Shown here: one piece after another, positions 1-49,748 of the stretch
How the letters are laid out: each line of letters opens with the position of its first letter
Position numbering within the stretch: position 1 is the first letter of the stretch
NCBI GenBank assembly: GCA_944324495.1
Contig: CALUWN010000014.1
Location: 1 to 49,748 of the forward strand
Direction of reading: 5' to 3'
DNA from: an uncultured Mucispirillum sp.
Lineage (GTDB): Bacteria; Chrysiogenota; Deferribacteres; Deferribacterales; Mucispirillaceae
DNA length: 49,748 nt
The notes under the pieces: model-generated
What the model was told of the DNA's origin: nothing
The model's database searches: none
The model's input: only the letters and a program-made list of their open reading frames with translations
Translations under genes and position numbers: made by a program

Positions 1-97
1 AACTTTAGCTCCTAAATATGGATAAAAACTATTAATATTTTACTAACTTTCGCATTCGCTTATAATGGCTTATGAGTGTATGAATAGTTTTCTTTTA

Positions 98-261
98 CTG
101 CTTCACCCCCCCATTTTTTATTAAAAAATGCTATAACTACTTGATAATATATGTAAAAATAGAAATAATTGTAATAACTGTCATTCTGAGCCTTTAGGCG
201 AAGAATCTTATTAAACTATAATAAAAATTAAGGTGTTGCAAAAAAAATGGGGGTGAAGCAG
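98..261. repeat. Imperfect inverted repeat enclosing a REP-like hairpin (MITE-like)
   Basis: The left arm (about 98-119) and the right arm (about 241-261) are reverse complements built on CTGCTTCACCCCC plus an A/T run; the left arm has seven C where the right has five. Between them, 183-206 folds as ATTCT / GCCT stems closed by a TT loop, with GA opposite GA between the two stems. This resembles REP or MITE elements in layout. No transposase is nearby and no target-site duplication is obvious. Confidence 0.5.
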
Positions 262-351
262 AATTTATAAACTATAAATATAGCAAAGGTTTAAATGATA
301 TAAATATAAAAGCCTTATATAGCAAGCGAGAGAGTATTTATTATAACCGAG

Positions 352-608
352 CGGAGATTTAAAAAATCCAAGGCGAGCGTTTTTCAGCGAGGACGCCATT
401 TTCCCGACTTAGTAAGGAGGAAAAAGAAAATGGTGGCTGGGCTGGAATTAAAAATAAAGGTTTAAAGCCACAGGATGTGGCGTCTTTAGCAAGTGCAGGC
501 GAGCGTTTTTTGCGAGGACACTAGTTTTCCCGAGTGAGTAACGAGGAAAAAGAAAACGGTGGCTGGAATCATTTACTGCGACTAAACGGAGATTTAAAAA
601 ATCCAAGG
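352..608. repeat. Direct repeats: 22-bp identical pair flanking two ~68-bp units
   Basis: A 22-nt sequence starting CGGAGATTTAAAAAATCC is identical at 352-373 and 587-608. Inside, two related units (372-440 and 498-566) both begin GGCGAGCG and end GGTGGCTGG. Each contains a short inverted repeat: ATTTTC/GAAAAT (398-403 with 426-431) in the first and GTTTTC/GAAAAC (524-529 with 552-557) in the second. The change preserves pairing. A separate small hairpin, GCCACA-GGA-TGTGGC, lies at 467-481 between the units. No coding capacity is evident. Confidence 0.6.
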
Positions 609-672
609 AGGGATTTTTTAATAAAAAAATAAAAGTTTAAAAAAATGAAAGAAATGAGGGGGTGAGCAGTAC

Positions 673-774
673 ATGCGCGTTTACCACCCACACCCCAGCA
701 TTTCATATGCGAATCAAAGCCCCACATTGAGTTGTTTCTCTTTCGCGGCTGCTTTGGACTCCCTAAGGCATTAG
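673..774 (+). CDS. Possible 33-codon small ORF in a GC-rich islet
   Basis: ATG at 673 follows a purine-rich GGGGGTGA seven bases upstream and reads 33 codons to TAG, with a peptide starting MRVYHPHPSISYANQS. Base composition is visibly more GC-rich than the rest of the window. No family is recognised. The stop lies inside a strong hairpin (761-770 with 790-799, inner 774-776 with 786-788). It could equally be a structured RNA or a foreign fragment. Coding is uncertain. Confidence 0.25.
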   Translation: MRVYHPHPSISYANQSPTLSCFSFAAALDSLRH

Positions 775-799
775 CCGGAGCGAATGGCCTGCCTTAAGG
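761..799. other. Strong hairpin downstream of flgE
   Basis: CCCTAAGGCA (761-770) pairs with TGCCTTAAGG (790-799) with one mismatch or wobble, and GCC (774-776) pairs with GGC (786-788). It lies just past the flgE stop, but neither strand shows a following T-run, so a standard intrinsic terminator is not supported. It could be an RNA 3' end or part of a mobile palindrome. Confidence 0.45.
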
Positions 800-820
800 A
801 AACTTTTAATCATTTATATC

Positions 821-3800
821 TTAACGTTTCATGTTAAGTAACTCTTGAATCATCTCATCGGAGGTAGAGATAACTTTAGAGTTTGATTGATATGCCCTTT
901 GAGTTGTAATCATATTTACAAGCTCTGTTGATAAATCAACGTTTGAGTTTTCAAGCATAGATGCTGCAATTTCGCCTCTATCACCTGTCATTGGTTCGCC
1001 TATTGTAGCTTGACCTGATGCACCAGTTGCTTGGAACATAGTATCCCCTACTTTTTCAAGACCACGTTCGTTTACAAATGTTGCTAAAGCTACTTGAGCT
1101 AATACTCTTGTTTGACCATTAGAGTATGTACCTACAAGCTCACCTGCTGGGTTAAACATAGTTTGTTTTAAATCACCAACTGTGTAACCGTCTGTAGAAG
1201 CTCTAGTGATACCGCCACCATTTGCTGCAATTGATAAGCCGTCGTTTGCACCTGCTGTACCTAAGTTTAATGCAATTGGGTTAATTGTATTTGTACCGTT
1301 TGCCGCAGAGAACCTAAGTGTTGGGTTTGCAATTACTTTTGTTGGAACTGTAAACCTGTCATACATATGGCTTAAAGTACCATCAGCATTAAACCTTAAA
1401 ATAAGTTCGTTTTGGCTTGCACCGTTAATTGCTACATCATTTAATGGGTCATCAGTTTCGATTTCCATTCTCCATTCATTTAACTCTTCATTCCATAAGC
1501 TGAATGTGAAGTTAACGTTGTGCTTATTACCTTGTTCGTCATATATTTCCATAGTTTTATAAGCAATACCACCAGTTGCAGCAGTTACTGTACCTTGCAT
1601 TGCGTTATTGAAAATAGTGTTAGATTCTGTAGAACCACCTGTTGCTGTAATAGACAGGAAGTCTATATTGTTTCTAAGACCTTTTTCACCAGTTACTTTC
1701 ATTACACCGTTTTCCATAGTAACGTTATCAAAAGTATTATGACCACCGTTTAAGTCTATAAATTTTTCAAGAGCAAGCATATAATCTGCTATTGTGCTTG
1801 TAGCACCTATAGAGAAGTATCCATTATTAACGATTTCTTCACCATTTATGCTGCCTTTAAATTCCAATGTAGATTGGTTTTCTACAAAGTTCATATAATT
1901 ACCGTTTTCATTAAACAGGTTCATCATCAGTGTAGTATCATCTGCTGTTGTTAAAAACCTTTCAGATGTAATTGATTTACCAATACCTAATGTACCTGTT
2001 GTACCTTCAGCAAACATATTTTCGTTAAAAATTTCACCTTTGTTTGCTTTTCTAATTGTAAGCCCTGTAATATTATCAACTATATTTGAGCTTGCTTCCA
2101 TAGTTAATGTTTCACCTGTAGCAATAGGTCGCCCTACTAAACCACTTGATAACATTTCTTTTAAGAAAGGTTTTTTAGCAGTTGTTTCAATTCTAGTAAT
2201 GTTAAGGGTATCTGCACCATTATTAGTAATATTTAACTGACCAGTAGCTGGGTCAATTGTAACAGTTGAACCTGCAAAACCTCTTGCAATAATTGCTGCT
2301 TGTAATGTATTTGCTAAATCAGTAGCATTAGTAAATACTGCTGTTGCAGCAGGTACTACGCCTGCAGCTGCACCGTTATTTGCACCATCATATTCTAATA
2401 TGATAGGGTCTTGACCATCTACATAGAATATAAGCCTTTCTTCGTCTTGCATATGAAGAGTATCAGTAGTTAAGTCTACAAGTGTGTTTTCTTGAGTATC
2501 TTGGAAATTGTAAACAATTCTACCTTTACCTGCAATTTCTTGTACATCTAATGTAGATTGTACACCATTTAATATTTTTGGAGTAACAATACCGTTGTTT
2601 CCGTATGTATTAAATGAGTTATCAAATACCATTTTTAAGTATGTATTTGGGTCTTGTGTTGAGCCGGGAGCTCTATGCAATGTTGCTTCACCAAAGCTCA
2701 TATCATAGTTAGAGCCTGTTACAGAAAAGCTTAATTTATTACCATCAAGACCAAATGATATACTGTTTGTTAATGCAGGGGTTAAAGCAAGACCAGCCAT
2801 TTCTTGGTTTACTGCATCTGTAATTAATCTGCCAAGTTCTTGGATAGTGTGGAACTGACCAGGAGCTGTTGGGTTTACATTTTCAGTATATGTAAAAGGT
2901 CCGATAGTTAATGTTGCTGTTACTGTACCAGCAGCATTATAAATATTTATTCCAGGGAAAGATATACCTTCGCCTTCACCAAGACCAAAGTCGTTATCTA
3001 AGAACTCTGCATCAAAGCCACTTGGTACAACACCACCATTAATAGAGTTACTTATTCTGTTAGTTAATTCTTCAATAGAAGTAAAGTCTTCTTGATAAGT
3101 TACTTCTTTTTGATAGCTTATTGTGCTTGAATACTCTGTTTTACCTGCTTTATATGTAGTAGCAAGTGGAGAAAGAAGTTTTGCAAGCTGAGAAGAACCA
3201 CTGATACCTTGAATTTCAAATTCATGACCAAAGTTAGCTTCAATTGCAAATTTACCCTCTTTAAATGTCATAGTTGCAATAGGTGTACCGTTAGTATTTT
3301 GTGCAGAACCAACGTGTTCTTTTGTAGCTTGAGCAAATATATTGTTTACTTCTTGTAAGAAATCTTCAATAGAAGTATATTTACCATCACCCGGTGTACC
3401 ACCACCAAGAGAGCTGTAGTTTAATGAATATGTAGAACCATTAATTCTGAATGTAACGTTACCGTTAAGTTCACTGATACCTAAAGATGTACCATTTTCA
3501 TCAGAAAGTTCACTCATAGCAGTATATAATGATGGGTTAGCTGAAATTCTTACTTTTTCACCTTCAGCTAAGTCCATAGCTGCACCTTTACTGCTAAGCA
3601 TAGTGCCTATATCTTGTTTACCTGATGCTTGAGTTAAAAGTTTACCATATGTTACAGTAGAAGCTGTAGCGTTAGTATCTAATGCACCAGACATATTGAT
3701 TTCTGTAGATTCTTTTGGTTTCATAACTTGGTAGTTAGTACCTAATACAATATCACCAACACCAACTTGTTTATTCATAACACCAGTATCTGGGTCTGCC

Positions 3801-4219
3801 ATCCAGCCTTGTACTCTATACCCTGATGGAGTAGTTAATGTGTTTGTGTTATCAAAGTTAAAGTCCCCAGCACGAGTATAGTAGTTTTCACCAACACCCT
3901 CACCGCGAACTACGAAAAAGCCTGTACCTTGAATAGCTAAGTCTGTAGTACTTTGAGTTGATTTTACAACACCTTGAGCAAATATATTATCAACTGCTGC
4001 TAAATATACACCGTTACCAACTTGACGAGGGTTAATACCACCTCTTGAATCTGTTGGTGTTTTACCACCAATTAAAGTTTGGCTCATTAAATCTTGGAAA
4101 ACTGCACGTCCCATTTTAAAACCAATGGTATTTACGTTTGCAATATTGTTACCTAATACATCCATTGCTTTTTGGTTTACATCTAAACCACTAACTGCAT
4201 TATACAATGACCTTAACAT
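821..4219 (-). CDS. flgE: Flagellar hook protein FlgE (oversized)
   Basis: Structural subunit of the flagellar hook, polymerised outside the cell on the distal rod. The N-terminus (LRSLYNAVSGLDVNQKAM, then NNIANVNTIGFK) is the conserved rod/hook-family D0 coiled coil. The C-terminus (SNVDLSTELVNMITTQRAYQ) is the matching D0 segment with the usual TQRAYQSNSK motif. At 1132 residues it is much longer than enteric FlgE (about 400) and longer than epsilonproteobacterial FlgE (about 830-870). The extra length is in the Thr/Asn/Gly-rich middle, expected to be surface domains. The start ATG is preceded by GGAGGTGC. It follows fliK and flgD, forming a hook-assembly operon in which FlgD caps the hook while FliK controls its length. 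Assignment is secure; the central domains are not individually recognised. Confidence 0.95.
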   Translation of the reverse strand: MLRSLYNAVSGLDVNQKAMDVLGNNIANVNTIGFKMGRAVFQDLMSQTLIGGKTPTDSRGGINPRQVGNGVYLAAVDNIFAQGVVKSTQSTTDLAIQGTGFFVVRGEGVGENYYTRAGDFNFDNTNTLTTPSGYRVQGWMADPDTGVMNKQVGVGDIVLGTNYQVMKPKESTEINMSGALDTNATASTVTYGKLLTQASGKQDIGTMLSSKGAAMDLAEGEKVRISANPSLYTAMSELSDENGTSLGISELNGNVTFRINGSTYSLNYSSLGGGTPGDGKYTSIEDFLQEVNNIFAQATKEHVGSAQNTNGTPIATMTFKEGKFAIEANFGHEFEIQGISGSSQLAKLLSPLATTYKAGKTEYSSTISYQKEVTYQEDFTSIEELTNRISNSINGGVVPSGFDAEFLDNDFGLGEGEGISFPGINIYNAAGTVTATLTIGPFTYTENVNPTAPGQFHTIQELGRLITDAVNQEMAGLALTPALTNSISFGLDGNKLSFSVTGSNYDMSFGEATLHRAPGSTQDPNTYLKMVFDNSFNTYGNNGIVTPKILNGVQSTLDVQEIAGKGRIVYNFQDTQENTLVDLTTDTLHMQDEERLIFYVDGQDPIILEYDGANNGAAAGVVPAATAVFTNATDLANTLQAAIIARGFAGSTVTIDPATGQLNITNNGADTLNITRIETTAKKPFLKEMLSSGLVGRPIATGETLTMEASSNIVDNITGLTIRKANKGEIFNENMFAEGTTGTLGIGKSITSERFLTTADDTTLMMNLFNENGNYMNFVENQSTLEFKGSINGEEIVNNGYFSIGATSTIADYMLALEKFIDLNGGHNTFDNVTMENGVMKVTGEKGLRNNIDFLSITATGGSTESNTIFNNAMQGTVTAATGGIAYKTMEIYDEQGNKHNVNFTFSLWNEELNEWRMEIETDDPLNDVAINGASQNELILRFNADGTLSHMYDRFTVPTKVIANPTLRFSAANGTNTINPIALNLGTAGANDGLSIAANGGGITRASTDGYTVGDLKQTMFNPAGELVGTYSNGQTRVLAQVALATFVNERGLEKVGDTMFQATGASGQATIGEPMTGDRGEIAASMLENSNVDLSTELVNMITTQRAYQSNSKVISTSDEMIQELLNMKR

Positions 4220-4312
4220 GAAAGCACCTCCGAATGCTTCGATAAGTAAAATTTAGCGCTCCTTCCAAATTTTACCCAATCTTTTTAATTTCTTTTATTT
4301 TTCTTTTATTTT

Positions 4313-5176
4313 TTATCTAATTCTATATTTTCCTAAATAGGATTGTTTTGCATTTGTATCTGTTTCAGCTGTGCCACCGTCTTCACCTTCTGTTCCGCCT
4401 GTACCACCAGTTGAACCACCGTCAGAGCCACTAGAGCCTCCGTCTGACCCACCAGAACCACCATCACTAGGTTCTGGGTCATAAACAGAGTAAACATACT
4501 CGCTGGAAACAACCCCTGTACCAATATCAAAGTATAAAACACCGCCTGACATTTTAACACCTTGAACGATACCTGTACCATATTCCTGTACTTCTATCAT
4601 TTCACCGCTTGTATTATAAGCTTGAACTTCAAAATAGTATGTGCCATCAGGAACTTCTACACCACCAACACCTGTACCATCCCAGTGGATAACGTTTTCA
4701 CCGCTTACTAAATCTTTATCTGGTTTAACAACTGCAACCACTGCACCTTCTTCGTTATAAATGTTAATTTGTGCTTTGCCAGCTGCTGCATCTTCTGCCA
4801 AATAAAAGGAAATATTTTTTAAACTGTCACCACCAACTGTTACTGTGTTTGTTTGGTATTCAATTTCTTTACCAATGAACCCAGCACCAGCAGTTAAAGA
4901 ACTGTTATTGTAAGACTGCATAGCTAAGTACTCTAACATTTTCTCTAATGAAGAATTCATAGTAGTCATCTCATTTAATTGAGAAAATGCAGTTGTTTGA
5001 CTCATAAACTCAGCATTATCTGTTGGGTTTAATGGGTCTTGGTTTTGAAGCTGAGTAACAAGCAGGTTTAAAAAATCCTGTTGGTCAAGCTCTGCATCAC
5101 CTACGCCATCTTTTGTATTGTTTACTTGCTGAGTCACTGTTGTTGGCTCAAGCTTTCCTAATAAATTTGGTTGCAT
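4313..5176 (-). CDS. flgD: Flagellar hook assembly (capping) protein FlgD
   Basis: Scaffold that caps the growing hook and allows FlgE addition. The N-terminal part contains the family motif QQDFLNLLVTQLQNQDPLNP followed by NAEFMSQTTAFSQLNEM, diagnostic of FlgD. The middle (about 105-230) carries the FlgD Ig-like/Tudor region (GENVIHWDGTGVGGVEVPDG). The end departs from the family: from about residue 233 there is a Gly/Ser/Asp/Thr-rich tail of about 40 residues, then a short basic end. A GAGG precedes the ATG. It sits 16 bp after fliK and about 90 bp before flgE, on the same strand. Confidence 0.93.
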   Translation of the reverse strand: MQPNLLGKLEPTTVTQQVNNTKDGVGDAELDQQDFLNLLVTQLQNQDPLNPTDNAEFMSQTTAFSQLNEMTTMNSSLEKMLEYLAMQSYNNSSLTAGAGFIGKEIEYQTNTVTVGGDSLKNISFYLAEDAAAGKAQINIYNEEGAVVAVVKPDKDLVSGENVIHWDGTGVGGVEVPDGTYYFEVQAYNTSGEMIEVQEYGTGIVQGVKMSGGVLYFDIGTGVVSSEYVYSVYDPEPSDGGSGGSDGGSSGSDGGSTGGTGGTEGEDGGTAETDTNAKQSYLGKYRIR

Positions 5177-5191
5177 TTTTTTCCTCTTTAC

Positions 5192-7669
5192 TTAAGCATA
5201 AATACCTGATGCCTTTTTATTAGCAACTTCTGTGCCAACTTCTAAATCATCACCATTATCTCTGATATTTCTTCCTTTTTGTTGCGACTGCCTGCCTGCT
5301 TTTCTGCCATGTTCATCGCTGTTTTGCCCTTTACTCATAGTATCATTAAAAGCAAACTCCATATTATCAACCACTATGCCTTTTTCAGAAAGCTGATTTT
5401 TAAACATATCGCTTTGAGCCATAATTAATTTGTGGCTTTGTTCGTTATCTGATAAAAATTTTGCAGTAATTTTGCCACCAGTTTCTATTAACTGTATTTG
5501 TAATTTACCAAGATTTTCTGGTGTTAAAACTACTGTAAGTTTAGACTGCCCTTTACTAACAGATGACTGCATAGTGCGTACAAGCCTTTCAATATCCCTT
5601 ACATCTTTCACATTATAAGGTGTTTGAGCTTCTTTTGTCTGAGCAGTTTCGTATTTTGCATTTGCTTCACTGCTTGATTTTAAGAAGTAGTTGAAATTAT
5701 TTCCCTTATCTTGAGTGTTAGTAGAAAAATTTTCCCCTGCTTTATTTTGCATGAAAATATTTTCTTTCTGAGCATTATTATTTGAAAGCCCTTTAGAAGT
5801 ATCTGTTAAGTTTACAGTATTAGCTTTTGCATCAATTTTTTCCTGAGCCTGCCCTCTTAAACTTTCTGATACTTCCACATTTGCAGTTTTAAATTCTTTT
5901 TTAATATCTTTTAATGATGCAGCATCTGACTGTTTTGCTGTATCTTTTGTGATTTTTTCAGAATTTTCTTTTCCAGTTAAAACTTCGTCAATTCCTGCTT
6001 CCTGCACACTTTCTTCATCAAGAGATTTAATAACTTCTTCGCTGGATTCAATAACTTCCATATTAGCTATTTCTTCTTGAGAATTATTTACATTTTTATT
6101 TACAACTGTTTCACTTTTTAATGGAGTACTTTGTTTTGTTTCTTCTTTTACATCGTTAGTGTTAGTAAGCTGTGCTTCATCAGGCGTAACTTCTGCTTCC
6201 TTATCTGCTGCTAATAAATTTTCTGCTAAATCTTCAGTTTGTTTTTCTGGCATTGAAGCAGTATTTTTCACATCAGTTGTAGTAGCTTTTAAGTCTGATA
6301 ATGAAGTTTTTTGATTTTCTGCAACTAATACATTTTCAACTTTAACACTCTCTACTTCAGTTTCACTACCTGCATTAATCATCTGCATATTTTTATTGAT
6401 TACATCAGTTTCTAAAACCTCAGCAGTATTTTCCATATTTAATAAATCAGCACTTTGTTCTACATTATCTTCTTCAGCAATATTAGTATTTGCTTCACCT
6501 TCTTTTAAAGCATCTTTAATAAGAGAAAGAATATCTTTTGCTAAAGTTAATTTTTCACTTCCTGTGCTTTCATTTTCATTAACTGCTTTATCTACAAGTG
6601 ATGCAATATCATCAATAAGTTTCGATAATGCTTCACTATCTAATTTTGTATTACCATTTTCTAAATCTGATGCAACTTCTTGAAGTTCTTTATTATCTTC
6701 TGTAGTAAGTTCAACTTTAATATTAGAAGTTTCATTAGTTTGCCCAAGAGATGCAATTCTTTCTTTTAATACATTTAATGCACTATCAAGAGATTCATCA
6801 TCACTGCCATTCATTAAAGCATTAGAAAGTTTTGATAAAATAGAAGCCTCATCCATAGTTTGAGTATTTAATAATTCAAGATTAGATGAAGCGTTATTTA
6901 AGTAATCAGAAAGTTCAGCTAAATCTTCTTGAGGAAGATTTTTTAAAGTTTCTAATATACTTTGTAATGTTTGTTTTAATTCATCGCTGATTTCTAAATC
7001 TTCCACCATTAAACCTGCATCAACATTTTCACTTTCTTCTTGGCTTACACCTTCAGTAGATGCTTGTTTAGATGCAGTTTGTAAAAGAAGCAGTAAATCT
7101 TTCATAGAAACTTCTTCTTGTTTATAATCTTCTGCCACATGGATTACTTCTTCTTGTGGAGCATTAGATTCTTGAATATTATTTTGAACGCTTTGACCTA
7201 AATTTCTAACATCTTTTTTCTCTAATACATTTTTGCCTTCAATATTATTTTCTTCTTTTCTATTTTTTCTGCCAACATTATTATTTTCATTATTATATGA
7301 TTTATTTTCTACAGCTTCATAAGCCTGCCTGTCTTCATCATATCTGTTATTTTTTTTAGCATATAATGAATTATTATTTTTTTCGCTGTAGGAAGATGTT
7401 TCCTGTTTGCTGTATGGTGAAACTGAATTTTTTTCACTGTAAGTTGTATATGAGTTTTTCTCACTGTATGATGAAACAGAATTTTTTTCCCTGTAGGATT
7501 TAATATCCACTTCATTACTGCTTGAAGATGATGATAACAGGTTATTTTTCTCCTTCATATCCTCCATTAAAGATTTGAAAGAATCGCCTGTAATATCAGT
7601 ATTTTCAGCAAATGCTGGTAATAATGACTGGCTGTTATTTGTGTTGTCTAATGCTTTGATGTTTATCAT
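5192..7669 (-). CDS. fliK: Flagellar hook-length control protein FliK
   Basis: Exported molecular ruler that sets hook length and triggers the export-specificity switch. Start chosen at the ATG at 7669 (MINIKALDNTNN), which has GGAGG seven bases upstream; a longer reading from 7711 lacks a signal. The last ~150 residues hold the Flg_hook domain (QSKLTVVLTPENLGKLQIQL, then EKGIVVDNMEFAFND), the conserved FliK C-terminus. The long central region is acidic, Asn/Glu/Lys/Ser-rich and low in structure, typical of the ruler part. Near the N-terminus (7346-7498) a 9-residue unit of the form YSEKNSxxS is repeated five to six times. Length is about 825 residues, about twice the enteric protein (405), in keeping with a longer hook subunit. 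Confidence 0.88.
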   Translation of the reverse strand: MINIKALDNTNNSQSLLPAFAENTDITGDSFKSLMEDMKEKNNLLSSSSSSNEVDIKSYREKNSVSSYSEKNSYTTYSEKNSVSPYSKQETSSYSEKNNNSLYAKKNNRYDEDRQAYEAVENKSYNNENNNVGRKNRKEENNIEGKNVLEKKDVRNLGQSVQNNIQESNAPQEEVIHVAEDYKQEEVSMKDLLLLLQTASKQASTEGVSQEESENVDAGLMVEDLEISDELKQTLQSILETLKNLPQEDLAELSDYLNNASSNLELLNTQTMDEASILSKLSNALMNGSDDESLDSALNVLKERIASLGQTNETSNIKVELTTEDNKELQEVASDLENGNTKLDSEALSKLIDDIASLVDKAVNENESTGSEKLTLAKDILSLIKDALKEGEANTNIAEEDNVEQSADLLNMENTAEVLETDVINKNMQMINAGSETEVESVKVENVLVAENQKTSLSDLKATTTDVKNTASMPEKQTEDLAENLLAADKEAEVTPDEAQLTNTNDVKEETKQSTPLKSETVVNKNVNNSQEEIANMEVIESSEEVIKSLDEESVQEAGIDEVLTGKENSEKITKDTAKQSDAASLKDIKKEFKTANVEVSESLRGQAQEKIDAKANTVNLTDTSKGLSNNNAQKENIFMQNKAGENFSTNTQDKGNNFNYFLKSSSEANAKYETAQTKEAQTPYNVKDVRDIERLVRTMQSSVSKGQSKLTVVLTPENLGKLQIQLIETGGKITAKFLSDNEQSHKLIMAQSDMFKNQLSEKGIVVDNMEFAFNDTMSKGQNSDEHGRKAGRQSQQKGRNIRDNGDDLEVGTEVANKKASGIYA

Positions 7670-7756
7670 GGTCAAACCTCCACGCCATAATACAAGCAAA
7701 AAACAAGCCAAAATATAAATTGAATTATTTAAGAAATTATAAAATAAGAAAAAATA

Positions 7757-8287
7757 TTAGATTAAAGAAGCATTTAATAAATATTTTATATAAACTCTGT
7801 GGACTAAATATTTCATAGCAGTTTCTTTATATTTATCAATCTGATTAAGTTCTATAAACCTTGCAAATTCACTGCCATTTAGTAGTGCAACAGGTAAATA
7901 AAAAGAAAAATCACTATTTATATTACTTTGTTCACCTAATACCATATTAAATGTAAGCTCACACTCAATATTTGCCCTGCATATATAATCAGGCTTATTC
8001 TGTAAAAATAGTGTTATATAATTTTTTTGATTATCTTCTGTTTCAGGGATTAAAATATATACATCTTCATTTCTAGGGTTTGTAAATTTTAATGTAAAAT
8101 TCTTTGTAACTTCAGATTTTTTAATGGAAATAGGAGTGTTATCTATTATTATTTCATAAACTACTACTAATTCATTATTTATTTCATTGATTATATCATC
8201 AATAATTTCTGCACTTGTATTATTTTCTACTTTTTCATCCATACATCCAGCAAAAATCAAAATAAAAATAAGTAGTAAAGCTTTCAT
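7757..8287 (-). CDS. Hypothetical lipoprotein
   Basis: A 176-residue protein with a short hydrophobic leader ending FAGC, so Cys15 is a probable lipidation site and the mature protein would be periplasmic and membrane-tethered. The mature part is Asn/Ile/Glu-rich with predicted beta strands (IDNTPISIKKSEV, FTLKFTNPRNEDVYI). I recognise no domain. Its ATG overlaps the stop of the upstream flavodoxin/ferredoxin gene (TAATG), so the two are translationally coupled. Functional link to that gene is inference only. Confidence 0.6.
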   Translation of the reverse strand: MKALLLIFILIFAGCMDEKVENNTSAEIIDDIINEINNELVVVYEIIIDNTPISIKKSEVTKNFTLKFTNPRNEDVYILIPETEDNQKNYITLFLQNKPDYICRANIECELTFNMVLGEQSNINSDFSFYLPVALLNGSEFARFIELNQIDKYKETAMKYLVHRVYIKYLLNASLI

Positions 8288-9075
8288 TAATAACCCTTAG
8301 GAGCATATGGGTTTCTATATCTGCCTTTATTTTTACTGTCAAAAACAAAAAGCATTTTACCATAGTTTATGGCTTGGGCTGGGCATATATGCAGGCATGC
8401 AAAACACAGTGTACATTTTTTCTGTTTCCATACTGGTTTATTATCAATTATCTCAATAACACCAAGTGGGCATATTTTTTCGCACTTTTTACATGCTGTA
8501 CACATATCAGACACTCTAAATTTAGATGTGTTTCTATAATAGGAATACATAGGATATAAAAGCTTTGTTTCAAGTAAGGCAAATTTATTTTTATTTGTAT
8601 TAAAATCACCTTTCTCTTGAGCTTTTATATGGTTTAATATATTTTCTGTTTCTATTTTTGCTTTTAATACTTCCTTATCTCTTTTATCTTTATCTGGTAT
8701 TTTAAAAATTGGTACAAATATATCTATCTGCTGAATAGAAAAAACAGCAGATAGCTTTACATGTATATTTTTCAGTAATTTTTCAAACTCTTTCGGTGCA
8801 TTACCAGTATCACCACCACAGGTGAATACCACATAAACATAGGTATCATCGTTTGTTTTTAACTGCATATTATTAATAAATTCAGTAACTAAATATGGCA
8901 CTCCCCAAAAATGAACAGGGAAAACAAAACCACAAGTACCATCTGCTCTGGCATCAAAATTCATCTCTCTTTTTTTAAGAGCATCAGCCATGGAGATAAG
9001 CGGAGTATCTAAACCAACTGATAACATATTTGCTACATAGTAGCTGTTTCCTGAGCCTGAAAAATAAAATACCAT
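8287..9075 (-). CDS. EFR1-type flavodoxin-ferredoxin fusion protein
   Basis: A 262-residue electron-transfer protein. The N-terminal half is flavodoxin-like, with an FMN phosphate-binding start (MVFYFSGSGNSYYVA) and a second flavin loop around VFTCGGDTGNAP. The C-terminal part has two 4Fe-4S motifs, CTACKKCEKICP and CTLCFACLHICP, as in bacterial ferredoxin domains. This organisation matches the EFR1 family (flavodoxin fold plus two clusters) common in anaerobes. The partner redox enzyme is unknown. It overlaps the following lipoprotein gene. Confidence 0.85.
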   Translation of the reverse strand: MVFYFSGSGNSYYVANMLSVGLDTPLISMADALKKREMNFDARADGTCGFVFPVHFWGVPYLVTEFINNMQLKTNDDTYVYVVFTCGGDTGNAPKEFEKLLKNIHVKLSAVFSIQQIDIFVPIFKIPDKDKRDKEVLKAKIETENILNHIKAQEKGDFNTNKNKFALLETKLLYPMYSYYRNTSKFRVSDMCTACKKCEKICPLGVIEIIDNKPVWKQKKCTLCFACLHICPAQAINYGKMLFVFDSKNKGRYRNPYAPKGY

Positions 9076-9089
9076 ACACTTGCCTTTTA

Positions 9090-9581
9090 TTAACTTTTCA
9101 TATTTATAAACTGCAATGGAAGGGGCAAATCAAGCCCTTTTAAAAGCTGAATTACAGCCTGTAAGTCATCTATTTTTTTGCCCTGAACTCTCACTTTATC
9201 ATCCATAATGGAAGCCTGCACTTTCAGTTTGCTCTCTTTAATAGCAGAAGTGATTTTTTTAGCAGTATCTTTATCTATACCTTCTTTTATTTTCACTTCC
9301 CTTTTAAGCATAGCTCCGCCTGCTTTTTCCACATCAGAAAATTCTAAACATCTAGAATCCACATTTCTTTTTGTAACAGCAGAAATAAGCATCTCCCTAA
9401 GCATTTCTATTTTCATTTCATCTGAAGTTAAAATTTTAATAACCTTATCTTTTTTATTTAGCTCTACTTCAGTATTAGACCCTTTAAAATCAAAACGGGT
9501 ATTTAATTCTTTTTTTAAGTTATTGCAGGCATTATCCATTTCCTGCATATTTACTTCGCTTACTGCATCAAAAGACGGCAT
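9090..9581 (-). CDS. yajQ: YajQ family nucleotide-binding protein
   Basis: A 163-residue protein of the usual YajQ length. It opens with MPSFDAVSEVNMQEMDNA and has FDFKGSN and the C-terminal LLKGLDLPLPLQFINM, all family signatures. Members have two ferredoxin-like domains and bind nucleotides; some bind cyclic di-GMP and act with transcription factors, and E. coli YajQ has been reported to bind tRNA/GTP. The gene lies 16 bp downstream of mnmA in the same direction. The precise ligand here is not known. Confidence 0.92.
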   Translation of the reverse strand: MPSFDAVSEVNMQEMDNACNNLKKELNTRFDFKGSNTEVELNKKDKVIKILTSDEMKIEMLREMLISAVTKRNVDSRCLEFSDVEKAGGAMLKREVKIKEGIDKDTAKKITSAIKESKLKVQASIMDDKVRVQGKKIDDLQAVIQLLKGLDLPLPLQFINMKS

Positions 9582-9596
9582 CTATCCTCCAAAAAT

Positions 9597-10658
9597 TTAA
9601 AAAGTATAATCTATTACTCCACTGCCAATAACAACATCACCACTATATATGGCAGCAGTCTGCCCCGCAGCTGGTGCAAACTGATAATCATTAAAAAGCA
9701 GTTTTGCTCTATTATCTACAAGCCTTTCTAAAAGGCATGGTTCATCTTTCATCCTGTACCTAAGTTTTGCTGTAACATATGTCATATAAGGAGTATCTGG
9801 ATAAAACTGGCAGTCTTTTAAAGCAACACCTTTATAAAATACTTCCTTTTTCACACCAAGATATACATCACCAGATTTAGAGTCTATATACTTTACATAT
9901 AAAGGCTCTTTATAGCTAACATCAAGCCCACGCCTTTGCCCCGGTGTGTAATTATATATCCCCTTATTTTCACCAACTATTTTACCATTTAATATAAAAT
10001 TGCCTTTTCGTGGGTTTTTTATATATGGTTTTAAAAAATCTCTATAATCATTATCCTGCAAAAAGCAGGCTTCTTGTGAATCCTTTTTCTCTGCTACTTT
10101 TAAATTATGCTTTGCAGCTATCTCCCTGATTTGAGATTTTTGCATATCACCAAGGGGAAATTTAAGCAGGTTTACATGGAAAGGCTCTATCATAGATAAA
10201 TAATATGACTGGTCCTTATCAGCAAATGCTGCCTTTTGTATATGGTACTGCTCGCCTATTAATTTTGTTTTAGCATAATGACCTGTTAAAATATATTTGC
10301 AGTTATGACGCTGCATTTGGTCAAACAAATATCTAGTTTTTGCTATTTTATTACATTTAGCACATGGGTTTGGAGTTCTACCCATTTTATATTCCCTAAT
10401 AAAGTAGCCTATAATATCTGGCACAAATGATTCTGTATAATCTGCTAAATGCCACTCAATATCTAAATCTTGTGCCATATTTTTAGCATCAGTATAAAAA
10501 TCATTATTACTATCAAACATCTGTAATGTAATACCTATTGGGATAAGCCCTGAAAGTTTTGCCATTAAAGCAGTAACAGAACTATCCACCCCGCCAGACA
10601 TAGCAACTATTACACGAGAACCTTTTTCAATTCCTAATCTATCTAAATCTATCATCAT
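9597..10658 (-). CDS. mnmA: tRNA 2-thiouridine(34) synthase MnmA
   Basis: Thiolates U34 of tRNA-Lys, -Glu and -Gln using sulfur relayed from a cysteine desulfurase. The ATP pyrophosphatase P-loop SGGVDSS is near residue 20. The catalytic Cys pair is visible: NPCAKCN (around residue 100) and EACFLQD (around residue 195). The motif PGQRRGLDVSYKEPLYV is also characteristic. At 353 residues the length is normal. Two ATGs lie at the start (MMIDLD); either could be used. It is followed closely by yajQ. Confidence 0.95.
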   Translation of the reverse strand: MMIDLDRLGIEKGSRVIVAMSGGVDSSVTALMAKLSGLIPIGITLQMFDSNNDFYTDAKNMAQDLDIEWHLADYTESFVPDIIGYFIREYKMGRTPNPCAKCNKIAKTRYLFDQMQRHNCKYILTGHYAKTKLIGEQYHIQKAAFADKDQSYYLSMIEPFHVNLLKFPLGDMQKSQIREIAAKHNLKVAEKKDSQEACFLQDNDYRDFLKPYIKNPRKGNFILNGKIVGENKGIYNYTPGQRRGLDVSYKEPLYVKYIDSKSGDVYLGVKKEVFYKGVALKDCQFYPDTPYMTYVTAKLRYRMKDEPCLLERLVDNRAKLLFNDYQFAPAAGQTAAIYSGDVVIGSGVIDYTF

Positions 10659-10749
10659 TACCTATTATATATATTATTCACGGATATTATATATTATTTT
10701 TTTAGGATAAGCAAACAATTTTGTATTATTATAAGAACATAGCTTCTTA

Positions 10750-11874
10750 CTACTTTTTATTTTCTAATAAATCATAAATAAGTTTTGCTGCTGTTTTTGA
10801 TGGAGTTTTCCCTATAAATTGCTGAGATATTTTTGCAAGCTCACTTTTTATATTATCTAAATTATCCAGTGCTTTATTATATGCTGTTATAATAAGTTCT
10901 TTTTTTGCACTGCCTTCACCAATACAGTGGACTTCTGGTAAAAACTCATAGCCTGCCATAATATTTGGAAGCCCAATAGTTCTTAGGTTTGATAATTTCT
11001 TTGCTAAAAATACATTTATTTTTGAAGCAGAATATACAATTATCATAGGTCTTTCCATAACTGCTGTTTCAAGAGTTACTGTGCCAGAGCATGCCCATAT
11101 GAAATCACTGTATTTAATAATATCATACTGAGCTTTTTCCAACACTTTTATATTTGATTTTTCTTTCACATAGCTCATTAATAAATCTTTATCAATATTA
11201 TCTGCCTTGCTTATTACAAAATCAATATTATCATACTCTAAAGCTGCATCCATAAAAGCTGGCATTAAAAGGTTTATTTCCTTTTTTCTGCTGCCGGGAA
11301 GTATTCCTATAATTTTCCTGTCACCTTTAAAAGAAGTTTCTTTTAAAAACTCTTCCTTATTTTCAAACCTAAATTTAAAGTTATCTATTATAGGGTTGCC
11401 CACATAGTAAGCATTCACCCCTTCTTTTTCAAAATACGGCATTTCAAAAGGAAATATTGATATAACCATATGACAGTAGTTTTTTAAAGTGAATATTCTT
11501 GAATAATGCCACACCCAAAACTGTGGTGCTACAAAATAAATTACAGGTATATTATATTTTTTTAACTTTTTAGCAAGACGCAGGTTAAAACCGGGATAAT
11601 CAATTAATACTACAGCATCTGGCTTTTCTGCCACAATAGCTTTTTCAATGGTAGAAAACATTTTAAATATAAATGGCAGTTTCTTAAATACTTCCACAAA
11701 CCCAATAATAGCCATATCTCTGTCTGTAAAATACTGCTTTTGCCCTAAAGCTTTTAAATTAACACCTCCTGTGCCATAAAATGAAGCTTTAGGATAAAGT
11801 TTTAAAAGCTCTTTTGCTAAATTTGCCCCATGCACATCCCCTGAGGCTTCCCCTGCTATTATAAAAAATTTCAT
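10750..11874 (-). CDS. lpxB: Lipid-A-disaccharide synthase LpxB
   Basis: Glycosyltransferase joining UDP-2,3-diacylglucosamine to lipid X at the inner membrane, an essential step of lipid A synthesis; its presence shows a lipopolysaccharide-bearing outer membrane. Visible family motifs: IIAGEASGDVHGANL at the N-terminus, VLIDYPGFNLRLAK, YFVAPQFWVW, and GSRKKEINLL, CSGTVTLETA in the nucleotide-sugar-binding half. Length 374 is typical. It directly follows the AMIN-like lipoprotein in an operon-like run. Confidence 0.96.
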   Translation of the reverse strand: MKFFIIAGEASGDVHGANLAKELLKLYPKASFYGTGGVNLKALGQKQYFTDRDMAIIGFVEVFKKLPFIFKMFSTIEKAIVAEKPDAVVLIDYPGFNLRLAKKLKKYNIPVIYFVAPQFWVWHYSRIFTLKNYCHMVISIFPFEMPYFEKEGVNAYYVGNPIIDNFKFRFENKEEFLKETSFKGDRKIIGILPGSRKKEINLLMPAFMDAALEYDNIDFVISKADNIDKDLLMSYVKEKSNIKVLEKAQYDIIKYSDFIWACSGTVTLETAVMERPMIIVYSASKINVFLAKKLSNLRTIGLPNIMAGYEFLPEVHCIGEGSAKKELIITAYNKALDNLDNIKSELAKISQQFIGKTPSKTAAKLIYDLLENKK

Positions 11875-11883
11875 AATACACCT

Positions 11884-12885
11884 TTATATTTTAGTAGCAT
11901 ATATTATTAACTTATTATCCACCCTGTCAATAGAAATATAGTTTTTAGTTAGTGTAGATTTATTATATAACTTTATTTCTGTAACAGTGGATTTTTTATC
12001 TATCTCAATCTTTTTAAAAACAGCACCTTTTAATTTTGCCTTATTTGCTACCCTGTTAATAATATTATACCTGCCGTTTAATATTACTTTCGTATAGCTT
12101 GGAGTATTACTTATAGAAACCACATCTACATTAGATGAAGTTTCTAATATAATTTTTTGGCGTGTTAATGTTTTATCTTCTGATATATTTGTGATTAATG
12201 GGTTATTTTTATTTTCTTTTAATGAAAGAGATATACCGTTTTCTATATTATTTATAAAAACATCACCTTTTATATTATTAATAAAATATCTTATGCGTTT
12301 TGGGTATGATAATAATACTGGAGAAGAAATATTTTTACAAATTGTGCTGTTTGAATAGCCTTTTTTTAGTGATACATCAAAAATATCTATATACTTTTGA
12401 CCGTTATAGAGTTTTCCATAAGTTGAACGCAACGCTCCATTACTTTTTATAATCACTTCTTTATTTAAACATTCTATACTTTCTATGTATGATGCTTTTT
12501 CTTTTGAAATATTTTCTATAAAATCTCTTTGGTTGTATATAAATAGATTATCGTTTTTTTGGGATAAAACGCCATTTTCTGCAAAATAAAGTATTACTTC
12601 TTTATTATTTTTCTTAATAACTGGCACATCTTTTTTTATAGTGTTTTCAGCATTTGGAGAAAAAGAGGAAAAACTGCCATTATTTACTGATATTTTCCAT
12701 ACTTTTTTATCAAGCTGCTTATAATCATACTTACAGCCGTTATCCTTAAAACTAATGCGTATATTTTTATTATCTTCAATAAGCTGCACAGCAGATACAG
12801 TGCAATTATTTGCAGTAATATTATTACTTTTTAATGCACAGGAGGAAAGAAAAATACATAAGAATATTAGTAATATTTTTTTCAT
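11884..12885 (-). CDS. Lipoprotein with AMIN-like beta domain
   Basis: A 333-residue protein with a lipoprotein leader (LSSC, Cys16). The rest is dominated by beta-strand-like segments, and the C-terminal 100 residues (SNVDVVSISNTPSYTKVILNG and on) resemble the AMIN fold found in cell-wall amidases and PilQ secretins. It directly follows a PilM-like gene, so a role in a pilus or secretion envelope complex is possible, but pilNOPQ are absent from the window. Domain call is tentative; the lipobox is clear. Confidence 0.55.
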   Translation of the reverse strand: MKKILLIFLCIFLSSCALKSNNITANNCTVSAVQLIEDNKNIRISFKDNGCKYDYKQLDKKVWKISVNNGSFSSFSPNAENTIKKDVPVIKKNNKEVILYFAENGVLSQKNDNLFIYNQRDFIENISKEKASYIESIECLNKEVIIKSNGALRSTYGKLYNGQKYIDIFDVSLKKGYSNSTICKNISSPVLLSYPKRIRYFINNIKGDVFINNIENGISLSLKENKNNPLITNISEDKTLTRQKIILETSSNVDVVSISNTPSYTKVILNGRYNIINRVANKAKLKGAVFKKIEIDKKSTVTEIKLYNKSTLTKNYISIDRVDNKLIIYATKI

Positions 12886-12891
12886 CTGATA

Positions 12892-13920
12892 TTAGTACAC
12901 AAGCCCATGAAGTGCAAGCCCTAAAACTACAGAATAGCTGTATTTTTCATCGGGACGAATTTTACCTGTACTTTCAGGCAGTACTATAAATTCCCAAGGG
13001 TTTAAGTATTCTACAGGCACAGCATATTTTTCACGAAGTGATTTTTCAAGCCCAAAGGTTTGGCACGCCCCACCAGATAAATATATATGATTAGGTAGCG
13101 AGCCACCACGAAGCAGGTAGAACTTTAATACATAATCTACTTCCTGTATAAATTCTATGGAAAAAATCCTGTCTAATGTAGTGCGTACTTTATCTGGGTC
13201 AGAATGCTCTTCTGGGTTTATTTTTATTTTTTCAGCTAGTGCATCATCTACTTCTAAATCGTGTTTTATAAGGTCTGTAAAATATTTACCACCACGGCTT
13301 ACTTCCCTGCAGTATTCAAAAAAACCATTTTTCATTAAAATTACAAAAGAACCAATGTAGCCCACATGAAGTATCATCTGAGTTTCTGAGTTATTATCCT
13401 TTTTTAATGCTCTAAAAAGGCGTACTATTGACATGGCTTCTGCCTCTATTGCATAAGGGATTAATTTGGCAGATTCTATTACTGACACAAAGTCTGTTAT
13501 AACATCTTTTTTAGCTGCCGTCATTACTATACTTGTATGGTTATATAAATCTTGAGAAGGCAGAGCTTCAAAATCTATACCCATTTCTTCTGGCTCTACA
13601 CAAGCATACTGGTTTGCTATCCAGCGAAATTCTCCTAAATCACCAAGGCTGTCATTATTTACAAGCATCTTCCTTACTAAAACAGACGGACCTTTTAAGG
13701 CAACCGCTACTTTATTTGTAGGAAATGTTTCGTCTATTGTTTCTAGTATTCTATTTACAAGTTCACCATAATCATTTATAGCACCGTTTTCGGTAACAAC
13801 ACCTTCAAATGTTTTGTTACGAAACCTGTCTACAACAAAACCTGTTTTTGTAGGGCTTAAAAGCACTGCTTTAATGGCATTTGTACCGATATCAAGCCCT
13901 ATATGATACTTATTAGACAT
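12892..13920 (-). CDS. PilM-like actin-fold ATPase
   Basis: About 342 residues of the ASKHA (actin/FtsA/PilM) fold. The phosphate-1 motif GLDIGTNAIKAVLL is at the N-terminus, and a later GGSLPNHIYLSGGACQTFG matches the adenosine-binding loop. PilM anchors type IV pilus inner-membrane components to the cytoplasmic side. Start chosen at the ATG at 13920, which has GGAG six bases upstream; a longer GTG reading at 13932 would overlap that site. Neighbours are hisI and an AMIN-like lipoprotein rather than pilNOPQ, so the pilus link is not proven. Confidence 0.75.
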   Translation of the reverse strand: MSNKYHIGLDIGTNAIKAVLLSPTKTGFVVDRFRNKTFEGVVTENGAINDYGELVNRILETIDETFPTNKVAVALKGPSVLVRKMLVNNDSLGDLGEFRWIANQYACVEPEEMGIDFEALPSQDLYNHTSIVMTAAKKDVITDFVSVIESAKLIPYAIEAEAMSIVRLFRALKKDNNSETQMILHVGYIGSFVILMKNGFFEYCREVSRGGKYFTDLIKHDLEVDDALAEKIKINPEEHSDPDKVRTTLDRIFSIEFIQEVDYVLKFYLLRGGSLPNHIYLSGGACQTFGLEKSLREKYAVPVEYLNPWEFIVLPESTGKIRPDEKYSYSVVLGLALHGLVY

Positions 13921-13940
13921 AGAAAACTCCACTTATTAAT

Positions 13941-14261
13941 CTATATAGTTACTTCTCTAAAAAAACAGCTTTTAGCACCTGTATGGCAGGCAACCCCCTG
14001 CTGTTTTACAATATATAAAAGGCAGTCCTCATCACAGTCTACCATTACTTTTACTATTTTTTGAAAATTAAGAGAGGTTTCGCCTTTTTTCCACAGTGAT
14101 TTTCTACTGCGAGAATAGTAATAGGCATAACCTTCTTTTAAAGTCAGCTCTAATGCTTCTTTATTTGCATAAGCCTGCATTAATATTTCTTTTGTATCAT
14201 CATCCTGCACAACAACAGGTACTAACCCATTACCCTTTTCAAAATCTATTTCTATATTCAT
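13941..14261 (-). CDS. hisI: Phosphoribosyl-AMP cyclohydrolase HisI
   Basis: Opens the adenine ring of phosphoribosyl-AMP, the third step of histidine synthesis. It is the stand-alone HisI form without a HisE domain. Motifs include [11 protein letters not shown], the [16 protein letters not shown] segment and the zinc/active-site residues in [11 protein letters not shown] and [13 protein letters not shown]. The start is ambiguous: ATG at 14261 (MNIEIDF) fits the usual N-terminus, while ATG at 14276 would add five residues. It begins within about 20 bases of the hypE stop, an unusual neighbour for a histidine gene; no other his genes are in the window. Confidence 0.9.
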
Positions 14262-14278
14262 ATTCCTAATCACCATTA

Positions 14279-15271
14279 CTAACAAATTCTAGGCAGAAGC
14301 TCACCCGGTGGCAAATCAACCACTCTTTTACCGCCAGAAATTGTGTTTAATATTACTCTAGCATCATCTGTTACACTGCCTATAATTTTAGCATTTTTCC
14401 CTGTATCACTTTTATGAAGTGCATCTAACACTTTTTCTGCATCTTCCTCACTTACTATAATTACAGCAGCCCCTTCGTTTGCAACACTTAATGGGTCATA
14501 ACCTAAAGTTTCACAAAGCTCTGCCACATCCTGCCTTAAAGGGATATTTTCTTCATCAATAATAAAGCCTTTACCGCTTTTTTCTGCTATCTCATTTAAA
14601 ACAGCAGCTACTCCGCCCCTTGTGGCATCTCGTGAAAATTTTATATTATACTCATAAATATTGCTCATCATATGGTTTAAGCAGGCACAGTCGCTTTTAA
14701 TATCACCATTAAACCCAAACTGACCACGTTCAAGCATAATAGCCATGCCATGACGTGCAATATCTGAAGTAACAATAACTTTATCACCTGTTTTTACATT
14801 TACATAATGATTTAGTTTTTTTACTACATCACCAACACCACAGGTATTTATAATAACACCATCAACTCCGCCACGCTCTACAACCTTTGTATCACCGCAG
14901 ACTATTTTTACACCTGCAATTTTAGCTTCAATTGCTGCACTTTCTACAATCTGCTCAAGTTTATCTAAACTATAACCTTCTGCTACAACTAAAGCAAATG
15001 ATAAATAAAGTGGTTTTGCACCGCTTACAGCTAAATCATTAACAGTGCCGCAAACAGAAAGTTTGCCAATATTGCCACCATTAAAAAATTCAGGGCGTAC
15101 AACAAAAGAATCTGTGGTAAAAGCACTACTGACACCTGTCTTTATATATGAAGCATCACCTAAATTATCTATTATTTCGTTATCAAAATGTTTTAATATT
15201 ATATCTTTTATAAATGATGAAGTCTGTTTGCCACCACCACCAATAGAAAGAGTAACTACCTTTTCACTCAT
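14279..15271 (-). CDS. hypE: Hydrogenase expression/formation protein HypE
   Basis: Dehydrates a C-terminal thiocarboxamide to thiocyanate, supplying the CN ligands of the [NiFe] hydrogenase active site. The protein ends exactly with the diagnostic PRIC, whose terminal Cys330 is the carbamoyl acceptor. Other features: a Gly-rich start ([14 protein letters not shown]), [21 protein letters not shown] and [13 protein letters not shown] typical of the AIR-synthase-like ATPase fold. Its ATG overlaps the hypD stop by four bases, implying coupled translation. The carbamoyl donor enzyme HypF is not in the window. Confidence 0.97.
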
Positions 15272-16362
15272 ATTTCACCAAGCTTATATTTATAATATGC
15301 AGCACAAGTGCCCTCACTTGAAACCATACAAGGACCAACAGGCTCTTCTGGAGTACATTTTTTACCAAAAAGCCCGCAGGCTGACGGCTTAATTTTACCT
15401 GTTAATACCTGACCACATTTACACCCTTTTATTTCTGTAATATCTTTCGGTACAAGATTAAACCGTTTTAAAGCATCATACTCTGCATATTCTTCTTTTA
15501 TACCAAGTCCACTTTTTTCAAGTTTTCCAAGCCCACGCCAAGTGGCATCATTATCATAAAATACAGTAGATAATATATCTCTTGCTGCTTGACTTCCCTC
15601 ATCAGGAACAACACGCCTGTATTTATTTACTGTATGAAATTCACCCTTATTTACCTGCCCTATTATTTCATATATTGCATCAAGCATCTCCACAGGCTCA
15701 AAACCTGCCACAACTGCTGCTTTTTTGCTGGCAATAATAGGGTCATACAAAGATATACCAGTAATAGCTGTTACATGCCCCGGGCATAAAAACCCGTCTA
15801 AATGAAGCGATGTATCACTTAATATTAACTCAAATGCTTTTGGCATTGTTTTGCAAAATGATAAGACAGATAGATTTTCTATATTTTCCTTTTTTGCTTG
15901 CATAATTAAAGCTGCCACAGTAGGTGCTGTAGTTTCAAAGCCTATACCTAAAAATGTATAATGTTTATCTGGCGATGCTTTTGCAAGCTTTATAGTATCC
16001 AGTGGCGAATATACAACAGATACATCTGCCCCATGGGCTCTTTTATCCATTAAAGACTGCCCATTACTGCCGGGAATTCTAAGTAAATCACCAAAACTAA
16101 CAACAGATACACCCTTATCTATCAGCTCAAAAAATAAATCTATCTCCCCTTGGCTTGTAACGCAAACTGGACAGCCCGGACCTGAAACCAGCTCCACATT
16201 TGAAGGCAGCATACTTCTAAGCCCAGAACGAGCAATTGCCATAGTATGAGTACCGCAGACTTCCATTATTTTATAATGCTTATCCTCTTTTGCTTCATTT
16301 TTTATGGCATTACTTAATTTTAAAGCTGTTTCTTTATCTCTAAATGGAATGTTTGGATTCAT
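15268..16362 (-). CDS. hypD: Hydrogenase maturation protein HypD
   Basis: Iron-sulfur scaffold that with HypC assembles the Fe(CN)2CO unit for [NiFe] hydrogenase. Family motifs: MEVCGTHTMAIARSGLRSML, GPGCPVCVTSQGEID, the GIGFETTAPT segment and FLCPGHVTAITG. The Cys-rich C-terminus (KGCKCGQVLTGKIKPSACG, then CTPEEPVGPCMVSSEG) carries the [4Fe-4S] ligands. Length 364 is standard. It overlaps hypC by 23 bases and hypE by four. Confidence 0.97.
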   Translation of the reverse strand: MNPNIPFRDKETALKLSNAIKNEAKEDKHYKIMEVCGTHTMAIARSGLRSMLPSNVELVSGPGCPVCVTSQGEIDLFFELIDKGVSVVSFGDLLRIPGSNGQSLMDKRAHGADVSVVYSPLDTIKLAKASPDKHYTFLGIGFETTAPTVAALIMQAKKENIENLSVLSFCKTMPKAFELILSDTSLHLDGFLCPGHVTAITGISLYDPIIASKKAAVVAGFEPVEMLDAIYEIIGQVNKGEFHTVNKYRRVVPDEGSQAARDILSTVFYDNDATWRGLGKLEKSGLGIKEEYAEYDALKRFNLVPKDITEIKGCKCGQVLTGKIKPSACGLFGKKCTPEEPVGPCMVSSEGTCAAYYKYKLGEI

Positions 16363-16573
16363 CAGTATAGTCCATTAAAAATTCTAAAGTTTCTTTTGCT
16401 TCTTTTTCATCAATTATAGAAATAGCAAACCCAGCATGCACTACAACCCAGTCACCAACTTTTGCCTGACCGTTAAGAAATATAGTTGATATCTCTCTTT
16501 TTGTGCCTGCCACATCAACAGTTGCAATAAACTCATCAAGTTTTTCAATTAACCCCGGAAACCCTAAACACAT
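16340..16573 (-). CDS. hypC: Hydrogenase assembly chaperone HypC
   Basis: Small chaperone (77 residues) that carries the Fe(CN)2CO group with HypD to the hydrogenase large subunit. It begins MCLGFPG; Cys2 is the essential iron ligand. The conserved His is present at about residue 46 (VVVHAGFA). AGGAGGG sits seven bases before the ATG, the best ribosome site of the cluster. First gene of hypC-hypD-hypE; hypA, hypB, hypF and the hydrogenase itself lie elsewhere. Confidence 0.96.
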   Translation of the reverse strand: MCLGFPGLIEKLDEFIATVDVAGTKREISTIFLNGQAKVGDWVVVHAGFAISIIDEKEAKETLEFLMDYTDESKHSI

Positions 16574-16589
16574 AAGCCCTCCTAATATG

Positions 16590-17309
16590 CTATATACGTT
16601 TAATTAATCTTATGGATATTGCTGTAATAATACCAGCCAAAAAACCACCAATATGAGTATAATAAGCCATATTGGATATATTTATATACCTGTGTTTAAT
16701 ACCTATATTTTCTTGAAAAGAACGCAGGTACTCGTTTAAATTATATGTCTGCTCTAAATACCATAAAACTAATTGAAAAGTAAAAAAGAGCATTACAATC
16801 ACTATAGCAGGTATATTTCGTATTATTGCATAAATTATTAAAAATATAAATGTTTTTATTTTAGAAAATGGGAAAAATACTATAAACATACCCATAATAC
16901 CTGTTACAGCACCACTTGCACCAATTACAGGATATTCTAATTCAGGCATCATAAAAGCTTCCACAATAACAGCAACTATTCCCAAAGCAATATATGTGGT
17001 GAGAAATTTTAATGTACCTAACTTATCTTCCACATTTTTACCAAAAACATATAAAAAATACATATTGATTGTAACATGGAAAATATTGCTGTGTAAAAAC
17101 ATATATGTAAAAAAAGACGCCATTTTTTCATCTAAGCCGATAATATCTGAAGGCATGGAAAGTTTTAAAGGCATAAACCCATGGTCTGCAAACAATAAAC
17201 CATGATAATTAATTTTAAAATATAAATAAACTGCAAAATTAATAATTATTAAAAGCCATACCCCATATGGTCTTTTAGTGACGGGTATATCTGTTTTTAG
17301 CGGAAACAT
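16590..17309 (-). CDS. Rhomboid family intramembrane serine protease
   Basis: A 239-residue polytopic membrane protein. The catalytic Ser is in GASG (Ser132) and the catalytic His in THIGGFLAG (His219), with an oxyanion-hole Asn in the HVTINMYFLY segment (about Asn82). Several hydrophobic helices surround these. It would cleave single-pass membrane proteins near or within the membrane; the substrate is unknown. A GAGG precedes the ATG. It lies 17 bp upstream of hypC in the same orientation and may be co-transcribed. Confidence 0.93.
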   Translation of the reverse strand: MFPLKTDIPVTKRPYGVWLLIIINFAVYLYFKINYHGLLFADHGFMPLKLSMPSDIIGLDEKMASFFTYMFLHSNIFHVTINMYFLYVFGKNVEDKLGTLKFLTTYIALGIVAVIVEAFMMPELEYPVIGASGAVTGIMGMFIVFFPFSKIKTFIFLIIYAIIRNIPAIVIVMLFFTFQLVLWYLEQTYNLNEYLRSFQENIGIKHRYINISNMAYYTHIGGFLAGIITAISIRLIKRI

Positions 17310-17389
17310 AAATCCTCACATATTTATGAGTAGCATTATATCCATATATAAAATAAATGCAAATATTTTATGAAAAAAGCATACATTTA

Positions 17390-17415
17390 AGAAATAAAAG
17401 GGGCATAAAGCCCCT
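17390..17415 (-). terminator. Intrinsic terminator after the PepSY-like pair
   Basis: AGGGGC (17399-17404) and GCCCCT (17410-17415) form a six-pair stem with a five-base loop. On the minus strand it is followed by TTTTATTT. It lies about 45 bp after the stop of the secreted protein gene. Confidence 0.7.
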
Positions 17416-17461
17416 AATAAATTGGAATTGTGTAATAAATGATTGTTGATTGATTTGCGTA

Positions 17462-18073
17462 TTAATTTGTCCTTGTATAACTCATTAAGCCTGAAACATT
17501 GCCCCATGGGTTTACATGAACATAAAATGAGTTATCACTGCCGTCTTTTACATACACTCTGTATGATATGTATCTTCCACCACGGTTTGAAAAACTTTCA
17601 ACACTATCAATAGAATAACCTTTTAAACCTTGAAGAGATTTTTCTGCAGCATTTTTTGCCTGCTCAGCAGTTATAACAACTGGCTCACCCTGCTGATTAA
17701 AACCCTTACCACCCATAAATTTTGGGCCACCAAAAGCACAGTTTTTATTATTCATACAGTTTGCAATACCCATATTGTTTATATATGACTCTGTAACAGG
17801 TCCAAAAACCCCTCCAAAAGGTGTTACAAAGAAATACATATTATTTTCCATACCGTCTTTTGCAGCCACTTTATATGCGGTGCCTCTTCTCACAGGCACT
17901 TCTTCTGCTGATAATACAGTATAATTTTTCAATGTTGATGCTTTCTGCCTTGCAAGCTCTTCTGCCTGAGATGCTGATGTAACAGTTACATCAGCTTGCC
18001 CTCTACCCATTTGAGCAAAAGCTATAGAACCAAGTGCAAGCACAATAAAAGCAATAAACAGTAACTTTTTCAT
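17462..18073 (-). CDS. Secreted protein with two PepSY-like repeats
   Basis: A 203-residue protein with a signal peptide (MKKLLFIAFIVLALGSIAFA, then Q). The mature part contains two similar units, each with an alpha segment (SASQAEELARQKASTLKNY; TAEQAKNAAEKSLQGLKGY) followed by a beta segment ending in FxVxPxGxVxG (FFVTPFGGVFGP; YVHVNPWGNVSGL). The order matches the PepSY fold, which often acts as a periplasmic inhibitor or binding module. A loop between units contains two Cys (IANCMNNKNCAFGG). It is 21 bp downstream of a single-unit relative. Precise role unknown. Confidence 0.75.
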   Translation of the reverse strand: MKKLLFIAFIVLALGSIAFAQMGRGQADVTVTSASQAEELARQKASTLKNYTVLSAEEVPVRRGTAYKVAAKDGMENNMYFFVTPFGGVFGPVTESYINNMGIANCMNNKNCAFGGPKFMGGKGFNQQGEPVVITAEQAKNAAEKSLQGLKGYSIDSVESFSNRGGRYISYRVYVKDGSDNSFYVHVNPWGNVSGLMSYTRTN

Positions 18074-18094
18074 AATCTACCTCATTATAACTTA

Positions 18095-18403
18095 TTATTT
18101 AAAAAGAATTACTTCACCCCATGGGTTTACATGGTATTCATAGTTTCTGCCACTTTCATCAGTAACATTAACTATATACATTGTGCCTCTTCTACCTTGA
18201 CCTTCTGTAGCAGAAACAACTTTTGCTCCCTTTAAATTAGTTGCCTGCTTTAATACAAGAGCTTTTGCCTCATCTACATTTGCTACAGAGTTTGCAGTAG
18301 CAGCAGGACCTCTGCCCATACCTCTACCCATGCCCATTTGTGCGTAAGCTGCACAACTAAAAGCCATTACTAACATTACAGCTAAAGAAATTACTTTTTT
18401 CAT
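18095..18403 (-). CDS. Small secreted PepSY-like protein
   Basis: A 102-residue protein with a signal peptide ending AYA, then a Gly/Met/Arg stretch (QMGMGRGMGRG). One PepSY-like unit follows, VDEAKALVLKQATNLKGAK then RNYEYHVNPWGEVILFK, closely matching the second unit of the downstream gene, including VNPWG. The pair looks like an internal duplication family. Met/Gly-rich N-termini can bind metals, but that is speculation here. A ribosome site-like AAGGAG precedes the ATG. Confidence 0.75.
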   Translation of the reverse strand: MKKVISLAVMLVMAFSCAAYAQMGMGRGMGRGPAATANSVANVDEAKALVLKQATNLKGAKVVSATEGQGRRGTMYIVNVTDESGRNYEYHVNPWGEVILFK

Positions 18404-18502
18404 ATCTATGCTCCTTTTTATAACAGTTAATATTTCTTACTGCCTTATGTTTATATGACATATGATAATAAAAAAAGTTTATGAAATTTTAAAAAAAATA
18501 GA

Positions 18503-18531
18503 TAAAAAAAAAGGCGAAGAAAATCTTCGCC
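18503..18531 (-). terminator. Intrinsic terminator of tRNA-Pro
   Basis: GGCGAAGA (18513-18520) pairs perfectly with TCTTCGCC (18524-18531) around a three-base loop. On the minus strand it is followed by a run of ten T. It lies five bases after the tRNA-Pro gene. Confidence 0.88.
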
Positions 18532-18536
18532 AAAAA

Positions 18537-18608
18537 TCGGGGCGACAGGATTTGAACCTGCGACATCCTGTTCCCAAGACAGGCGCGCTACCCCTGCGCT
18601 ACGCCCCG
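18537..18608 (-). tRNA. tRNA-Pro (anticodon TGG)
   Basis: Read on the minus strand, the 7-bp acceptor stem is CGGGGCG with CGCCCCG, the anticodon stem CCTGT/ACAGG encloses CTTGGGA (anticodon TGG), and the T arm contains GTTCAAAT. Discriminator base is A; CCA is not encoded. Length 72. An intrinsic terminator follows immediately. Confidence 0.96.
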
Positions 18609-18738
18609 CTGAGATGTTATGTATATATTAAATAAAATATATTGTCAACATATTTTTTAAAAAAATTATTTTTTTATGTTACCTTTTACCGTGATTTACG
18701 ACTATAATAAAAAAAATTTAATAGAAATAAAAAATTAT

Positions 18739-18806
18739 TAGACATATAGTATAAATAGTTATATAATAACAGATAGTTATATAATAGTAGACAGTTGTAT
18801 AATGAT
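18739..18806 (+). promoter_or_regulatory. Promoter with three tandem 18-bp repeats upstream of the histidine kinase
   Basis: TAGACA at 18739-18744 and TATAAT at 18762-18767 are 17 bases apart, a good sigma70-like promoter. Overlapping and following it are three 18-bp units at 18753, 18771 and 18789, each close to AGATAGTTATATAATAGT, so TATAAT occurs three times at 18-bp steps. They could be a regulator binding array or duplicated -10 elements. Confidence 0.5.
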
Positions 18807-18827
18807 TTAAATGAATAAGGGTATAAT

Positions 18828-21077
18828 ATGCAGATAATAATGAATTCATCTATTGCGAAACTTTTAAACCAGTCACCACTTCCTGCTGTTATCATTAATG
18901 GAGAATCAGCCAGTATGTGGTATAATGATGCCTATATTAACCAGTTAAAAGATTACCCTACTTTAATGGATGTATTAAAGAAAATATTTTTGTTTGATGA
19001 GCAAAAAACTTATTCATTTATTAATACTAAAGCCAATGAAAAAATAAGTACTGTTTTTAATAATATTAAATATCATTTACATAAAGAATATAGAAAATCT
19101 ATTAACTTTACTATCATATCAATTATATCAGAAGATAAATACGCTTTTAATAATGATGGCGGCCGTACGGTAGAATATTTCTTTATGCATATACCACAGC
19201 CTTCTGTTATTTTTGATTTTAATACTAGAAAAGTAGAAACAGCAAACCACGCATTTTTAAAAATGTGCGGGCTGCCTATTGAACACATTAAAAGTATGTA
19301 TATAGCAAGCCTTTTCCCAGAAAGTGCTCATTTAATTAATAACTTCCTTAATTCTCAAACACCTTATTCAAAAACATTTTTAATAAACCAGTATAACCTT
19401 GAAAATAATAAAATAATGATTTTTGAAGTAATACCTATAATAAAAGAAGAAGAAAACAATACATATAAAGTTACATTTATGTTAAGGGATATTTTTGGGG
19501 AAATAGAAACCCAAAGAGACCAAATTAGTGAAGATTTTTTAAAATACCAGTTTTTAACTCGTTCCATATCTGACAGTATGCTTATAGTAAACGGCGGTAT
19601 GATTATGGATGTTAATAATGCTGCATGTCAGTTGTGGAAATATGAAAAAGAAGAACTGATTAATAAACCGTTATCTATGCTTATTCCTGATGCTGCAAAC
19701 TATATTGATAATGCGTCTACTGTTAAAGGCAGCTCTATTCGTTTTGTTGGTGTTAAAAAGGATAAAACTCAGTTTAATGGTGCATTAAGAGTACAGGCTT
19801 TTGATAACTTTAATAAAAAATCTATGGTTTATATTATTAGAGATTTAACTGACCATATAGCTGTTGCACGTATTATGGAAGAACAAAGTGATTTTACATC
19901 TGTTATATTTAATACTCAGCCTAATATGATAGCAGTGTTTAATGATGAACATATGCTTACACGCTGCAATAAACTGTTTTTAGATTTTTTTGGCTATGAA
20001 TCTATTGAGGAAGCAATACATAATATTGGCGATATATCTTCAAGATTTATTGCTGGCGATGATAAAATGTTTATCAGCAGTGAACATAAAAATGACTGGT
20101 TTATACTTCCTATAGAGCATCCTAATTTAGAATATATGGTTGGTATGAAAAATGCCCAAGGGGTATATAATATTTTCAGCCTTAAATCTACATTAATGGA
20201 AAATGAAACAAATACTTTTTATGTGGTATCTTTTACTAACATTACAGAAATTATAGAACGTCAGCACTGCTTAAAAGAAGCAAATAATATTATAGCATCA
20301 TTTAATGATGATATGAAAAGTATAATAGAATCTAATATGCTTACATTAGCACAATATCAGAAACTAGCTACCATTGGTACAATGATTAGCTTTATTACTC
20401 ACCAGTGGAAACAGCCTCTTAATGCTATTGGGCTTATTGCACAAAATACTGAGGATATCTTAACAGAAGATGATGAGTTTGATAGAGATGATATTGTTGG
20501 TATGATGCAGTCTATTATGAACCATATTGTTTTTATGTCTGAAACCATGGAAAACTTTAAAAACTTCTTTAAACCAGAAGATGTAAGCGTTCCATTTGCA
20601 GTTATATCATCCATTAAATCAATAATGAGCCTTTTAACTCCTGCACTTAAAAAAAGCAATATAGAAGTAATATATGATATGCCGCAGGAGCTGGAAAGAG
20701 TCCGCGTCTTTGGCTTTATTAATGACTTAAAACAAGTGATTATGAATATTATTGTAAATGGTAAAGATTCTATTACTCTGCGTAAAGAAAGTGAGCCAGA
20801 ATTAAAAGGGCAGATAATAATAAAACTTCATACAGTAAACGATGAACGCATTATTATTTCTATCATAGATAACGGTACTGGTTTAAGCGAAGAAACTATT
20901 AAAAAAATCTTTGAAATGCACTATACCACAAAAGGTGCTAACGGAACAGGTATAGGAATGTATATGGCACAAATGATTATTGATAAAATGGAAGGCACAC
21001 TGGTTGTTGGTAACAGAAATGACGGAGAAAAAGGTGCTCTTATTGAAATCAATATGCCGATATATAAAGAACACTAA
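18828..21077 (+). CDS. Sensor histidine kinase with three PAS-like domains
   Basis: A 749-residue soluble-looking kinase. Three PAS-like regions are recognisable at about 105-225 (FFMHIPQPSVIFDF), 235-345 (SDSMLIVNGGMIMDVNNAAC) and 350-475 (FNTQPNMIAVFNDEHM). The phosphoacceptor is His525 in ITHQWKQPLNAIG, the HQWxQPLN type of H-box. The ATPase domain has an N-box (IIVNGKDSI), DNGTGLSE and GANGTGIGMY. No transmembrane helix is evident, so it probably senses an internal signal. AAGGG precedes the ATG. No response regulator is adjacent. It converges on the TorD gene with three bases between stops; a link to molybdoenzyme control is possible but unproven. Confidence 0.9.
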   Translation: MQIIMNSSIAKLLNQSPLPAVIINGESASMWYNDAYINQLKDYPTLMDVLKKIFLFDEQKTYSFINTKANEKISTVFNNIKYHLHKEYRKSINFTIISIISEDKYAFNNDGGRTVEYFFMHIPQPSVIFDFNTRKVETANHAFLKMCGLPIEHIKSMYIASLFPESAHLINNFLNSQTPYSKTFLINQYNLENNKIMIFEVIPIIKEEENNTYKVTFMLRDIFGEIETQRDQISEDFLKYQFLTRSISDSMLIVNGGMIMDVNNAACQLWKYEKEELINKPLSMLIPDAANYIDNASTVKGSSIRFVGVKKDKTQFNGALRVQAFDNFNKKSMVYIIRDLTDHIAVARIMEEQSDFTSVIFNTQPNMIAVFNDEHMLTRCNKLFLDFFGYESIEEAIHNIGDISSRFIAGDDKMFISSEHKNDWFILPIEHPNLEYMVGMKNAQGVYNIFSLKSTLMENETNTFYVVSFTNITEIIERQHCLKEANNIIASFNDDMKSIIESNMLTLAQYQKLATIGTMISFITHQWKQPLNAIGLIAQNTEDILTEDDEFDRDDIVGMMQSIMNHIVFMSETMENFKNFFKPEDVSVPFAVISSIKSIMSLLTPALKKSNIEVIYDMPQELERVRVFGFINDLKQVIMNIIVNGKDSITLRKESEPELKGQIIIKLHTVNDERIIISIIDNGTGLSEETIKKIFEMHYTTKGANGTGIGMYMAQMIIDKMEGTLVVGNRNDGEKGALIEINMPIYKEH

Positions 21078-21080
21078 TTT

Positions 21081-21776
21081 TTAAGCTGTTATTTCTGCTA
21101 AATATTCTTTATCGTAAGTTAAAAACCCTAAAAGCAGGTGTGATACTGCCAAATATAATGGATATTTATAACTTGTTTTTTTGCAGAACTCAGCCATATT
21201 TTTGCAAGCTGAGCTTATCCAGTCATACATATAATTATTTAAAAACACATACTGCTCTTTTAATACATCTTTAATATTTTCATCAAGCCCTTTATTATGC
21301 ATATCAATTATAAGCCCATTCATTTCACGCATAAATAAAAGTTCCATAGAAATATGGTCATCACTTTCTGTATATCCTGCTGGTTTTTTAAACCTGCGTA
21401 TTTCATAATATTCCAGCACTCGCTCCCATGGAGCATCCATTTCCATACCAGTAATTGCAACCGATGAAGAACATGGTACATTAGAAGCTCCAGTTAAAAA
21501 TATTGAAGTCCACTGTATATTTAGTTCTTCTAAAAGTGCTGATTTATCATCTGCATTTTCTTCAAGTTCAACGTACTTTTTTAATACTTCTACACCATAA
21601 GATATATCATTATTATTATATTCAGAAGCAAGATTAGAAAATACTTCCACATACTTTTTACTTAACCCTATAAACTCCTGTTCCACAGGCAGCTTTAATA
21701 CATATGAAAAATATTCATATATTGCTCCCCTGCCCATAGTTTCATTAAAAAAATCTTGATTATATAATTCTGCCAT
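21081..21776 (-). CDS. TorD/DmsD family molybdoenzyme chaperone
   Basis: A 231-residue all-helical protein. The segment SDDHISMELLFMREM matches the conserved DHxxxELxFM signature of the TorD/DmsD/NarJ superfamily. These cytoplasmic chaperones bind the Tat signal of a molybdopterin enzyme and guard cofactor insertion. The Tat-exported oxidoreductase encoded upstream is the obvious client. AAGGATG precedes the ATG. A 410-bp hairpin-rich spacer separates it from the FeS subunit gene, so it may have its own transcript. Confidence 0.85.
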   Translation of the reverse strand: MAELYNQDFFNETMGRGAIYEYFSYVLKLPVEQEFIGLSKKYVEVFSNLASEYNNNDISYGVEVLKKYVELEENADDKSALLEELNIQWTSIFLTGASNVPCSSSVAITGMEMDAPWERVLEYYEIRRFKKPAGYTESDDHISMELLFMREMNGLIIDMHNKGLDENIKDVLKEQYVFLNNYMYDWISSACKNMAEFCKKTSYKYPLYLAVSHLLLGFLTYDKEYLAEITA

Positions 21777-22187
21777 TGTTTCATCCTTATTATAAAAGTA
21801 TGTAAAAATATATTATGCTTACCTGTTTATTACTTGATAAATCAAATAATTTCAAGTAATAAATATAAACCAAACTTAAAGCATATCTCTAAGTTTGGTT
21901 TATCCTGTTTTATTCTAATTTTGAATACTCTAAAGGCTGTAAATTTTTATTTACAGCATTCAGACTGTCAAAAAAGTTATTTATTATTTCAAACTTATAC
22001 TAAGAAATATTATTCACATTATAAATTAATCTGTTTAACTAAATTTGGAGCATGTATCCAAGTTTAGTTACCATCAAGAGCCTAATAAATGCGGTGAGCA
22101 TTATTAGGCTGGCAAAAAACTGGCGAAAAAATGTATTTTTTCGCCAAGATAAAGGCTGCAAATTTTCATTTACAGCCTTTATATAAT
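21777..22187. repeat. Intergenic spacer with six closely spaced hairpins
   Basis: No convincing gene. Perfect or near-perfect stems occur at 21865-21903 (14 bp), 21936-21957 (9 bp), 22036-22070 (14 bp, one wobble), 22079-22110 (13 bp with a bulge), 22121-22146 (12 bp) and 22151-22180 (13 bp, one mismatch). The second and sixth share AGGCTG(T/C)AAAT and ATTTACAGC arms. The first and third both have A/CTAAxTTTGG-type arms and a GCAT-containing loop. A 77-codon frame across it is probably accidental. Confidence 0.7.
22113..22146 (-). terminator. Probable intrinsic terminator of the molybdoenzyme operon
   Basis: TGGCGAAAAAAT (22121-22132) pairs perfectly with ATTTTTTCGCCA (22135-22146) around a two-base loop. 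On the minus strand it is followed by GTTTTTTG. It lies about 42 bp after the FeS-subunit stop. Confidence 0.65.
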
Positions 22188-22841
22188 TTAGAATTTTTTA
22201 GGTTTTGCCCTAAATAAAAAGTTTGGTTTTGTTTCCATTTTAGATGCAGTATCTTCATGGTTATATGCCATTAATACTGTATCTCTTGCACTTTTTGCAT
22301 CAGGGTATTTTTTCATTAAATAATCATAAGTACCCCAGTCTAATGCACGTGCAAGGCATGAAGCAACACATGCTGGCTGCAGGCCTTCACCAGAAGTTAC
22401 CCTGTCCCAGCACATATCACATTTTCTCATTTTATGCCCTTCCATTACAGTATCCTGTAATATATTTTCATCTTTTGGCTCTTGAAAATCATCTGGTATT
22501 TGTGGTGCTTTATATGGGCATGCTGCAATACAGTCCCCAACACCTTGGCATATGTTTTCATCCACATACACAATACCAGTTTTTTCATCTTTAAATATAG
22601 CCTCTGTAGGGCAAGCGTTCATACATTTTGGGCTGTCGCAGTGGTTACAAGAATATACAGATATAAAAGCCTGCATATTTGGCCATGTACCAGATTCTGC
22701 ATCATGAAGATTACGCAGTTTTGCTCTGCCCGGTTTTAACTGCTGCCAGTCTTTGCAGGCAACAACACAAGTTTGGCAGCCCATACAGCGTGTCTGGTCA
22801 AAAAAGAAATATAATTGGTCTTTTACTAAATTTTCAGCCAT
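22188..22841 (-). CDS. DmsB-like four-cluster iron-sulfur subunit
   Basis: A 217-residue electron-transfer subunit of a DMSO-reductase-family complex. Four Cys groups are visible: CMGCQTCVVAC (19-29), CNHCDSPKCMNACP (65-78), CQGVGDCIAACP (98-109) and CDMCWDRV...CVASC (about 142-163). DmsB-type partners carry four [4Fe-4S] clusters and pass electrons to the catalytic subunit. The third group is odd: the second Cys of CxxCxxC is Val101. E. coli DmsB has Cys102 in this place, and its replacement is known to convert the cluster to [3Fe-4S]. GAGG precedes the ATG. It follows the catalytic gene by 15 bp. No membrane anchor gene (DmsC/NrfD type) is adjacent. Confidence 0.93.
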   Translation of the reverse strand: MAENLVKDQLYFFFDQTRCMGCQTCVVACKDWQQLKPGRAKLRNLHDAESGTWPNMQAFISVYSCNHCDSPKCMNACPTEAIFKDEKTGIVYVDENICQGVGDCIAACPYKAPQIPDDFQEPKDENILQDTVMEGHKMRKCDMCWDRVTSGEGLQPACVASCLARALDWGTYDYLMKKYPDAKSARDTVLMAYNHEDTASKMETKPNFLFRAKPKKF

Positions 22842-22856
22842 AATAGTCTACCTCAC

Positions 22857-25800
22857 TTATGCTTTTGAAATTTTAACACGGCAGTCGTTAGCTAATGTCA
22901 TACCTTGAGCCATACGAGAAGGCCTTGTGTTTGTTAATGTGTTTGCACAGCCGCCAACATCTATGTTTTTATAAGTTTTACCAGATGGAGATGTCCAGCT
23001 TTCAACAGGGTTATACCAAGAACCATGGCCGATATATACAGCATTCGGGCTTACCCTGTTACTTACGTGAGCAGAAGCTACTATTGCACCCCTGTCGTTT
23101 TCTATAACAACTAAATCACATTCTGCAATACCTTTATCTTTTGCAGTTACTGGGTTTATCCAGCAAGTTTCATATACACCATCATCAAGTGGGTTTGCAG
23201 GGTTTATATCTGCTGTATCTATTGTTTTACCAAAATGAGCAGCATTACCTTGTGCATCTCTTTTTGAGTATTTTAACTCGTTTAAGAAACCACTTGAGTT
23301 GTGTGTAGAGTGGGAACGGTACATTATGTGCCAAGTGTTTAATGTTAAATCATAATCAGCTTTACCGTATGTTTTACCAAATGGGTGGCTGTTATCTGCG
23401 TGCCTGCCTTCAATTAATGGTATATACATAGGTACTGGATATACATATCTTGGTTTATTTGATGCTGCAGTAACTGCTGGTGTACCATTATTATTTACAG
23501 CTGATGTACTTTTTGTATAAAGTTTACCATTGTTTAATAATGCACCACCGTTAATTTTACCTGCACCACCTTGCTTAATTGTGATACCGTCATCACCTAA
23601 TGTGGCAAGTGAAGTATAGTCTGTTGTATCTTCATTTATAAAATACCTTGCTTCATAGTCTTCCATATAACGAAGTGAGTATGCTTCAATTCTACCAGTG
23701 TATGTGTTTACTTTATTAGCTTTAGGGTCCTGCCTGAATTTTGCATAGAAAGTATTTACGCCTTTTTCATCATAAGCTGTGCCTAAGCCGTTTGTAAATT
23801 CGCTGTTATTTGCATAGCCTTGGTTATCTTTTAATGGGTCTTTACTTTTTACAACAAAGCCTTTTTTAGCTTCATCCCAACCCATCACTTTACCTGCTGC
23901 ATTAGTTGGTTTAGTTTCAGCAGCTTCATAAGATGCTTTCCAAAAAGCTTCTTCAAATTTACCGCGGTTAGCTACTATATTATCAGCAGTAATGCCTTGA
24001 GTATCAATACCGTTTGCATAGTTTTTACCACCTGCATCGCCTGTAGCTTGAGCAAGTATAAGGCCAATTTCAAGTTCGCATAATGCTTCACCCGGTGGGT
24101 TAATAGCTTTACCAGTAAATACATAGTTTCTACCGCCACCCCAAGAGTTGCCAGAAACTGTATATCTTTCAAAACCCATAGAGCCCGGTAATACCACATC
24201 TGCAAAACGGCATGACGGAGTCATAACGTTATCGCAAACCGTAATAAAATCTAACATATTTTCTTTATCATTATCTTTTAACTGATAAATGGCAGCATGT
24301 AAGTTAGAGTTACCTGCAGTAACAGCTACCTGATTACCAGACATTTGAGTAATCCAGCCAACAGGTGTGGAAACTGTCTGATTAGAACCAGTATTCCACC
24401 TTGCAGGGCGTACTTTTTTAGGCTTAACAGCAAATTTGCCATCTTCATATACAACTTTATCTACTGTAATAGGAGCTTGAAGAGATGCTTCCACGTTTTC
24501 AAGCCAAGTAAAACAAGGTGTAACGTTTGGAGTTGTGCCCCATGCTTCCATGTTATAAGAAGTATGTAATTTACCAACACTTGGGTCTACTGTGCAGAAA
24601 TTAAAGTTTGCCCTGGCACCAAGTGTATCAGCACCAGCAGTTACAGCATTAAGAGCTTTTCTATTATAACCGCCTTTTGCAGGGTCAGTTAATATATATG
24701 TGCCTTTATCTGAACTAAAGTTATCAACCACTTTTTTAGGAGCACCAGTTGCTCTTGCACCAAAACCAGCTGGTTTACCGCCTTTTTTACCTACTGAACC
24801 GTAAGATGTACCCTCTTGTCCATAGTTTCTAACAAGTGTATTAAAGCATATCCAAGAACGTACAATTTCTTCACTTTCTGTACAACGTTGGAAACCAGAG
24901 CCAGTCCATACAGTTACTTTTTCACTTAAAAAGTCATTTGCAAGCTGTTCTATTAATGCTTTATCAATACCTGTGATTTTTGAAGCCCACTCAGTATTTT
25001 TTTCAACCTGACCATAGCAGAATGTGTGTTTTTTAGCTAAATCATCATCTTTTGCAGCTGTCCAAGATTTTGTTTTGTAATCATAATCTGCAAGTTTATA
25101 GTTACGTACGTTATAGCCTATTTGGTCTGGGTAGATTGAAGCAGCTTTATTATAACCTTCATCTACAAGTTTAGTTGATTTACCAAAAATATAAGCAGAC
25201 CAAGATGTACCCGGCTGAACTTTTAATACATCATTAGTTAATGTATTAAATGGAGCAGCTGCTGTGTTTTGGTATGAACTGTTTACATCTGCACCGTCTG
25301 CATCATCTGTATCAAAGAAACCAAAAAGGTATTTACCAATAGCTTTTCTTAAATCAGCAGCTGATGCATCTTTTTTAAGACCATATAAACCTTTTAATTT
25401 TGCAAGTGCATCTTTATTTGTCATAATATAGTGAACCATACCCATAACTAAGGCTGCATCTGTACCGTTTGCGATACCTACATATTTAAAATTAGGGTGG
25501 CTTTCCATAAGAGCAGCAGTTTGAGAATATCTGCCGTCAATTAAATATATTTTTGCATTTGGGTTTTTATCTTTTAATTGTGCAAGGTAATATGATATTT
25601 GAGGTGTCCACTGAGTTTCACTCATATTGTGGCCCCATATAACTATTACATCAGCATTAACTGCATCACTGTATGAGTTACTTGCTGCATCATGAGCCTG
25701 AGAATATGCATAATAACCTTGAATAATAGGTGTTACATGCTCCCAAGCTGGCCAAGAATAGTCTTGAATAGGTCCAAAAGCAGAACGGAAACCAGTATCA

Positions 25801-26459
25801 AAACCTTCAAAACCATGGGTAACACCACCGTCATGAGTTAAGTATGTACCAATACCTGCAACAGCTTTACCGTCCACGCCTAAAGTACCGCCAGAACCTG
25901 AAGCATAAAGCCCATAAACAGAACCATTACCACAGTTTGCTTTAACTTTTGCCATTTTAGTTTTGTAGTACTCAGAAACTTCTTTCCATGTAGCTTTTTT
26001 GAATGTGGTTAAATCACCACGAGTGCCAGTTTGAATTAAAGGATATTTTAAACGGTTTGAATAGTAAAGAGTAGATTTACGGCTTCTACATCTTGGGCAA
26101 GCTCTGTCCTGTGGGTTATCACCCTTATCTAACTCTCTTTCAACACGCTCATCTGTAACGATACGCTTAACAGCACCATCTTTTACAAATGCTTTTAAAA
26201 CGCAGTTTTCACCACCGCAGTTGTGAGGAGTAGCACCCCAGAATATTTCTCCATCCAATGTGCCAGCAGCCTTGTCTGATGATAATGCAGGTGTGTAATT
26301 ATAGTTGCTGTCAGTAACTACACTGGTAGTATTATCACCTGCAGCCTTTTCATCTTTTGACTTAGTACAGCCAAAAAGTGAAACGGCAGCACCAAGTGCA
26401 AGAGAACCTTTTAAAAAAGTACGTCTTGAAACTTGATTTTTTGAAATTTCTTCTCCCAT
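22857..26459 (-). CDS. Tat-exported DMSO-reductase-family molybdopterin oxidoreductase
   Basis: About 1200 residues, much longer than DmsA (about 800). Start chosen at the ATG at 26459, with GGAGG five bases upstream. The leader has a twin-arginine motif (SRRTFLKGS, residues 11-19) and then SLFGC, so Cys31 may be lipidated. The N-terminal FeS region reads ATPHNCGGENC (Cys81, Cys86), then ACPRC (Cys121, Cys124): Thr replaces the usual first Cys, one residue is added before Cys86, and Cys124 is extra. IQDYSW aligns with GDYS of DMSO reductases, making Ser235 the predicted Mo ligand. The C-terminal region (SPNAVYIGHGSWYNP) matches the molybdopterin-dinucleotide-binding domain. Substrate not predictable. 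Probably periplasmic, with the downstream FeS subunit. Confidence 0.92.
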   Translation of the reverse strand: MGEEISKNQVSRRTFLKGSLALGAAVSLFGCTKSKDEKAAGDNTTSVVTDSNYNYTPALSSDKAAGTLDGEIFWGATPHNCGGENCVLKAFVKDGAVKRIVTDERVERELDKGDNPQDRACPRCRSRKSTLYYSNRLKYPLIQTGTRGDLTTFKKATWKEVSEYYKTKMAKVKANCGNGSVYGLYASGSGGTLGVDGKAVAGIGTYLTHDGGVTHGFEGFDTGFRSAFGPIQDYSWPAWEHVTPIIQGYYAYSQAHDAASNSYSDAVNADVIVIWGHNMSETQWTPQISYYLAQLKDKNPNAKIYLIDGRYSQTAALMESHPNFKYVGIANGTDAALVMGMVHYIMTNKDALAKLKGLYGLKKDASAADLRKAIGKYLFGFFDTDDADGADVNSSYQNTAAAPFNTLTNDVLKVQPGTSWSAYIFGKSTKLVDEGYNKAASIYPDQIGYNVRNYKLADYDYKTKSWTAAKDDDLAKKHTFCYGQVEKNTEWASKITGIDKALIEQLANDFLSEKVTVWTGSGFQRCTESEEIVRSWICFNTLVRNYGQEGTSYGSVGKKGGKPAGFGARATGAPKKVVDNFSSDKGTYILTDPAKGGYNRKALNAVTAGADTLGARANFNFCTVDPSVGKLHTSYNMEAWGTTPNVTPCFTWLENVEASLQAPITVDKVVYEDGKFAVKPKKVRPARWNTGSNQTVSTPVGWITQMSGNQVAVTAGNSNLHAAIYQLKDNDKENMLDFITVCDNVMTPSCRFADVVLPGSMGFERYTVSGNSWGGGRNYVFTGKAINPPGEALCELEIGLILAQATGDAGGKNYANGIDTQGITADNIVANRGKFEEAFWKASYEAAETKPTNAAGKVMGWDEAKKGFVVKSKDPLKDNQGYANNSEFTNGLGTAYDEKGVNTFYAKFRQDPKANKVNTYTGRIEAYSLRYMEDYEARYFINEDTTDYTSLATLGDDGITIKQGGAGKINGGALLNNGKLYTKSTSAVNNNGTPAVTAASNKPRYVYPVPMYIPLIEGRHADNSHPFGKTYGKADYDLTLNTWHIMYRSHSTHNSSGFLNELKYSKRDAQGNAAHFGKTIDTADINPANPLDDGVYETCWINPVTAKDKGIAECDLVVIENDRGAIVASAHVSNRVSPNAVYIGHGSWYNPVESWTSPSGKTYKNIDVGGCANTLTNTRPSRMAQGMTLANDCRVKISKA

Positions 26460-26792
26460 ACCTACCTCCAAAGATTTTGCTCATACTTGGATACTAACAT
26501 AGCAAAAAATATAAATCAAATAGTTTTTTATTTTATTTCATACAAAGTAACTATGATTTTAAATATATACTAAATAAGATAATTTTAGTATAATTTAGAT
26601 AAATTTACTATATTATATTATATAATATAAATTGGATACATAACTTTACACTTTTACAATATGAATATTGTATAGAAAAATAAAATTTTTTTGAATTATT
26701 TTTTATAAAAGTTTACTCTTAAAATAATATTGTGTTTTATTACTAATAAGATAGATATAAAATATATTTGAGACTTTTATAAATATTATAAC
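26460..26792. other. AT-rich spacer upstream of the molybdoenzyme operon
   Basis: About 330 bases with no gene. Near its left end it carries the molybdoenzyme promoter and ribosome site. The rest is almost pure A/T, with an 18-nt palindrome at 26613-26630 (TTATATTATATAATATAA) that is low in complexity. No clear terminator for hsdR, tRNA-like repeat or mobile-element end was seen. Confidence 0.6.
26491..26519 (-). promoter_or_regulatory. Promoter candidate for the molybdoenzyme operon
   Basis: On the minus strand TTGATT (26514-26519) and TAGTAT (26491-26496) are separated by 17 bases, about 32 bases before the ATG. No full FNR-type TTGAT-N4-ATCAA box was found. Confidence 0.5.
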
Positions 26793-29700
26793 CTACACTG
26801 CCACAGCAAATGAATCAATAATTTCAACTATTTCGGTGGCTTCATTTTCTGTGAAAAGTTCTAATATACCCCCATGGTTGATATATGGTGCTTTTGAAAG
26901 TATGGTTTTATCTTTAATAAATCCATTACGGCGTATATTTTCTATTAGCTGGTATATAAATTCTATTTGGTTATGGTTATAGTTATTTTCATTAATATAT
27001 TTTGCAAATTTTTTAAGTATAACATCATTATCACGACCAGTGATACTTAATATAAATTCAGTTACTGGCATTTGTCCTGCTGCCTGCCTGTACTGTTCTT
27101 CTGTGCCTAAATCCTGCCATAAAATACGTTCTAAATCTCTAATATCTGCTTTTGATAATTTTTGGTTAGTATAAAGTTTATTAATAACACCACTTGTGCA
27201 GCGTTTTTTTAATTCCTGCTCTACTTTCTTTTTATAGTTTTCTAAATATTTAGTTTTAATAACAGGTTCACTTTCTGCTGCTTCTGTAACTATCATTTTA
27301 TCTTCAAAATTAGTAAAATAGATTTCTTTAGTAGTGCCATCAATATACATTACAAGTGGTCTTAATATTTGCCTTATATTATCAAGTTCTTTAATACTTG
27401 TCTGTTGAGTAACCATGCCATTTGATATTTCTTCTAATAAGTCCTTATGTTTATTTACAATAGGCACTTTCTTTTCCAGCAGTTTATCAGCAATAATATT
27501 AAGCTGATTAATATATCGCATACTATTTTGCTGTCTTAAATTTGCAATCATAATGTTATATATAAGCTCATCAAATTTTAGTGATTTAATATCATCATTT
27601 ATCATCGGCACACATGGTGCAAGTTTTTCAGATAATGATGTAACTTTGCTTGATGTTAAATTATCAAGTGCATTATCTTTTGAATATTCTTTTACAAGCT
27701 TTATATTCTGCCTTACACTTATATCATTTTCTGGCAGAGTTTTTATAGTATTATGCAGGTCATTTTTATATTGATTATATATTTCTTCATGTTCTTTTTT
27801 ATTCTGTATAAAAAGGCATAAATCAAGCTTTTGTTCAAAAAGTTTTGCCATAATACTTTTTGGGCTGCTGTCATTATCCAGCCTGTTTTCTTCTTCGCCA
27901 AAATATTCAAAGTTATTGCATAAATCAAATATGAGAAAATGAGTTTTATCTTCCCCATTAATAAGTTGAGGGCAAAGTCTTGTACCTCTGCCTATCATCT
28001 GTATAAATTTTGAGTATGATTTTACAGGTTTAAAAAATACAAGATTTAAGCAGTCTGGAATATCTACACCAGTATCAAGCATATCAACAGATATTGCAAT
28101 TCGTGCTTTATGGTCGCCTGTTGCAAACTGGTTTACAAGTAAAGTTGAATGTTCCACATAGTTATCAATTAAAATACAGTAATCAAGCAGGCTAGGAAAA
28201 GTTTCTCTAAATATTTTTATAATAAGTTCTGCATGTTTATGGTTTCTAGCAAATATTATAGTTTTTCCAAGGGTATTTCCTTCATTAATATATAGCCCAT
28301 GTTTTAGTAACATTTGCAGTGCCTTTTTTATGGTATCTTTATTAAATATAGTTCTATTTATATGGCTTTCTTCTATGCTTTCAGGTACATTGCCTTCATC
28401 ATCTGCAAAAAGTTCTTCGTATTCTTCTTTTTCTTCTGGGCTTAAATCTTTATAGTGTATACCTCTGTTTAGTATATCAAGTTTATAGTTTGCCACTTGA
28501 TAATTTACCAGATATCCGTCATTTACAGCCTTTTCCAGTTCATAGCCATAAGTTGGGGTTCTATTTTCAAGGTCAAATATTTCATAAGTATTTCTGCCTA
28601 TTTCATTTTTTGGGGTGGCAGTTAGCCCTACCAGCATACTGTCAAAATATTTGAAAATATCTTGATATTTGTTGTATATACTCCTGTGGGCTTCATCTAA
28701 TATTATAAGGTCAAAATGCCCCACAGAGTATGGGTTTGCTTGTGGGTTATTAAGAAGGTTTCGCATGGTTTGGTATGTGGAAAATATAAATGGCATACTG
28801 TAATTAATTTCAGTAGAATTTTCATCATCTGATATGTTGCATAAATTAAAGATTAGATTATCTTTTAAATCTTTTGCTGCATTGTATGCCTGTTTAACAA
28901 GAGAAACCCTGTCTGCCAAAAATAATACATTTTGCACCCAGCCATAGCGGCTTAATACATCTACAAGGGAAAGTATAGTTCTTGTTTTGCCACTTCCTGT
29001 AGCCATTACAAGCAGTGCTTTTCGTCTATTTTCTTGAAAAGCAGAACATATGCTTTTTACTGCCTGTATTTGATAATACCTGTCTGCTATTTCTGGGCAG
29101 ATTTCTACATTATTAATATCTTTTCTATTTTCTAAAATATTTGCAGTTTTTAATAAATCTTCTTCAGAATAAAAACCATATATTTCTCTTGGGTGATAAT
29201 ATCCTTCTTGCCATATAGTAAAATTATAACCATTGCTTAAAAATATAACTGGTTTTATGCCAAATTTTTCTTTTAATGCTATGCAGTATTCTCTTGCCTG
29301 CTCTATACCTGCTTCTTCATACCTATCTTCTCGTTTTGCTTCTATTATGGCAATAGGTGTGCCTTCTTTATTAAGCAGAACATAATCTATCTTACCCTTC
29401 CCAGTTTTTGAATATTTATATTTATCTATAATATATTCATTTATCCAGTTTTCACCTTCTTTCCAGCCAGCTTCTCTAAGCATTGTATCAATGTAGACTT
29501 TTCTTGTTTCTTTTTCTGATAAGTTTAGTGGTTTTGGTATAAATTTATCTTTTTTAGAAAGCCTTATTTTAGTATGGTCAATTTTTTCTTCTTCTGAAAC
29601 TTTTACAAGCGGTGTTTCTTCATCTATATTTTCTTTTTGTATTGGAAGTGTATTTTTTATAATATCAATATCAAACTTATTATTAATATATTTACTTTCT

Positions 29701-30113
29701 TTAGAGTAGCAATAATATATAAAATCACATACTATAAAAAGGTTTTCTAAAGCAACTTCTGCTTCATTTAATGTGGTTTTATTATTAAAACTGTGGGCAG
29801 AGCGGTTGCCTAATATCCGCAGGAAATCAATACTTTTATATATTTCATTTCCCACAATATCACGAAAAGTTTTTATGGTAATAAGTTTAGAAAGTGGGTC
29901 TTTTTCTATATTTATCTTTTTCGTTTCAGTGTTTAATGCACTATCGTATGTATATATCCACTTTACAGCATATTCTAAAGCCTTTCTAGTGAGCATAATG
30001 GTAGTATCAGGGTCTTGTGGTTGAAAATTATAAGAACTTTCTGCCACTACTGCCACATGGTATAAACCTTCAAACTGTTTTTCTTCTGACAAAAAGTAGA
30101 AGTTTGATGCCAT
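26793..30113 (-). CDS. hsdR: Type I restriction enzyme HsdR (motor/nuclease) subunit
   Basis: A 1106-residue subunit that translocates and cuts unmodified DNA. The N-terminal ~110 residues resemble DUF4145 (TIMLTRKALEYAVKWIY). Then follows the HsdR nuclease domain with the catalytic EAKRE (IAIIEAKRED, about residue 257). The SF2 motor has Walker A ATGSGKT (about 370), DEAHRS (about 471) and TATPKNEIG, then motif VI in QMIGRGTRLCPQ. Its ATG overlaps the FRG gene stop (TAATG). The operon order hsdM-hsdS-FRG-hsdR implies one active system. All key motifs look intact. Confidence 0.95.
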   Translation of the reverse strand: MASNFYFLSEEKQFEGLYHVAVVAESSYNFQPQDPDTTIMLTRKALEYAVKWIYTYDSALNTETKKINIEKDPLSKLITIKTFRDIVGNEIYKSIDFLRILGNRSAHSFNNKTTLNEAEVALENLFIVCDFIYYCYSKESKYINNKFDIDIIKNTLPIQKENIDEETPLVKVSEEEKIDHTKIRLSKKDKFIPKPLNLSEKETRKVYIDTMLREAGWKEGENWINEYIIDKYKYSKTGKGKIDYVLLNKEGTPIAIIEAKREDRYEEAGIEQAREYCIALKEKFGIKPVIFLSNGYNFTIWQEGYYHPREIYGFYSEEDLLKTANILENRKDINNVEICPEIADRYYQIQAVKSICSAFQENRRKALLVMATGSGKTRTILSLVDVLSRYGWVQNVLFLADRVSLVKQAYNAAKDLKDNLIFNLCNISDDENSTEINYSMPFIFSTYQTMRNLLNNPQANPYSVGHFDLIILDEAHRSIYNKYQDIFKYFDSMLVGLTATPKNEIGRNTYEIFDLENRTPTYGYELEKAVNDGYLVNYQVANYKLDILNRGIHYKDLSPEEKEEYEELFADDEGNVPESIEESHINRTIFNKDTIKKALQMLLKHGLYINEGNTLGKTIIFARNHKHAELIIKIFRETFPSLLDYCILIDNYVEHSTLLVNQFATGDHKARIAISVDMLDTGVDIPDCLNLVFFKPVKSYSKFIQMIGRGTRLCPQLINGEDKTHFLIFDLCNNFEYFGEEENRLDNDSSPKSIMAKLFEQKLDLCLFIQNKKEHEEIYNQYKNDLHNTIKTLPENDISVRQNIKLVKEYSKDNALDNLTSSKVTSLSEKLAPCVPMINDDIKSLKFDELIYNIMIANLRQQNSMRYINQLNIIADKLLEKKVPIVNKHKDLLEEISNGMVTQQTSIKELDNIRQILRPLVMYIDGTTKEIYFTNFEDKMIVTEAAESEPVIKTKYLENYKKKVEQELKKRCTSGVINKLYTNQKLSKADIRDLERILWQDLGTEEQYRQAAGQMPVTEFILSITGRDNDVILKKFAKYINENNYNHNQIEFIYQLIENIRRNGFIKDKTILSKAPYINHGGILELFTENEATEIVEIIDSFAVAV

Positions 30114-31072
30114 TATTTGCCGTATCTCCCTTTAAAATCTGCTACTATATTTCTACATACTCTATCCACATCATCATGAAAAAGAGTGCTTTCTGTAATA
30201 TTAAGCATTTTTAATTCTTCTAACAAGTGTTTTTTACTTTTTGCAGGTATAATATATCGTGCAATAATATTTTTATGCTCTTTTGGGATATGGGAAAGAT
30301 TTGTATTTTTAATTATAATTTTATTTGTATAATCATGGTTTAAAACATATTTATAATCATTAAGTATTAAAATAAAATTTCCTTGTTGTAAATAAAGTCG
30401 TTCAAACAGTCTTGGTGGATATATAAAATACATATCATTAATTACTTTATTTATAAAATATTCACCATTATTGTATCTGATGTATTCTTTAATATTTGTA
30501 GTAGCAATATTTTTTCTAACAGCCAATTCATAAAATAATGTTTCTAATGTTATACTATGAGTGGCAATAATATCTGACCTACCCATATATTTGACAATAT
30601 CATGATATAATGGATTTTCAAAATATGTTTCATACTGATTACCTATTATAAATATTTCACCATCTTTATTATTATCAGGATTATTTTTATCTTCGCAAGC
30701 AAAATATAATGCAACTAATGGGTTTGCTGTAATATCTAAAAGTCTTGTGGGAATGCCGTAGTGTTGTAGTTTTACAAGTAAATCAAGAGGATTATCCGTT
30801 TCAGAAAAAAGAACAGGATATTCATTTTTTGCTTTATTTATTAAAGCTACTTCTAATGAACTGACATAAAAAGGTACATCTTTTTGTATTCTGCTTATTG
30901 ATGGAACAAGTTCATATTCCTTATTATGTTGCCCCCTGTAAAACAAATCAATAGTATATTTTCTTTTTTCACTAAACTCTAAATTTTTGTACCTTTCTAA
31001 CTCTTTTACATTATTCAGTTTTTCCATAAATTCAGCAATGGTGTTTATTTCTTCAAGTTTTTCTTCGCTCAT
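30113..31072 (-). CDS. FRG domain protein embedded in the restriction operon
   Basis: A 319-residue protein with the FRG domain. It contains LFYRGQHNKEYELVPSISR (about 43-61), where F-R-G is Phe44, Arg46, Gly47, and LQHYGIPTRLLDITANPLV (about 102-120), the second conserved block. FRG proteins are common in phage and defence loci, but their chemistry is not established. The gene fills the space between hsdS (four bases away) and hsdR (overlapping TAATG), so its expression is tied to the restriction system. It may act as an accessory or backup effector; that is inference. Confidence 0.88.
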   Translation of the reverse strand: MSEEKLEEINTIAEFMEKLNNVKELERYKNLEFSEKRKYTIDLFYRGQHNKEYELVPSISRIQKDVPFYVSSLEVALINKAKNEYPVLFSETDNPLDLLVKLQHYGIPTRLLDITANPLVALYFACEDKNNPDNNKDGEIFIIGNQYETYFENPLYHDIVKYMGRSDIIATHSITLETLFYELAVRKNIATTNIKEYIRYNNGEYFINKVINDMYFIYPPRLFERLYLQQGNFILILNDYKYVLNHDYTNKIIIKNTNLSHIPKEHKNIIARYIIPAKSKKHLLEELKMLNITESTLFHDDVDRVCRNIVADFKGRYGK

Positions 31073-31075
31073 ATT

Positions 31076-32131
31076 CTACCCAAAATATTCCTGCATTAAA
31101 GCATTGTATAATGTTTCTAACTGATTAAGACTTGATTTTATATTTTCTTTATTTTTTTCCACCTGCTCCACAAACTCTGCAAACTGGTTTTGTAAATCAA
31201 GCGGGGGGATAATTAAAGCACAGCTTTTTATCATAGGTGAAGTTAATTGAGCTACTCCAGAACCAGAACTTTTTATATTTATACTATTTATTTGATGGCA
31301 TAAAAATAATATTGAAAAATTATTGCTTGGAATTACACATAAAAGCCTTACTATTGGATAAAACGGTTTAAAATGTGGGAAACAATATCCAATAGTTCCT
31401 CTAGCCGATACTGTAACACAAGGTTGTTGTATTCTCGCATTATTCGTATATCCATATAGCATATTTTCTGCTAACCCATTACTATATATAGGAATATTAT
31501 AATCTTCATTTTTTTCTTTAGAAAAATTATCTAATGGAACATCACCACCAACAACAACATTACACACTTCCCCTAATTTTTTCTTTTCCCAGCCTTTTGG
31601 GTTTAATACAGGGTCGCCAAACATTTCAATAAATTTAGATTTTACTAAAATATCCAGTTTCTCAAGCTGTTCTTTTCTCATACTGATAAGTGATGTAACC
31701 TTATCTAATACCGCCACTATTTCTTTTTGAGTTTGGACTGGTGGAATAGAAATAATAATATTTTTTAATGATTCCTGATTTAATTTTGGTGGAATACTTT
31801 TTGTTAATAAGTTATATATATCTACTTTTTTTAATGCATAGTATAGAAACATTAAGTTTAAGGTATTATTTTTTGGTTGAATTATGTGAGCATGATTATT
31901 TACCCAAAACTTACCACTAGCAATATTCACAACAGGTGAGTTATCTTTATTTATAACACTTCCATCCTCACCTACTAATATGTATAAACCATCAAAAATA
32001 TATTTATCTACATAATCTTGAATACCATTGGCTCCATAATAAGGATATATACCTTTTACTCTTTTATGCTTTGCCACAGGTTTTCTTAAACTGTCATATA
32101 TATTTATGACTTCCCCTAACTTTACTTTCAT
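31076..32131 (-). CDS. hsdS: Type I restriction specificity subunit HsdS
   Basis: A 351-residue DNA-recognition subunit shared by the methylase and nuclease. It has two half-repeats, each a target recognition domain followed by a helical spacer. The first ends SIPPVQTQKEIVAVLDKV and the second IIPPLDLQNQFAEFVEQVE, the typical PPxxxQ boundary. The second half begins at about residue 181 (GWEKKKLGEVCNVVVGGDVP). Its ATG overlaps the hsdM stop (ATGA). The target cannot be predicted by eye. No inverted second hsdS copy is nearby. Confidence 0.94.
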   Translation of the reverse strand: MKVKLGEVINIYDSLRKPVAKHKRVKGIYPYYGANGIQDYVDKYIFDGLYILVGEDGSVINKDNSPVVNIASGKFWVNNHAHIIQPKNNTLNLMFLYYALKKVDIYNLLTKSIPPKLNQESLKNIIISIPPVQTQKEIVAVLDKVTSLISMRKEQLEKLDILVKSKFIEMFGDPVLNPKGWEKKKLGEVCNVVVGGDVPLDNFSKEKNEDYNIPIYSNGLAENMLYGYTNNARIQQPCVTVSARGTIGYCFPHFKPFYPIVRLLCVIPSNNFSILFLCHQINSINIKSSGSGVAQLTSPMIKSCALIIPPLDLQNQFAEFVEQVEKNKENIKSSLNQLETLYNALMQEYFG

Positions 32132-33642
32132 ATCATTCTCTCTAAGTCTGATAATCCGCTGGATATTTCTTTTTCCATTTCCTGCAATTCTTTTAAAATA
32201 TCTTGGACTGGTGGATATTCTACTGGGGTATATTCCACTTCTTTATATTTATTTATAGATAAATCATAGCCGTTATTTACTATTTCCTGCCTTGGTACAA
32301 AAAAGCTTTTATCTGTCCGTTTATTATCCTTATCTTTTTCCCTGTTGTGAAATCTGTTTATAATATCTGCTATATCACTTTTTTCTATCTTTTCCCTTTT
32401 ATCATCAAGTGAGTAGCCATCACTTTCCATATTATAAAACCATACATTATCTGTATCTTGGTGGTTTGTTTTAGTAAATATTAGGATACCTGTGGATACT
32501 CCAGAATATGGCTTAAAAACACCAGAAGGCATTGAGATTACAGCTTCTAATTTTTGGTTATCCACAAGCTCTTTTCTAACAGCTTTATGGGCGTTTGATG
32601 AGCCAAATAATACACCATCTGGTACAATAGAAGCACATCTGCCACCTAATTTTAATGACTTTATAAATAATGCTATAAAAAGCAGCTCTGTTTTTTTAGT
32701 TTCCGTTAGTGCCAGTAAGTCTGGTGAAGTGATAGATGTATCAATAGAGCCAGTAAATGGAGGGTTTGCAAGGATTAATGAATATTTATCCCTGTCTGTA
32801 TTTTGTTTTGAAATACTGTCTTTATATAATACATTTGGGTTATCTATACCGTGAGCCACTAAGTTCATAGCAGCTATTCGTAACATGGTGCTGTCCATAT
32901 CATAGCCTGTAAATGTATTATTATTAAATTTATCACGGTTTGCTGCATTATGATATATTTCTTTTTCATAGTTTTTCTTTAAATATTCACCAGCTGCTAC
33001 TAAAAAGCCTGCTGTGCCGCATGATGGGTCGCATATTGTATCGCTTATCTCTGGTTTCATAAGCTCCACCATCATATCTATAATATGCCTTGGTGTTCTA
33101 AACTGACCGTTTGTGCCTGATGTGGATATTTTAGAAAGTATATACTCGTATACATCGCCTTTTATATCTTTATCAGTTGACTGAAGATTAGAAATAAGAT
33201 TATACATTTCCTGGCATTTTATAAGTATGGAGTTTAATTTTAATGCTGTATCTATTTTAAATACCGCATCTTTCATATATTTGGCATAGTTGTTATCACT
33301 TTCTTTATACATATTTTTTATAAATGGAAATATACCATATACCATAAGATTATACTGATTTTCTGCATTTTGCTGTATAAGGTTGCTCCATTTATAATCT
33401 GACTTTTTAAATGTTATTTTTTTACCGTCTATATCTTTTTCTTCTTCACCAGAAAAAATACTGTCGTATTTATAGCCATAAAGTTTAGATTCTTTAAGTT
33501 TTCTATCGTCCATTGCCCCAAGGTCGTGTATAAACATAAGATATGTAATCTGCTCCACAACAGTAAGCGGGTTTGTAATACCACCAGACCAAAAAGCATT
33601 CCATATATCATCTATCTTATTCTTTAACTCACCAGTAATCAT
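32128..33642 (-). CDS. hsdM: Type I restriction N6-adenine methylase HsdM
   Basis: About 504 residues. Start chosen at the ATG at 33642 (MITGELKNKIDDIW) because GGAG lies six bases upstream; an upstream in-frame extension to 33711 has no such signal and reads through the leader. The N-terminal helical HsdM_N domain is followed by the SAM-binding DPSCGTAGFLVAAG (about 203) and the catalytic NPPF (about 291, in LILANPPFTG), diagnostic of N6-adenine methylation. First gene of the operon. Confidence 0.95.
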   Translation of the reverse strand: MITGELKNKIDDIWNAFWSGGITNPLTVVEQITYLMFIHDLGAMDDRKLKESKLYGYKYDSIFSGEEEKDIDGKKITFKKSDYKWSNLIQQNAENQYNLMVYGIFPFIKNMYKESDNNYAKYMKDAVFKIDTALKLNSILIKCQEMYNLISNLQSTDKDIKGDVYEYILSKISTSGTNGQFRTPRHIIDMMVELMKPEISDTICDPSCGTAGFLVAAGEYLKKNYEKEIYHNAANRDKFNNNTFTGYDMDSTMLRIAAMNLVAHGIDNPNVLYKDSISKQNTDRDKYSLILANPPFTGSIDTSITSPDLLALTETKKTELLFIALFIKSLKLGGRCASIVPDGVLFGSSNAHKAVRKELVDNQKLEAVISMPSGVFKPYSGVSTGILIFTKTNHQDTDNVWFYNMESDGYSLDDKREKIEKSDIADIINRFHNREKDKDNKRTDKSFFVPRQEIVNNGYDLSINKYKEVEYTPVEYPPVQDILKELQEMEKEISSGLSDLERMI

Positions 33643-33691
33643 ATTATCTCCAATATATATTAATGTGATAGTACAATATAATATACCACCA

Positions 33692-33706
33692 CGACACTCA
33701 CTGTCG
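33692..33706 (-). other. Inverted repeat in the hsdM leader
   Basis: CGACA-CTCAC-TGTCG lies in the 5' leader of hsdM, about 20-35 bases after the predicted transcription start. It could be an operator or a small RNA hairpin that modulates expression of the restriction operon. Short and unproven. Confidence 0.3.
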
Positions 33707-33727
33707 CACATAATTTATTTACGATAC

Positions 33728-33756
33728 ATTATATCACTTTTTGATGAAAATTTCAA
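33728..33756 (-). promoter_or_regulatory. Sigma70-like promoter of the hsdM-hsdS-FRG-hsdR operon
   Basis: On the minus strand TTGAAA (33751-33756) and a perfect TATAAT (33728-33733) are exactly 17 bases apart. The expected start is near 33721, giving a leader of about 78 bases before hsdM. No terminator is seen between this and the toxin gene upstream. Confidence 0.75.
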
Positions 33757-33799
33757 GAGTGGAAAAAAGATTAAAAAAAGAAAAAATATATATTAGTTA

Positions 33800-34064
33800 C
33801 TACTTATCTCTATAATGTGAGCCACACTGCACAAATTTTATTATATCATTTTCTATACAATAAACTATTCTATTACAGTCATCTATACGCCTACTCCAAT
33901 ACTTTGATAAGTCGCCTTTTAATGGTTCAGGCTTGCCAATGCCTTCATAACCGTTTCTTTCTATATCCTTTATGAGCTGTATAATTCTTTTTAGTGTTTT
34001 TTTTATCTTGTTTAGTCCAGTATATAAAATCTTCCCATGCTTCATCTGTCCAAGCTTTAATCAT
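33800..34064 (-). pseudogene. YoeB/Txe-type mRNA interferase toxin, frameshifted at an A8 tract
   Basis: Starting at ATG 34064 (MIKAWTDEAWEDFIYWTKQDKK), the frame is YoeB-like until the eight-A run that is T8 at 33997-34004 on the plus strand. Removing one A restores a normal YoeB (KTLKRIIQLIKDIER, then GKPEPLKGDLSKYWSRRID and a final SHYRDK) to the stop at 33800. The Glu of KPEPL, the Arg of SRR and the final HY needed for ribosome-dependent mRNA cleavage are present downstream of the shift. As it stands the gene gives a truncated protein unless ribosomes or polymerase slip. GAGG lies nine bases before the ATG, which overlaps the antitoxin stop. Confidence 0.8.
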
Positions 34065-34314
34065 AACCATCTACCTCATGGATAGTGCCGCCTGTTTTTT
34101 CCATCTGATTTATAGATTTTCTTAATCTTGCCATATTTTCTTTTGAATAAAATGGGTCTGCTGATATTTCAAAAGGTATTCTATATTCCCTTGCAACTTT
34201 TTTGGCAAAAATAGTAAAAGCAGCACTCATGGTAAGCCCCATAGCAGCACACGCCTGCTCCATTTCCTTTTTAGTATCTGCATCTAGTTTAAAATTTACA
34301 TTTACTGTATTCAT
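34057..34314 (-). CDS. RelB/DinJ family antitoxin
   Basis: About 85 residues from the ATG at 34314 (MNTVNVNFKLDADTKKEM), preceded by AGGGGA. The ribbon-helix-helix N-terminus NVNFKLDADTKKEMEQ is followed by AMGLTMSAAFTIFAKKV, characteristic of RelB/DinJ antitoxins that bind their own promoter and neutralise the toxin through the C-terminus. Its stop overlaps the toxin start. Pairing with a YoeB-type rather than YafQ-type toxin is a mixed pairing. The antitoxin itself looks intact although the toxin frame is broken. Confidence 0.88.
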   Translation of the reverse strand: MNTVNVNFKLDADTKKEMEQACAAMGLTMSAAFTIFAKKVAREYRIPFEISADPFYSKENMARLRKSINQMEKTGGTIHEVDGYD

Positions 34315-34330
34315 AATAATTCCCCTATAA

Positions 34331-34364
34331 GTATATATTATATACAATATAATGAAATTATCAA
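34331..34364 (-). promoter_or_regulatory. Antitoxin promoter with overlapping palindromic operator
   Basis: TTGATA (34359-34364) and TATAAT (34337-34342) are 16 bases apart on the minus strand. A 7+1+7 palindrome GTATATAATATATAC covers the -10 at 34331-34345, the expected place for autoregulation by a ribbon-helix-helix antitoxin. Confidence 0.6.
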
Positions 34365-34448
34365 GAACTTATCTTACTATTTCATTATTTAAAATATATA
34401 ATATTAATTTTTAGGAAAATTAAACAAATATATAGAAAAATAGACGAC

Positions 34449-34478
34449 AAAAAAAGCCCTAGCTTTTACACTAGGGCT
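34449..34478 (-). terminator. Intrinsic terminator of tRNA-Ser
   Basis: AGCCCTAG (34455-34462) pairs with CTAGGGCT (34471-34478) around an eight-base loop. On the minus strand it runs into seven T. It lies seven bases after the tRNA. Confidence 0.85.
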
Positions 34479-34484
34479 AATGAA

Positions 34485-34572
34485 CGGAGGAGGTAGGATT
34501 CGAACCCACGGTAGGCTACTAACCTACAACGGTTTTCAAGACCGCCGCCTTAAACCACTCGGCCACTCCTCC
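34485..34572 (-). tRNA. tRNA-Ser (anticodon TGA)
   Basis: On the minus strand the acceptor GGAGGAG pairs with CTCCTCC, the anticodon loop is CTTGAAA (anticodon TGA) within GGTC-type stems, a long variable arm (TTGTAGGTTAGTAGCCTAC) is present as in class II tRNAs, and the T arm has GTTCGAAT. Discriminator G, no encoded CCA, length 88. Confidence 0.96.
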
Positions 34573-34653
34573 AAGGGAAATTCTTTATATATTATTTTTT
34601 TGCATAATGCAAGAGTTTTTTTTAATTTTTAAAAAAATTATTTATCATATTAA

Positions 34654-35094
34654 TTAGTTGCTTTTATATATGATTATATCTGTTGCTGCACCAGAGCCAC
34701 CCTGCTTGCCGTCCTCACCATGGGAACGGATAGAATATTTTACACCATTACTGATATATTCATAATCTCTGCCCCAGCCGTCCACCAAATCTGGCCTTGC
34801 AAATTTATAGCCACGCCATTTACCCTTATCTGCATATGGTGTGTTGCCTTCCATAAATCTGTTTTGTATGGTATGGTCTGGCACAACTATTACATTATAT
34901 TTTTTGATATTCTTAAATTCTGCCTTATTTTCTGGGTATTTGCCGTTTTCTTTTTTATATTCTTCCAGCTGTTTTTCAATAACTGTCATATTATACATTG
35001 TCTGCATAATTTTTTCATCGCTTTTATTATCACTTTCTGCTGCGTATGCTGTAAAAACTATTAATACAAAAAGTAATGTAAATAATTTTCTCAT
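34654..35094 (-). CDS. Secreted GspG-like protein without a prepilin helix
   Basis: A 146-residue protein with a cleavable signal peptide (VFTAYAAESD). The middle (KQLEEYKKENGKYPENKAEF) and the end (DGWGRDYEYISNGVKYSIRSHGEDGK) match the globular part of type II secretion pseudopilin GspG, including the GxDG...W(G)xxYxY pattern and the Ser-HG-x-DG-x-xGG calcium-binding-like loop. The long hydrophobic prepilin helix and its Glu5 are missing, so it would be a soluble periplasmic or secreted protein, not a pilus subunit. A shorter relative lies immediately downstream. Role unknown. Confidence 0.7.
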   Translation of the reverse strand: MRKLFTLLFVLIVFTAYAAESDNKSDEKIMQTMYNMTVIEKQLEEYKKENGKYPENKAEFKNIKKYNVIVVPDHTIQNRFMEGNTPYADKGKWRGYKFARPDLVDGWGRDYEYISNGVKYSIRSHGEDGKQGGSGAATDIIIYKSN

Positions 35095-35163
35095 AGTTTA
35101 CCTCCTGATTGATATATTGCTCTTCTATTAGTATTTTTTCTTAAATCTTATATATACAGTTTT

Positions 35164-35490
35164 TTATCTGCTTTGATATATTATGACTTCTTCCACCACT
35201 GTGCCATTTGGTGTAGCACTTGTGCCATAAGAACGGATAGTTTGTTTTACGCCGTTGCTTAAATATTCATAATCACTACTGTAGCTTCCTTCTACACCTG
35301 CACCGTCATATGTATATCTGCTTGAGCTTCTTCTATCTGCATATGGTGAATTACCTTCTGTAATCCTGCCTTGAGAGTTACTGCTCCTTATAGTGCTTTG
35401 CATAGAAGATGAACCATTACTTACACTCATACTTTGAGCATAACTTGAAAATGCTGTTAATATAAAAAGTAGTGTTAATATTTTTTTCAT
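35164..35490 (-). CDS. Small secreted GspG-tail-like protein
   Basis: A 108-residue protein with a signal peptide (FSSYAQSM). It shares EGNSPYAD, DYEYLSNGVKQTIRSYG and EVIIYQS with the larger neighbour, but the middle is replaced by a Ser/Arg-rich stretch. It lacks the helix and the DGW part of the loop. It is probably a diverged duplicate. Its ATG overlaps the end of the alpha/beta hydrolase gene by four bases, so the two are coupled. Confidence 0.65.
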   Translation of the reverse strand: MKKILTLLFILTAFSSYAQSMSVSNGSSSMQSTIRSSNSQGRITEGNSPYADRRSSSRYTYDGAGVEGSYSSDYEYLSNGVKQTIRSYGTSATPNGTVVEEVIIYQSR

Positions 35491-36269
35491 ACATCACCTA
35501 ATATTTCTCTAATCAAACTATAAATAGTTGATAAAAATTTATCTGGGTAATATAAAGCCAGCTCCCCATGATTAAGACCTTTATGCTCTATAATACATGT
35601 TGTTGAAACAAAATTTTTCACCATTAAAGCAGATTGTTTCACACATTTCATTTCTTTTGAACCATACATATATATTATCTTTGCAGTTGTATTTTTAATT
35701 GTTGATTTTAATGTATATGACATCATATAAGTTTTATATATACTATACAATGTTTCTTTTTTTACAGTTGGTAAATATTTTATATACAATTGTTTTTGTA
35801 TATTAGTAAAACTTCTTTTACGAGATAAACCAAGTAAAAACATTTGAATTTTACAAGATGTTCTATTAAACATTAATTTATAAAACAACCTAATAACTGC
35901 AATAGAATATTTAGCAAGAAATGGTTGAGGAAAACATATGCTTCCATCTACCACCGCAAAATGTGTAATATTATCTTTAGTAGATAATATTTCCAAAACT
36001 ACTTGACCTCCAAGAGACAACCCATATAATAACAGCAATTTTTTGCAAGATTTTTCTTCTATATAATTGATTATCTGCTTTGCACAATATTCTGTTGAAA
36101 TATATTTAGTATCACTTTCTTCGCTATGCCCGTCAAGTGTTGGAAGAATTACATAATAAAGCTTAGATAATTCTTCAATATAATTTACAAAATTCCACCA
36201 CCCCATACCAGCACCATGTATAAGCATAATATGTGGATTTTCTATATTGCCATATGTATTAAAACGCAT
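35487..36269 (-). CDS. Alpha/beta hydrolase
   Basis: A 260-residue protein of the alpha/beta hydrolase fold. The oxyanion-hole HGAGMGWWNF follows the first strands and the nucleophile elbow is GLSLG (Ser). A late GLNHGEL supplies a candidate catalytic His. There is no signal peptide or membrane segment, so it is likely cytoplasmic. Substrate unknown. It overlaps the small secreted gene and begins 15 bp after the ketopantoate reductase-Nudix gene. Confidence 0.8.
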   Translation of the reverse strand: MRFNTYGNIENPHIMLIHGAGMGWWNFVNYIEELSKLYYVILPTLDGHSEESDTKYISTEYCAKQIINYIEEKSCKKLLLLYGLSLGGQVVLEILSTKDNITHFAVVDGSICFPQPFLAKYSIAVIRLFYKLMFNRTSCKIQMFLLGLSRKRSFTNIQKQLYIKYLPTVKKETLYSIYKTYMMSYTLKSTIKNTTAKIIYMYGSKEMKCVKQSALMVKNFVSTTCIIEHKGLNHGELALYYPDKFLSTIYSLIREILGDV

Positions 36270-36283
36270 ATTTAGTCACAAAT

Positions 36284-37612
36284 CTATTTTATATATTTTT
36301 CTTTTGCCTGCTGTAATATCTGCCTGTGGTCAAATGCTATATTTTCTGGCAGGTTATCAATATGGAAATATTTTGCATCTTTTGCATCATCTGAGGCTTT
36401 TGCTTTCTCATCACAAAAATACACATATACTGCGCTAACTGTATGGCCTCTCTTATCTCTTGTGGGTTCAGAATATATGCCTAATAAATCAAGCTTTTTA
36501 ACATCTGCTTTTATGCCTGTTTCTTCTTCTAGTTCACGAATTGCAGCCTGTTCCATAGTTTCATATAAATCCACAAGCCCGCCGGGGATTGCCCAGCCTA
36601 ATGGCTCGTTTTTCCTGTCTATTAAAAGCACTTCATTTTTACTGTTTATAATAAGCACATCTGCTGCTAAAGTTGGTGATATTTGAAACCAAGCACCGTA
36701 TTTTACATTCATAATTTTTAAAAGGCAGTCGCAGTATGGAGCATGAGAGCCATGTTTTTCATGAGTTCGCACCACTACCCCTAATATTGCATCTACTTCT
36801 GGGTTTCTATTTGCTTCTATATCCTGATACATACTTGATTTAAAATTAACATGCTCTAAACATCTTGTTTTTATTTTATTATACTCTTCTTCTGCAATAT
36901 CAACGCCGCTCAAAGCTGCTGCCTGCCGTGCTTCATCAAAAAGTGATTTTGATAAAGTCATTGCATCATCATATTTACTCATTCTATAAAACGTTTTACG
37001 AAAAAGTGCAGTAAGCGGATTTAGTACAATATTTAGCATCAGCTTTGTCCACTGATATTTTTTTATATTATCAGTTACATTAGCATTAAGCTCTGCCAGA
37101 TTTAATATTTCTTCATATGTTTTTGTATGTTCTGAAAAATGACCGTCAATATGACCAAATAAAAGCCTGCCTTCTGCGTCATACTCAAGTACACCTTTTT
37201 CCTGCATAATGGCAGTTAGATATATAACTGTTGTAATAACTTTATCTTTATTAATATAAGCTGAGATTAAATCAGGGTTTTCTACACCATTTTGGATAGA
37301 AGCCACAAAGCCATCAGCTTTTAAATGTTTTGATGCCTGCTCGGCTGCCTGCACTGTATCTTTTGATTTTACACAGATTAATATTACATCATATTCTCCC
37401 TGCAATTCTTTTAAGGGGTTTACTTTCAAGTAATATGGTGATTTATCTGTATAGTTTTTAACAAGCAGCCCTTTTTCTTTTAAAGCATTATAGCCAGAGC
37501 GGGCTATAAAATCCACATTAGTAAAGCCATGCTCTACTAATTTTGAACCAATATATGAGCCAACCGCCCCAGCACCAAGCACTGCTATTTTTTTATTTAA
37601 TAAGGACTTCAT
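36284..37612 (-). CDS. Ketopantoate reductase fused to a Nudix hydrolase
   Basis: A 442-residue fusion. Residues 1-~308 form a PanE/ApbA-type reductase: dinucleotide loop VLGAGAVGSYIG (11-22), QNGVEN (107-112), the catalytic Lys190 and Asn194 in WTKLMLNIVLN, and SSMYQDIEA. This enzyme reduces ketopantoate to pantoate in CoA synthesis. Residues ~315-442 form a Nudix domain with a complete box G-x5-E-x7-RE-U-x-EE-x-G-U from Gly345 to Ile367. Both halves look active. The first 20 bases overlap the clp gene. The pyrophosphatase target is not predictable; PanE-family relatives acting on other 2-oxo acids are also possible. Confidence 0.88.
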   Translation of the reverse strand: MKSLLNKKIAVLGAGAVGSYIGSKLVEHGFTNVDFIARSGYNALKEKGLLVKNYTDKSPYYLKVNPLKELQGEYDVILICVKSKDTVQAAEQASKHLKADGFVASIQNGVENPDLISAYINKDKVITTVIYLTAIMQEKGVLEYDAEGRLLFGHIDGHFSEHTKTYEEILNLAELNANVTDNIKKYQWTKLMLNIVLNPLTALFRKTFYRMSKYDDAMTLSKSLFDEARQAAALSGVDIAEEEYNKIKTRCLEHVNFKSSMYQDIEANRNPEVDAILGVVVRTHEKHGSHAPYCDCLLKIMNVKYGAWFQISPTLAADVLIINSKNEVLLIDRKNEPLGWAIPGGLVDLYETMEQAAIRELEEETGIKADVKKLDLLGIYSEPTRDKRGHTVSAVYVYFCDEKAKASDDAKDAKYFHIDNLPENIAFDHRQILQQAKEKYIK

Positions 37613-39998
37613 TATTTTTCACCACTGCTTTATACACCTTGCGTTTTGGTGATACATCGTTTATTAAAATATCTGCTAGTTTATCTTCAATATGGTTTTG
37701 CAGTATCCTTTTCACAGGGCGTGCACCATACATATATGGGTAATCTTTTGTAAGCAGGTATTCTTTTACATCATCTGCAATAGTGATTTTTTTGCCGCTT
37801 GCTGCAAGCCTTTTATTAATATCTGCAAGCTGTAAATCAAATATTACTTTTAATTCTTCCACACCAAGTGGTTTAAAGTAAATTATATTATCAAGCCTGT
37901 TTAAAAATTCAGGAGCAAATCGCATTTTCAGCTCTCTATCTGCTGCTGATTTAAAGCGAGAATATTCTATTACTTTACTATTTTTATTACCACCAAAACC
38001 CAATGTTTTATCATCAGTGCCTTCTTTTGTGCCAATATTTGATGTTAATATAATAATGGTATTTTTAAAGTTTACTTGATGACCTAAGCTGTCAGTTACA
38101 AAGCCTTCATCAAGTATTTGCAGTAATATATTCATAACATCAGGATGAGCTTTTTCCACTTCATCAAAAAGTACAACGCTGTACGGTCTTCTACGCACCT
38201 GCTCTGTCAGTTTGCCACCTTCTTCATAGCCCACATATCCCGGAGGTGCACCCACAAGCCTTGAAACATTAAATTTTTCCATATATTCGCTCATATCTAT
38301 GCGGATAAGTGCATCTTTTGAGCCAAATACAATTTCTGCTAATCTTTTTGCAACTTCAGTTTTACCAACCCCAGTAGGCCCAAGGAAAATAAACGAGCCA
38401 AGAGGACGTTCTGGGTTTGATATACCTGCAAAACTTCTTTTGATAGATTTTGCCAAGTTATCAACTGCTTCATCCTGCCCAATTACAAACTTTTTAATTT
38501 CTTCAGCAATACCTGCCACCCTTGCTTTATCATCAGACTGTAATTTTTTAGCAGGGATGCCTGTCATAATAGATACCACTTCTGCCACATCATCTTTTGT
38601 AATAGACTGGTAGTTTTCGTTAATATCCTTATTCCAGCTGTTTATTTTTGCCATATATAAAGCATCAAGTTTATTAATTTCTTTTGTGTAATGCTCTATT
38701 TTATCATACTCATTAAAAGGGATATATTTTTCCCTTTCAGCGTTGGCAAATTTAATTTTATGCTTAATTTTTTCAATATTTTTTGGTAGCATATTTTGGC
38801 TAATTCTGCGTTTTGAGCAAGCCTCATCAATAACATCAATACTTTTATCAGGCTGAAATTTATCAGTAATATATCTATCTGTTAATGATACCACTTCTTC
38901 TGCCACATCATCTGGTATATATACCTTGTGAAATTCTTCGTAATATTTTTTAATACCTTTAATAATGGCGATAGTTTGTTTATCTGTTGGCGGCTGCACA
39001 AGTATTGTTTGAAACCTGCGGACAAGTGCTCCGTCTTTTTCAAAATATTTCCTGTATTCTGCTAATGTGGTAGCACCAATACACTGCACACCGCCACGAG
39101 CTAGTGCTGGTTTTAGCATACTTGCTGCATCAATAGAGCCTTCAGCTGCCCCTGCCCCTACTAATGTATGGATTTCATCAATAAAAAGTACCACATTTTG
39201 TACGCTTTCTATTTCTTTTAAAAGCTTTTTCATACGCTCTTCAAACTGGCCTCTATATTTTGTACCAGCAACTAAAGCACCCATTTCTAAAGATACTATA
39301 CGTTTTGTCCGCAAAAATTCTGGTATATCATCATCAAGCATTCTTCTAGCAAGCCCTTCTACAATGGCAGTTTTACCAATACCCGGCTCACCTAAAAGCA
39401 CAGCATTATTTTTCTGCCTTCTACCTAAGATTTGTAAAAGGCGTACTATTTCATCCTGCCTGCCTACAACTGGGTCTAGTTTTCCTTCTCTAGCAAGTGC
39501 TGTTAAATCTCTGCCAAATTCATCTAAAATAGGGGTTGATGAGTTTTCTTTTTCATTAGGTGATTTTTTATACATACTACGAATATCACGCCTTAATGAT
39601 TCCACATCAAAGCCCATACGGCTTAATATTACACTTGCTTTACCTTCTGTCTCCCTTACTAAGCCTATTAAAATATGTTCGGTATCAATAATTTCTTTAT
39701 CCATACCCTTAGCTTCTTCAGCAGCATATTCCAATACTTTAGTAACCAGACTACTGTAGTTTAGGTTACCTTTTACCACAAATATTTCGCTCATATCTGA
39801 GCTTCTGCGTATTTTCATAATTATAGATGAAATAGAAATATTACGTTTTGTAAATATATTTGCTGCAATACCTGTCTTTTCCATTAAAAGCCCAAGCAGT
39901 ACGTGTTCTGTATCTATAACTGGTTGAGCCAGCTTATCAGCTTCCTGTCTGGCATGAGCTAATACCTGCCTGGCTCTGTTACTTAAATTTTCAAACAT
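37593..39998 (-). CDS. clpC: ClpC/ClpA-type AAA+ unfoldase
   Basis: About 801 residues from the ATG at 39998 (MFENLSNRARQV), which has GGAG six bases upstream; a GTG reading at 40010 is less likely. Two N-terminal Clp repeats (TEHVLLGLLMEKTGIAANIF; TEHILIGLVRETEGKASVIL), two AAA+ modules with Walker A GEPGIGKT and GPTGVGKT, and Walker B LFIDEIHTL. A short middle domain sits between them. It unfolds substrates for ClpP. No ClpP gene lies in the window. ClpA is an alternative name; the motif set is closest to ClpC. Confidence 0.9.
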   Translation of the reverse strand: MFENLSNRARQVLAHARQEADKLAQPVIDTEHVLLGLLMEKTGIAANIFTKRNISISSIIMKIRRSSDMSEIFVVKGNLNYSSLVTKVLEYAAEEAKGMDKEIIDTEHILIGLVRETEGKASVILSRMGFDVESLRRDIRSMYKKSPNEKENSSTPILDEFGRDLTALAREGKLDPVVGRQDEIVRLLQILGRRQKNNAVLLGEPGIGKTAIVEGLARRMLDDDIPEFLRTKRIVSLEMGALVAGTKYRGQFEERMKKLLKEIESVQNVVLFIDEIHTLVGAGAAEGSIDAASMLKPALARGGVQCIGATTLAEYRKYFEKDGALVRRFQTILVQPPTDKQTIAIIKGIKKYYEEFHKVYIPDDVAEEVVSLTDRYITDKFQPDKSIDVIDEACSKRRISQNMLPKNIEKIKHKIKFANAEREKYIPFNEYDKIEHYTKEINKLDALYMAKINSWNKDINENYQSITKDDVAEVVSIMTGIPAKKLQSDDKARVAGIAEEIKKFVIGQDEAVDNLAKSIKRSFAGISNPERPLGSFIFLGPTGVGKTEVAKRLAEIVFGSKDALIRIDMSEYMEKFNVSRLVGAPPGYVGYEEGGKLTEQVRRRPYSVVLFDEVEKAHPDVMNILLQILDEGFVTDSLGHQVNFKNTIIILTSNIGTKEGTDDKTLGFGGNKNSKVIEYSRFKSAADRELKMRFAPEFLNRLDNIIYFKPLGVEELKVIFDLQLADINKRLAASGKKITIADDVKEYLLTKDYPYMYGARPVKRILQNHIEDKLADILINDVSPKRKVYKAVVKNNEVLIK

Positions 39999-40174
39999 AA
40001 AATTCTCCACTAAAACATTAGTACCATTAGCACTATTATATTATATATTTTATTTTTCTCAAGTGAAAAATTTTTTTAATCTATTTTTGCCGTGAAACTT
40101 TGGATTTTTTGCTTGACATTACTTATTTTATAATATATGTCTAAAACAATATTATATATATATTGTTGGGTATT

Positions 40175-40747
40175 ATGTTACAAAAAATCTATTTTAAAAT
40201 TCTTTTTGCATCAATATGTGTTTTATTATTAATAAATGTAGTTACATTTCTTATTGGGTTTAACCCAAGACAGCTTATAAATCCATCATTTTATGATGAA
40301 CGTGTTATGGCATTATATTTCCTTGGCAAAAATTTTGTTGTAGAAACTGGCATTAATATGGAAGATGTTACTCAGGATGATATTGATATATTAATTGATA
40401 AAGCTGTAGATATTTATGGGGTGGATAAAAATATGCTCTCCATAATTATTTCAAAATCTAACCAGTATGGCATCACATTAACAGGCGGTATGGGTTTAAC
40501 AGCTATTTCCATTTACGATTTTTTAAACAGTTCTTTTTCAAACCCATATAATTTTGAAGAAAACATTATGGCAGCATCTGAAACTATTGCTAAATTTAAA
40601 AACCAAGGCTTAAGCGATGAAGAAATAATAGTTCGCTTTGTTGCAGGTGATAAAATTGATAATGTAAAAGTTTTAGCAGGTCAGGAATATGATAGAGCTT
40701 ACGCTCTTGCTAATATGTACAGGATAAACCACGCAGGTATAGAATAG
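40175..40747 (+). CDS. Membrane-anchored lytic-transglycosylase-like protein lacking a clear catalytic Glu
   Basis: About 190 residues with an N-terminal membrane helix (residues ~7-28). The rest resembles an SLT transglycosylase fold: a helix ending MLSIIISKSNQYG, then GGMGLTAISIYDF and NPYNFEENIMAASETIAKF. In active SLT enzymes the first helix carries an ESxF catalytic Glu and GLMQL follows; here the place is SKSN and GMGLT. The product could be a non-catalytic peptidoglycan-binding form, or the family call is wrong. Start at 40175 preferred over the TTG at 40163. It is followed in three bases by mqnB. Confidence 0.5.
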   Translation: MLQKIYFKILFASICVLLLINVVTFLIGFNPRQLINPSFYDERVMALYFLGKNFVVETGINMEDVTQDDIDILIDKAVDIYGVDKNMLSIIISKSNQYGITLTGGMGLTAISIYDFLNSSFSNPYNFEENIMAASETIAKFKNQGLSDEEIIVRFVAGDKIDNVKVLAGQEYDRAYALANMYRINHAGIE

Positions 40748-40750
40748 CAT

Positions 40751-41404
40751 ATGTTTAGTAAGGACATTGTTATTTTTATACCATCTATTTTAGAGGCTGA
40801 GAAAATATTTAATATTCAAGGTTTTCAAAAGAATAACCATTTCTATTCATCAACTTATAATGGCCATACTGTAATCATTACAGGTGTTGGAAAGACTAAT
40901 TCTGCCATTACTTCTGCCCTTTTTCATTCTCAATATAGCACACATTCTTCCATTCTTACAGGTATATGCGGTGCATATGAAGAAAGCGGGCTTAATATTG
41001 GTGATATAGTGTGCATAGAAAAAGATTATCTTGTTGATGAATGTAATTATAACGGTGAAAATATTACCACATTAAATGAAAAAGGCTTTTTAAAAGATAA
41101 TGAATACTGCGGTATTTTTAAGTGTGTAAATGATTTTAAATCTGTTACATCTAATACTGTTTCTTTAATAGCTAATGAAAAACAGCTTGTAAAAAAATAT
41201 ATGGATAAAACAAAAGCACTAGTTGAAAATATGGAGGGAGCTGCTTTTGGGATAGCAGCAAACAGGTTTAATGTGCATCCATATCAAATAAGGGCTGTTT
41301 CAAACTATGCTTCAGTTCAAGAAAACCAAAAGTGGGACATAAAAAAAGCATGCAAAAATTTAAAAGAAGCAGTTGATTTTTTTATTAAATCCCTCGTTCA
41401 ATAA
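40751..41404 (+). CDS. mqnB: Futalosine hydrolase-like nucleoside phosphorylase family protein
   Basis: A 217-residue protein of the MTAN/PNP superfamily. It has GVGKTNSAITSALF, LTGICGAYEESGLNIGDIV and VENMEGAAFGIAANRF, the last with the catalytic Glu of the family. The pattern matches MqnB, which releases hypoxanthine from futalosine in the alternative menaquinone pathway. Distinction from MTA/SAH nucleosidase by eye is not certain. Its end overlaps the 3' end of the convergent YihY gene by 20 bases. Confidence 0.75.
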   Translation: MFSKDIVIFIPSILEAEKIFNIQGFQKNNHFYSSTYNGHTVIITGVGKTNSAITSALFHSQYSTHSSILTGICGAYEESGLNIGDIVCIEKDYLVDECNYNGENITTLNEKGFLKDNEYCGIFKCVNDFKSVTSNTVSLIANEKQLVKKYMDKTKALVENMEGAAFGIAANRFNVHPYQIRAVSNYASVQENQKWDIKKACKNLKEAVDFFIKSLVQ

Positions 41405-42683
41405 TATTATTTAAAAGCTCTTTTGAAATATCTGGGCTAACTGATACTATTTTTTCATACATTTCTTTAGGTATTTTTAAGGCATAGCCCGGCACTTGGC
41501 AAACTGCATCAGTAGAATAAACCATATCACCTATTACACCACTTTCACCAAAAAAAGAATTTGTTGGAATATCTGTAATAAATTTGCCGTCACGCTCTAA
41601 AAACACAATACCAGATAAAAGCATATAAATATATCCACCCTGCTGATTGTATGAAAAAAGCTTATCACCTTTATTAAGTTTTAGTTCGTATTTTTTCATA
41701 GATGATAATGCTGTTGTAAACATTAATCTATCAAGAAAAAAAGGTTTATAGTGGTAAGTGTTATAATATTTTACAATTTCTAATTCTGCATAATGGCTTA
41801 TAACATATATAAATGTAGCATAAAAATAAAAGAGTATAAATAATACATACATCCAAATAAGAGCAATAATTAACGCACTAATAACTCCATATATAAGGTT
41901 ATATTTGGATGCGTTAATAAATACTCCAAGTAATTTTTGAGTAAGGTAAATACTTACAATAAATAAAATAGCACCAGCAAGTGCATAAGTACCTTTTATT
42001 TTTACTTTTGGTATAAATTTATATAAAATAAATGAAATAAATAAAGCAAGAATAACAGGATAATAGCTTGTAAGGCTGTTTAAAAATGATAAATCTATTA
42101 AATCATTAAGCCCAAATTCATTAATAAGCTTATCAAGCTGCTTTGTAACCGCACTTATTATAAAAAACGAAAGAGCAGCAACAAAAGTAATAGGTAAAAA
42201 TATTAAAGATACTAAATTATTTTTTAATATCCCCCTTTTTTTGCTGGAAATAAAAACAATATCAAACCCGTTTCTAATGCTTGTAAATACAAGGCGAGAG
42301 CTCCATAAAAGCCCCAAAGCACCCACAAACCCATAAAAAGAGCTGCTGCCCTTTAAAAGCCCCATACTTTCAAAAAACTGCCTGTTAATAGCAGGGTTAA
42401 TGTTAGATAACAGTTGAAAAAAATAGTCTGATACTTTTCCGTAACCAGAAAGCCAAATATCAAGCACAAAAACAAAAAATAATGCAAGCGGCACAATGGA
42501 TAATAAAAAATAAAAAGCACCAGAAGCTGCATGGTTTATAAGGCTGTTTCTAGCAAAAATGCTTATGGTTAAATATATACGCCTAATAAGAGTAAATGGG
42601 TAAAATGTACGAATAAGCTCTACTGGCTGTATATCTATTTTTTCAATAAGTTCATCTTTTGCATTAAGTAATTTATCCTGCAA
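41385..42683 (-). CDS. YihY-type membrane protein with C-terminal cyclic-nucleotide-binding-like domain
   Basis: A 432-residue protein. Residues ~30-300 have six hydrophobic helices and the YihY/BrkB pattern (HAASGAFYFLLSIVPLALF, GLLWSSRLVFTSIRNGF). The last ~110 residues form a beta-rich CAP-like domain (LNKGDKLFSYNQQGGYIYML, FFGESGVIGD). The phosphate-binding cassette reads FGESGVIG, where functional cyclic nucleotide domains usually have FGExAL then an Arg; the Arg is absent, so binding of a nucleotide is doubtful. The fusion is uncommon. Function of YihY proteins is not settled. Confidence 0.82.
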   Translation of the reverse strand: MQDKLLNAKDELIEKIDIQPVELIRTFYPFTLIRRIYLTISIFARNSLINHAASGAFYFLLSIVPLALFFVFVLDIWLSGYGKVSDYFFQLLSNINPAINRQFFESMGLLKGSSSFYGFVGALGLLWSSRLVFTSIRNGFDIVFISSKKRGILKNNLVSLIFLPITFVAALSFFIISAVTKQLDKLINEFGLNDLIDLSFLNSLTSYYPVILALFISFILYKFIPKVKIKGTYALAGAILFIVSIYLTQKLLGVFINASKYNLIYGVISALIIALIWMYVLFILFYFYATFIYVISHYAELEIVKYYNTYHYKPFFLDRLMFTTALSSMKKYELKLNKGDKLFSYNQQGGYIYMLLSGIVFLERDGKFITDIPTNSFFGESGVIGDMVYSTDAVCQVPGYALKIPKEMYEKIVSVSPDISKELLNNIIERGI

Positions 42684-43016
42684 AAAATCACCTTCATAAT
42701 TTACTATTTTGATATAATCTACCTTATAAAATAAAAATTTACAAGTAACTTTTATACAATTTATCCTTTCCTTATTTTTTTAGCTAAAAATATGATACTA
42801 TTTTACTATTATATTAACAAATTTTATTTATTTTGGTTTATGAAAATAATTTATTTACATATTGAGTTTTTTAATATATAATATATACGCCTTAAATTTG
42901 AAGTCTTAAATATTCCAAAAAACTACTTTTTTTATCTTAATTTATGGTTGACATATTATTTTTTATGGTGTTCAATAGAGAGTATAGAAATAATCTCATG
43001 AAAGGAGTAAAAGTCT
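42684..43016. other. Divergent promoter region, no gene seen
   Basis: About 330 A/T-rich bases between the YihY gene (minus) and the carboxylase operon (plus). It contains the carboxylase promoter candidate and ribosome site at its right end. No ORF, repeat or RNA feature of note was seen. Confidence 0.6.
42948..42976 (+). promoter_or_regulatory. Promoter candidate for the acyl-CoA carboxylase operon
   Basis: A perfect TTGACA at 42948-42953 and TTCAAT at 42971-42976 (four of six matches) are 17 bases apart. AAAGGAG at 43000-43006 gives a strong ribosome site before the ATG at 43017. Confidence 0.5.
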
Positions 43017-44561
43017 ATGCAGGATAAAATTGAAAAACTCAGGGAGCTGTCATCTCAAGCAGAGCTTGGTGGCGGTATCCAAAGGATTGAAAAACAACAT
43101 CAGGCTGGAAAGCTTACAGCCAGAGAAAGAATTGACCTTCTTTTAGATAAGGGCACATTTATGGAGTTTGATAAGTTTGTTACACACCGTTGTACAAACT
43201 TTGGAATGGAAAAACAAAAATATTTAGGTGATGGTGTAGTTACAGGTACTGGTCTTATTAACGGCAGAACTGTTTTTGTATTTGCACAAGATTTTACTGT
43301 TTTTGGTGGCTCACTTTCTAAAACATTATCAGAAAAAATATGCAAAATTATGGATATGGCAGTTAATATGGGTGCTCCAGTTATTGGTTTAAATGACTCA
43401 GGCGGTGCACGTATTCAAGAAGGTGTTCAATCTTTGGCAGGTTATGCTGATATTTTCTTAAGAAACACACTTTCTTCAGGTGTTATCCCACAAATTAGTG
43501 CAATTATGGGACCTTGTGCTGGTGGTGCAGTTTATTCTCCTGCATTAACAGACTTTATCTTCATGGTTAAAGATACAAGTTACATGTTCTTAACTGGACC
43601 AGATGTTATTAAAACAGTTACAAATGAAGAAGTTACAAAAGAAGATTTAGGTGGCTGCTCTGTGCATAATGCTACAAGTGGTGTTGCACACTTTGCCACA
43701 GAAAATGATACAGATTGTATTGTTAAGGTGAGAGAATTAATGTCTTACCTGCCACAAAACAACATGGAGGAAGCTCCATTTAAAGCTACAATTGATGATG
43801 CAAACAGGCTTGAACCAAACCTTGAAACTATTGTTCCTGATAACCCAAATATGCCATATGACATGAAAGAAGTTATCAAAAAAGTAGTTGATGATGGCCA
43901 TTTCTTTGAAGTTCAGGAAGATTTTGCTAAAAACATTATTATAGGCTATGCAAGGTTAAACGGTAAAACTGTTGGTATAGTTGCTAACCAGCCACAAGTA
44001 TTAGCAGGTGCTTTAAACGTTGATGCATCAGTTAAAGCTGGTAGATTTGTTCGTTTTTGCGATGCTTTTAATATTCCACTTCTTACACTTGTTGACGTTC
44101 CGGGGTTTATGCCGGGGGTTAGCGAAGAAAAAGGTGGTATTATTCGCCATGGTGCTAAACTTTTATATGCTTACTGCGAAGCTACTGTTCCGAAAGTTAC
44201 ATTAATTACAAGAAAAGCATACGGTGGTGCATATGACGTTATGAGCTCTAAACATTTAAGGGGCGATATTAACTATGCTTACCCTACTGCTGAAATTGCA
44301 GTTATGGGTCCTGAAGGTGCTGTTAAAATCCTTTCTCGTAAAGATATTAGTGAGGCAAGCGACCCAGCAGCAAAAGAAAAAGAGCTTGTACAAGAATATA
44401 GAGATACTTTTGCAAACCCATATAGAGCGGCAGAGCTTGGCTATATTGATGAAATCATTGAGCCAGCAGTTACAAGGCCAAAACTTATCCGTGCTTTTGA
44501 AATGCTTGCTAATAAACGTGTGGGTAACCTGCCACGTAAACACGGTAATATACCACTCTAG
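43017..44561 (+). CDS. Propionyl-CoA-type carboxyltransferase subunit
   Basis: A 514-residue carboxyltransferase that moves CO2 from carboxybiotin to an acyl-CoA. It has the crotonase-like halves: [19 protein letters not shown] with [17 protein letters not shown] in the N-half and [21 protein letters not shown] with [13 protein letters not shown] in the C-half. The Asp in GGAYDVM matches propionyl-CoA-preferring enzymes (the residue shown in Streptomyces PccB to govern acyl choice). Length is typical of PccB/MmdA. First of three genes, 15 bp before the biotin carboxylase. Methylmalonyl-CoA decarboxylase is a possible alternative, but the ATP-using partner favours a carboxylase. Confidence 0.92.
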
Positions 44562-44576
44562 GTTAAGGAGATAGTT

Positions 44577-46094
44577 ATGGGAAAAATTAAAAAAGTATTA
44601 GCTGCTAACCGTGGAGAGATTGCAATCAGGGTATTCCGTGCTGCAAAAATGCTCCGCCTTGAAACTGTAGCAGTTTACACTCATGTAGATAGAGGTGCTC
44701 CTCACGTTAGATATGCTGATGAAGCATACTGTATATCTGACAGTGATGATGATACTTCATATTTAAAGCCTGAAAAAATATTAGAAATAGCTAAAAAAAC
44801 AGGGGCAGCAATTCACCCGGGTTATGGGTTTTTATCTGAAAATGCTGACTTTGTTAAGGCATGTGAAGAAGCTGGTGTAATATTTATTGGCCCTTCTGCT
44901 CAACATATTATAGATATGGGCTCTAAAACTGGTGCTAGAAAAATTATGTCTGATGCAGGCGTACCTATTGTTCCGGGTACTAAAGACCCTATTAAAAATG
45001 TTGATGACCTTTATAAAACTGCTGATAATGTAGGTTTTCCAGTTATGCTTAAAGCAGTTGCTGGTGGCGGCGGTAAAGGTATGAGGCTTGTACACAAAAG
45101 AGAAGATTTAGAAGATATGTTTAATATGGCAGTATCAGAAGCAGAACGTGCTTTTGGTAATGGCGATGTTTATATTGAAAAATATGTGGAAGAGCCACAC
45201 CACGTGGAAGTACAGGTTATTGGTGATAAACATGGTAATGTTATCCACCTTTATGACAGGGAGTGTTCTATTCAAAGAAGACACCAAAAAGTTATTGAGG
45301 AAGCACCTTCACCATATATCAGCCCAGAAACAAGGCAAAAAATGCTTGAAGTAAGCGTTAATGCCTGCAAAAAAATCGGCTACTATAGTGCTGGTACATT
45401 AGAATATATGGTAGATAAAAACCAAAACTTCTACTTTTTAGAAATGAATACAAGGCTGCAGGTTGAGCACCCTGTTACAGAGATGATTACAGGGGTTGAC
45501 TTAGTGCGTGATATGATTTCTGTTGCTAATGGTGATGTACTGCCATATAAACAGGATGAAATATTAAGACAAGGCCATGCTATTGAATGCCGTATATATG
45601 CAGAAGACCCAGAAAATGGGTTTATCCCATCCCCTGGTACAATTACGGTACACGAACCACCTTCTGGTAGAAATGTTCGTGTAGACCACGCAGCTCATGA
45701 AGGCTATAATGTTCCACTTTTTTACGACCCGATGATAGCAAAACTTACTACATGGGGTAGAACAAGGGAGAGAGCTATACAAAACATGGAACGCTCACTT
45801 TTGGAATATAAAATATTAGGTATTAAAACTACAATACCATTCCATCAGCGTGTTATGAAAAACGAAACGTTCTTAAGCGGTGTTTATGATACTACTTTTA
45901 TAGACACTAAGTTTGATAAGGAAGACTTAAAACGTCGTAAAGAATTAGACCCAACTGTAGCGATTGTTGCAGCAGCATTAATGCAGTATATTTCCGAGCA
46001 GGAGGCAGCGGCAAAAGCTACTACTGTTCCAGAAGTGGGCGAATCTTTATGGAAACACTATGGCAAAATGCAAAAAATTGCCAACAGGTTCTAA
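44577..46094 (+). CDS. accC: Biotin carboxylase subunit
   Basis: A 505-residue ATP-grasp enzyme that carboxylates biotin using bicarbonate. Motifs: LAANRGEIAIRVFRAAKML, IHPGYGFLSENADF, the ATP loop GGGGKGMRLV, EAPSPYISP and FLEMNTRLQVEHPVTEM. At 505 residues it exceeds E. coli AccC (449) by a C-terminal tail of about 50, as in anaerobic propionyl-CoA or pyruvate carboxylase A subunits. GGAG precedes the ATG. It acts with the flanking carboxyltransferase and biotin carrier. Confidence 0.92.
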   Translation: MGKIKKVLAANRGEIAIRVFRAAKMLRLETVAVYTHVDRGAPHVRYADEAYCISDSDDDTSYLKPEKILEIAKKTGAAIHPGYGFLSENADFVKACEEAGVIFIGPSAQHIIDMGSKTGARKIMSDAGVPIVPGTKDPIKNVDDLYKTADNVGFPVMLKAVAGGGGKGMRLVHKREDLEDMFNMAVSEAERAFGNGDVYIEKYVEEPHHVEVQVIGDKHGNVIHLYDRECSIQRRHQKVIEEAPSPYISPETRQKMLEVSVNACKKIGYYSAGTLEYMVDKNQNFYFLEMNTRLQVEHPVTEMITGVDLVRDMISVANGDVLPYKQDEILRQGHAIECRIYAEDPENGFIPSPGTITVHEPPSGRNVRVDHAAHEGYNVPLFYDPMIAKLTTWGRTRERAIQNMERSLLEYKILGIKTTIPFHQRVMKNETFLSGVYDTTFIDTKFDKEDLKRRKELDPTVAIVAAALMQYISEQEAAAKATTVPEVGESLWKHYGKMQKIANRF

Positions 46095-46109
46095 GGGGAG
46101 GAAGTTTAT

Positions 46110-46640
46110 ATGAAATGTAGCAATGTAGCAGCAACTAAATATTATGCTATTCCTGAAGGATACGATAAAGAATCTGTAGTGCAAATTAAATGCGTTGGTG
46201 CAAATTCATTTATATTAAGTGTTGACGGAAAAGATATTGAAGTTGATTTCCAAAGGACAGGGCATAATTTATACTCAATTATTATTGATAATAAATCATA
46301 CGAAATAGATATTCATAACAGCCATGAATCATATGATGTACTTGTAAATGGTGACTATTTTAAAATTGATATTTTAGACGAACTTAAAAAAGTTTTAAGA
46401 GACAGAGTATCAAAAGGTTTACAAGGCAGGCAGGTTATTGCAGCCCAAATGCCGGGTATTGTTACACAAGTTATGGTAGAAGAAGGTCAGGAAGTGGAAG
46501 AAGGCCAGCCATTACTTATACTTGTTGCCATGAAAATGGAAAACCAAATAAAAGCACCAAAAGCAGGTATTGTTCAAAATATCTATGTGGAAGCTAACCA
46601 AACTGTTGCAATTGGCGATAAGTTAGCTGTAATAGAATAA
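46110..46640 (+). CDS. Biotin carboxyl carrier protein
   Basis: A 176-residue carrier. The C-terminal ~75 residues form a biotinyl domain with the modified Lys142 in VAMKMEN, flanked by hydrophobic hammerhead strands (MPGIVTQVMVEEGQEVEEG). The N-terminal ~95 residues are a beta-rich region that would dock the other subunits. A GGGGAGGAA site precedes the ATG. Last gene of the carboxylase operon, ending 25 bp before a strong terminator. A biotin ligase is needed but is not in the window. Confidence 0.9.
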   Translation: MKCSNVAATKYYAIPEGYDKESVVQIKCVGANSFILSVDGKDIEVDFQRTGHNLYSIIIDNKSYEIDIHNSHESYDVLVNGDYFKIDILDELKKVLRDRVSKGLQGRQVIAAQMPGIVTQVMVEEGQEVEEGQPLLILVAMKMENQIKAPKAGIVQNIYVEANQTVAIGDKLAVIE

Positions 46641-46664
46641 TTTAAACTAATATTCTATATAATT

Positions 46665-46698
46665 AAAGCCTGATATTATATAATATCAGGCTTTTTTA
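46665..46698 (+). terminator. Intrinsic terminator of the carboxylase operon
   Basis: A perfect 14-bp stem, AAAGCCTGATATTA (46665-46678) with TAATATCAGGCTTT (46681-46694), has a two-base loop and runs into TTTT. Confidence 0.92.
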
Positions 46699-46853
46699 TT
46701 TATGAGCTAATATATAAAATCTTTGTTATATAATACTAATCCATAACAAGTATTAATAGTAAGTATAATATTTTAACATGATAAAAAATACATTAATTTT
46801 AGTATCTCTTTTGCAAAAGATATTTTTTAATAAATAAAATTATAAATATTTAT

Positions 46854-46883
46854 AAAAAAAAGGAAGTATAAATATACTTCCTT
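46854..46883 (-). terminator. Intrinsic terminator of the secreted-protein gene
   Basis: AAGGAAGTATA (46860-46870) pairs perfectly with TATACTTCCTT (46873-46883) around AA. On the minus strand it is followed by seven T. It lies about 30 bp after the stop at 46912. Confidence 0.85.
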
Positions 46884-46911
46884 ATTTTGTGTAGTAATTA
46901 CTTAAAATATT

Positions 46912-47823
46912 TTATTTAGGATACGCACCATATCCTGATAAGCGAACTTTTACGCCATCTTTTTCTTGTATAAATTCTATATTAGTGTAATATTCATCTG
47001 TTTCTTTAGAAGATTCTCTAACATACAGCTTATTACCTTTCCAAGTAAATTTATGCTCTGTCCATTCTGAATCTATTTTTTGATTACTTGAAGGCAGTGT
47101 TTTTGGAAATGACTCAAAAGTTTTAGGTAAATCTTTAAATAATGCATTATAAGCTGATTTGATATCCATATTTTTAAAATATTTTTCATAAGTACAATCT
47201 TCACACCAATTAATAGACATAAACATAACTTCATTAGCTTTTGCTTTTTCTCCACTGCATAAAAAATCTATTGCACCATAATACTCATCTACTTGCTGCC
47301 AGCCGTTTGTGATACTGCCTGGCGTATTTTCTGGGTTAAATTTTGCTGCTTTAGTGTGCAGGTCTAATATGGCAGTTTTTCTCACTACCTGCACATTATT
47401 GCCTGCCTGCTCTAATGATATAGTACCAGTTTTACCAAAAGCTGATATATTTATCACTATTTTTTTATTATCACCATTTGTTATATCAATATTACATTTA
47501 TATGAATTACTTACCTTTTTATCTATATCCCCTGTTAGAGTAACACTTTTTTTAGGCATTTTTGGGTATATTTTATAAAGATATTCATAATGGTATAAAT
47601 TCATATTATCTTTTAAGTCTTTTACTACTTTTGCATAAGCATCTTTTAATGATATATTTTCTAATGTTAATGAGCTTTTTTCATAAAGCCACACGGAATG
47701 TTCTTCATCTTTAGAAAAATCATCACCTGTAATGGCACATTTTGTACCAAATATACTTTTTTCCTGTGCATAAATATTAAATGCAAAACTTAGAATAACT
47801 ACTATAAACAATATTTTCTTCAT
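46912..47823 (-). CDS. Hypothetical secreted protein
   Basis: About 303 residues from the ATG at 47823 (MKKILFIVVILSF), chosen because GGAG lies eight bases upstream. The signal peptide ends NIYAQ. The mature protein has several short Cys pairs (TKCAITGDD, NWCEDCTYEKYF). I recognise no domain. The segment FNPENTPGSITNGWQQVDEYY suggests a beta-rich extracytoplasmic fold. The flanking genes also encode exported proteins. Confidence 0.6.
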   Translation of the reverse strand: MKKILFIVVILSFAFNIYAQEKSIFGTKCAITGDDFSKDEEHSVWLYEKSSLTLENISLKDAYAKVVKDLKDNMNLYHYEYLYKIYPKMPKKSVTLTGDIDKKVSNSYKCNIDITNGDNKKIVINISAFGKTGTISLEQAGNNVQVVRKTAILDLHTKAAKFNPENTPGSITNGWQQVDEYYGAIDFLCSGEKAKANEVMFMSINWCEDCTYEKYFKNMDIKSAYNALFKDLPKTFESFPKTLPSSNQKIDSEWTEHKFTWKGNKLYVRESSKETDEYYTNIEFIQEKDGVKVRLSGYGAYPK

Positions 47824-47951
47824 AAACTTATCTCCCATTTTTATATTGTCAAAATTATAACAATAAAATCAAGTAAAGTAAATGTTTTTATAAATGAAAA
47901 AGGGAAAGTATTATATACCTTACCTTTTAGATGTGATAAATTTATTTATAA

Positions 47952-48374
47952 TTATTTTCTTAATTTTACAGTTGCATTTGTTTTGCCGTTAATATCTATT
48001 AATGCTTCATTAAATTCTGGTTTTGAGCCAAATGCACCGTAGGTGTTATTAGAAAAACCATAATATTCTTGTGGTTTTCCAAACATAGCCCTGTCTAGTA
48101 TGTTATTATTATTTTCATCATGATAAATTATTATGGCATATTTACCTTTAACAATATTTAAGTTTTTTACCATAGTGCCTTTTGCAGCAGGCATAGAAAA
48201 AGCATATGTACATTTATCCTTTTCTAAAAACTGGTCTTCTGTAGAGCATATACCTACCATAATATTGCCCTTATCAGAACGCACATTTGTTACTTCTAAA
48301 GTAAATGGCACTTCTTGAGCAAATACATTTACTGCAAACATAATAAATAAACTTAAAAATAATAATTTTTTCAT
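47952..48374 (-). CDS. DUF2141 family secreted protein
   Basis: A 140-residue protein with a signal peptide (AVNVFAQE). Motifs GNIMVGICSTEDQFL, GKYAIIIYHDENNNNILD and FGKPQEYYGFSNN match DUF2141, a family of small exported proteins of unknown function with a conserved DxNxNxxLD-type acidic loop (DENNNNILD). It lies nine bases downstream of the transglutaminase-like gene, so co-expression is likely. Confidence 0.88.
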   Translation of the reverse strand: MKKLLFLSLFIMFAVNVFAQEVPFTLEVTNVRSDKGNIMVGICSTEDQFLEKDKCTYAFSMPAAKGTMVKNLNIVKGKYAIIIYHDENNNNILDRAMFGKPQEYYGFSNNTYGAFGSKPEFNEALIDINGKTNATVKLRK

Positions 48375-48382
48375 ACACCACC

Positions 48383-49576
48383 TTATTTATTATATTCTGT
48401 TAAACTAATATCCATACTTTCATTAGCTGGTGGAAAAACACCATATCCACCTTTACTACCATCAACCATTACACCTTCTACTCTAGTAGTTTTAATAATT
48501 TCATCATTATCACTTTTCAAAAAATAATCATGTTTACATGTTGTAGAATACCATATCATTGCATCATCATGTGTTCCATCTAAAATATACCATTTACCAT
48601 CTATTTTAACTTTATTCCATGCATGATTTGCCCTACTAGGATTGCCAGGACTTGCTAAACCTTCTCCAACTATCATAATAGATTGAATACCAACTCTTTT
48701 TAAGAGATAATTTAAACCTTGGGCATAGCCTTGACACACAACAAATCTTATTGGTGGGTCAGTTGGCTGAAGCATATTTAAAAATGCTCCCCTTATATTA
48801 CCAGATCCTCTTGAATTTTTCTCACCATAAGAAACAGTAGATAAAAATTTATCATAAACTGCTCTTACTTTTTGTGCTTCTGTCATATCATCTTTTATAA
48901 CGGATAAAATATCTTTTACATTTATATCCATTTCATCTAAATGAGGAAGATAATAAGTTTCTATATTTTGTTTTATGGCCATTCCTTTAAAAAATGAATC
49001 AAAATAAGCAAGTTTAGCTTTTGTTTTTGATTTTGCACCATATATATCATTAGCATTGCTGCTTTTTCTTGGAACAACAGTTGATGTCAACATCATAATT
49101 CTTGGGTCATCTGATGTAACATAATCATAAATTTTAACTACTTGTTCTTCTGTTACATTTATACCACCAGCTTCAAAATCAAGGATAATTTGAACATTTG
49201 CCTCATTCTCAGGTGTTACTTTATAATGTATAAAAGACTCCATTATAAAATCATAAGCCTTAATTTCTTCTTCATCTGTTAAAAGCGAACGACCATAAAG
49301 TAATTCTTTTGGAAATAAATCTGTCTTAGGGTTAAATTTTGACATATCTATCACGCCTGGCTCAGTACTTGTACTACCGCCATCACCGTCACCGCCTGGG
49401 TTAGTAGTGCTGCCACCATCTCCACCGGGATTAGTTGTGCTTCCACCACCGCCACTCGGGTTAGTAGTGCCACCTGTTTCTGGCTGCTTATCTATAGAAA
49501 CAGTGCCTTCTAGCTGTAATTCACCACAAGCAGTAAGTAATAGTATAAAAGGTATTATAAATAAAATTTTCTTCAT
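48383..49576 (-). CDS. Lipoprotein with transglutaminase-like domain
   Basis: A 397-residue protein. The leader ends LLTAC, so Cys17 should be lipidated. It is followed by a Gly/Thr-rich linker (about 36-74) built from repeated GGSTTNPGGDG. The C-terminal domain is transglutaminase/protease-like: Cys281 in VVCQGYAQGLNYL, His318 in ANHAWNKVK and Asp333 in ILDGTHDD form the catalytic triad. Such domains act as peptidases or cross-linkers on envelope or host proteins. First gene of a run with the DUF2141 gene. Substrate unknown. Confidence 0.85.
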   Translation of the reverse strand: MKKILFIIPFILLLTACGELQLEGTVSIDKQPETGGTTNPSGGGGSTTNPGGDGGSTTNPGGDGDGGSTSTEPGVIDMSKFNPKTDLFPKELLYGRSLLTDEEEIKAYDFIMESFIHYKVTPENEANVQIILDFEAGGINVTEEQVVKIYDYVTSDDPRIMMLTSTVVPRKSSNANDIYGAKSKTKAKLAYFDSFFKGMAIKQNIETYYLPHLDEMDINVKDILSVIKDDMTEAQKVRAVYDKFLSTVSYGEKNSRGSGNIRGAFLNMLQPTDPPIRFVVCQGYAQGLNYLLKRVGIQSIMIVGEGLASPGNPSRANHAWNKVKIDGKWYILDGTHDDAMIWYSTTCKHDYFLKSDNDEIIKTTRVEGVMVDGSKGGYGVFPPANESMDISLTEYNK

Positions 49577-49748
49577 AATAGACTATCTCTAAATTATTTA
49601 TCATACTAAATTTATATGTATTATTTACCCTTGTCAATATATTTCGCTTTACTTATACACAATTAAAAAATACTGGTGGTACCCCATTTTTATTTTAAAA
49701 ATTATTATAAGTTATTGTAATATATAATAAAAAGAGTGTTTTTAAATT
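49577..49748. other. AT-rich window end, no gene
   Basis: The last 172 bases hold no recognisable gene. They lie upstream of the transglutaminase-like lipoprotein gene and should contain its promoter, but no clear -35/-10 pair stands out. Confidence 0.4.

Follow-up and report, generated by a model that had tools for sequence, protein, structure and literature searches.

The window analysed here, a stretch of 49,748 nucleotides from an uncultured Mucispirillum sp., encodes what is likely a Tat-exported molybdoenzyme of the DmsAB type that lacks a membrane anchor, is accompanied by a TorD-like chaperone and has a Ser-ligated Mo site, and whose FS4 cluster would be a [3Fe-4S] fed by a haem or another one-electron donor. 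The electron partner of such an enzyme probably differs from that of the textbook enzyme and has a higher potential. The preliminary description of this DNA had noted a valine in the third cysteine group of the iron-sulfur subunit; that observation is right and its interpretation is right in kind, but too narrow, and a second, unexpected change is present in FS0 of the catalytic subunit. On the minus strand the genes are ordered A subunit, B subunit and, after approximately 400 bases, the TorD-like chaperone, whose gene stands at the equivalent place in both orthologous Mucispirillum loci:

22857 to 26471, minus strand: A subunit, the molybdopterin catalytic protein, of up to 1204 aa in a TTG-started reading frame (alternative start, the ATG at residue 5)
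26367 to 26426, minus strand: Tat signal of the A subunit (RRTFLKG..., Pfam TAT_signal), ending in SLFGC35 and making the protein a possible Tat lipoprotein
26202 to 26231, minus strand: FS0 motif TPHNCGGENC of the A subunit, with Thr81 for the first Cys of DmsA, followed by Cys85 and Cys90
26088 to 26099, minus strand: CPRC of the A subunit, with Cys125 as the usual last FS0 ligand and Cys128 as an extra, clade-specific Cys (Gly in DmsA)
25755 to 25757, minus strand: Ser239 of DYS in the A subunit, matched in the alignment by the serine of DYS in E. coli DmsA
22188 to 22841, minus strand: B subunit, a DmsB-like four-cluster iron-sulfur protein of 217 aa with 15 Cys, in groups I (19, 22, 25, 29), II (65, 68, 73, 77), III (98, 104, 108) and IV (141, 144, 158, 162)
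22530 to 22550, minus strand: CQGVGDC of Cys group III, residues 98 to 104 of the B subunit
22539 to 22541, minus strand: Val101 codon GTT, at the place of Cys102 of E. coli DmsB
21081 to 21776, minus strand: TorD/NarJ-like assembly chaperone of 231 aa (Pfam Nitrate_red_del, 47.4 bits; NCBIfam TorD, 37 bits)

Convergent with the TorD-like gene, positions 18828 to 21077 of the plus strand encode a PAS-domain histidine kinase, which may regulate the operon, since the gene order is kept in loci L036 and L037. Two small secreted proteins of 203 and 102 aa, each with a similar HVNPWG segment towards its end, are encoded at 17462 to 18403 on the minus strand; neither had a Pfam match, and they are conserved in place in L037.

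Translation of positions 22527 to 22553 on the minus strand gave ICQGVGDCI, with the Val101 codon GTT reading AAC on the plus strand. In the alignment, Val101 matches Cys102 of E. coli DmsB, the second Cys of CIGCRYC being residue 102 in the named plasmid record. The two other Mucispirillum orthologues, 93% and 89% identical, carry the same CQGVGDC, which excludes a sequencing error; valine is therefore fixed at this place in three of three orthologues, the window included. A chance change in a poorly conserved place was likewise excluded, since 63 of the 64 DmsB-like rows added from this phylum and others (picked from the stronger TIGR02951 matches rather than comprising all of them) have Cys, and the sole exception, L162, had already been counted within the clade. 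DmsB has sixteen cluster cysteines, Cys102 among them, as against the 15 Cys and Val101 of the window. A move of the ligand to a nearby residue, the refuting outcome that had been set beforehand, was not observed: exactly 15 Cys are present in 49 of the 53 non-Cys clade members that were counted first, the other four being three rows with 16 and a truncated one with 11, and the neighbouring residues include no conserved substitute. Residues 99 to 103 vary, although Gln99 is frequent (43/53), and Asp occupies the place of Asp103 in only 5 of the 53, which excludes it as the replacement ligand. The count of exactly 15 Cys in 49/53 members indicates that the ligand has not moved within the B subunit.

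The valine had been described as a peculiarity of one subunit, which it is not: a non-Cys residue stands at the Cys102 place clade-wide, in 89 distinct homologues spread over several families of the phylum Deferribacterota (Leu 41, Ile 29, Ala 8, Val 6, Asn 3, Asp 1, Tyr 1). The Asp, found in L218 (CTGDQSC), is a possible oxygen ligand. Matches at 1e-30 or better occurred in 35 of the 384 relatives searched, 30 of these 35 being of the same order or closer. The 98 places read, together with some extras, yielded 101 distinct rows, none of which was dropped by the Cys98/Cys104 filter, and 40 more were added later. In the careful tree of the 101 rows, a Deferribacterota clade of 56 rows was recovered with support 99/96, comprising 53 non-Cys rows and three with Cys (L100, L106 and L113); in a larger, quick tree the group closed weakly (support 67), with 95 rows, six of them with Cys. 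The careful tree separated the non-Cys NarH/ClrB group (Trp or Tyr; four rows) from the Deferribacterota clade, and also placed the Mucispirillum rows L039 and L130 (Ala) apart from it, near E. coli DmsB. The L130 row (positions 6288 to 6929 of that locus, CIGAKVC) is a second kind of non-Cys DmsB-like protein, and its A subunit has Gly aligned at the third FS0 Cys.

The change in FS0 concerns two places. Where DmsA has its first FS0 Cys (CTVNCGSRC), the A subunits of the clade have Ala, Ser, Thr, Gly, Val or Ile, and a new Cys lies three residues past the last FS0 ligand (CxRC versus CLRG). Both core FS0 Cys were visible in 69 of the 92 A rows. The new Cys was present in 39/69, with Cys, His or Asp at the first place in 0/39, and the canonical first Cys in 12/69, with the new Cys in 0/12; the first place was His in seven of the 69 rows and Asp in three, all lacking the new Cys. 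Eight of the 69 lacked the new Cys and had a residue other than Cys, His or Asp at the first place, seven of these being distant outgroups of unsure alignment. In a nested subclade the canonical first Cys is back and the new Cys is gone. Judged from these alignments, the pattern (CxxxC...CxxC) suggests an exchange of ligands. Because independent events are few (two independent pairs on supported branches, with a sign test that was not significant), the proposed exchange rests on the absence of co-occurrence in 69 rows and on one nested reversal. Since the two cysteines exclude each other, single point mutants could put the proposed exchange to the test.

At the Mo-ligand place of DmsA, the A subunit has an aligned Ser in [DN]YS, which reads DYS in the window and in most clade members shown. 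We take the DYS serine of E. coli DmsA to be the Mo ligand; by alignment, the window enzyme thus falls with the Ser-ligated, DmsA-like Mo enzymes. A conserved Asp is the Mo ligand of the type II subfamily according to the accessible text of PMC8840923, and Ser rather than Asp at this place indicates that the window enzyme is not type II. Its first FS0 position is Thr81 instead of the His of type II enzymes. The three-Cys FS4, in which group III has no Cys at its second place, is, on the other hand, a feature that it has in common with them. As far as sequence can tell, the enzyme would work like DmsAB with a type II-like FS4, yet it belongs to neither curated family: the B subunit scored 145.4 bits with the DmsB equivalog TIGR02951 (NCBIfam), below the curated cut-off of 214.1, and the cut-offs of the DmsB, DmsA/YnfE and type II models were all missed by wide margins. 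The assignment to DmsB in the strict sense consequently did not hold at this score, and no DmsC gene is adjacent or, by the PF04976 model, elsewhere in the genome.

FS4, the outermost cluster, would have three cysteine ligands (98, 104 and a third contributed by another group), with Val in the place of the fourth. The most likely form is a [3Fe-4S] of raised potential like those of NarH, PcrB and EbdB, which would have evolved independently of NarH and the other type II enzymes. The nearest sequence matches of known structure, PcrB (CKGAQAC) and EbdB (CKGHRHC), have Ala and His at the Cys102 place. In the accessible text of PMC8840923, FS4 of ethylbenzene dehydrogenase (EbDH) is a [3Fe-4S] of +70 mV, and the ligand patterns of NarGHI and PcrAB are nearly identical to that of EbDH at this cluster. 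Since PcrB and EbdB are non-Cys at the same place and FS4 of EbDH is a [3Fe-4S], we infer the same type for the window. The natural, high-potential [3Fe-4S] cluster foreseen in the preliminary description is accordingly upheld as the best reading, one in which type and potential are both still predictions. AlphaFold2 models, made from alignments of three close orthologues each, had a mean pLDDT of 39.8 for B and 26.8 for residues 60 to 1204 of A, too low for either to be used. A literature search that covered little subscription content returned no paper on FS4 or FS0 of the Deferribacterota clade.

No DmsC or NrfD gene adjoins the A, B and TorD genes of the window, and searches of its own genome with PF04976 (DmsC model, positive in the E. 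coli control) and PF03916 (NrfD model) gave no match. Among relatives, 53 of the 55 non-Cys rows outside type II had no gene with at least four predicted TM segments nearby, that is, on the same strand and within three genes and 4.5 kb; the two exceptions have a multi-TM gene that is not DmsC- or NrfD-like by BLAST. Such a gene was near 17 of 40 Cys rows. In this count L143 was skipped and L137 left out. As the rows are related and only 37 of the 55 have more than 1.5 kb on both sides, the association between anchor loss and the non-Cys trait is a correlation and not a test. The Cys-bearing clade members L100, L106 and L113 are also without an anchor gene, so anchor loss may precede Cys loss, and the two do not map one to one.

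A cytochrome with at least four haems was nearby in 27 of the same 55 rows. A protein of 400 to 600 aa followed by a multihaem cytochrome was found as 27 pairs, one of which is E. coli NrfA/NrfB (L138); in 25 of the 26 remaining proteins of this size, alternating hydrophobics lead up to a terminal F or W, as is seen in outer-membrane barrels. The examples of the putative barrel and of the cytochrome (150 to 180 aa, 5-6 haems) that were searched had no clear Pfam or PDB relative, and single-query searches at E 0.001 with the barrel and cytochrome of relatives found no match in the window genome. Loci L093, L087, L109, L107 and others in Deferribacterota hold paralogue-rich cassettes of a putative barrel, a 5-6-haem cytochrome, A and B, often with TorD, three of them in tandem in L093; these cassettes resemble an extracellular reductase system without a Pfam match. 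At 3491 to 6531 of L088, a radical SAM protein of roughly 435 aa, assigned by a Pfam search of this locus, lies between B and TorD, and a 341-aa 4Fe-4S protein follows TorD; L106 and L113 have genes similar in size to that of the radical SAM protein. In the window enzyme, electrons would enter at FS4 from a periplasmic c-type haem or another one-electron carrier, menaquinol delivered through a DmsC anchor would not be their source, and their path would run FS4-FS3-FS2-FS1-FS0 to the Ser-ligated Mo site.

Three cysteines can also hold a [4Fe-4S] cluster with a solvent ligand, and Asp at such a place supports a [4Fe-4S] in some ferredoxins. FS4 could therefore still be a [4Fe-4S], built on three Cys and a non-protein or distant ligand in the manner of aconitase, at a site that may interconvert between the two forms. 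The cubane-permitting Asp of L218 and an anaerobic gut setting that would favour retention of a labile iron fit this proposal, which we regard as unlikely, because 88 of the 89 members have a poor or non-ligand residue (Leu, Ile, Ala, Val, Asn or Tyr), the neighbouring residues offer no conserved ligand in its stead, and the type II enzymes with non-Cys at this place have a [3Fe-4S] in the accessible text of PMC8840923. Loss of the Cys through decay, with FS4 empty or the enzyme out of use, is compatible with evidence that comes from sequence alone, but it is very improbable given that both reading frames, with the remaining 15 Cys and the Tat signal, as well as the chaperone gene, are intact and 89-93% conserved in the orthologues, and that several families of the phylum, with 89 sequences among them, have the trait in common. 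Membership in the type II DMSO reductase subfamily (NarGH, Ddh, Ser, Clr, Pcr, Ebd), in which a non-Cys FS4 is the rule, would explain why PcrB and EbdB are the best PDB sequence matches, a ranking that arises because DmsB itself is absent from those matches. This assignment was rejected as scarcely credible: TIGR03478 gave 98.2 bits against a cut-off of 480.7, the first FS0 ligand is not His, the aligned Mo ligand is Ser and not the subfamily's Asp, and NarH/ClrB form a separate clade of the B tree.

We also considered that the enzyme is attached to the membrane and oxidizes quinol through an integral subunit encoded elsewhere, with the [3Fe-4S] beside it as in ActB-ActC. Table 1 of PMC8076601, in its accessible form, lists ActB and QrcC with one [3Fe-4S] together with NrfD-like anchors; moreover, our NrfD search of the genome used PF03916 only, and an NrfD-like stretch adjoins another B-type gene (L005). 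This arrangement is nevertheless quite unlikely, as none of the non-Cys clade members examined has a DmsC- or NrfD-like neighbour gene, and the GC conserved after the Tat signal of the A subunit in clade members suggests lipid anchoring. The three-Cys [3Fe-4S] FS4 in an anchorless enzyme is thus the reading that we retain.

E. coli DmsB Cys102 mutants are the textbook engineered case, and the variants of Rothery and Weiner reportedly carry an engineered [3Fe-4S] near the menaquinol site; in Deferribacterota, nature appears to have made the same change in a whole enzyme family with a DmsA-type Ser Mo site. The many hydrophobic side chains at the Cys102 place offer a natural series on how FS4 type relates to donor choice and potential. 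We tentatively propose, at somewhat less than even odds, that Deferribacterota possess a large, paralogue-rich family of anchorless, DmsAB-like Tat lipoproteins with FS4 and FS0 re-ligated (FS4 turned into a [3Fe-4S] on losing its second Cys, FS0 with its first Cys traded for one in a CxxC pair), wired to c-type cytochromes and not to quinol, often through an outer-membrane barrel, and that loss of Cys102 marks a switch of donor from quinol to haem that happened at least three times (once in the Deferribacterota clade, once in the line of NarH and type II, and once in L039/L130 of Mucispirillum). Mucispirillum is a member of the mouse gut community associated with inflammation. In M. schaedleri, an uncharacterised, DMSO-reductase-like system, 32-36% identical to the reductases of DMSO, tetrathionate and TMAO, is among 11 genes upregulated in inflammation, as given in the accessible text of PMC5285517. 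Five PF00384 genes are present in the genome to which the window belongs, so the operon described here is one candidate for that system.

Compared with known systems, the window enzyme resembles NarGHI, PcrAB, EbdABC and ClrABC in the non-Cys residue at the FS4 place (Trp, Ala, His and Tyr, respectively) and in the proposed haem-protein electron partner, and differs from these type II enzymes, which have an Asp Mo ligand, a His FS0 ligand and their own branch of the B tree. ActB and QrcC, compared by the description in the accessible part of PMC8076601 alone, are similar as B-type subunits with one [3Fe-4S] and different in having NrfD-like membrane subunits. Many relatives carry a putative barrel and a multihaem cytochrome beside A, B and TorD, in keeping with the DmsEF layout of Shewanella DmsEFAB in the accessible text of PMC11302344, whereas porin and cytochrome genes of this kind are absent from the window genome. 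In common with E. coli DmsAB(C), the A subunit has DmsA/YnfE as its best-aligning models and a Ser aligned with the Mo ligand, DmsB is the best model of the B subunit, and the chaperone is of the TorD family; unlike that system, the window has no DmsC, has Val for Cys102, scores far below both curated cut-offs, and has an FS0 without the first Cys and with a new one three residues past the last.

Follow-up and report, generated by a model that had tools for sequence, protein, structure and literature searches.

The window, the whole 49,748-nucleotide stretch analysed here, is contig 14 of a 2.43-Mb Mucispirillum genome (G000) that is 98% complete. On its minus strand lies the gene for a large predicted molybdoenzyme (subunit A), followed by genes for a DmsB-like ferredoxin subunit (B) and then a TorD-like chaperone:

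22857..26459, minus strand: subunit A (catalytic), 1200 aa; its domains predict a bis-MGD molybdoenzyme in the DMSO reductase superfamily that is exported by Tat
26370..26459, minus strand: Tat signal peptide, residues 1-30 (SRRTFLK ... VSLFG), from Pfam TAT_signal and the family N-termini
26367..26369, minus strand: lipobox Cys31, predicted lipidated residue, from family conservation and the presence of an LspA gene
26202..26219, minus strand: first half of the FS0 motif, C81-x4-C86, with no Cys at the canonical -4 position, from the family alignment
26088..26099, minus strand: second half of the FS0 motif, C121-x2-C124, in which C124 exchanges with Cys/His at -4
25755..25757, minus strand: Ser235, predicted Mo ligand, invariant in homologues and aligned with the DYS of DmsA/TorA
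22188..22841, minus strand: subunit B, a DmsB-like four-cluster ferredoxin subunit by profile matches, 217 aa
21081..21776, minus strand: TorD/DmsD-like maturation chaperone, 231 aa (PF02613, 2.6e-12; TorD model, 3.4e-9)
18828..21077, plus strand: convergent PAS sensor histidine kinase, a neighbour also in the orthologous loci of 92-93% identity

The reading frame of A runs from an ATG at 26459, directly preceded by a good Shine-Dalgarno match (GGAGG), to a stop at 22857 (1200 aa plus stop). Together with Pfam matches to TAT_signal, Molybdopterin and Molydop_binding, this agrees with the 1200-residue Tat oxidoreductase that an earlier note on this DNA had described. Subunit B lacks a signal peptide; in the family its gene is next to that of A at 65 of 71 loci. 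The gene for A is the sole member of its family in G000; its orthologous loci show 92-93% protein identity, and sister genomes carry high numbers of paralogues. Besides A, G000 encodes four PF00384 proteins, with NapA, PhsA, formate dehydrogenase N and NuoG as their respective nearest relatives. The gap between B and the chaperone gene (21777-22187) measures 411 nt and contains repeated segments, whereas L003, an orthologous locus, has just 65 nt there. On their upstream side the reductase genes are directly adjoined (positions 26793-33711) by type I restriction-modification-like genes and a gene for an FRG-domain protein at a lower G+C content (0.298); in L003 a different gene (695 aa) is found at this place.

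The AlphaFold model of A, which is of low confidence in the signal, the linker and several insertions, has DMSO reductase (4dmr) as its closest fold (TMt 0.78). Both domains, the modelled bis-MGD fold and the predicted Ser ligand of the metal place the protein in the DMSO reductase (MopB) superfamily. Identity to E. coli DmsA is about 29% over aligned residues, with 12 insertions of at least 12 aa in A. The statement that A is some 400 residues longer than DmsA, with insertions in several places, is borne out in these terms (386 extra residues), but length cannot be regarded as a peculiarity of this protein, since family members span about 910-1290 aa and 1200 aa is ordinary among them. The best curated match is TIGR02166 (DmsA/YnfE, DMSO/selenate reductase), with a score of 281.6 bits that falls below the cut-off of 777.7 for DmsA/YnfE membership, and in a quick tree the family forms one clade beside DmsA/YnfE (SH-aLRT 84, modest support for a sister relation to DmsA). 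By profile and fold, the nearest proteins are DMSO and TMAO reductases, followed by pyrogallol transhydroxylase among others. Searches of the PDB, NCBIfam and the plasmid collection turned up no close relative that has been characterised, and to that extent the suggestion of an undescribed enzyme is upheld, its role in respiration being putative; we know of no experiment on any member of the family.

Ser235, which had been proposed as the Mo ligand, aligns with the Ser of the GDYS motif of DmsA and TorA and is invariant in 51 of 51 homologues. The FS0 motif is rearranged: DmsA has CxxxCxxxC and, later, CxRG, whereas in A the position four residues ahead of C81 is not a Cys and CxRC stands at 121-124, and its sequence fails the DmsA/YnfE pattern CxxxCxxxC...C at the first Cys. 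Among the 49 judgeable sequences, C124 is present in 43 that have neither Cys nor His at -4, and the remaining six have Gly at 124 together with Cys (n=5) or His (n=1) at -4. The exchange is perfect across these homologues (Fisher p 7e-8, a value that ignores shared descent), and as the five sequences with Cys at -4 form one clade in the tree, it rests on very few independent events. In the simplest reading of the alignment, C124 would have taken over the place of the canonical first FS0 ligand, and the exchange offers a clean test case for the evolutionary movement of a ligand within a cluster. In subunit B, 15 of the 16 cluster Cys positions are nearly invariant, and Cys at position 101 is kept in 7 of 66 sequences; the B protein of the window has 15 of the 16, with Val101 in place of the remaining one. 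By analogy with NarH, for which a [3Fe-4S] cluster is known, such a cluster may be present in B at the site lacking Cys 101.

The N-terminus of A, SRRTFLKGSLALGAAVSLFGC-TKSKDEK, combines a Tat motif with Cys31 in a lipobox-like end. Family Tat signals were read in 24 genomes with just two requirements, a Tat motif and, further downstream, the cluster motif; in 62 of the 64 readable signals the hydrophobic stretch ends in a Cys, within LYGC, MYGC, VYGC, VAGC, LFGC, IIGC and similar variants, and the linker behind it is polar and variable. In the two without this Cys (L068, L072) an AxA-like site follows a little later, as expected if all others use the Cys, and G000 has a gene for lipoprotein signal peptidase (LspA). 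The lipobox-like Cys to which the earlier note had drawn attention is thus a conserved family feature, and with its twin-arginine motif and a lipobox Cys after the hydrophobic region A has the sequence hallmarks of Tat lipoproteins, so that Cys31 is strongly predicted to be lipidated. A NapA-like protein of the same genome (L061 6742-9216, contig 11) likewise has a Tat signal that ends in a lipobox-like SLGC, followed by a Thr/Ala-rich linker, and Tat lipoprotein molybdoenzymes may therefore be common in this lineage.

The absence of an anchor subunit, also claimed previously, was confirmed: no DmsC/NrfD-type gene lies in the A-B-chaperone cluster, and PF03916 (NrfD) and PF04976 (DmsC) have zero matches in the 98%-complete genome in searches whose controls worked, while a PF14589 search, without a match in the genome or for its control, carries no weight. 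A small membrane anchor encoded between B and the chaperone gene was considered and rejected, the gap containing no minus-strand ORF above 40 aa. The idea that a lipid tether explains the absent DmsC/NrfD could hold for the anchoring role but is incomplete, as a lipid does not replace the quinol oxidation performed by DmsC. On the quinol side, the one quinol-dehydrogenase candidate found in G000 is a NapC/NrfH-type protein with seven CxxCH motifs on contig 19.

On balance, A-B is probably a terminal reductase from the DMSO reductase superfamily, made up of two subunits and anchored by a lipid, that is fed by cytochromes and uses an oxygen-atom-transfer acceptor. In the cytoplasm, the TorD-like chaperone would help subunit A to fold around its molybdenum cofactor. 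Subunit A would carry B, which has no signal, through the Tat system; it would then be cut before Cys31 and lipid-anchored there, with the complex most likely residing on the outer membrane. Electrons would reach B from c-type cytochromes rather than from a DmsC-like quinol oxidase and would pass through the clusters of B and FS0 to the Ser-ligated Mo. We infer both the direction of the reaction and the acceptor, for which Ser ligation and kinship make an S- or N-oxide the first guess. Such an enzyme would share with E. coli DmsABC/YnfEFGH the Tat-exported A subunit with Ser-ligated Mo, the four-cluster B subunit and the TorD/DmsD chaperone, and differ from them in the lipobox, the 386 extra residues, the rearranged FS0 motif, the one cluster Cys lacking in B and the absence of DmsC.

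Where the electrons may come from is suggested by the relatives. A gene for a protein of about 500 aa and one for a protein of about 150-170 aa with five or six CxxCH motifs, referred to here as the porin and the pentaheme cytochrome, recur beside A-B: of the 71 family locus entries (these include a few overlaps, and many contigs end nearby), 38 have one or both at a distance of up to 4.5 kb, as do 7 of the 11 loci with complete context. Examples of the pair are:

L048 5342-7253: barrel and pentaheme pair beside A-B
L052 9237-11291: barrel and pentaheme pair beside A-B
L041 2959-4945: barrel and pentaheme pair beside A-B
L083 9869-11911: barrel and pentaheme pair beside A-B

In genome G041 a porin-cytochrome-A-B unit is repeated in tandem. 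The porin model, of modest confidence (pTM 0.64), consists of a signal peptide helix and a 22-strand barrel, and its Foldseek matches are outer-membrane barrels; neither protein reaches a Pfam cut-off or has a PDB relative by sequence. These genes may supply electrons to A-B in the relatives. Neither was found in G000, where an assembly gap is possible, so that the conduit of the relatives cannot be assumed for the enzyme of the window, around whose gene MtrA/MtrB-type decaheme and porin genes are also absent. The closest relatives, G001 and G006, have both genes away from A, in a stand-alone locus with further cytochromes (L133, L134). A pair of genes at 44577-46640 of the window, suggested by their sizes as porin and cytochrome, has the sequence character of biotin carboxylase and biotin carrier proteins and contains no CxxCH.

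A sharper version of the preferred explanation is that A-B sits outside the outer membrane and receives its electrons through a porin and a cytochrome, as Shewanella DmsAB, which is extracellular, does with DmsEF (PMC9048795, PMC9732548); G000 would then use another conduit or have lost its own recently. The A-B pair without a quinol anchor and the added outer-membrane barrel and multiheme cytochrome genes of the relatives resemble the DmsEFAB arrangement, and the recurrence of these genes beside A-B, their tandem units, their retention elsewhere in G001 and G006 and the lipobox on A all speak for this scenario. Unlike in Shewanella, however, barrel and cytochrome belong to unnamed families, the cytochrome has five CxxCH rather than ten, and both are missing from G000. 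We regard surface display, including the replacement or loss of the conduit in G000, as a serious possibility that falls somewhat short of being probable.

The anchoring itself may be questioned. If Cys31 were unlipidated, A would be an ordinary soluble Tat enzyme of the periplasm that takes its electrons from a NapC-like protein, which is how TorA-type enzymes operate; the NapC/NrfH-like protein of G000 could serve as such a donor, and the Phe at lipobox position -2 of A, where most relatives have Tyr, is unusual. Retention of the Cys in 62 of 64 signals in front of a variable, polar linker, and the replacement of the Cys by an AxA-like site in the two exceptions, make a soluble enzyme unlikely.

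With regard to the substrate, A shares the predicted Ser ligand of Mo with the TorA/DorA TMAO and DMSO reductases, the closest solved structures by both profile and fold. TorA and DorA are single-subunit enzymes without an N-terminal Fe-S cluster and without a B subunit. Aromatic dehydroxylation and the reduction of oxyanions are possible alternatives to an S- or N-oxide. A dehydroxylase or transhydroxylase for aromatic compounds of the diet or the host, in the manner of catechol dehydroxylases or pyrogallol transhydroxylase, would suit the gut niche, in which Actinobacteria possess numerous catechol dehydroxylases that depend on molybdenum (PMC11887054), and pyrogallol hydroxytransferase, besides being among the next fold matches, is the best relative of the family profile outside the DMSO/TMAO group (E 5e-63). 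We nevertheless consider it rather improbable, as sequence and fold are closer to the S-/N-oxide reductases, catechol dehydroxylase sequences lying outside this comparison. In the same genus, an "uncharacterized reductase system" of M. schaedleri, described as homologous to DMSO reductase and 32-36% identical with DMSO, tetrathionate and TMAO reductases, is up-regulated in the inflamed mouse gut (Loy 2017, PMC5285517); it is a possible, though not an established, orthologue of A. An ordinary DmsABC enzyme with its anchor encoded elsewhere, from where anchors can in principle come, is very improbable given the lack of DmsC/NrfD matches in G000 and the presence of a polytopic neighbour (a 6-TM protein upstream of A) in just three of 71 family loci, all three related.

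The relatives of the putative lipid-anchored reductase have a further property. In 27 family genes, from five genomes of the same genus (G002, G003, G004, G007, G009) and one of the same family (G011), a run of 8-10 G immediately follows the lipobox, within the linker:

L042, L044, L045, L052, L054, L055, L058, L076, L078, L081-L084: tract-bearing loci
L086-L091, L093-L099: tract-bearing loci, continued

In fifteen of the 27, the signal and the rest of the gene are in different frames, compared with none of 35 genes without a tract (p 2e-7). In the 23 tract genes checked, the frame behind the tract is open for more than 1000 codons and close orthologues are 76-97% identical, so that they do not count as decayed genes. 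Orthologues occur in different states: L076 (10 G) is in frame, whereas L098, L084 and L089 (9 G, 76-86% identity) are out of frame, and L097 is in frame, whereas L081 (79% identity) is not. These paralogues of the sister genomes are likely to be phase-variable; sequencing or assembly errors in homopolymers could account for some of the out-of-frame genes, though not for the existence of the tracts. The window has no run of at least 8 G, in its reductase gene or elsewhere, and all three orthologues of that gene have an open reading frame; phase variation thus concerns the family and not the gene of the window. Elsewhere in G000 (L113-L132), about 30 runs of 9-11 G occur, many of which fall within a gene or immediately in front of one. 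Some of these genes have products that resemble envelope proteins or lipoproteins, and the runs are candidate contingency loci. Our literature search found neither a description of terminal reductases subject to phase variation in Mucispirillum nor a paper on phase variation or surface electron transfer in this genus.

We tentatively entertain a wider scenario, which we hold to be credible without calling it probable: the Mucispirillum lineage may have expanded a family of lipid-anchored molybdenum reductases at its surface, joined to a new porin-pentaheme conduit and, in several species, to switching by G tracts, and the gene of the window may be a tractless member that is fixed ON. Mucispirillum is a core bacterium of the mucus layer in mice that is linked to gut inflammation and has been described to respire nitrate and fumarate (PMC5285517). 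If the tracts switch, the choice of respiratory enzyme would be random from cell to cell, and if the wider scenario is true, a clonal population would hedge over respiratory acceptors in the gut. An envelope reductase whose relatives appear to be wired to the outer membrane and to be phase-variable would widen the known respiration of gut bacteria.

Follow-up and report, generated by a model that had tools for sequence, protein, structure and literature searches.

The window analysed here, a 49,748-nucleotide stretch of a contig from an uncultured Mucispirillum sp. (Deferribacterota), carries three consecutive genes on its minus strand: a DmsA/YnfE-like molybdopterin oxidoreductase (the catalytic, or A, subunit), a DmsB/NrfC-like four-cluster ferredoxin (the electron-transfer, or B, subunit) and a TorD/NarJ-family maturation chaperone (Table 1). 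The best-matched family of the A protein is DmsA/YnfE (TIGR02166, DMSO/selenate reductase A; E 1e-83), at a score far below the curated family cut-off (281.6 vs 777.7 bits), and the protein carries a Tat signal and a lipobox-like LFGC. Its true start is probably the ATG at 26459, with GGAGGT just upstream, rather than the listed TTG (region 26457-26471); from the ATG the protein has 1200 aa, although residue numbers below are counted from the TTG. No DmsC-like ORF adjoins the A and B genes: a DmsB-like gene is present and the TorD-like gene comes next. Two terminator-like hairpins on the minus strand (21903-21865 and 22147-22120) separate the B gene from the chaperone gene (gap 21860-22180), and directly upstream of the operon lies a restriction-modification-like block of R, S and M type ORFs plus an extra ORF (26793-33711).

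Table 1. Features of the molybdoenzyme locus, in window positions; residues belong to the A subunit unless the B subunit is named.
Feature	Position	Strand	Basis
Catalytic (A) subunit, DmsA/YnfE-like molybdopterin oxidoreductase	22857..26471	-	TIGR02166, PF00384, PF01568 and TAT_signal matches
Electron-transfer (B) subunit, DmsB/NrfC-like four-cluster ferredoxin	22188..22841	-	
TorD/NarJ-family maturation chaperone	21081..21776	-	PF02613 E 3e-12; TorD E 3e-9
Thr81, first FS0 ligand position (C2-4), non-Cys	26229..26231	-	Alignment to the first Cys of E. coli DmsA FS0
Cys85, classical FS0 ligand 2	26217..26219	-	Aligned to DmsA; invariant
Cys90, classical FS0 ligand 3, C-x4-C spacing	26202..26204	-	Aligned to DmsA; invariant
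Cys125, classical FS0 ligand 4	26097..26099	-	Aligned to DmsA; invariant
Cys128 (C4+3; Gly in DmsA), candidate relocated FS0 ligand	26088..26090	-	Alignment
Ser239, predicted Mo ligand	25755..25757	-	Alignment with DmsA Ser205 (leader counted; Ser205 also in Salmonella DmsA)
B-subunit Val101, in place of second Cys of DmsB third motif; predicts [3Fe-4S] FS4	22539..22541	-	

Across its FS0 region the A subunit reads ...FWGATPHNCGGENCVLK...DRACPRCRSRK... and departs from the C-x3-C-x3-C-x(n)-C-x-R-G motif of DmsA/YnfE: aligned with E. coli DmsA, T81-x3-C85-x4-C90...C125-P-R-C128 stands against C-x3-C-x3-C...C-x-R-G. A sequence-only reading of this DNA had picked out three departures, namely Thr in place of the first Cys, an extra residue before the third Cys and an additional Cys in ACPRC past the usual final ligand, and the alignment bears out all three: Thr81 pairs with the first DmsA Cys, the Cys85-x4-Cys90 interval is one residue longer than in DmsA, and Cys128 pairs with a Gly. 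The motif is not a chance occurrence, since ATPHNCGGENC..CPRCRS is kept in orthologues from other Mucispirillum genomes or bins (L003-L006) and the C4+3 position is Cys in all of 22 diverse relatives. What the subfamily conserves is a linked pair of changes: loss of the first Cys and gain of the C4+3 Cys. The spacing between the second and third Cys varies widely among relatives, from x3 upwards, so the extra residue is a local variant and not itself a signature.

We counted both positions in 133 distinct N-terminal FS0 domains, drawn from Deferribacterota and from matches in about 330 genomes outside that phylum. The Mucispirillum subunit falls in what we call the Deferribacterota CxRC subfamily, defined by no Cys, His or Asp at C2-4 and a Cys at C4+3; this swapped state is found in 77 of the 133 domains, where the C2-4 residue is Ser (30), Thr (25), Ala (9), Gly (7), Ile (4), Val (1) or Met (1). 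Conversely, C4+3 is never Cys in the 49 domains whose first position is taken by a ligand-type residue (Cys, His, Asp, or a Cys of the CxxC type); at C2-4 itself, 33 of them have Cys and 15 have His or Asp. Three further proteins with an N-terminal Cys ligand (L105, L106, L170) were counted apart from the 49. A ligand-type C2-4 residue and a C4+3 Cys occur together in none of the 133 domains, and both are missing in four proteins of a single clade (L159, L161/L221, L211, L219). The association between the two positions has a Fisher p of 3e-29, uncorrected for kinship.

Two small groups depart from this pattern in other ways. The four proteins with neither ligand (MopB proteins at L159:970-4074, L161:1444-4638, L211:1486-4782 and L219:1384-4482) have Gly at both the first FS0 position and C4+3; three of the four have a Cys at C2-7 or C2-8 and L219 has none. 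Two other MopB proteins (L105:7773-10400, CAHNCGSRH; L169:1280-3952, CWADCGSKG) have the first two FS0 Cys without the third.

Trees were built on the sequence left after trimming away all residues up to the C4 motif. On the tree, the first-position trait and the C4+3 trait each change four times. Phylogenetically independent pairs of proteins gave no case in which the two traits differed in the same direction, two to three in which they differed in opposite directions and at most one without difference; the independent transitions, two to four in number, are too few for a significant sign test. A classical clade (CPHNC...CAKG) is nested within the swapped clade (support 100/100), and an AU test (25 rows, simplified model) rejected the grouping of all swapped rows of the main branch as one clade (p-AU 0.0008; 2e-15 without L130). 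The test thus speaks against a swapped state that arose only once, so the two positions changed together at least two or three times, and this number of coupled transitions is secure. L158/L160 (CVRC) form a separate swapped group that arises beside the proteins with neither ligand. L130 may represent a further re-swap, which is not secure given that grouping the nested classical rows without it has p 0.14.

The reading that best accommodates these patterns, to which we assign a probability of roughly three in four, is that FS0 is a four-Cys [4Fe-4S] cluster with one ligand relocated, held by Cys85, Cys90, Cys125 and Cys128. The gene product would be a DmsA-type reductase subunit, exported by Tat and carrying a Ser-ligated Mo-bisPGD, in which Cys128, located three residues past the classical last ligand, stands in for the missing classical first Cys; the CPRC pair would then supply two of the four thiolates, alongside Cys85 and Cys90. 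Electrons would move through FS0, linking Mo centre and B subunit in the usual way, presumably toward reduction of an S- or N-oxide-like acceptor. Several observations point this way. First, the C2-4 residue is free to vary (Ala, Gly, Ile and Val all occur) while C4+3 is fixed, which indicates that the C2-4 residue is not a ligand. Second, a cofactor-free AlphaFold2 model (mean pLDDT 74.6, about 66-87 in the FS0 region) predicts Cys125 just before, and Cys128 inside, a short helix at 70-73 (model residues 69 and 72), an i, i+3 arrangement with the two one helical turn apart. Engineered ferredoxins offer a parallel, in that a cluster can recruit a nearby free Cys after the loss of a ligand. Third, an uncompensated loss of the first ligand should come at a cost: the PDB 3ir6 sequence contains a NarG chain with Ser at the first FS0 ligand position, and this form is described as being without both FS0 and Moco (PMC10609526). 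Within a large branch of DmsA-like enzymes in Deferribacterota, it is likely that one of the four Cys ligands of FS0 moved from before C2 to C4+3 and that lineages exchanged the two ligand sets repeatedly, perhaps with a reversion to the classical one, the enzyme being kept working throughout.

The main competitor keeps three ligands: FS0 could be a [3Fe-4S] cluster on Cys85, Cys90 and Cys125, with Cys128 a nearby non-ligand thiol of structural or redox-tuning importance. The three classical Cys are invariant, a [3Fe-4S] FS0 has a precedent in the AioA/IdrA lineage (PMC10100899), and the four relatives with Gly at C4+3 seem to manage with three classical Cys; a three-Cys FS0 may indeed be viable in some of these proteins, which is a point against relocation. 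What a [3Fe-4S] cluster leaves unexplained is why the C4+3 Cys is fixed exactly where the first ligand is absent and never found where it is present, and we consider it unlikely.

A second alternative concerns the partner subunit. The sequence-only reading had combined the FS0 changes with Val101 of the B subunit (context CQGVGDC) into a joint remodelling of two clusters in the electron path, and had taken this to suggest an unusual redox window or substrate. The complex does have both changes, and the FS0 half of the argument stands as the conserved linked pair, but the joint remodelling does not: among adjacent A/B pairs, five swapped A subunits have a B subunit with the FS4 Cys intact, and in 12 pairs a B subunit lacking it accompanies an A subunit that keeps the classical first Cys, so the two changes are separable and their coupling was rejected. 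Most of the B subunits collected are without the second Cys of the third motif, and its absence is standard at the FS4 site of type II enzymes, where the Val101 position is Ala in PcrB and His in EbdB by alignment, and FS4 of EbDH is [3Fe-4S] (PMC8840923). FS4 of the Mucispirillum B subunit is thus probably [3Fe-4S] as well; Val101 is an ordinary instance of a known arrangement that is not strictly coupled to the FS0 change. No sign of an unusual redox window or substrate was found, and the Ser that ligates Mo in DmsA is conserved as Ser239 by alignment. Four thiols are still available for FS0, from which an ordinary [4Fe-4S] cluster is expected. We regard a jointly tuned redox window as quite improbable. 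FS0 is best read as rearranged rather than degraded, next to an ordinary FS4.

It is more doubtful still that the fourth ligand is His83 of PHNC, which would make FS0 a His/3Cys cluster as in NarG but with the His placed elsewhere. A His ligand to FS0 is established for NarG and EbDH (PMC8840923), and a His at C2-2 occurs in 67 of the 77 swapped rows; yet it occurs also in 21 of the 33 domains with the classical Cys, and 10 swapped proteins have Asn, Tyr or Ser there instead. On this distribution across the 133 domains His83 is rejected as the replacement ligand. Least credible of all is the complete loss of FS0, as in DorA/TorA, with the cysteines as remnants: Pfam Molybdop_Fe4S4 has no match to the A protein of the window, but it also misses His- or Cys-type relatives (L092, L060) and the Asp-type L142, three Cys never vary and a fourth is fixed, and the locus also encodes an FeS-rich B subunit and a chaperone.

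The Mucispirillum enzyme can be compared with the systems it most resembles. With DmsA/YnfE/YnfF it shares the fold, the Ser Mo ligand, the Tat signal, a four-cluster B partner and a TorD/DmsD-type chaperone; it differs in having Thr for the first FS0 Cys, Cys rather than Gly at C4+3, a longer A subunit (1200 vs 814 aa), a lipobox-like Cys and no DmsC gene alongside. The type II enzymes NarG/EbdA/PcrA likewise carry something other than Cys where the first FS0 ligand sits, and their B partners PcrB and EbdB are without the FS4 Cys that is missing from the B subunit here, but in these enzymes the first ligand is His, C4+3 is Gly and the Mo ligand is Asp, where Mucispirillum A has Thr81, Cys and Ser, respectively. 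Salmonella Psr1A/Psr3A-type paralogues are also DmsA-like with a variant FS0, the variation there being one of Cys spacing (C4XC3XCXnC vs C3XC3XCXnC) with the first Cys kept; the 2025 preprint describing them divides DmsA-like FS0 motifs by Cys spacing only (PMC12636705). AioA/IdrA represent another altered FS0 within the DMSO reductase superfamily, but one that is [3Fe-4S] and paired with a Mo lacking a protein ligand (PMC10100899).

The swap was seen only in Deferribacterota, with large phyla thinly sampled. When a swap-only profile was run against 386 genomes of many phyla, the only matches outside Deferribacterota were proteins whose first position is Cys or Asp; further searches, each in the phylum of one of four other genomes, took in 2-30 genomes apiece. 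Plasmid searches returned relatives but no swap member (the first Cys is kept in all those examined, L104-L107), searches of viral contigs returned no relatives, and we found no description of the swapped FS0 motif in the open literature. If the relocation is real, a natural and repeatedly evolved ligand swap would show that the FS0 site can be rewired without losing the enzyme, and would allow a clean test of how individual ligand positions determine the potential and maturation of FS0. There is a warning for annotation as well: the standard Pfam Fe4S4 domain model misses the swapped proteins, and motif filters would call them clusterless.

M. schaedleri has an uncharacterised DMSO-reductase-like system whose expression was raised in inflammation (PMC5285517). 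Secreted cytochromes of about 160 aa with 5-6 CxxCH motifs adjoin many of the related molybdoenzyme operons in Deferribacterota (L023:3030-3500, L031:883-1464, L010:3032-3517 and others); the one at L023 matched nothing in NCBIfam or in the Mucispirillum genome of the window. That genome has only one close member of the catalytic subunit, and another genome of the Mucispirillum family (G038) has 15 catalytic-subunit matches at E <= 1e-20, a large paralogue expansion that includes L034, L051, L058-L060, L065, L068-L070 and L157.
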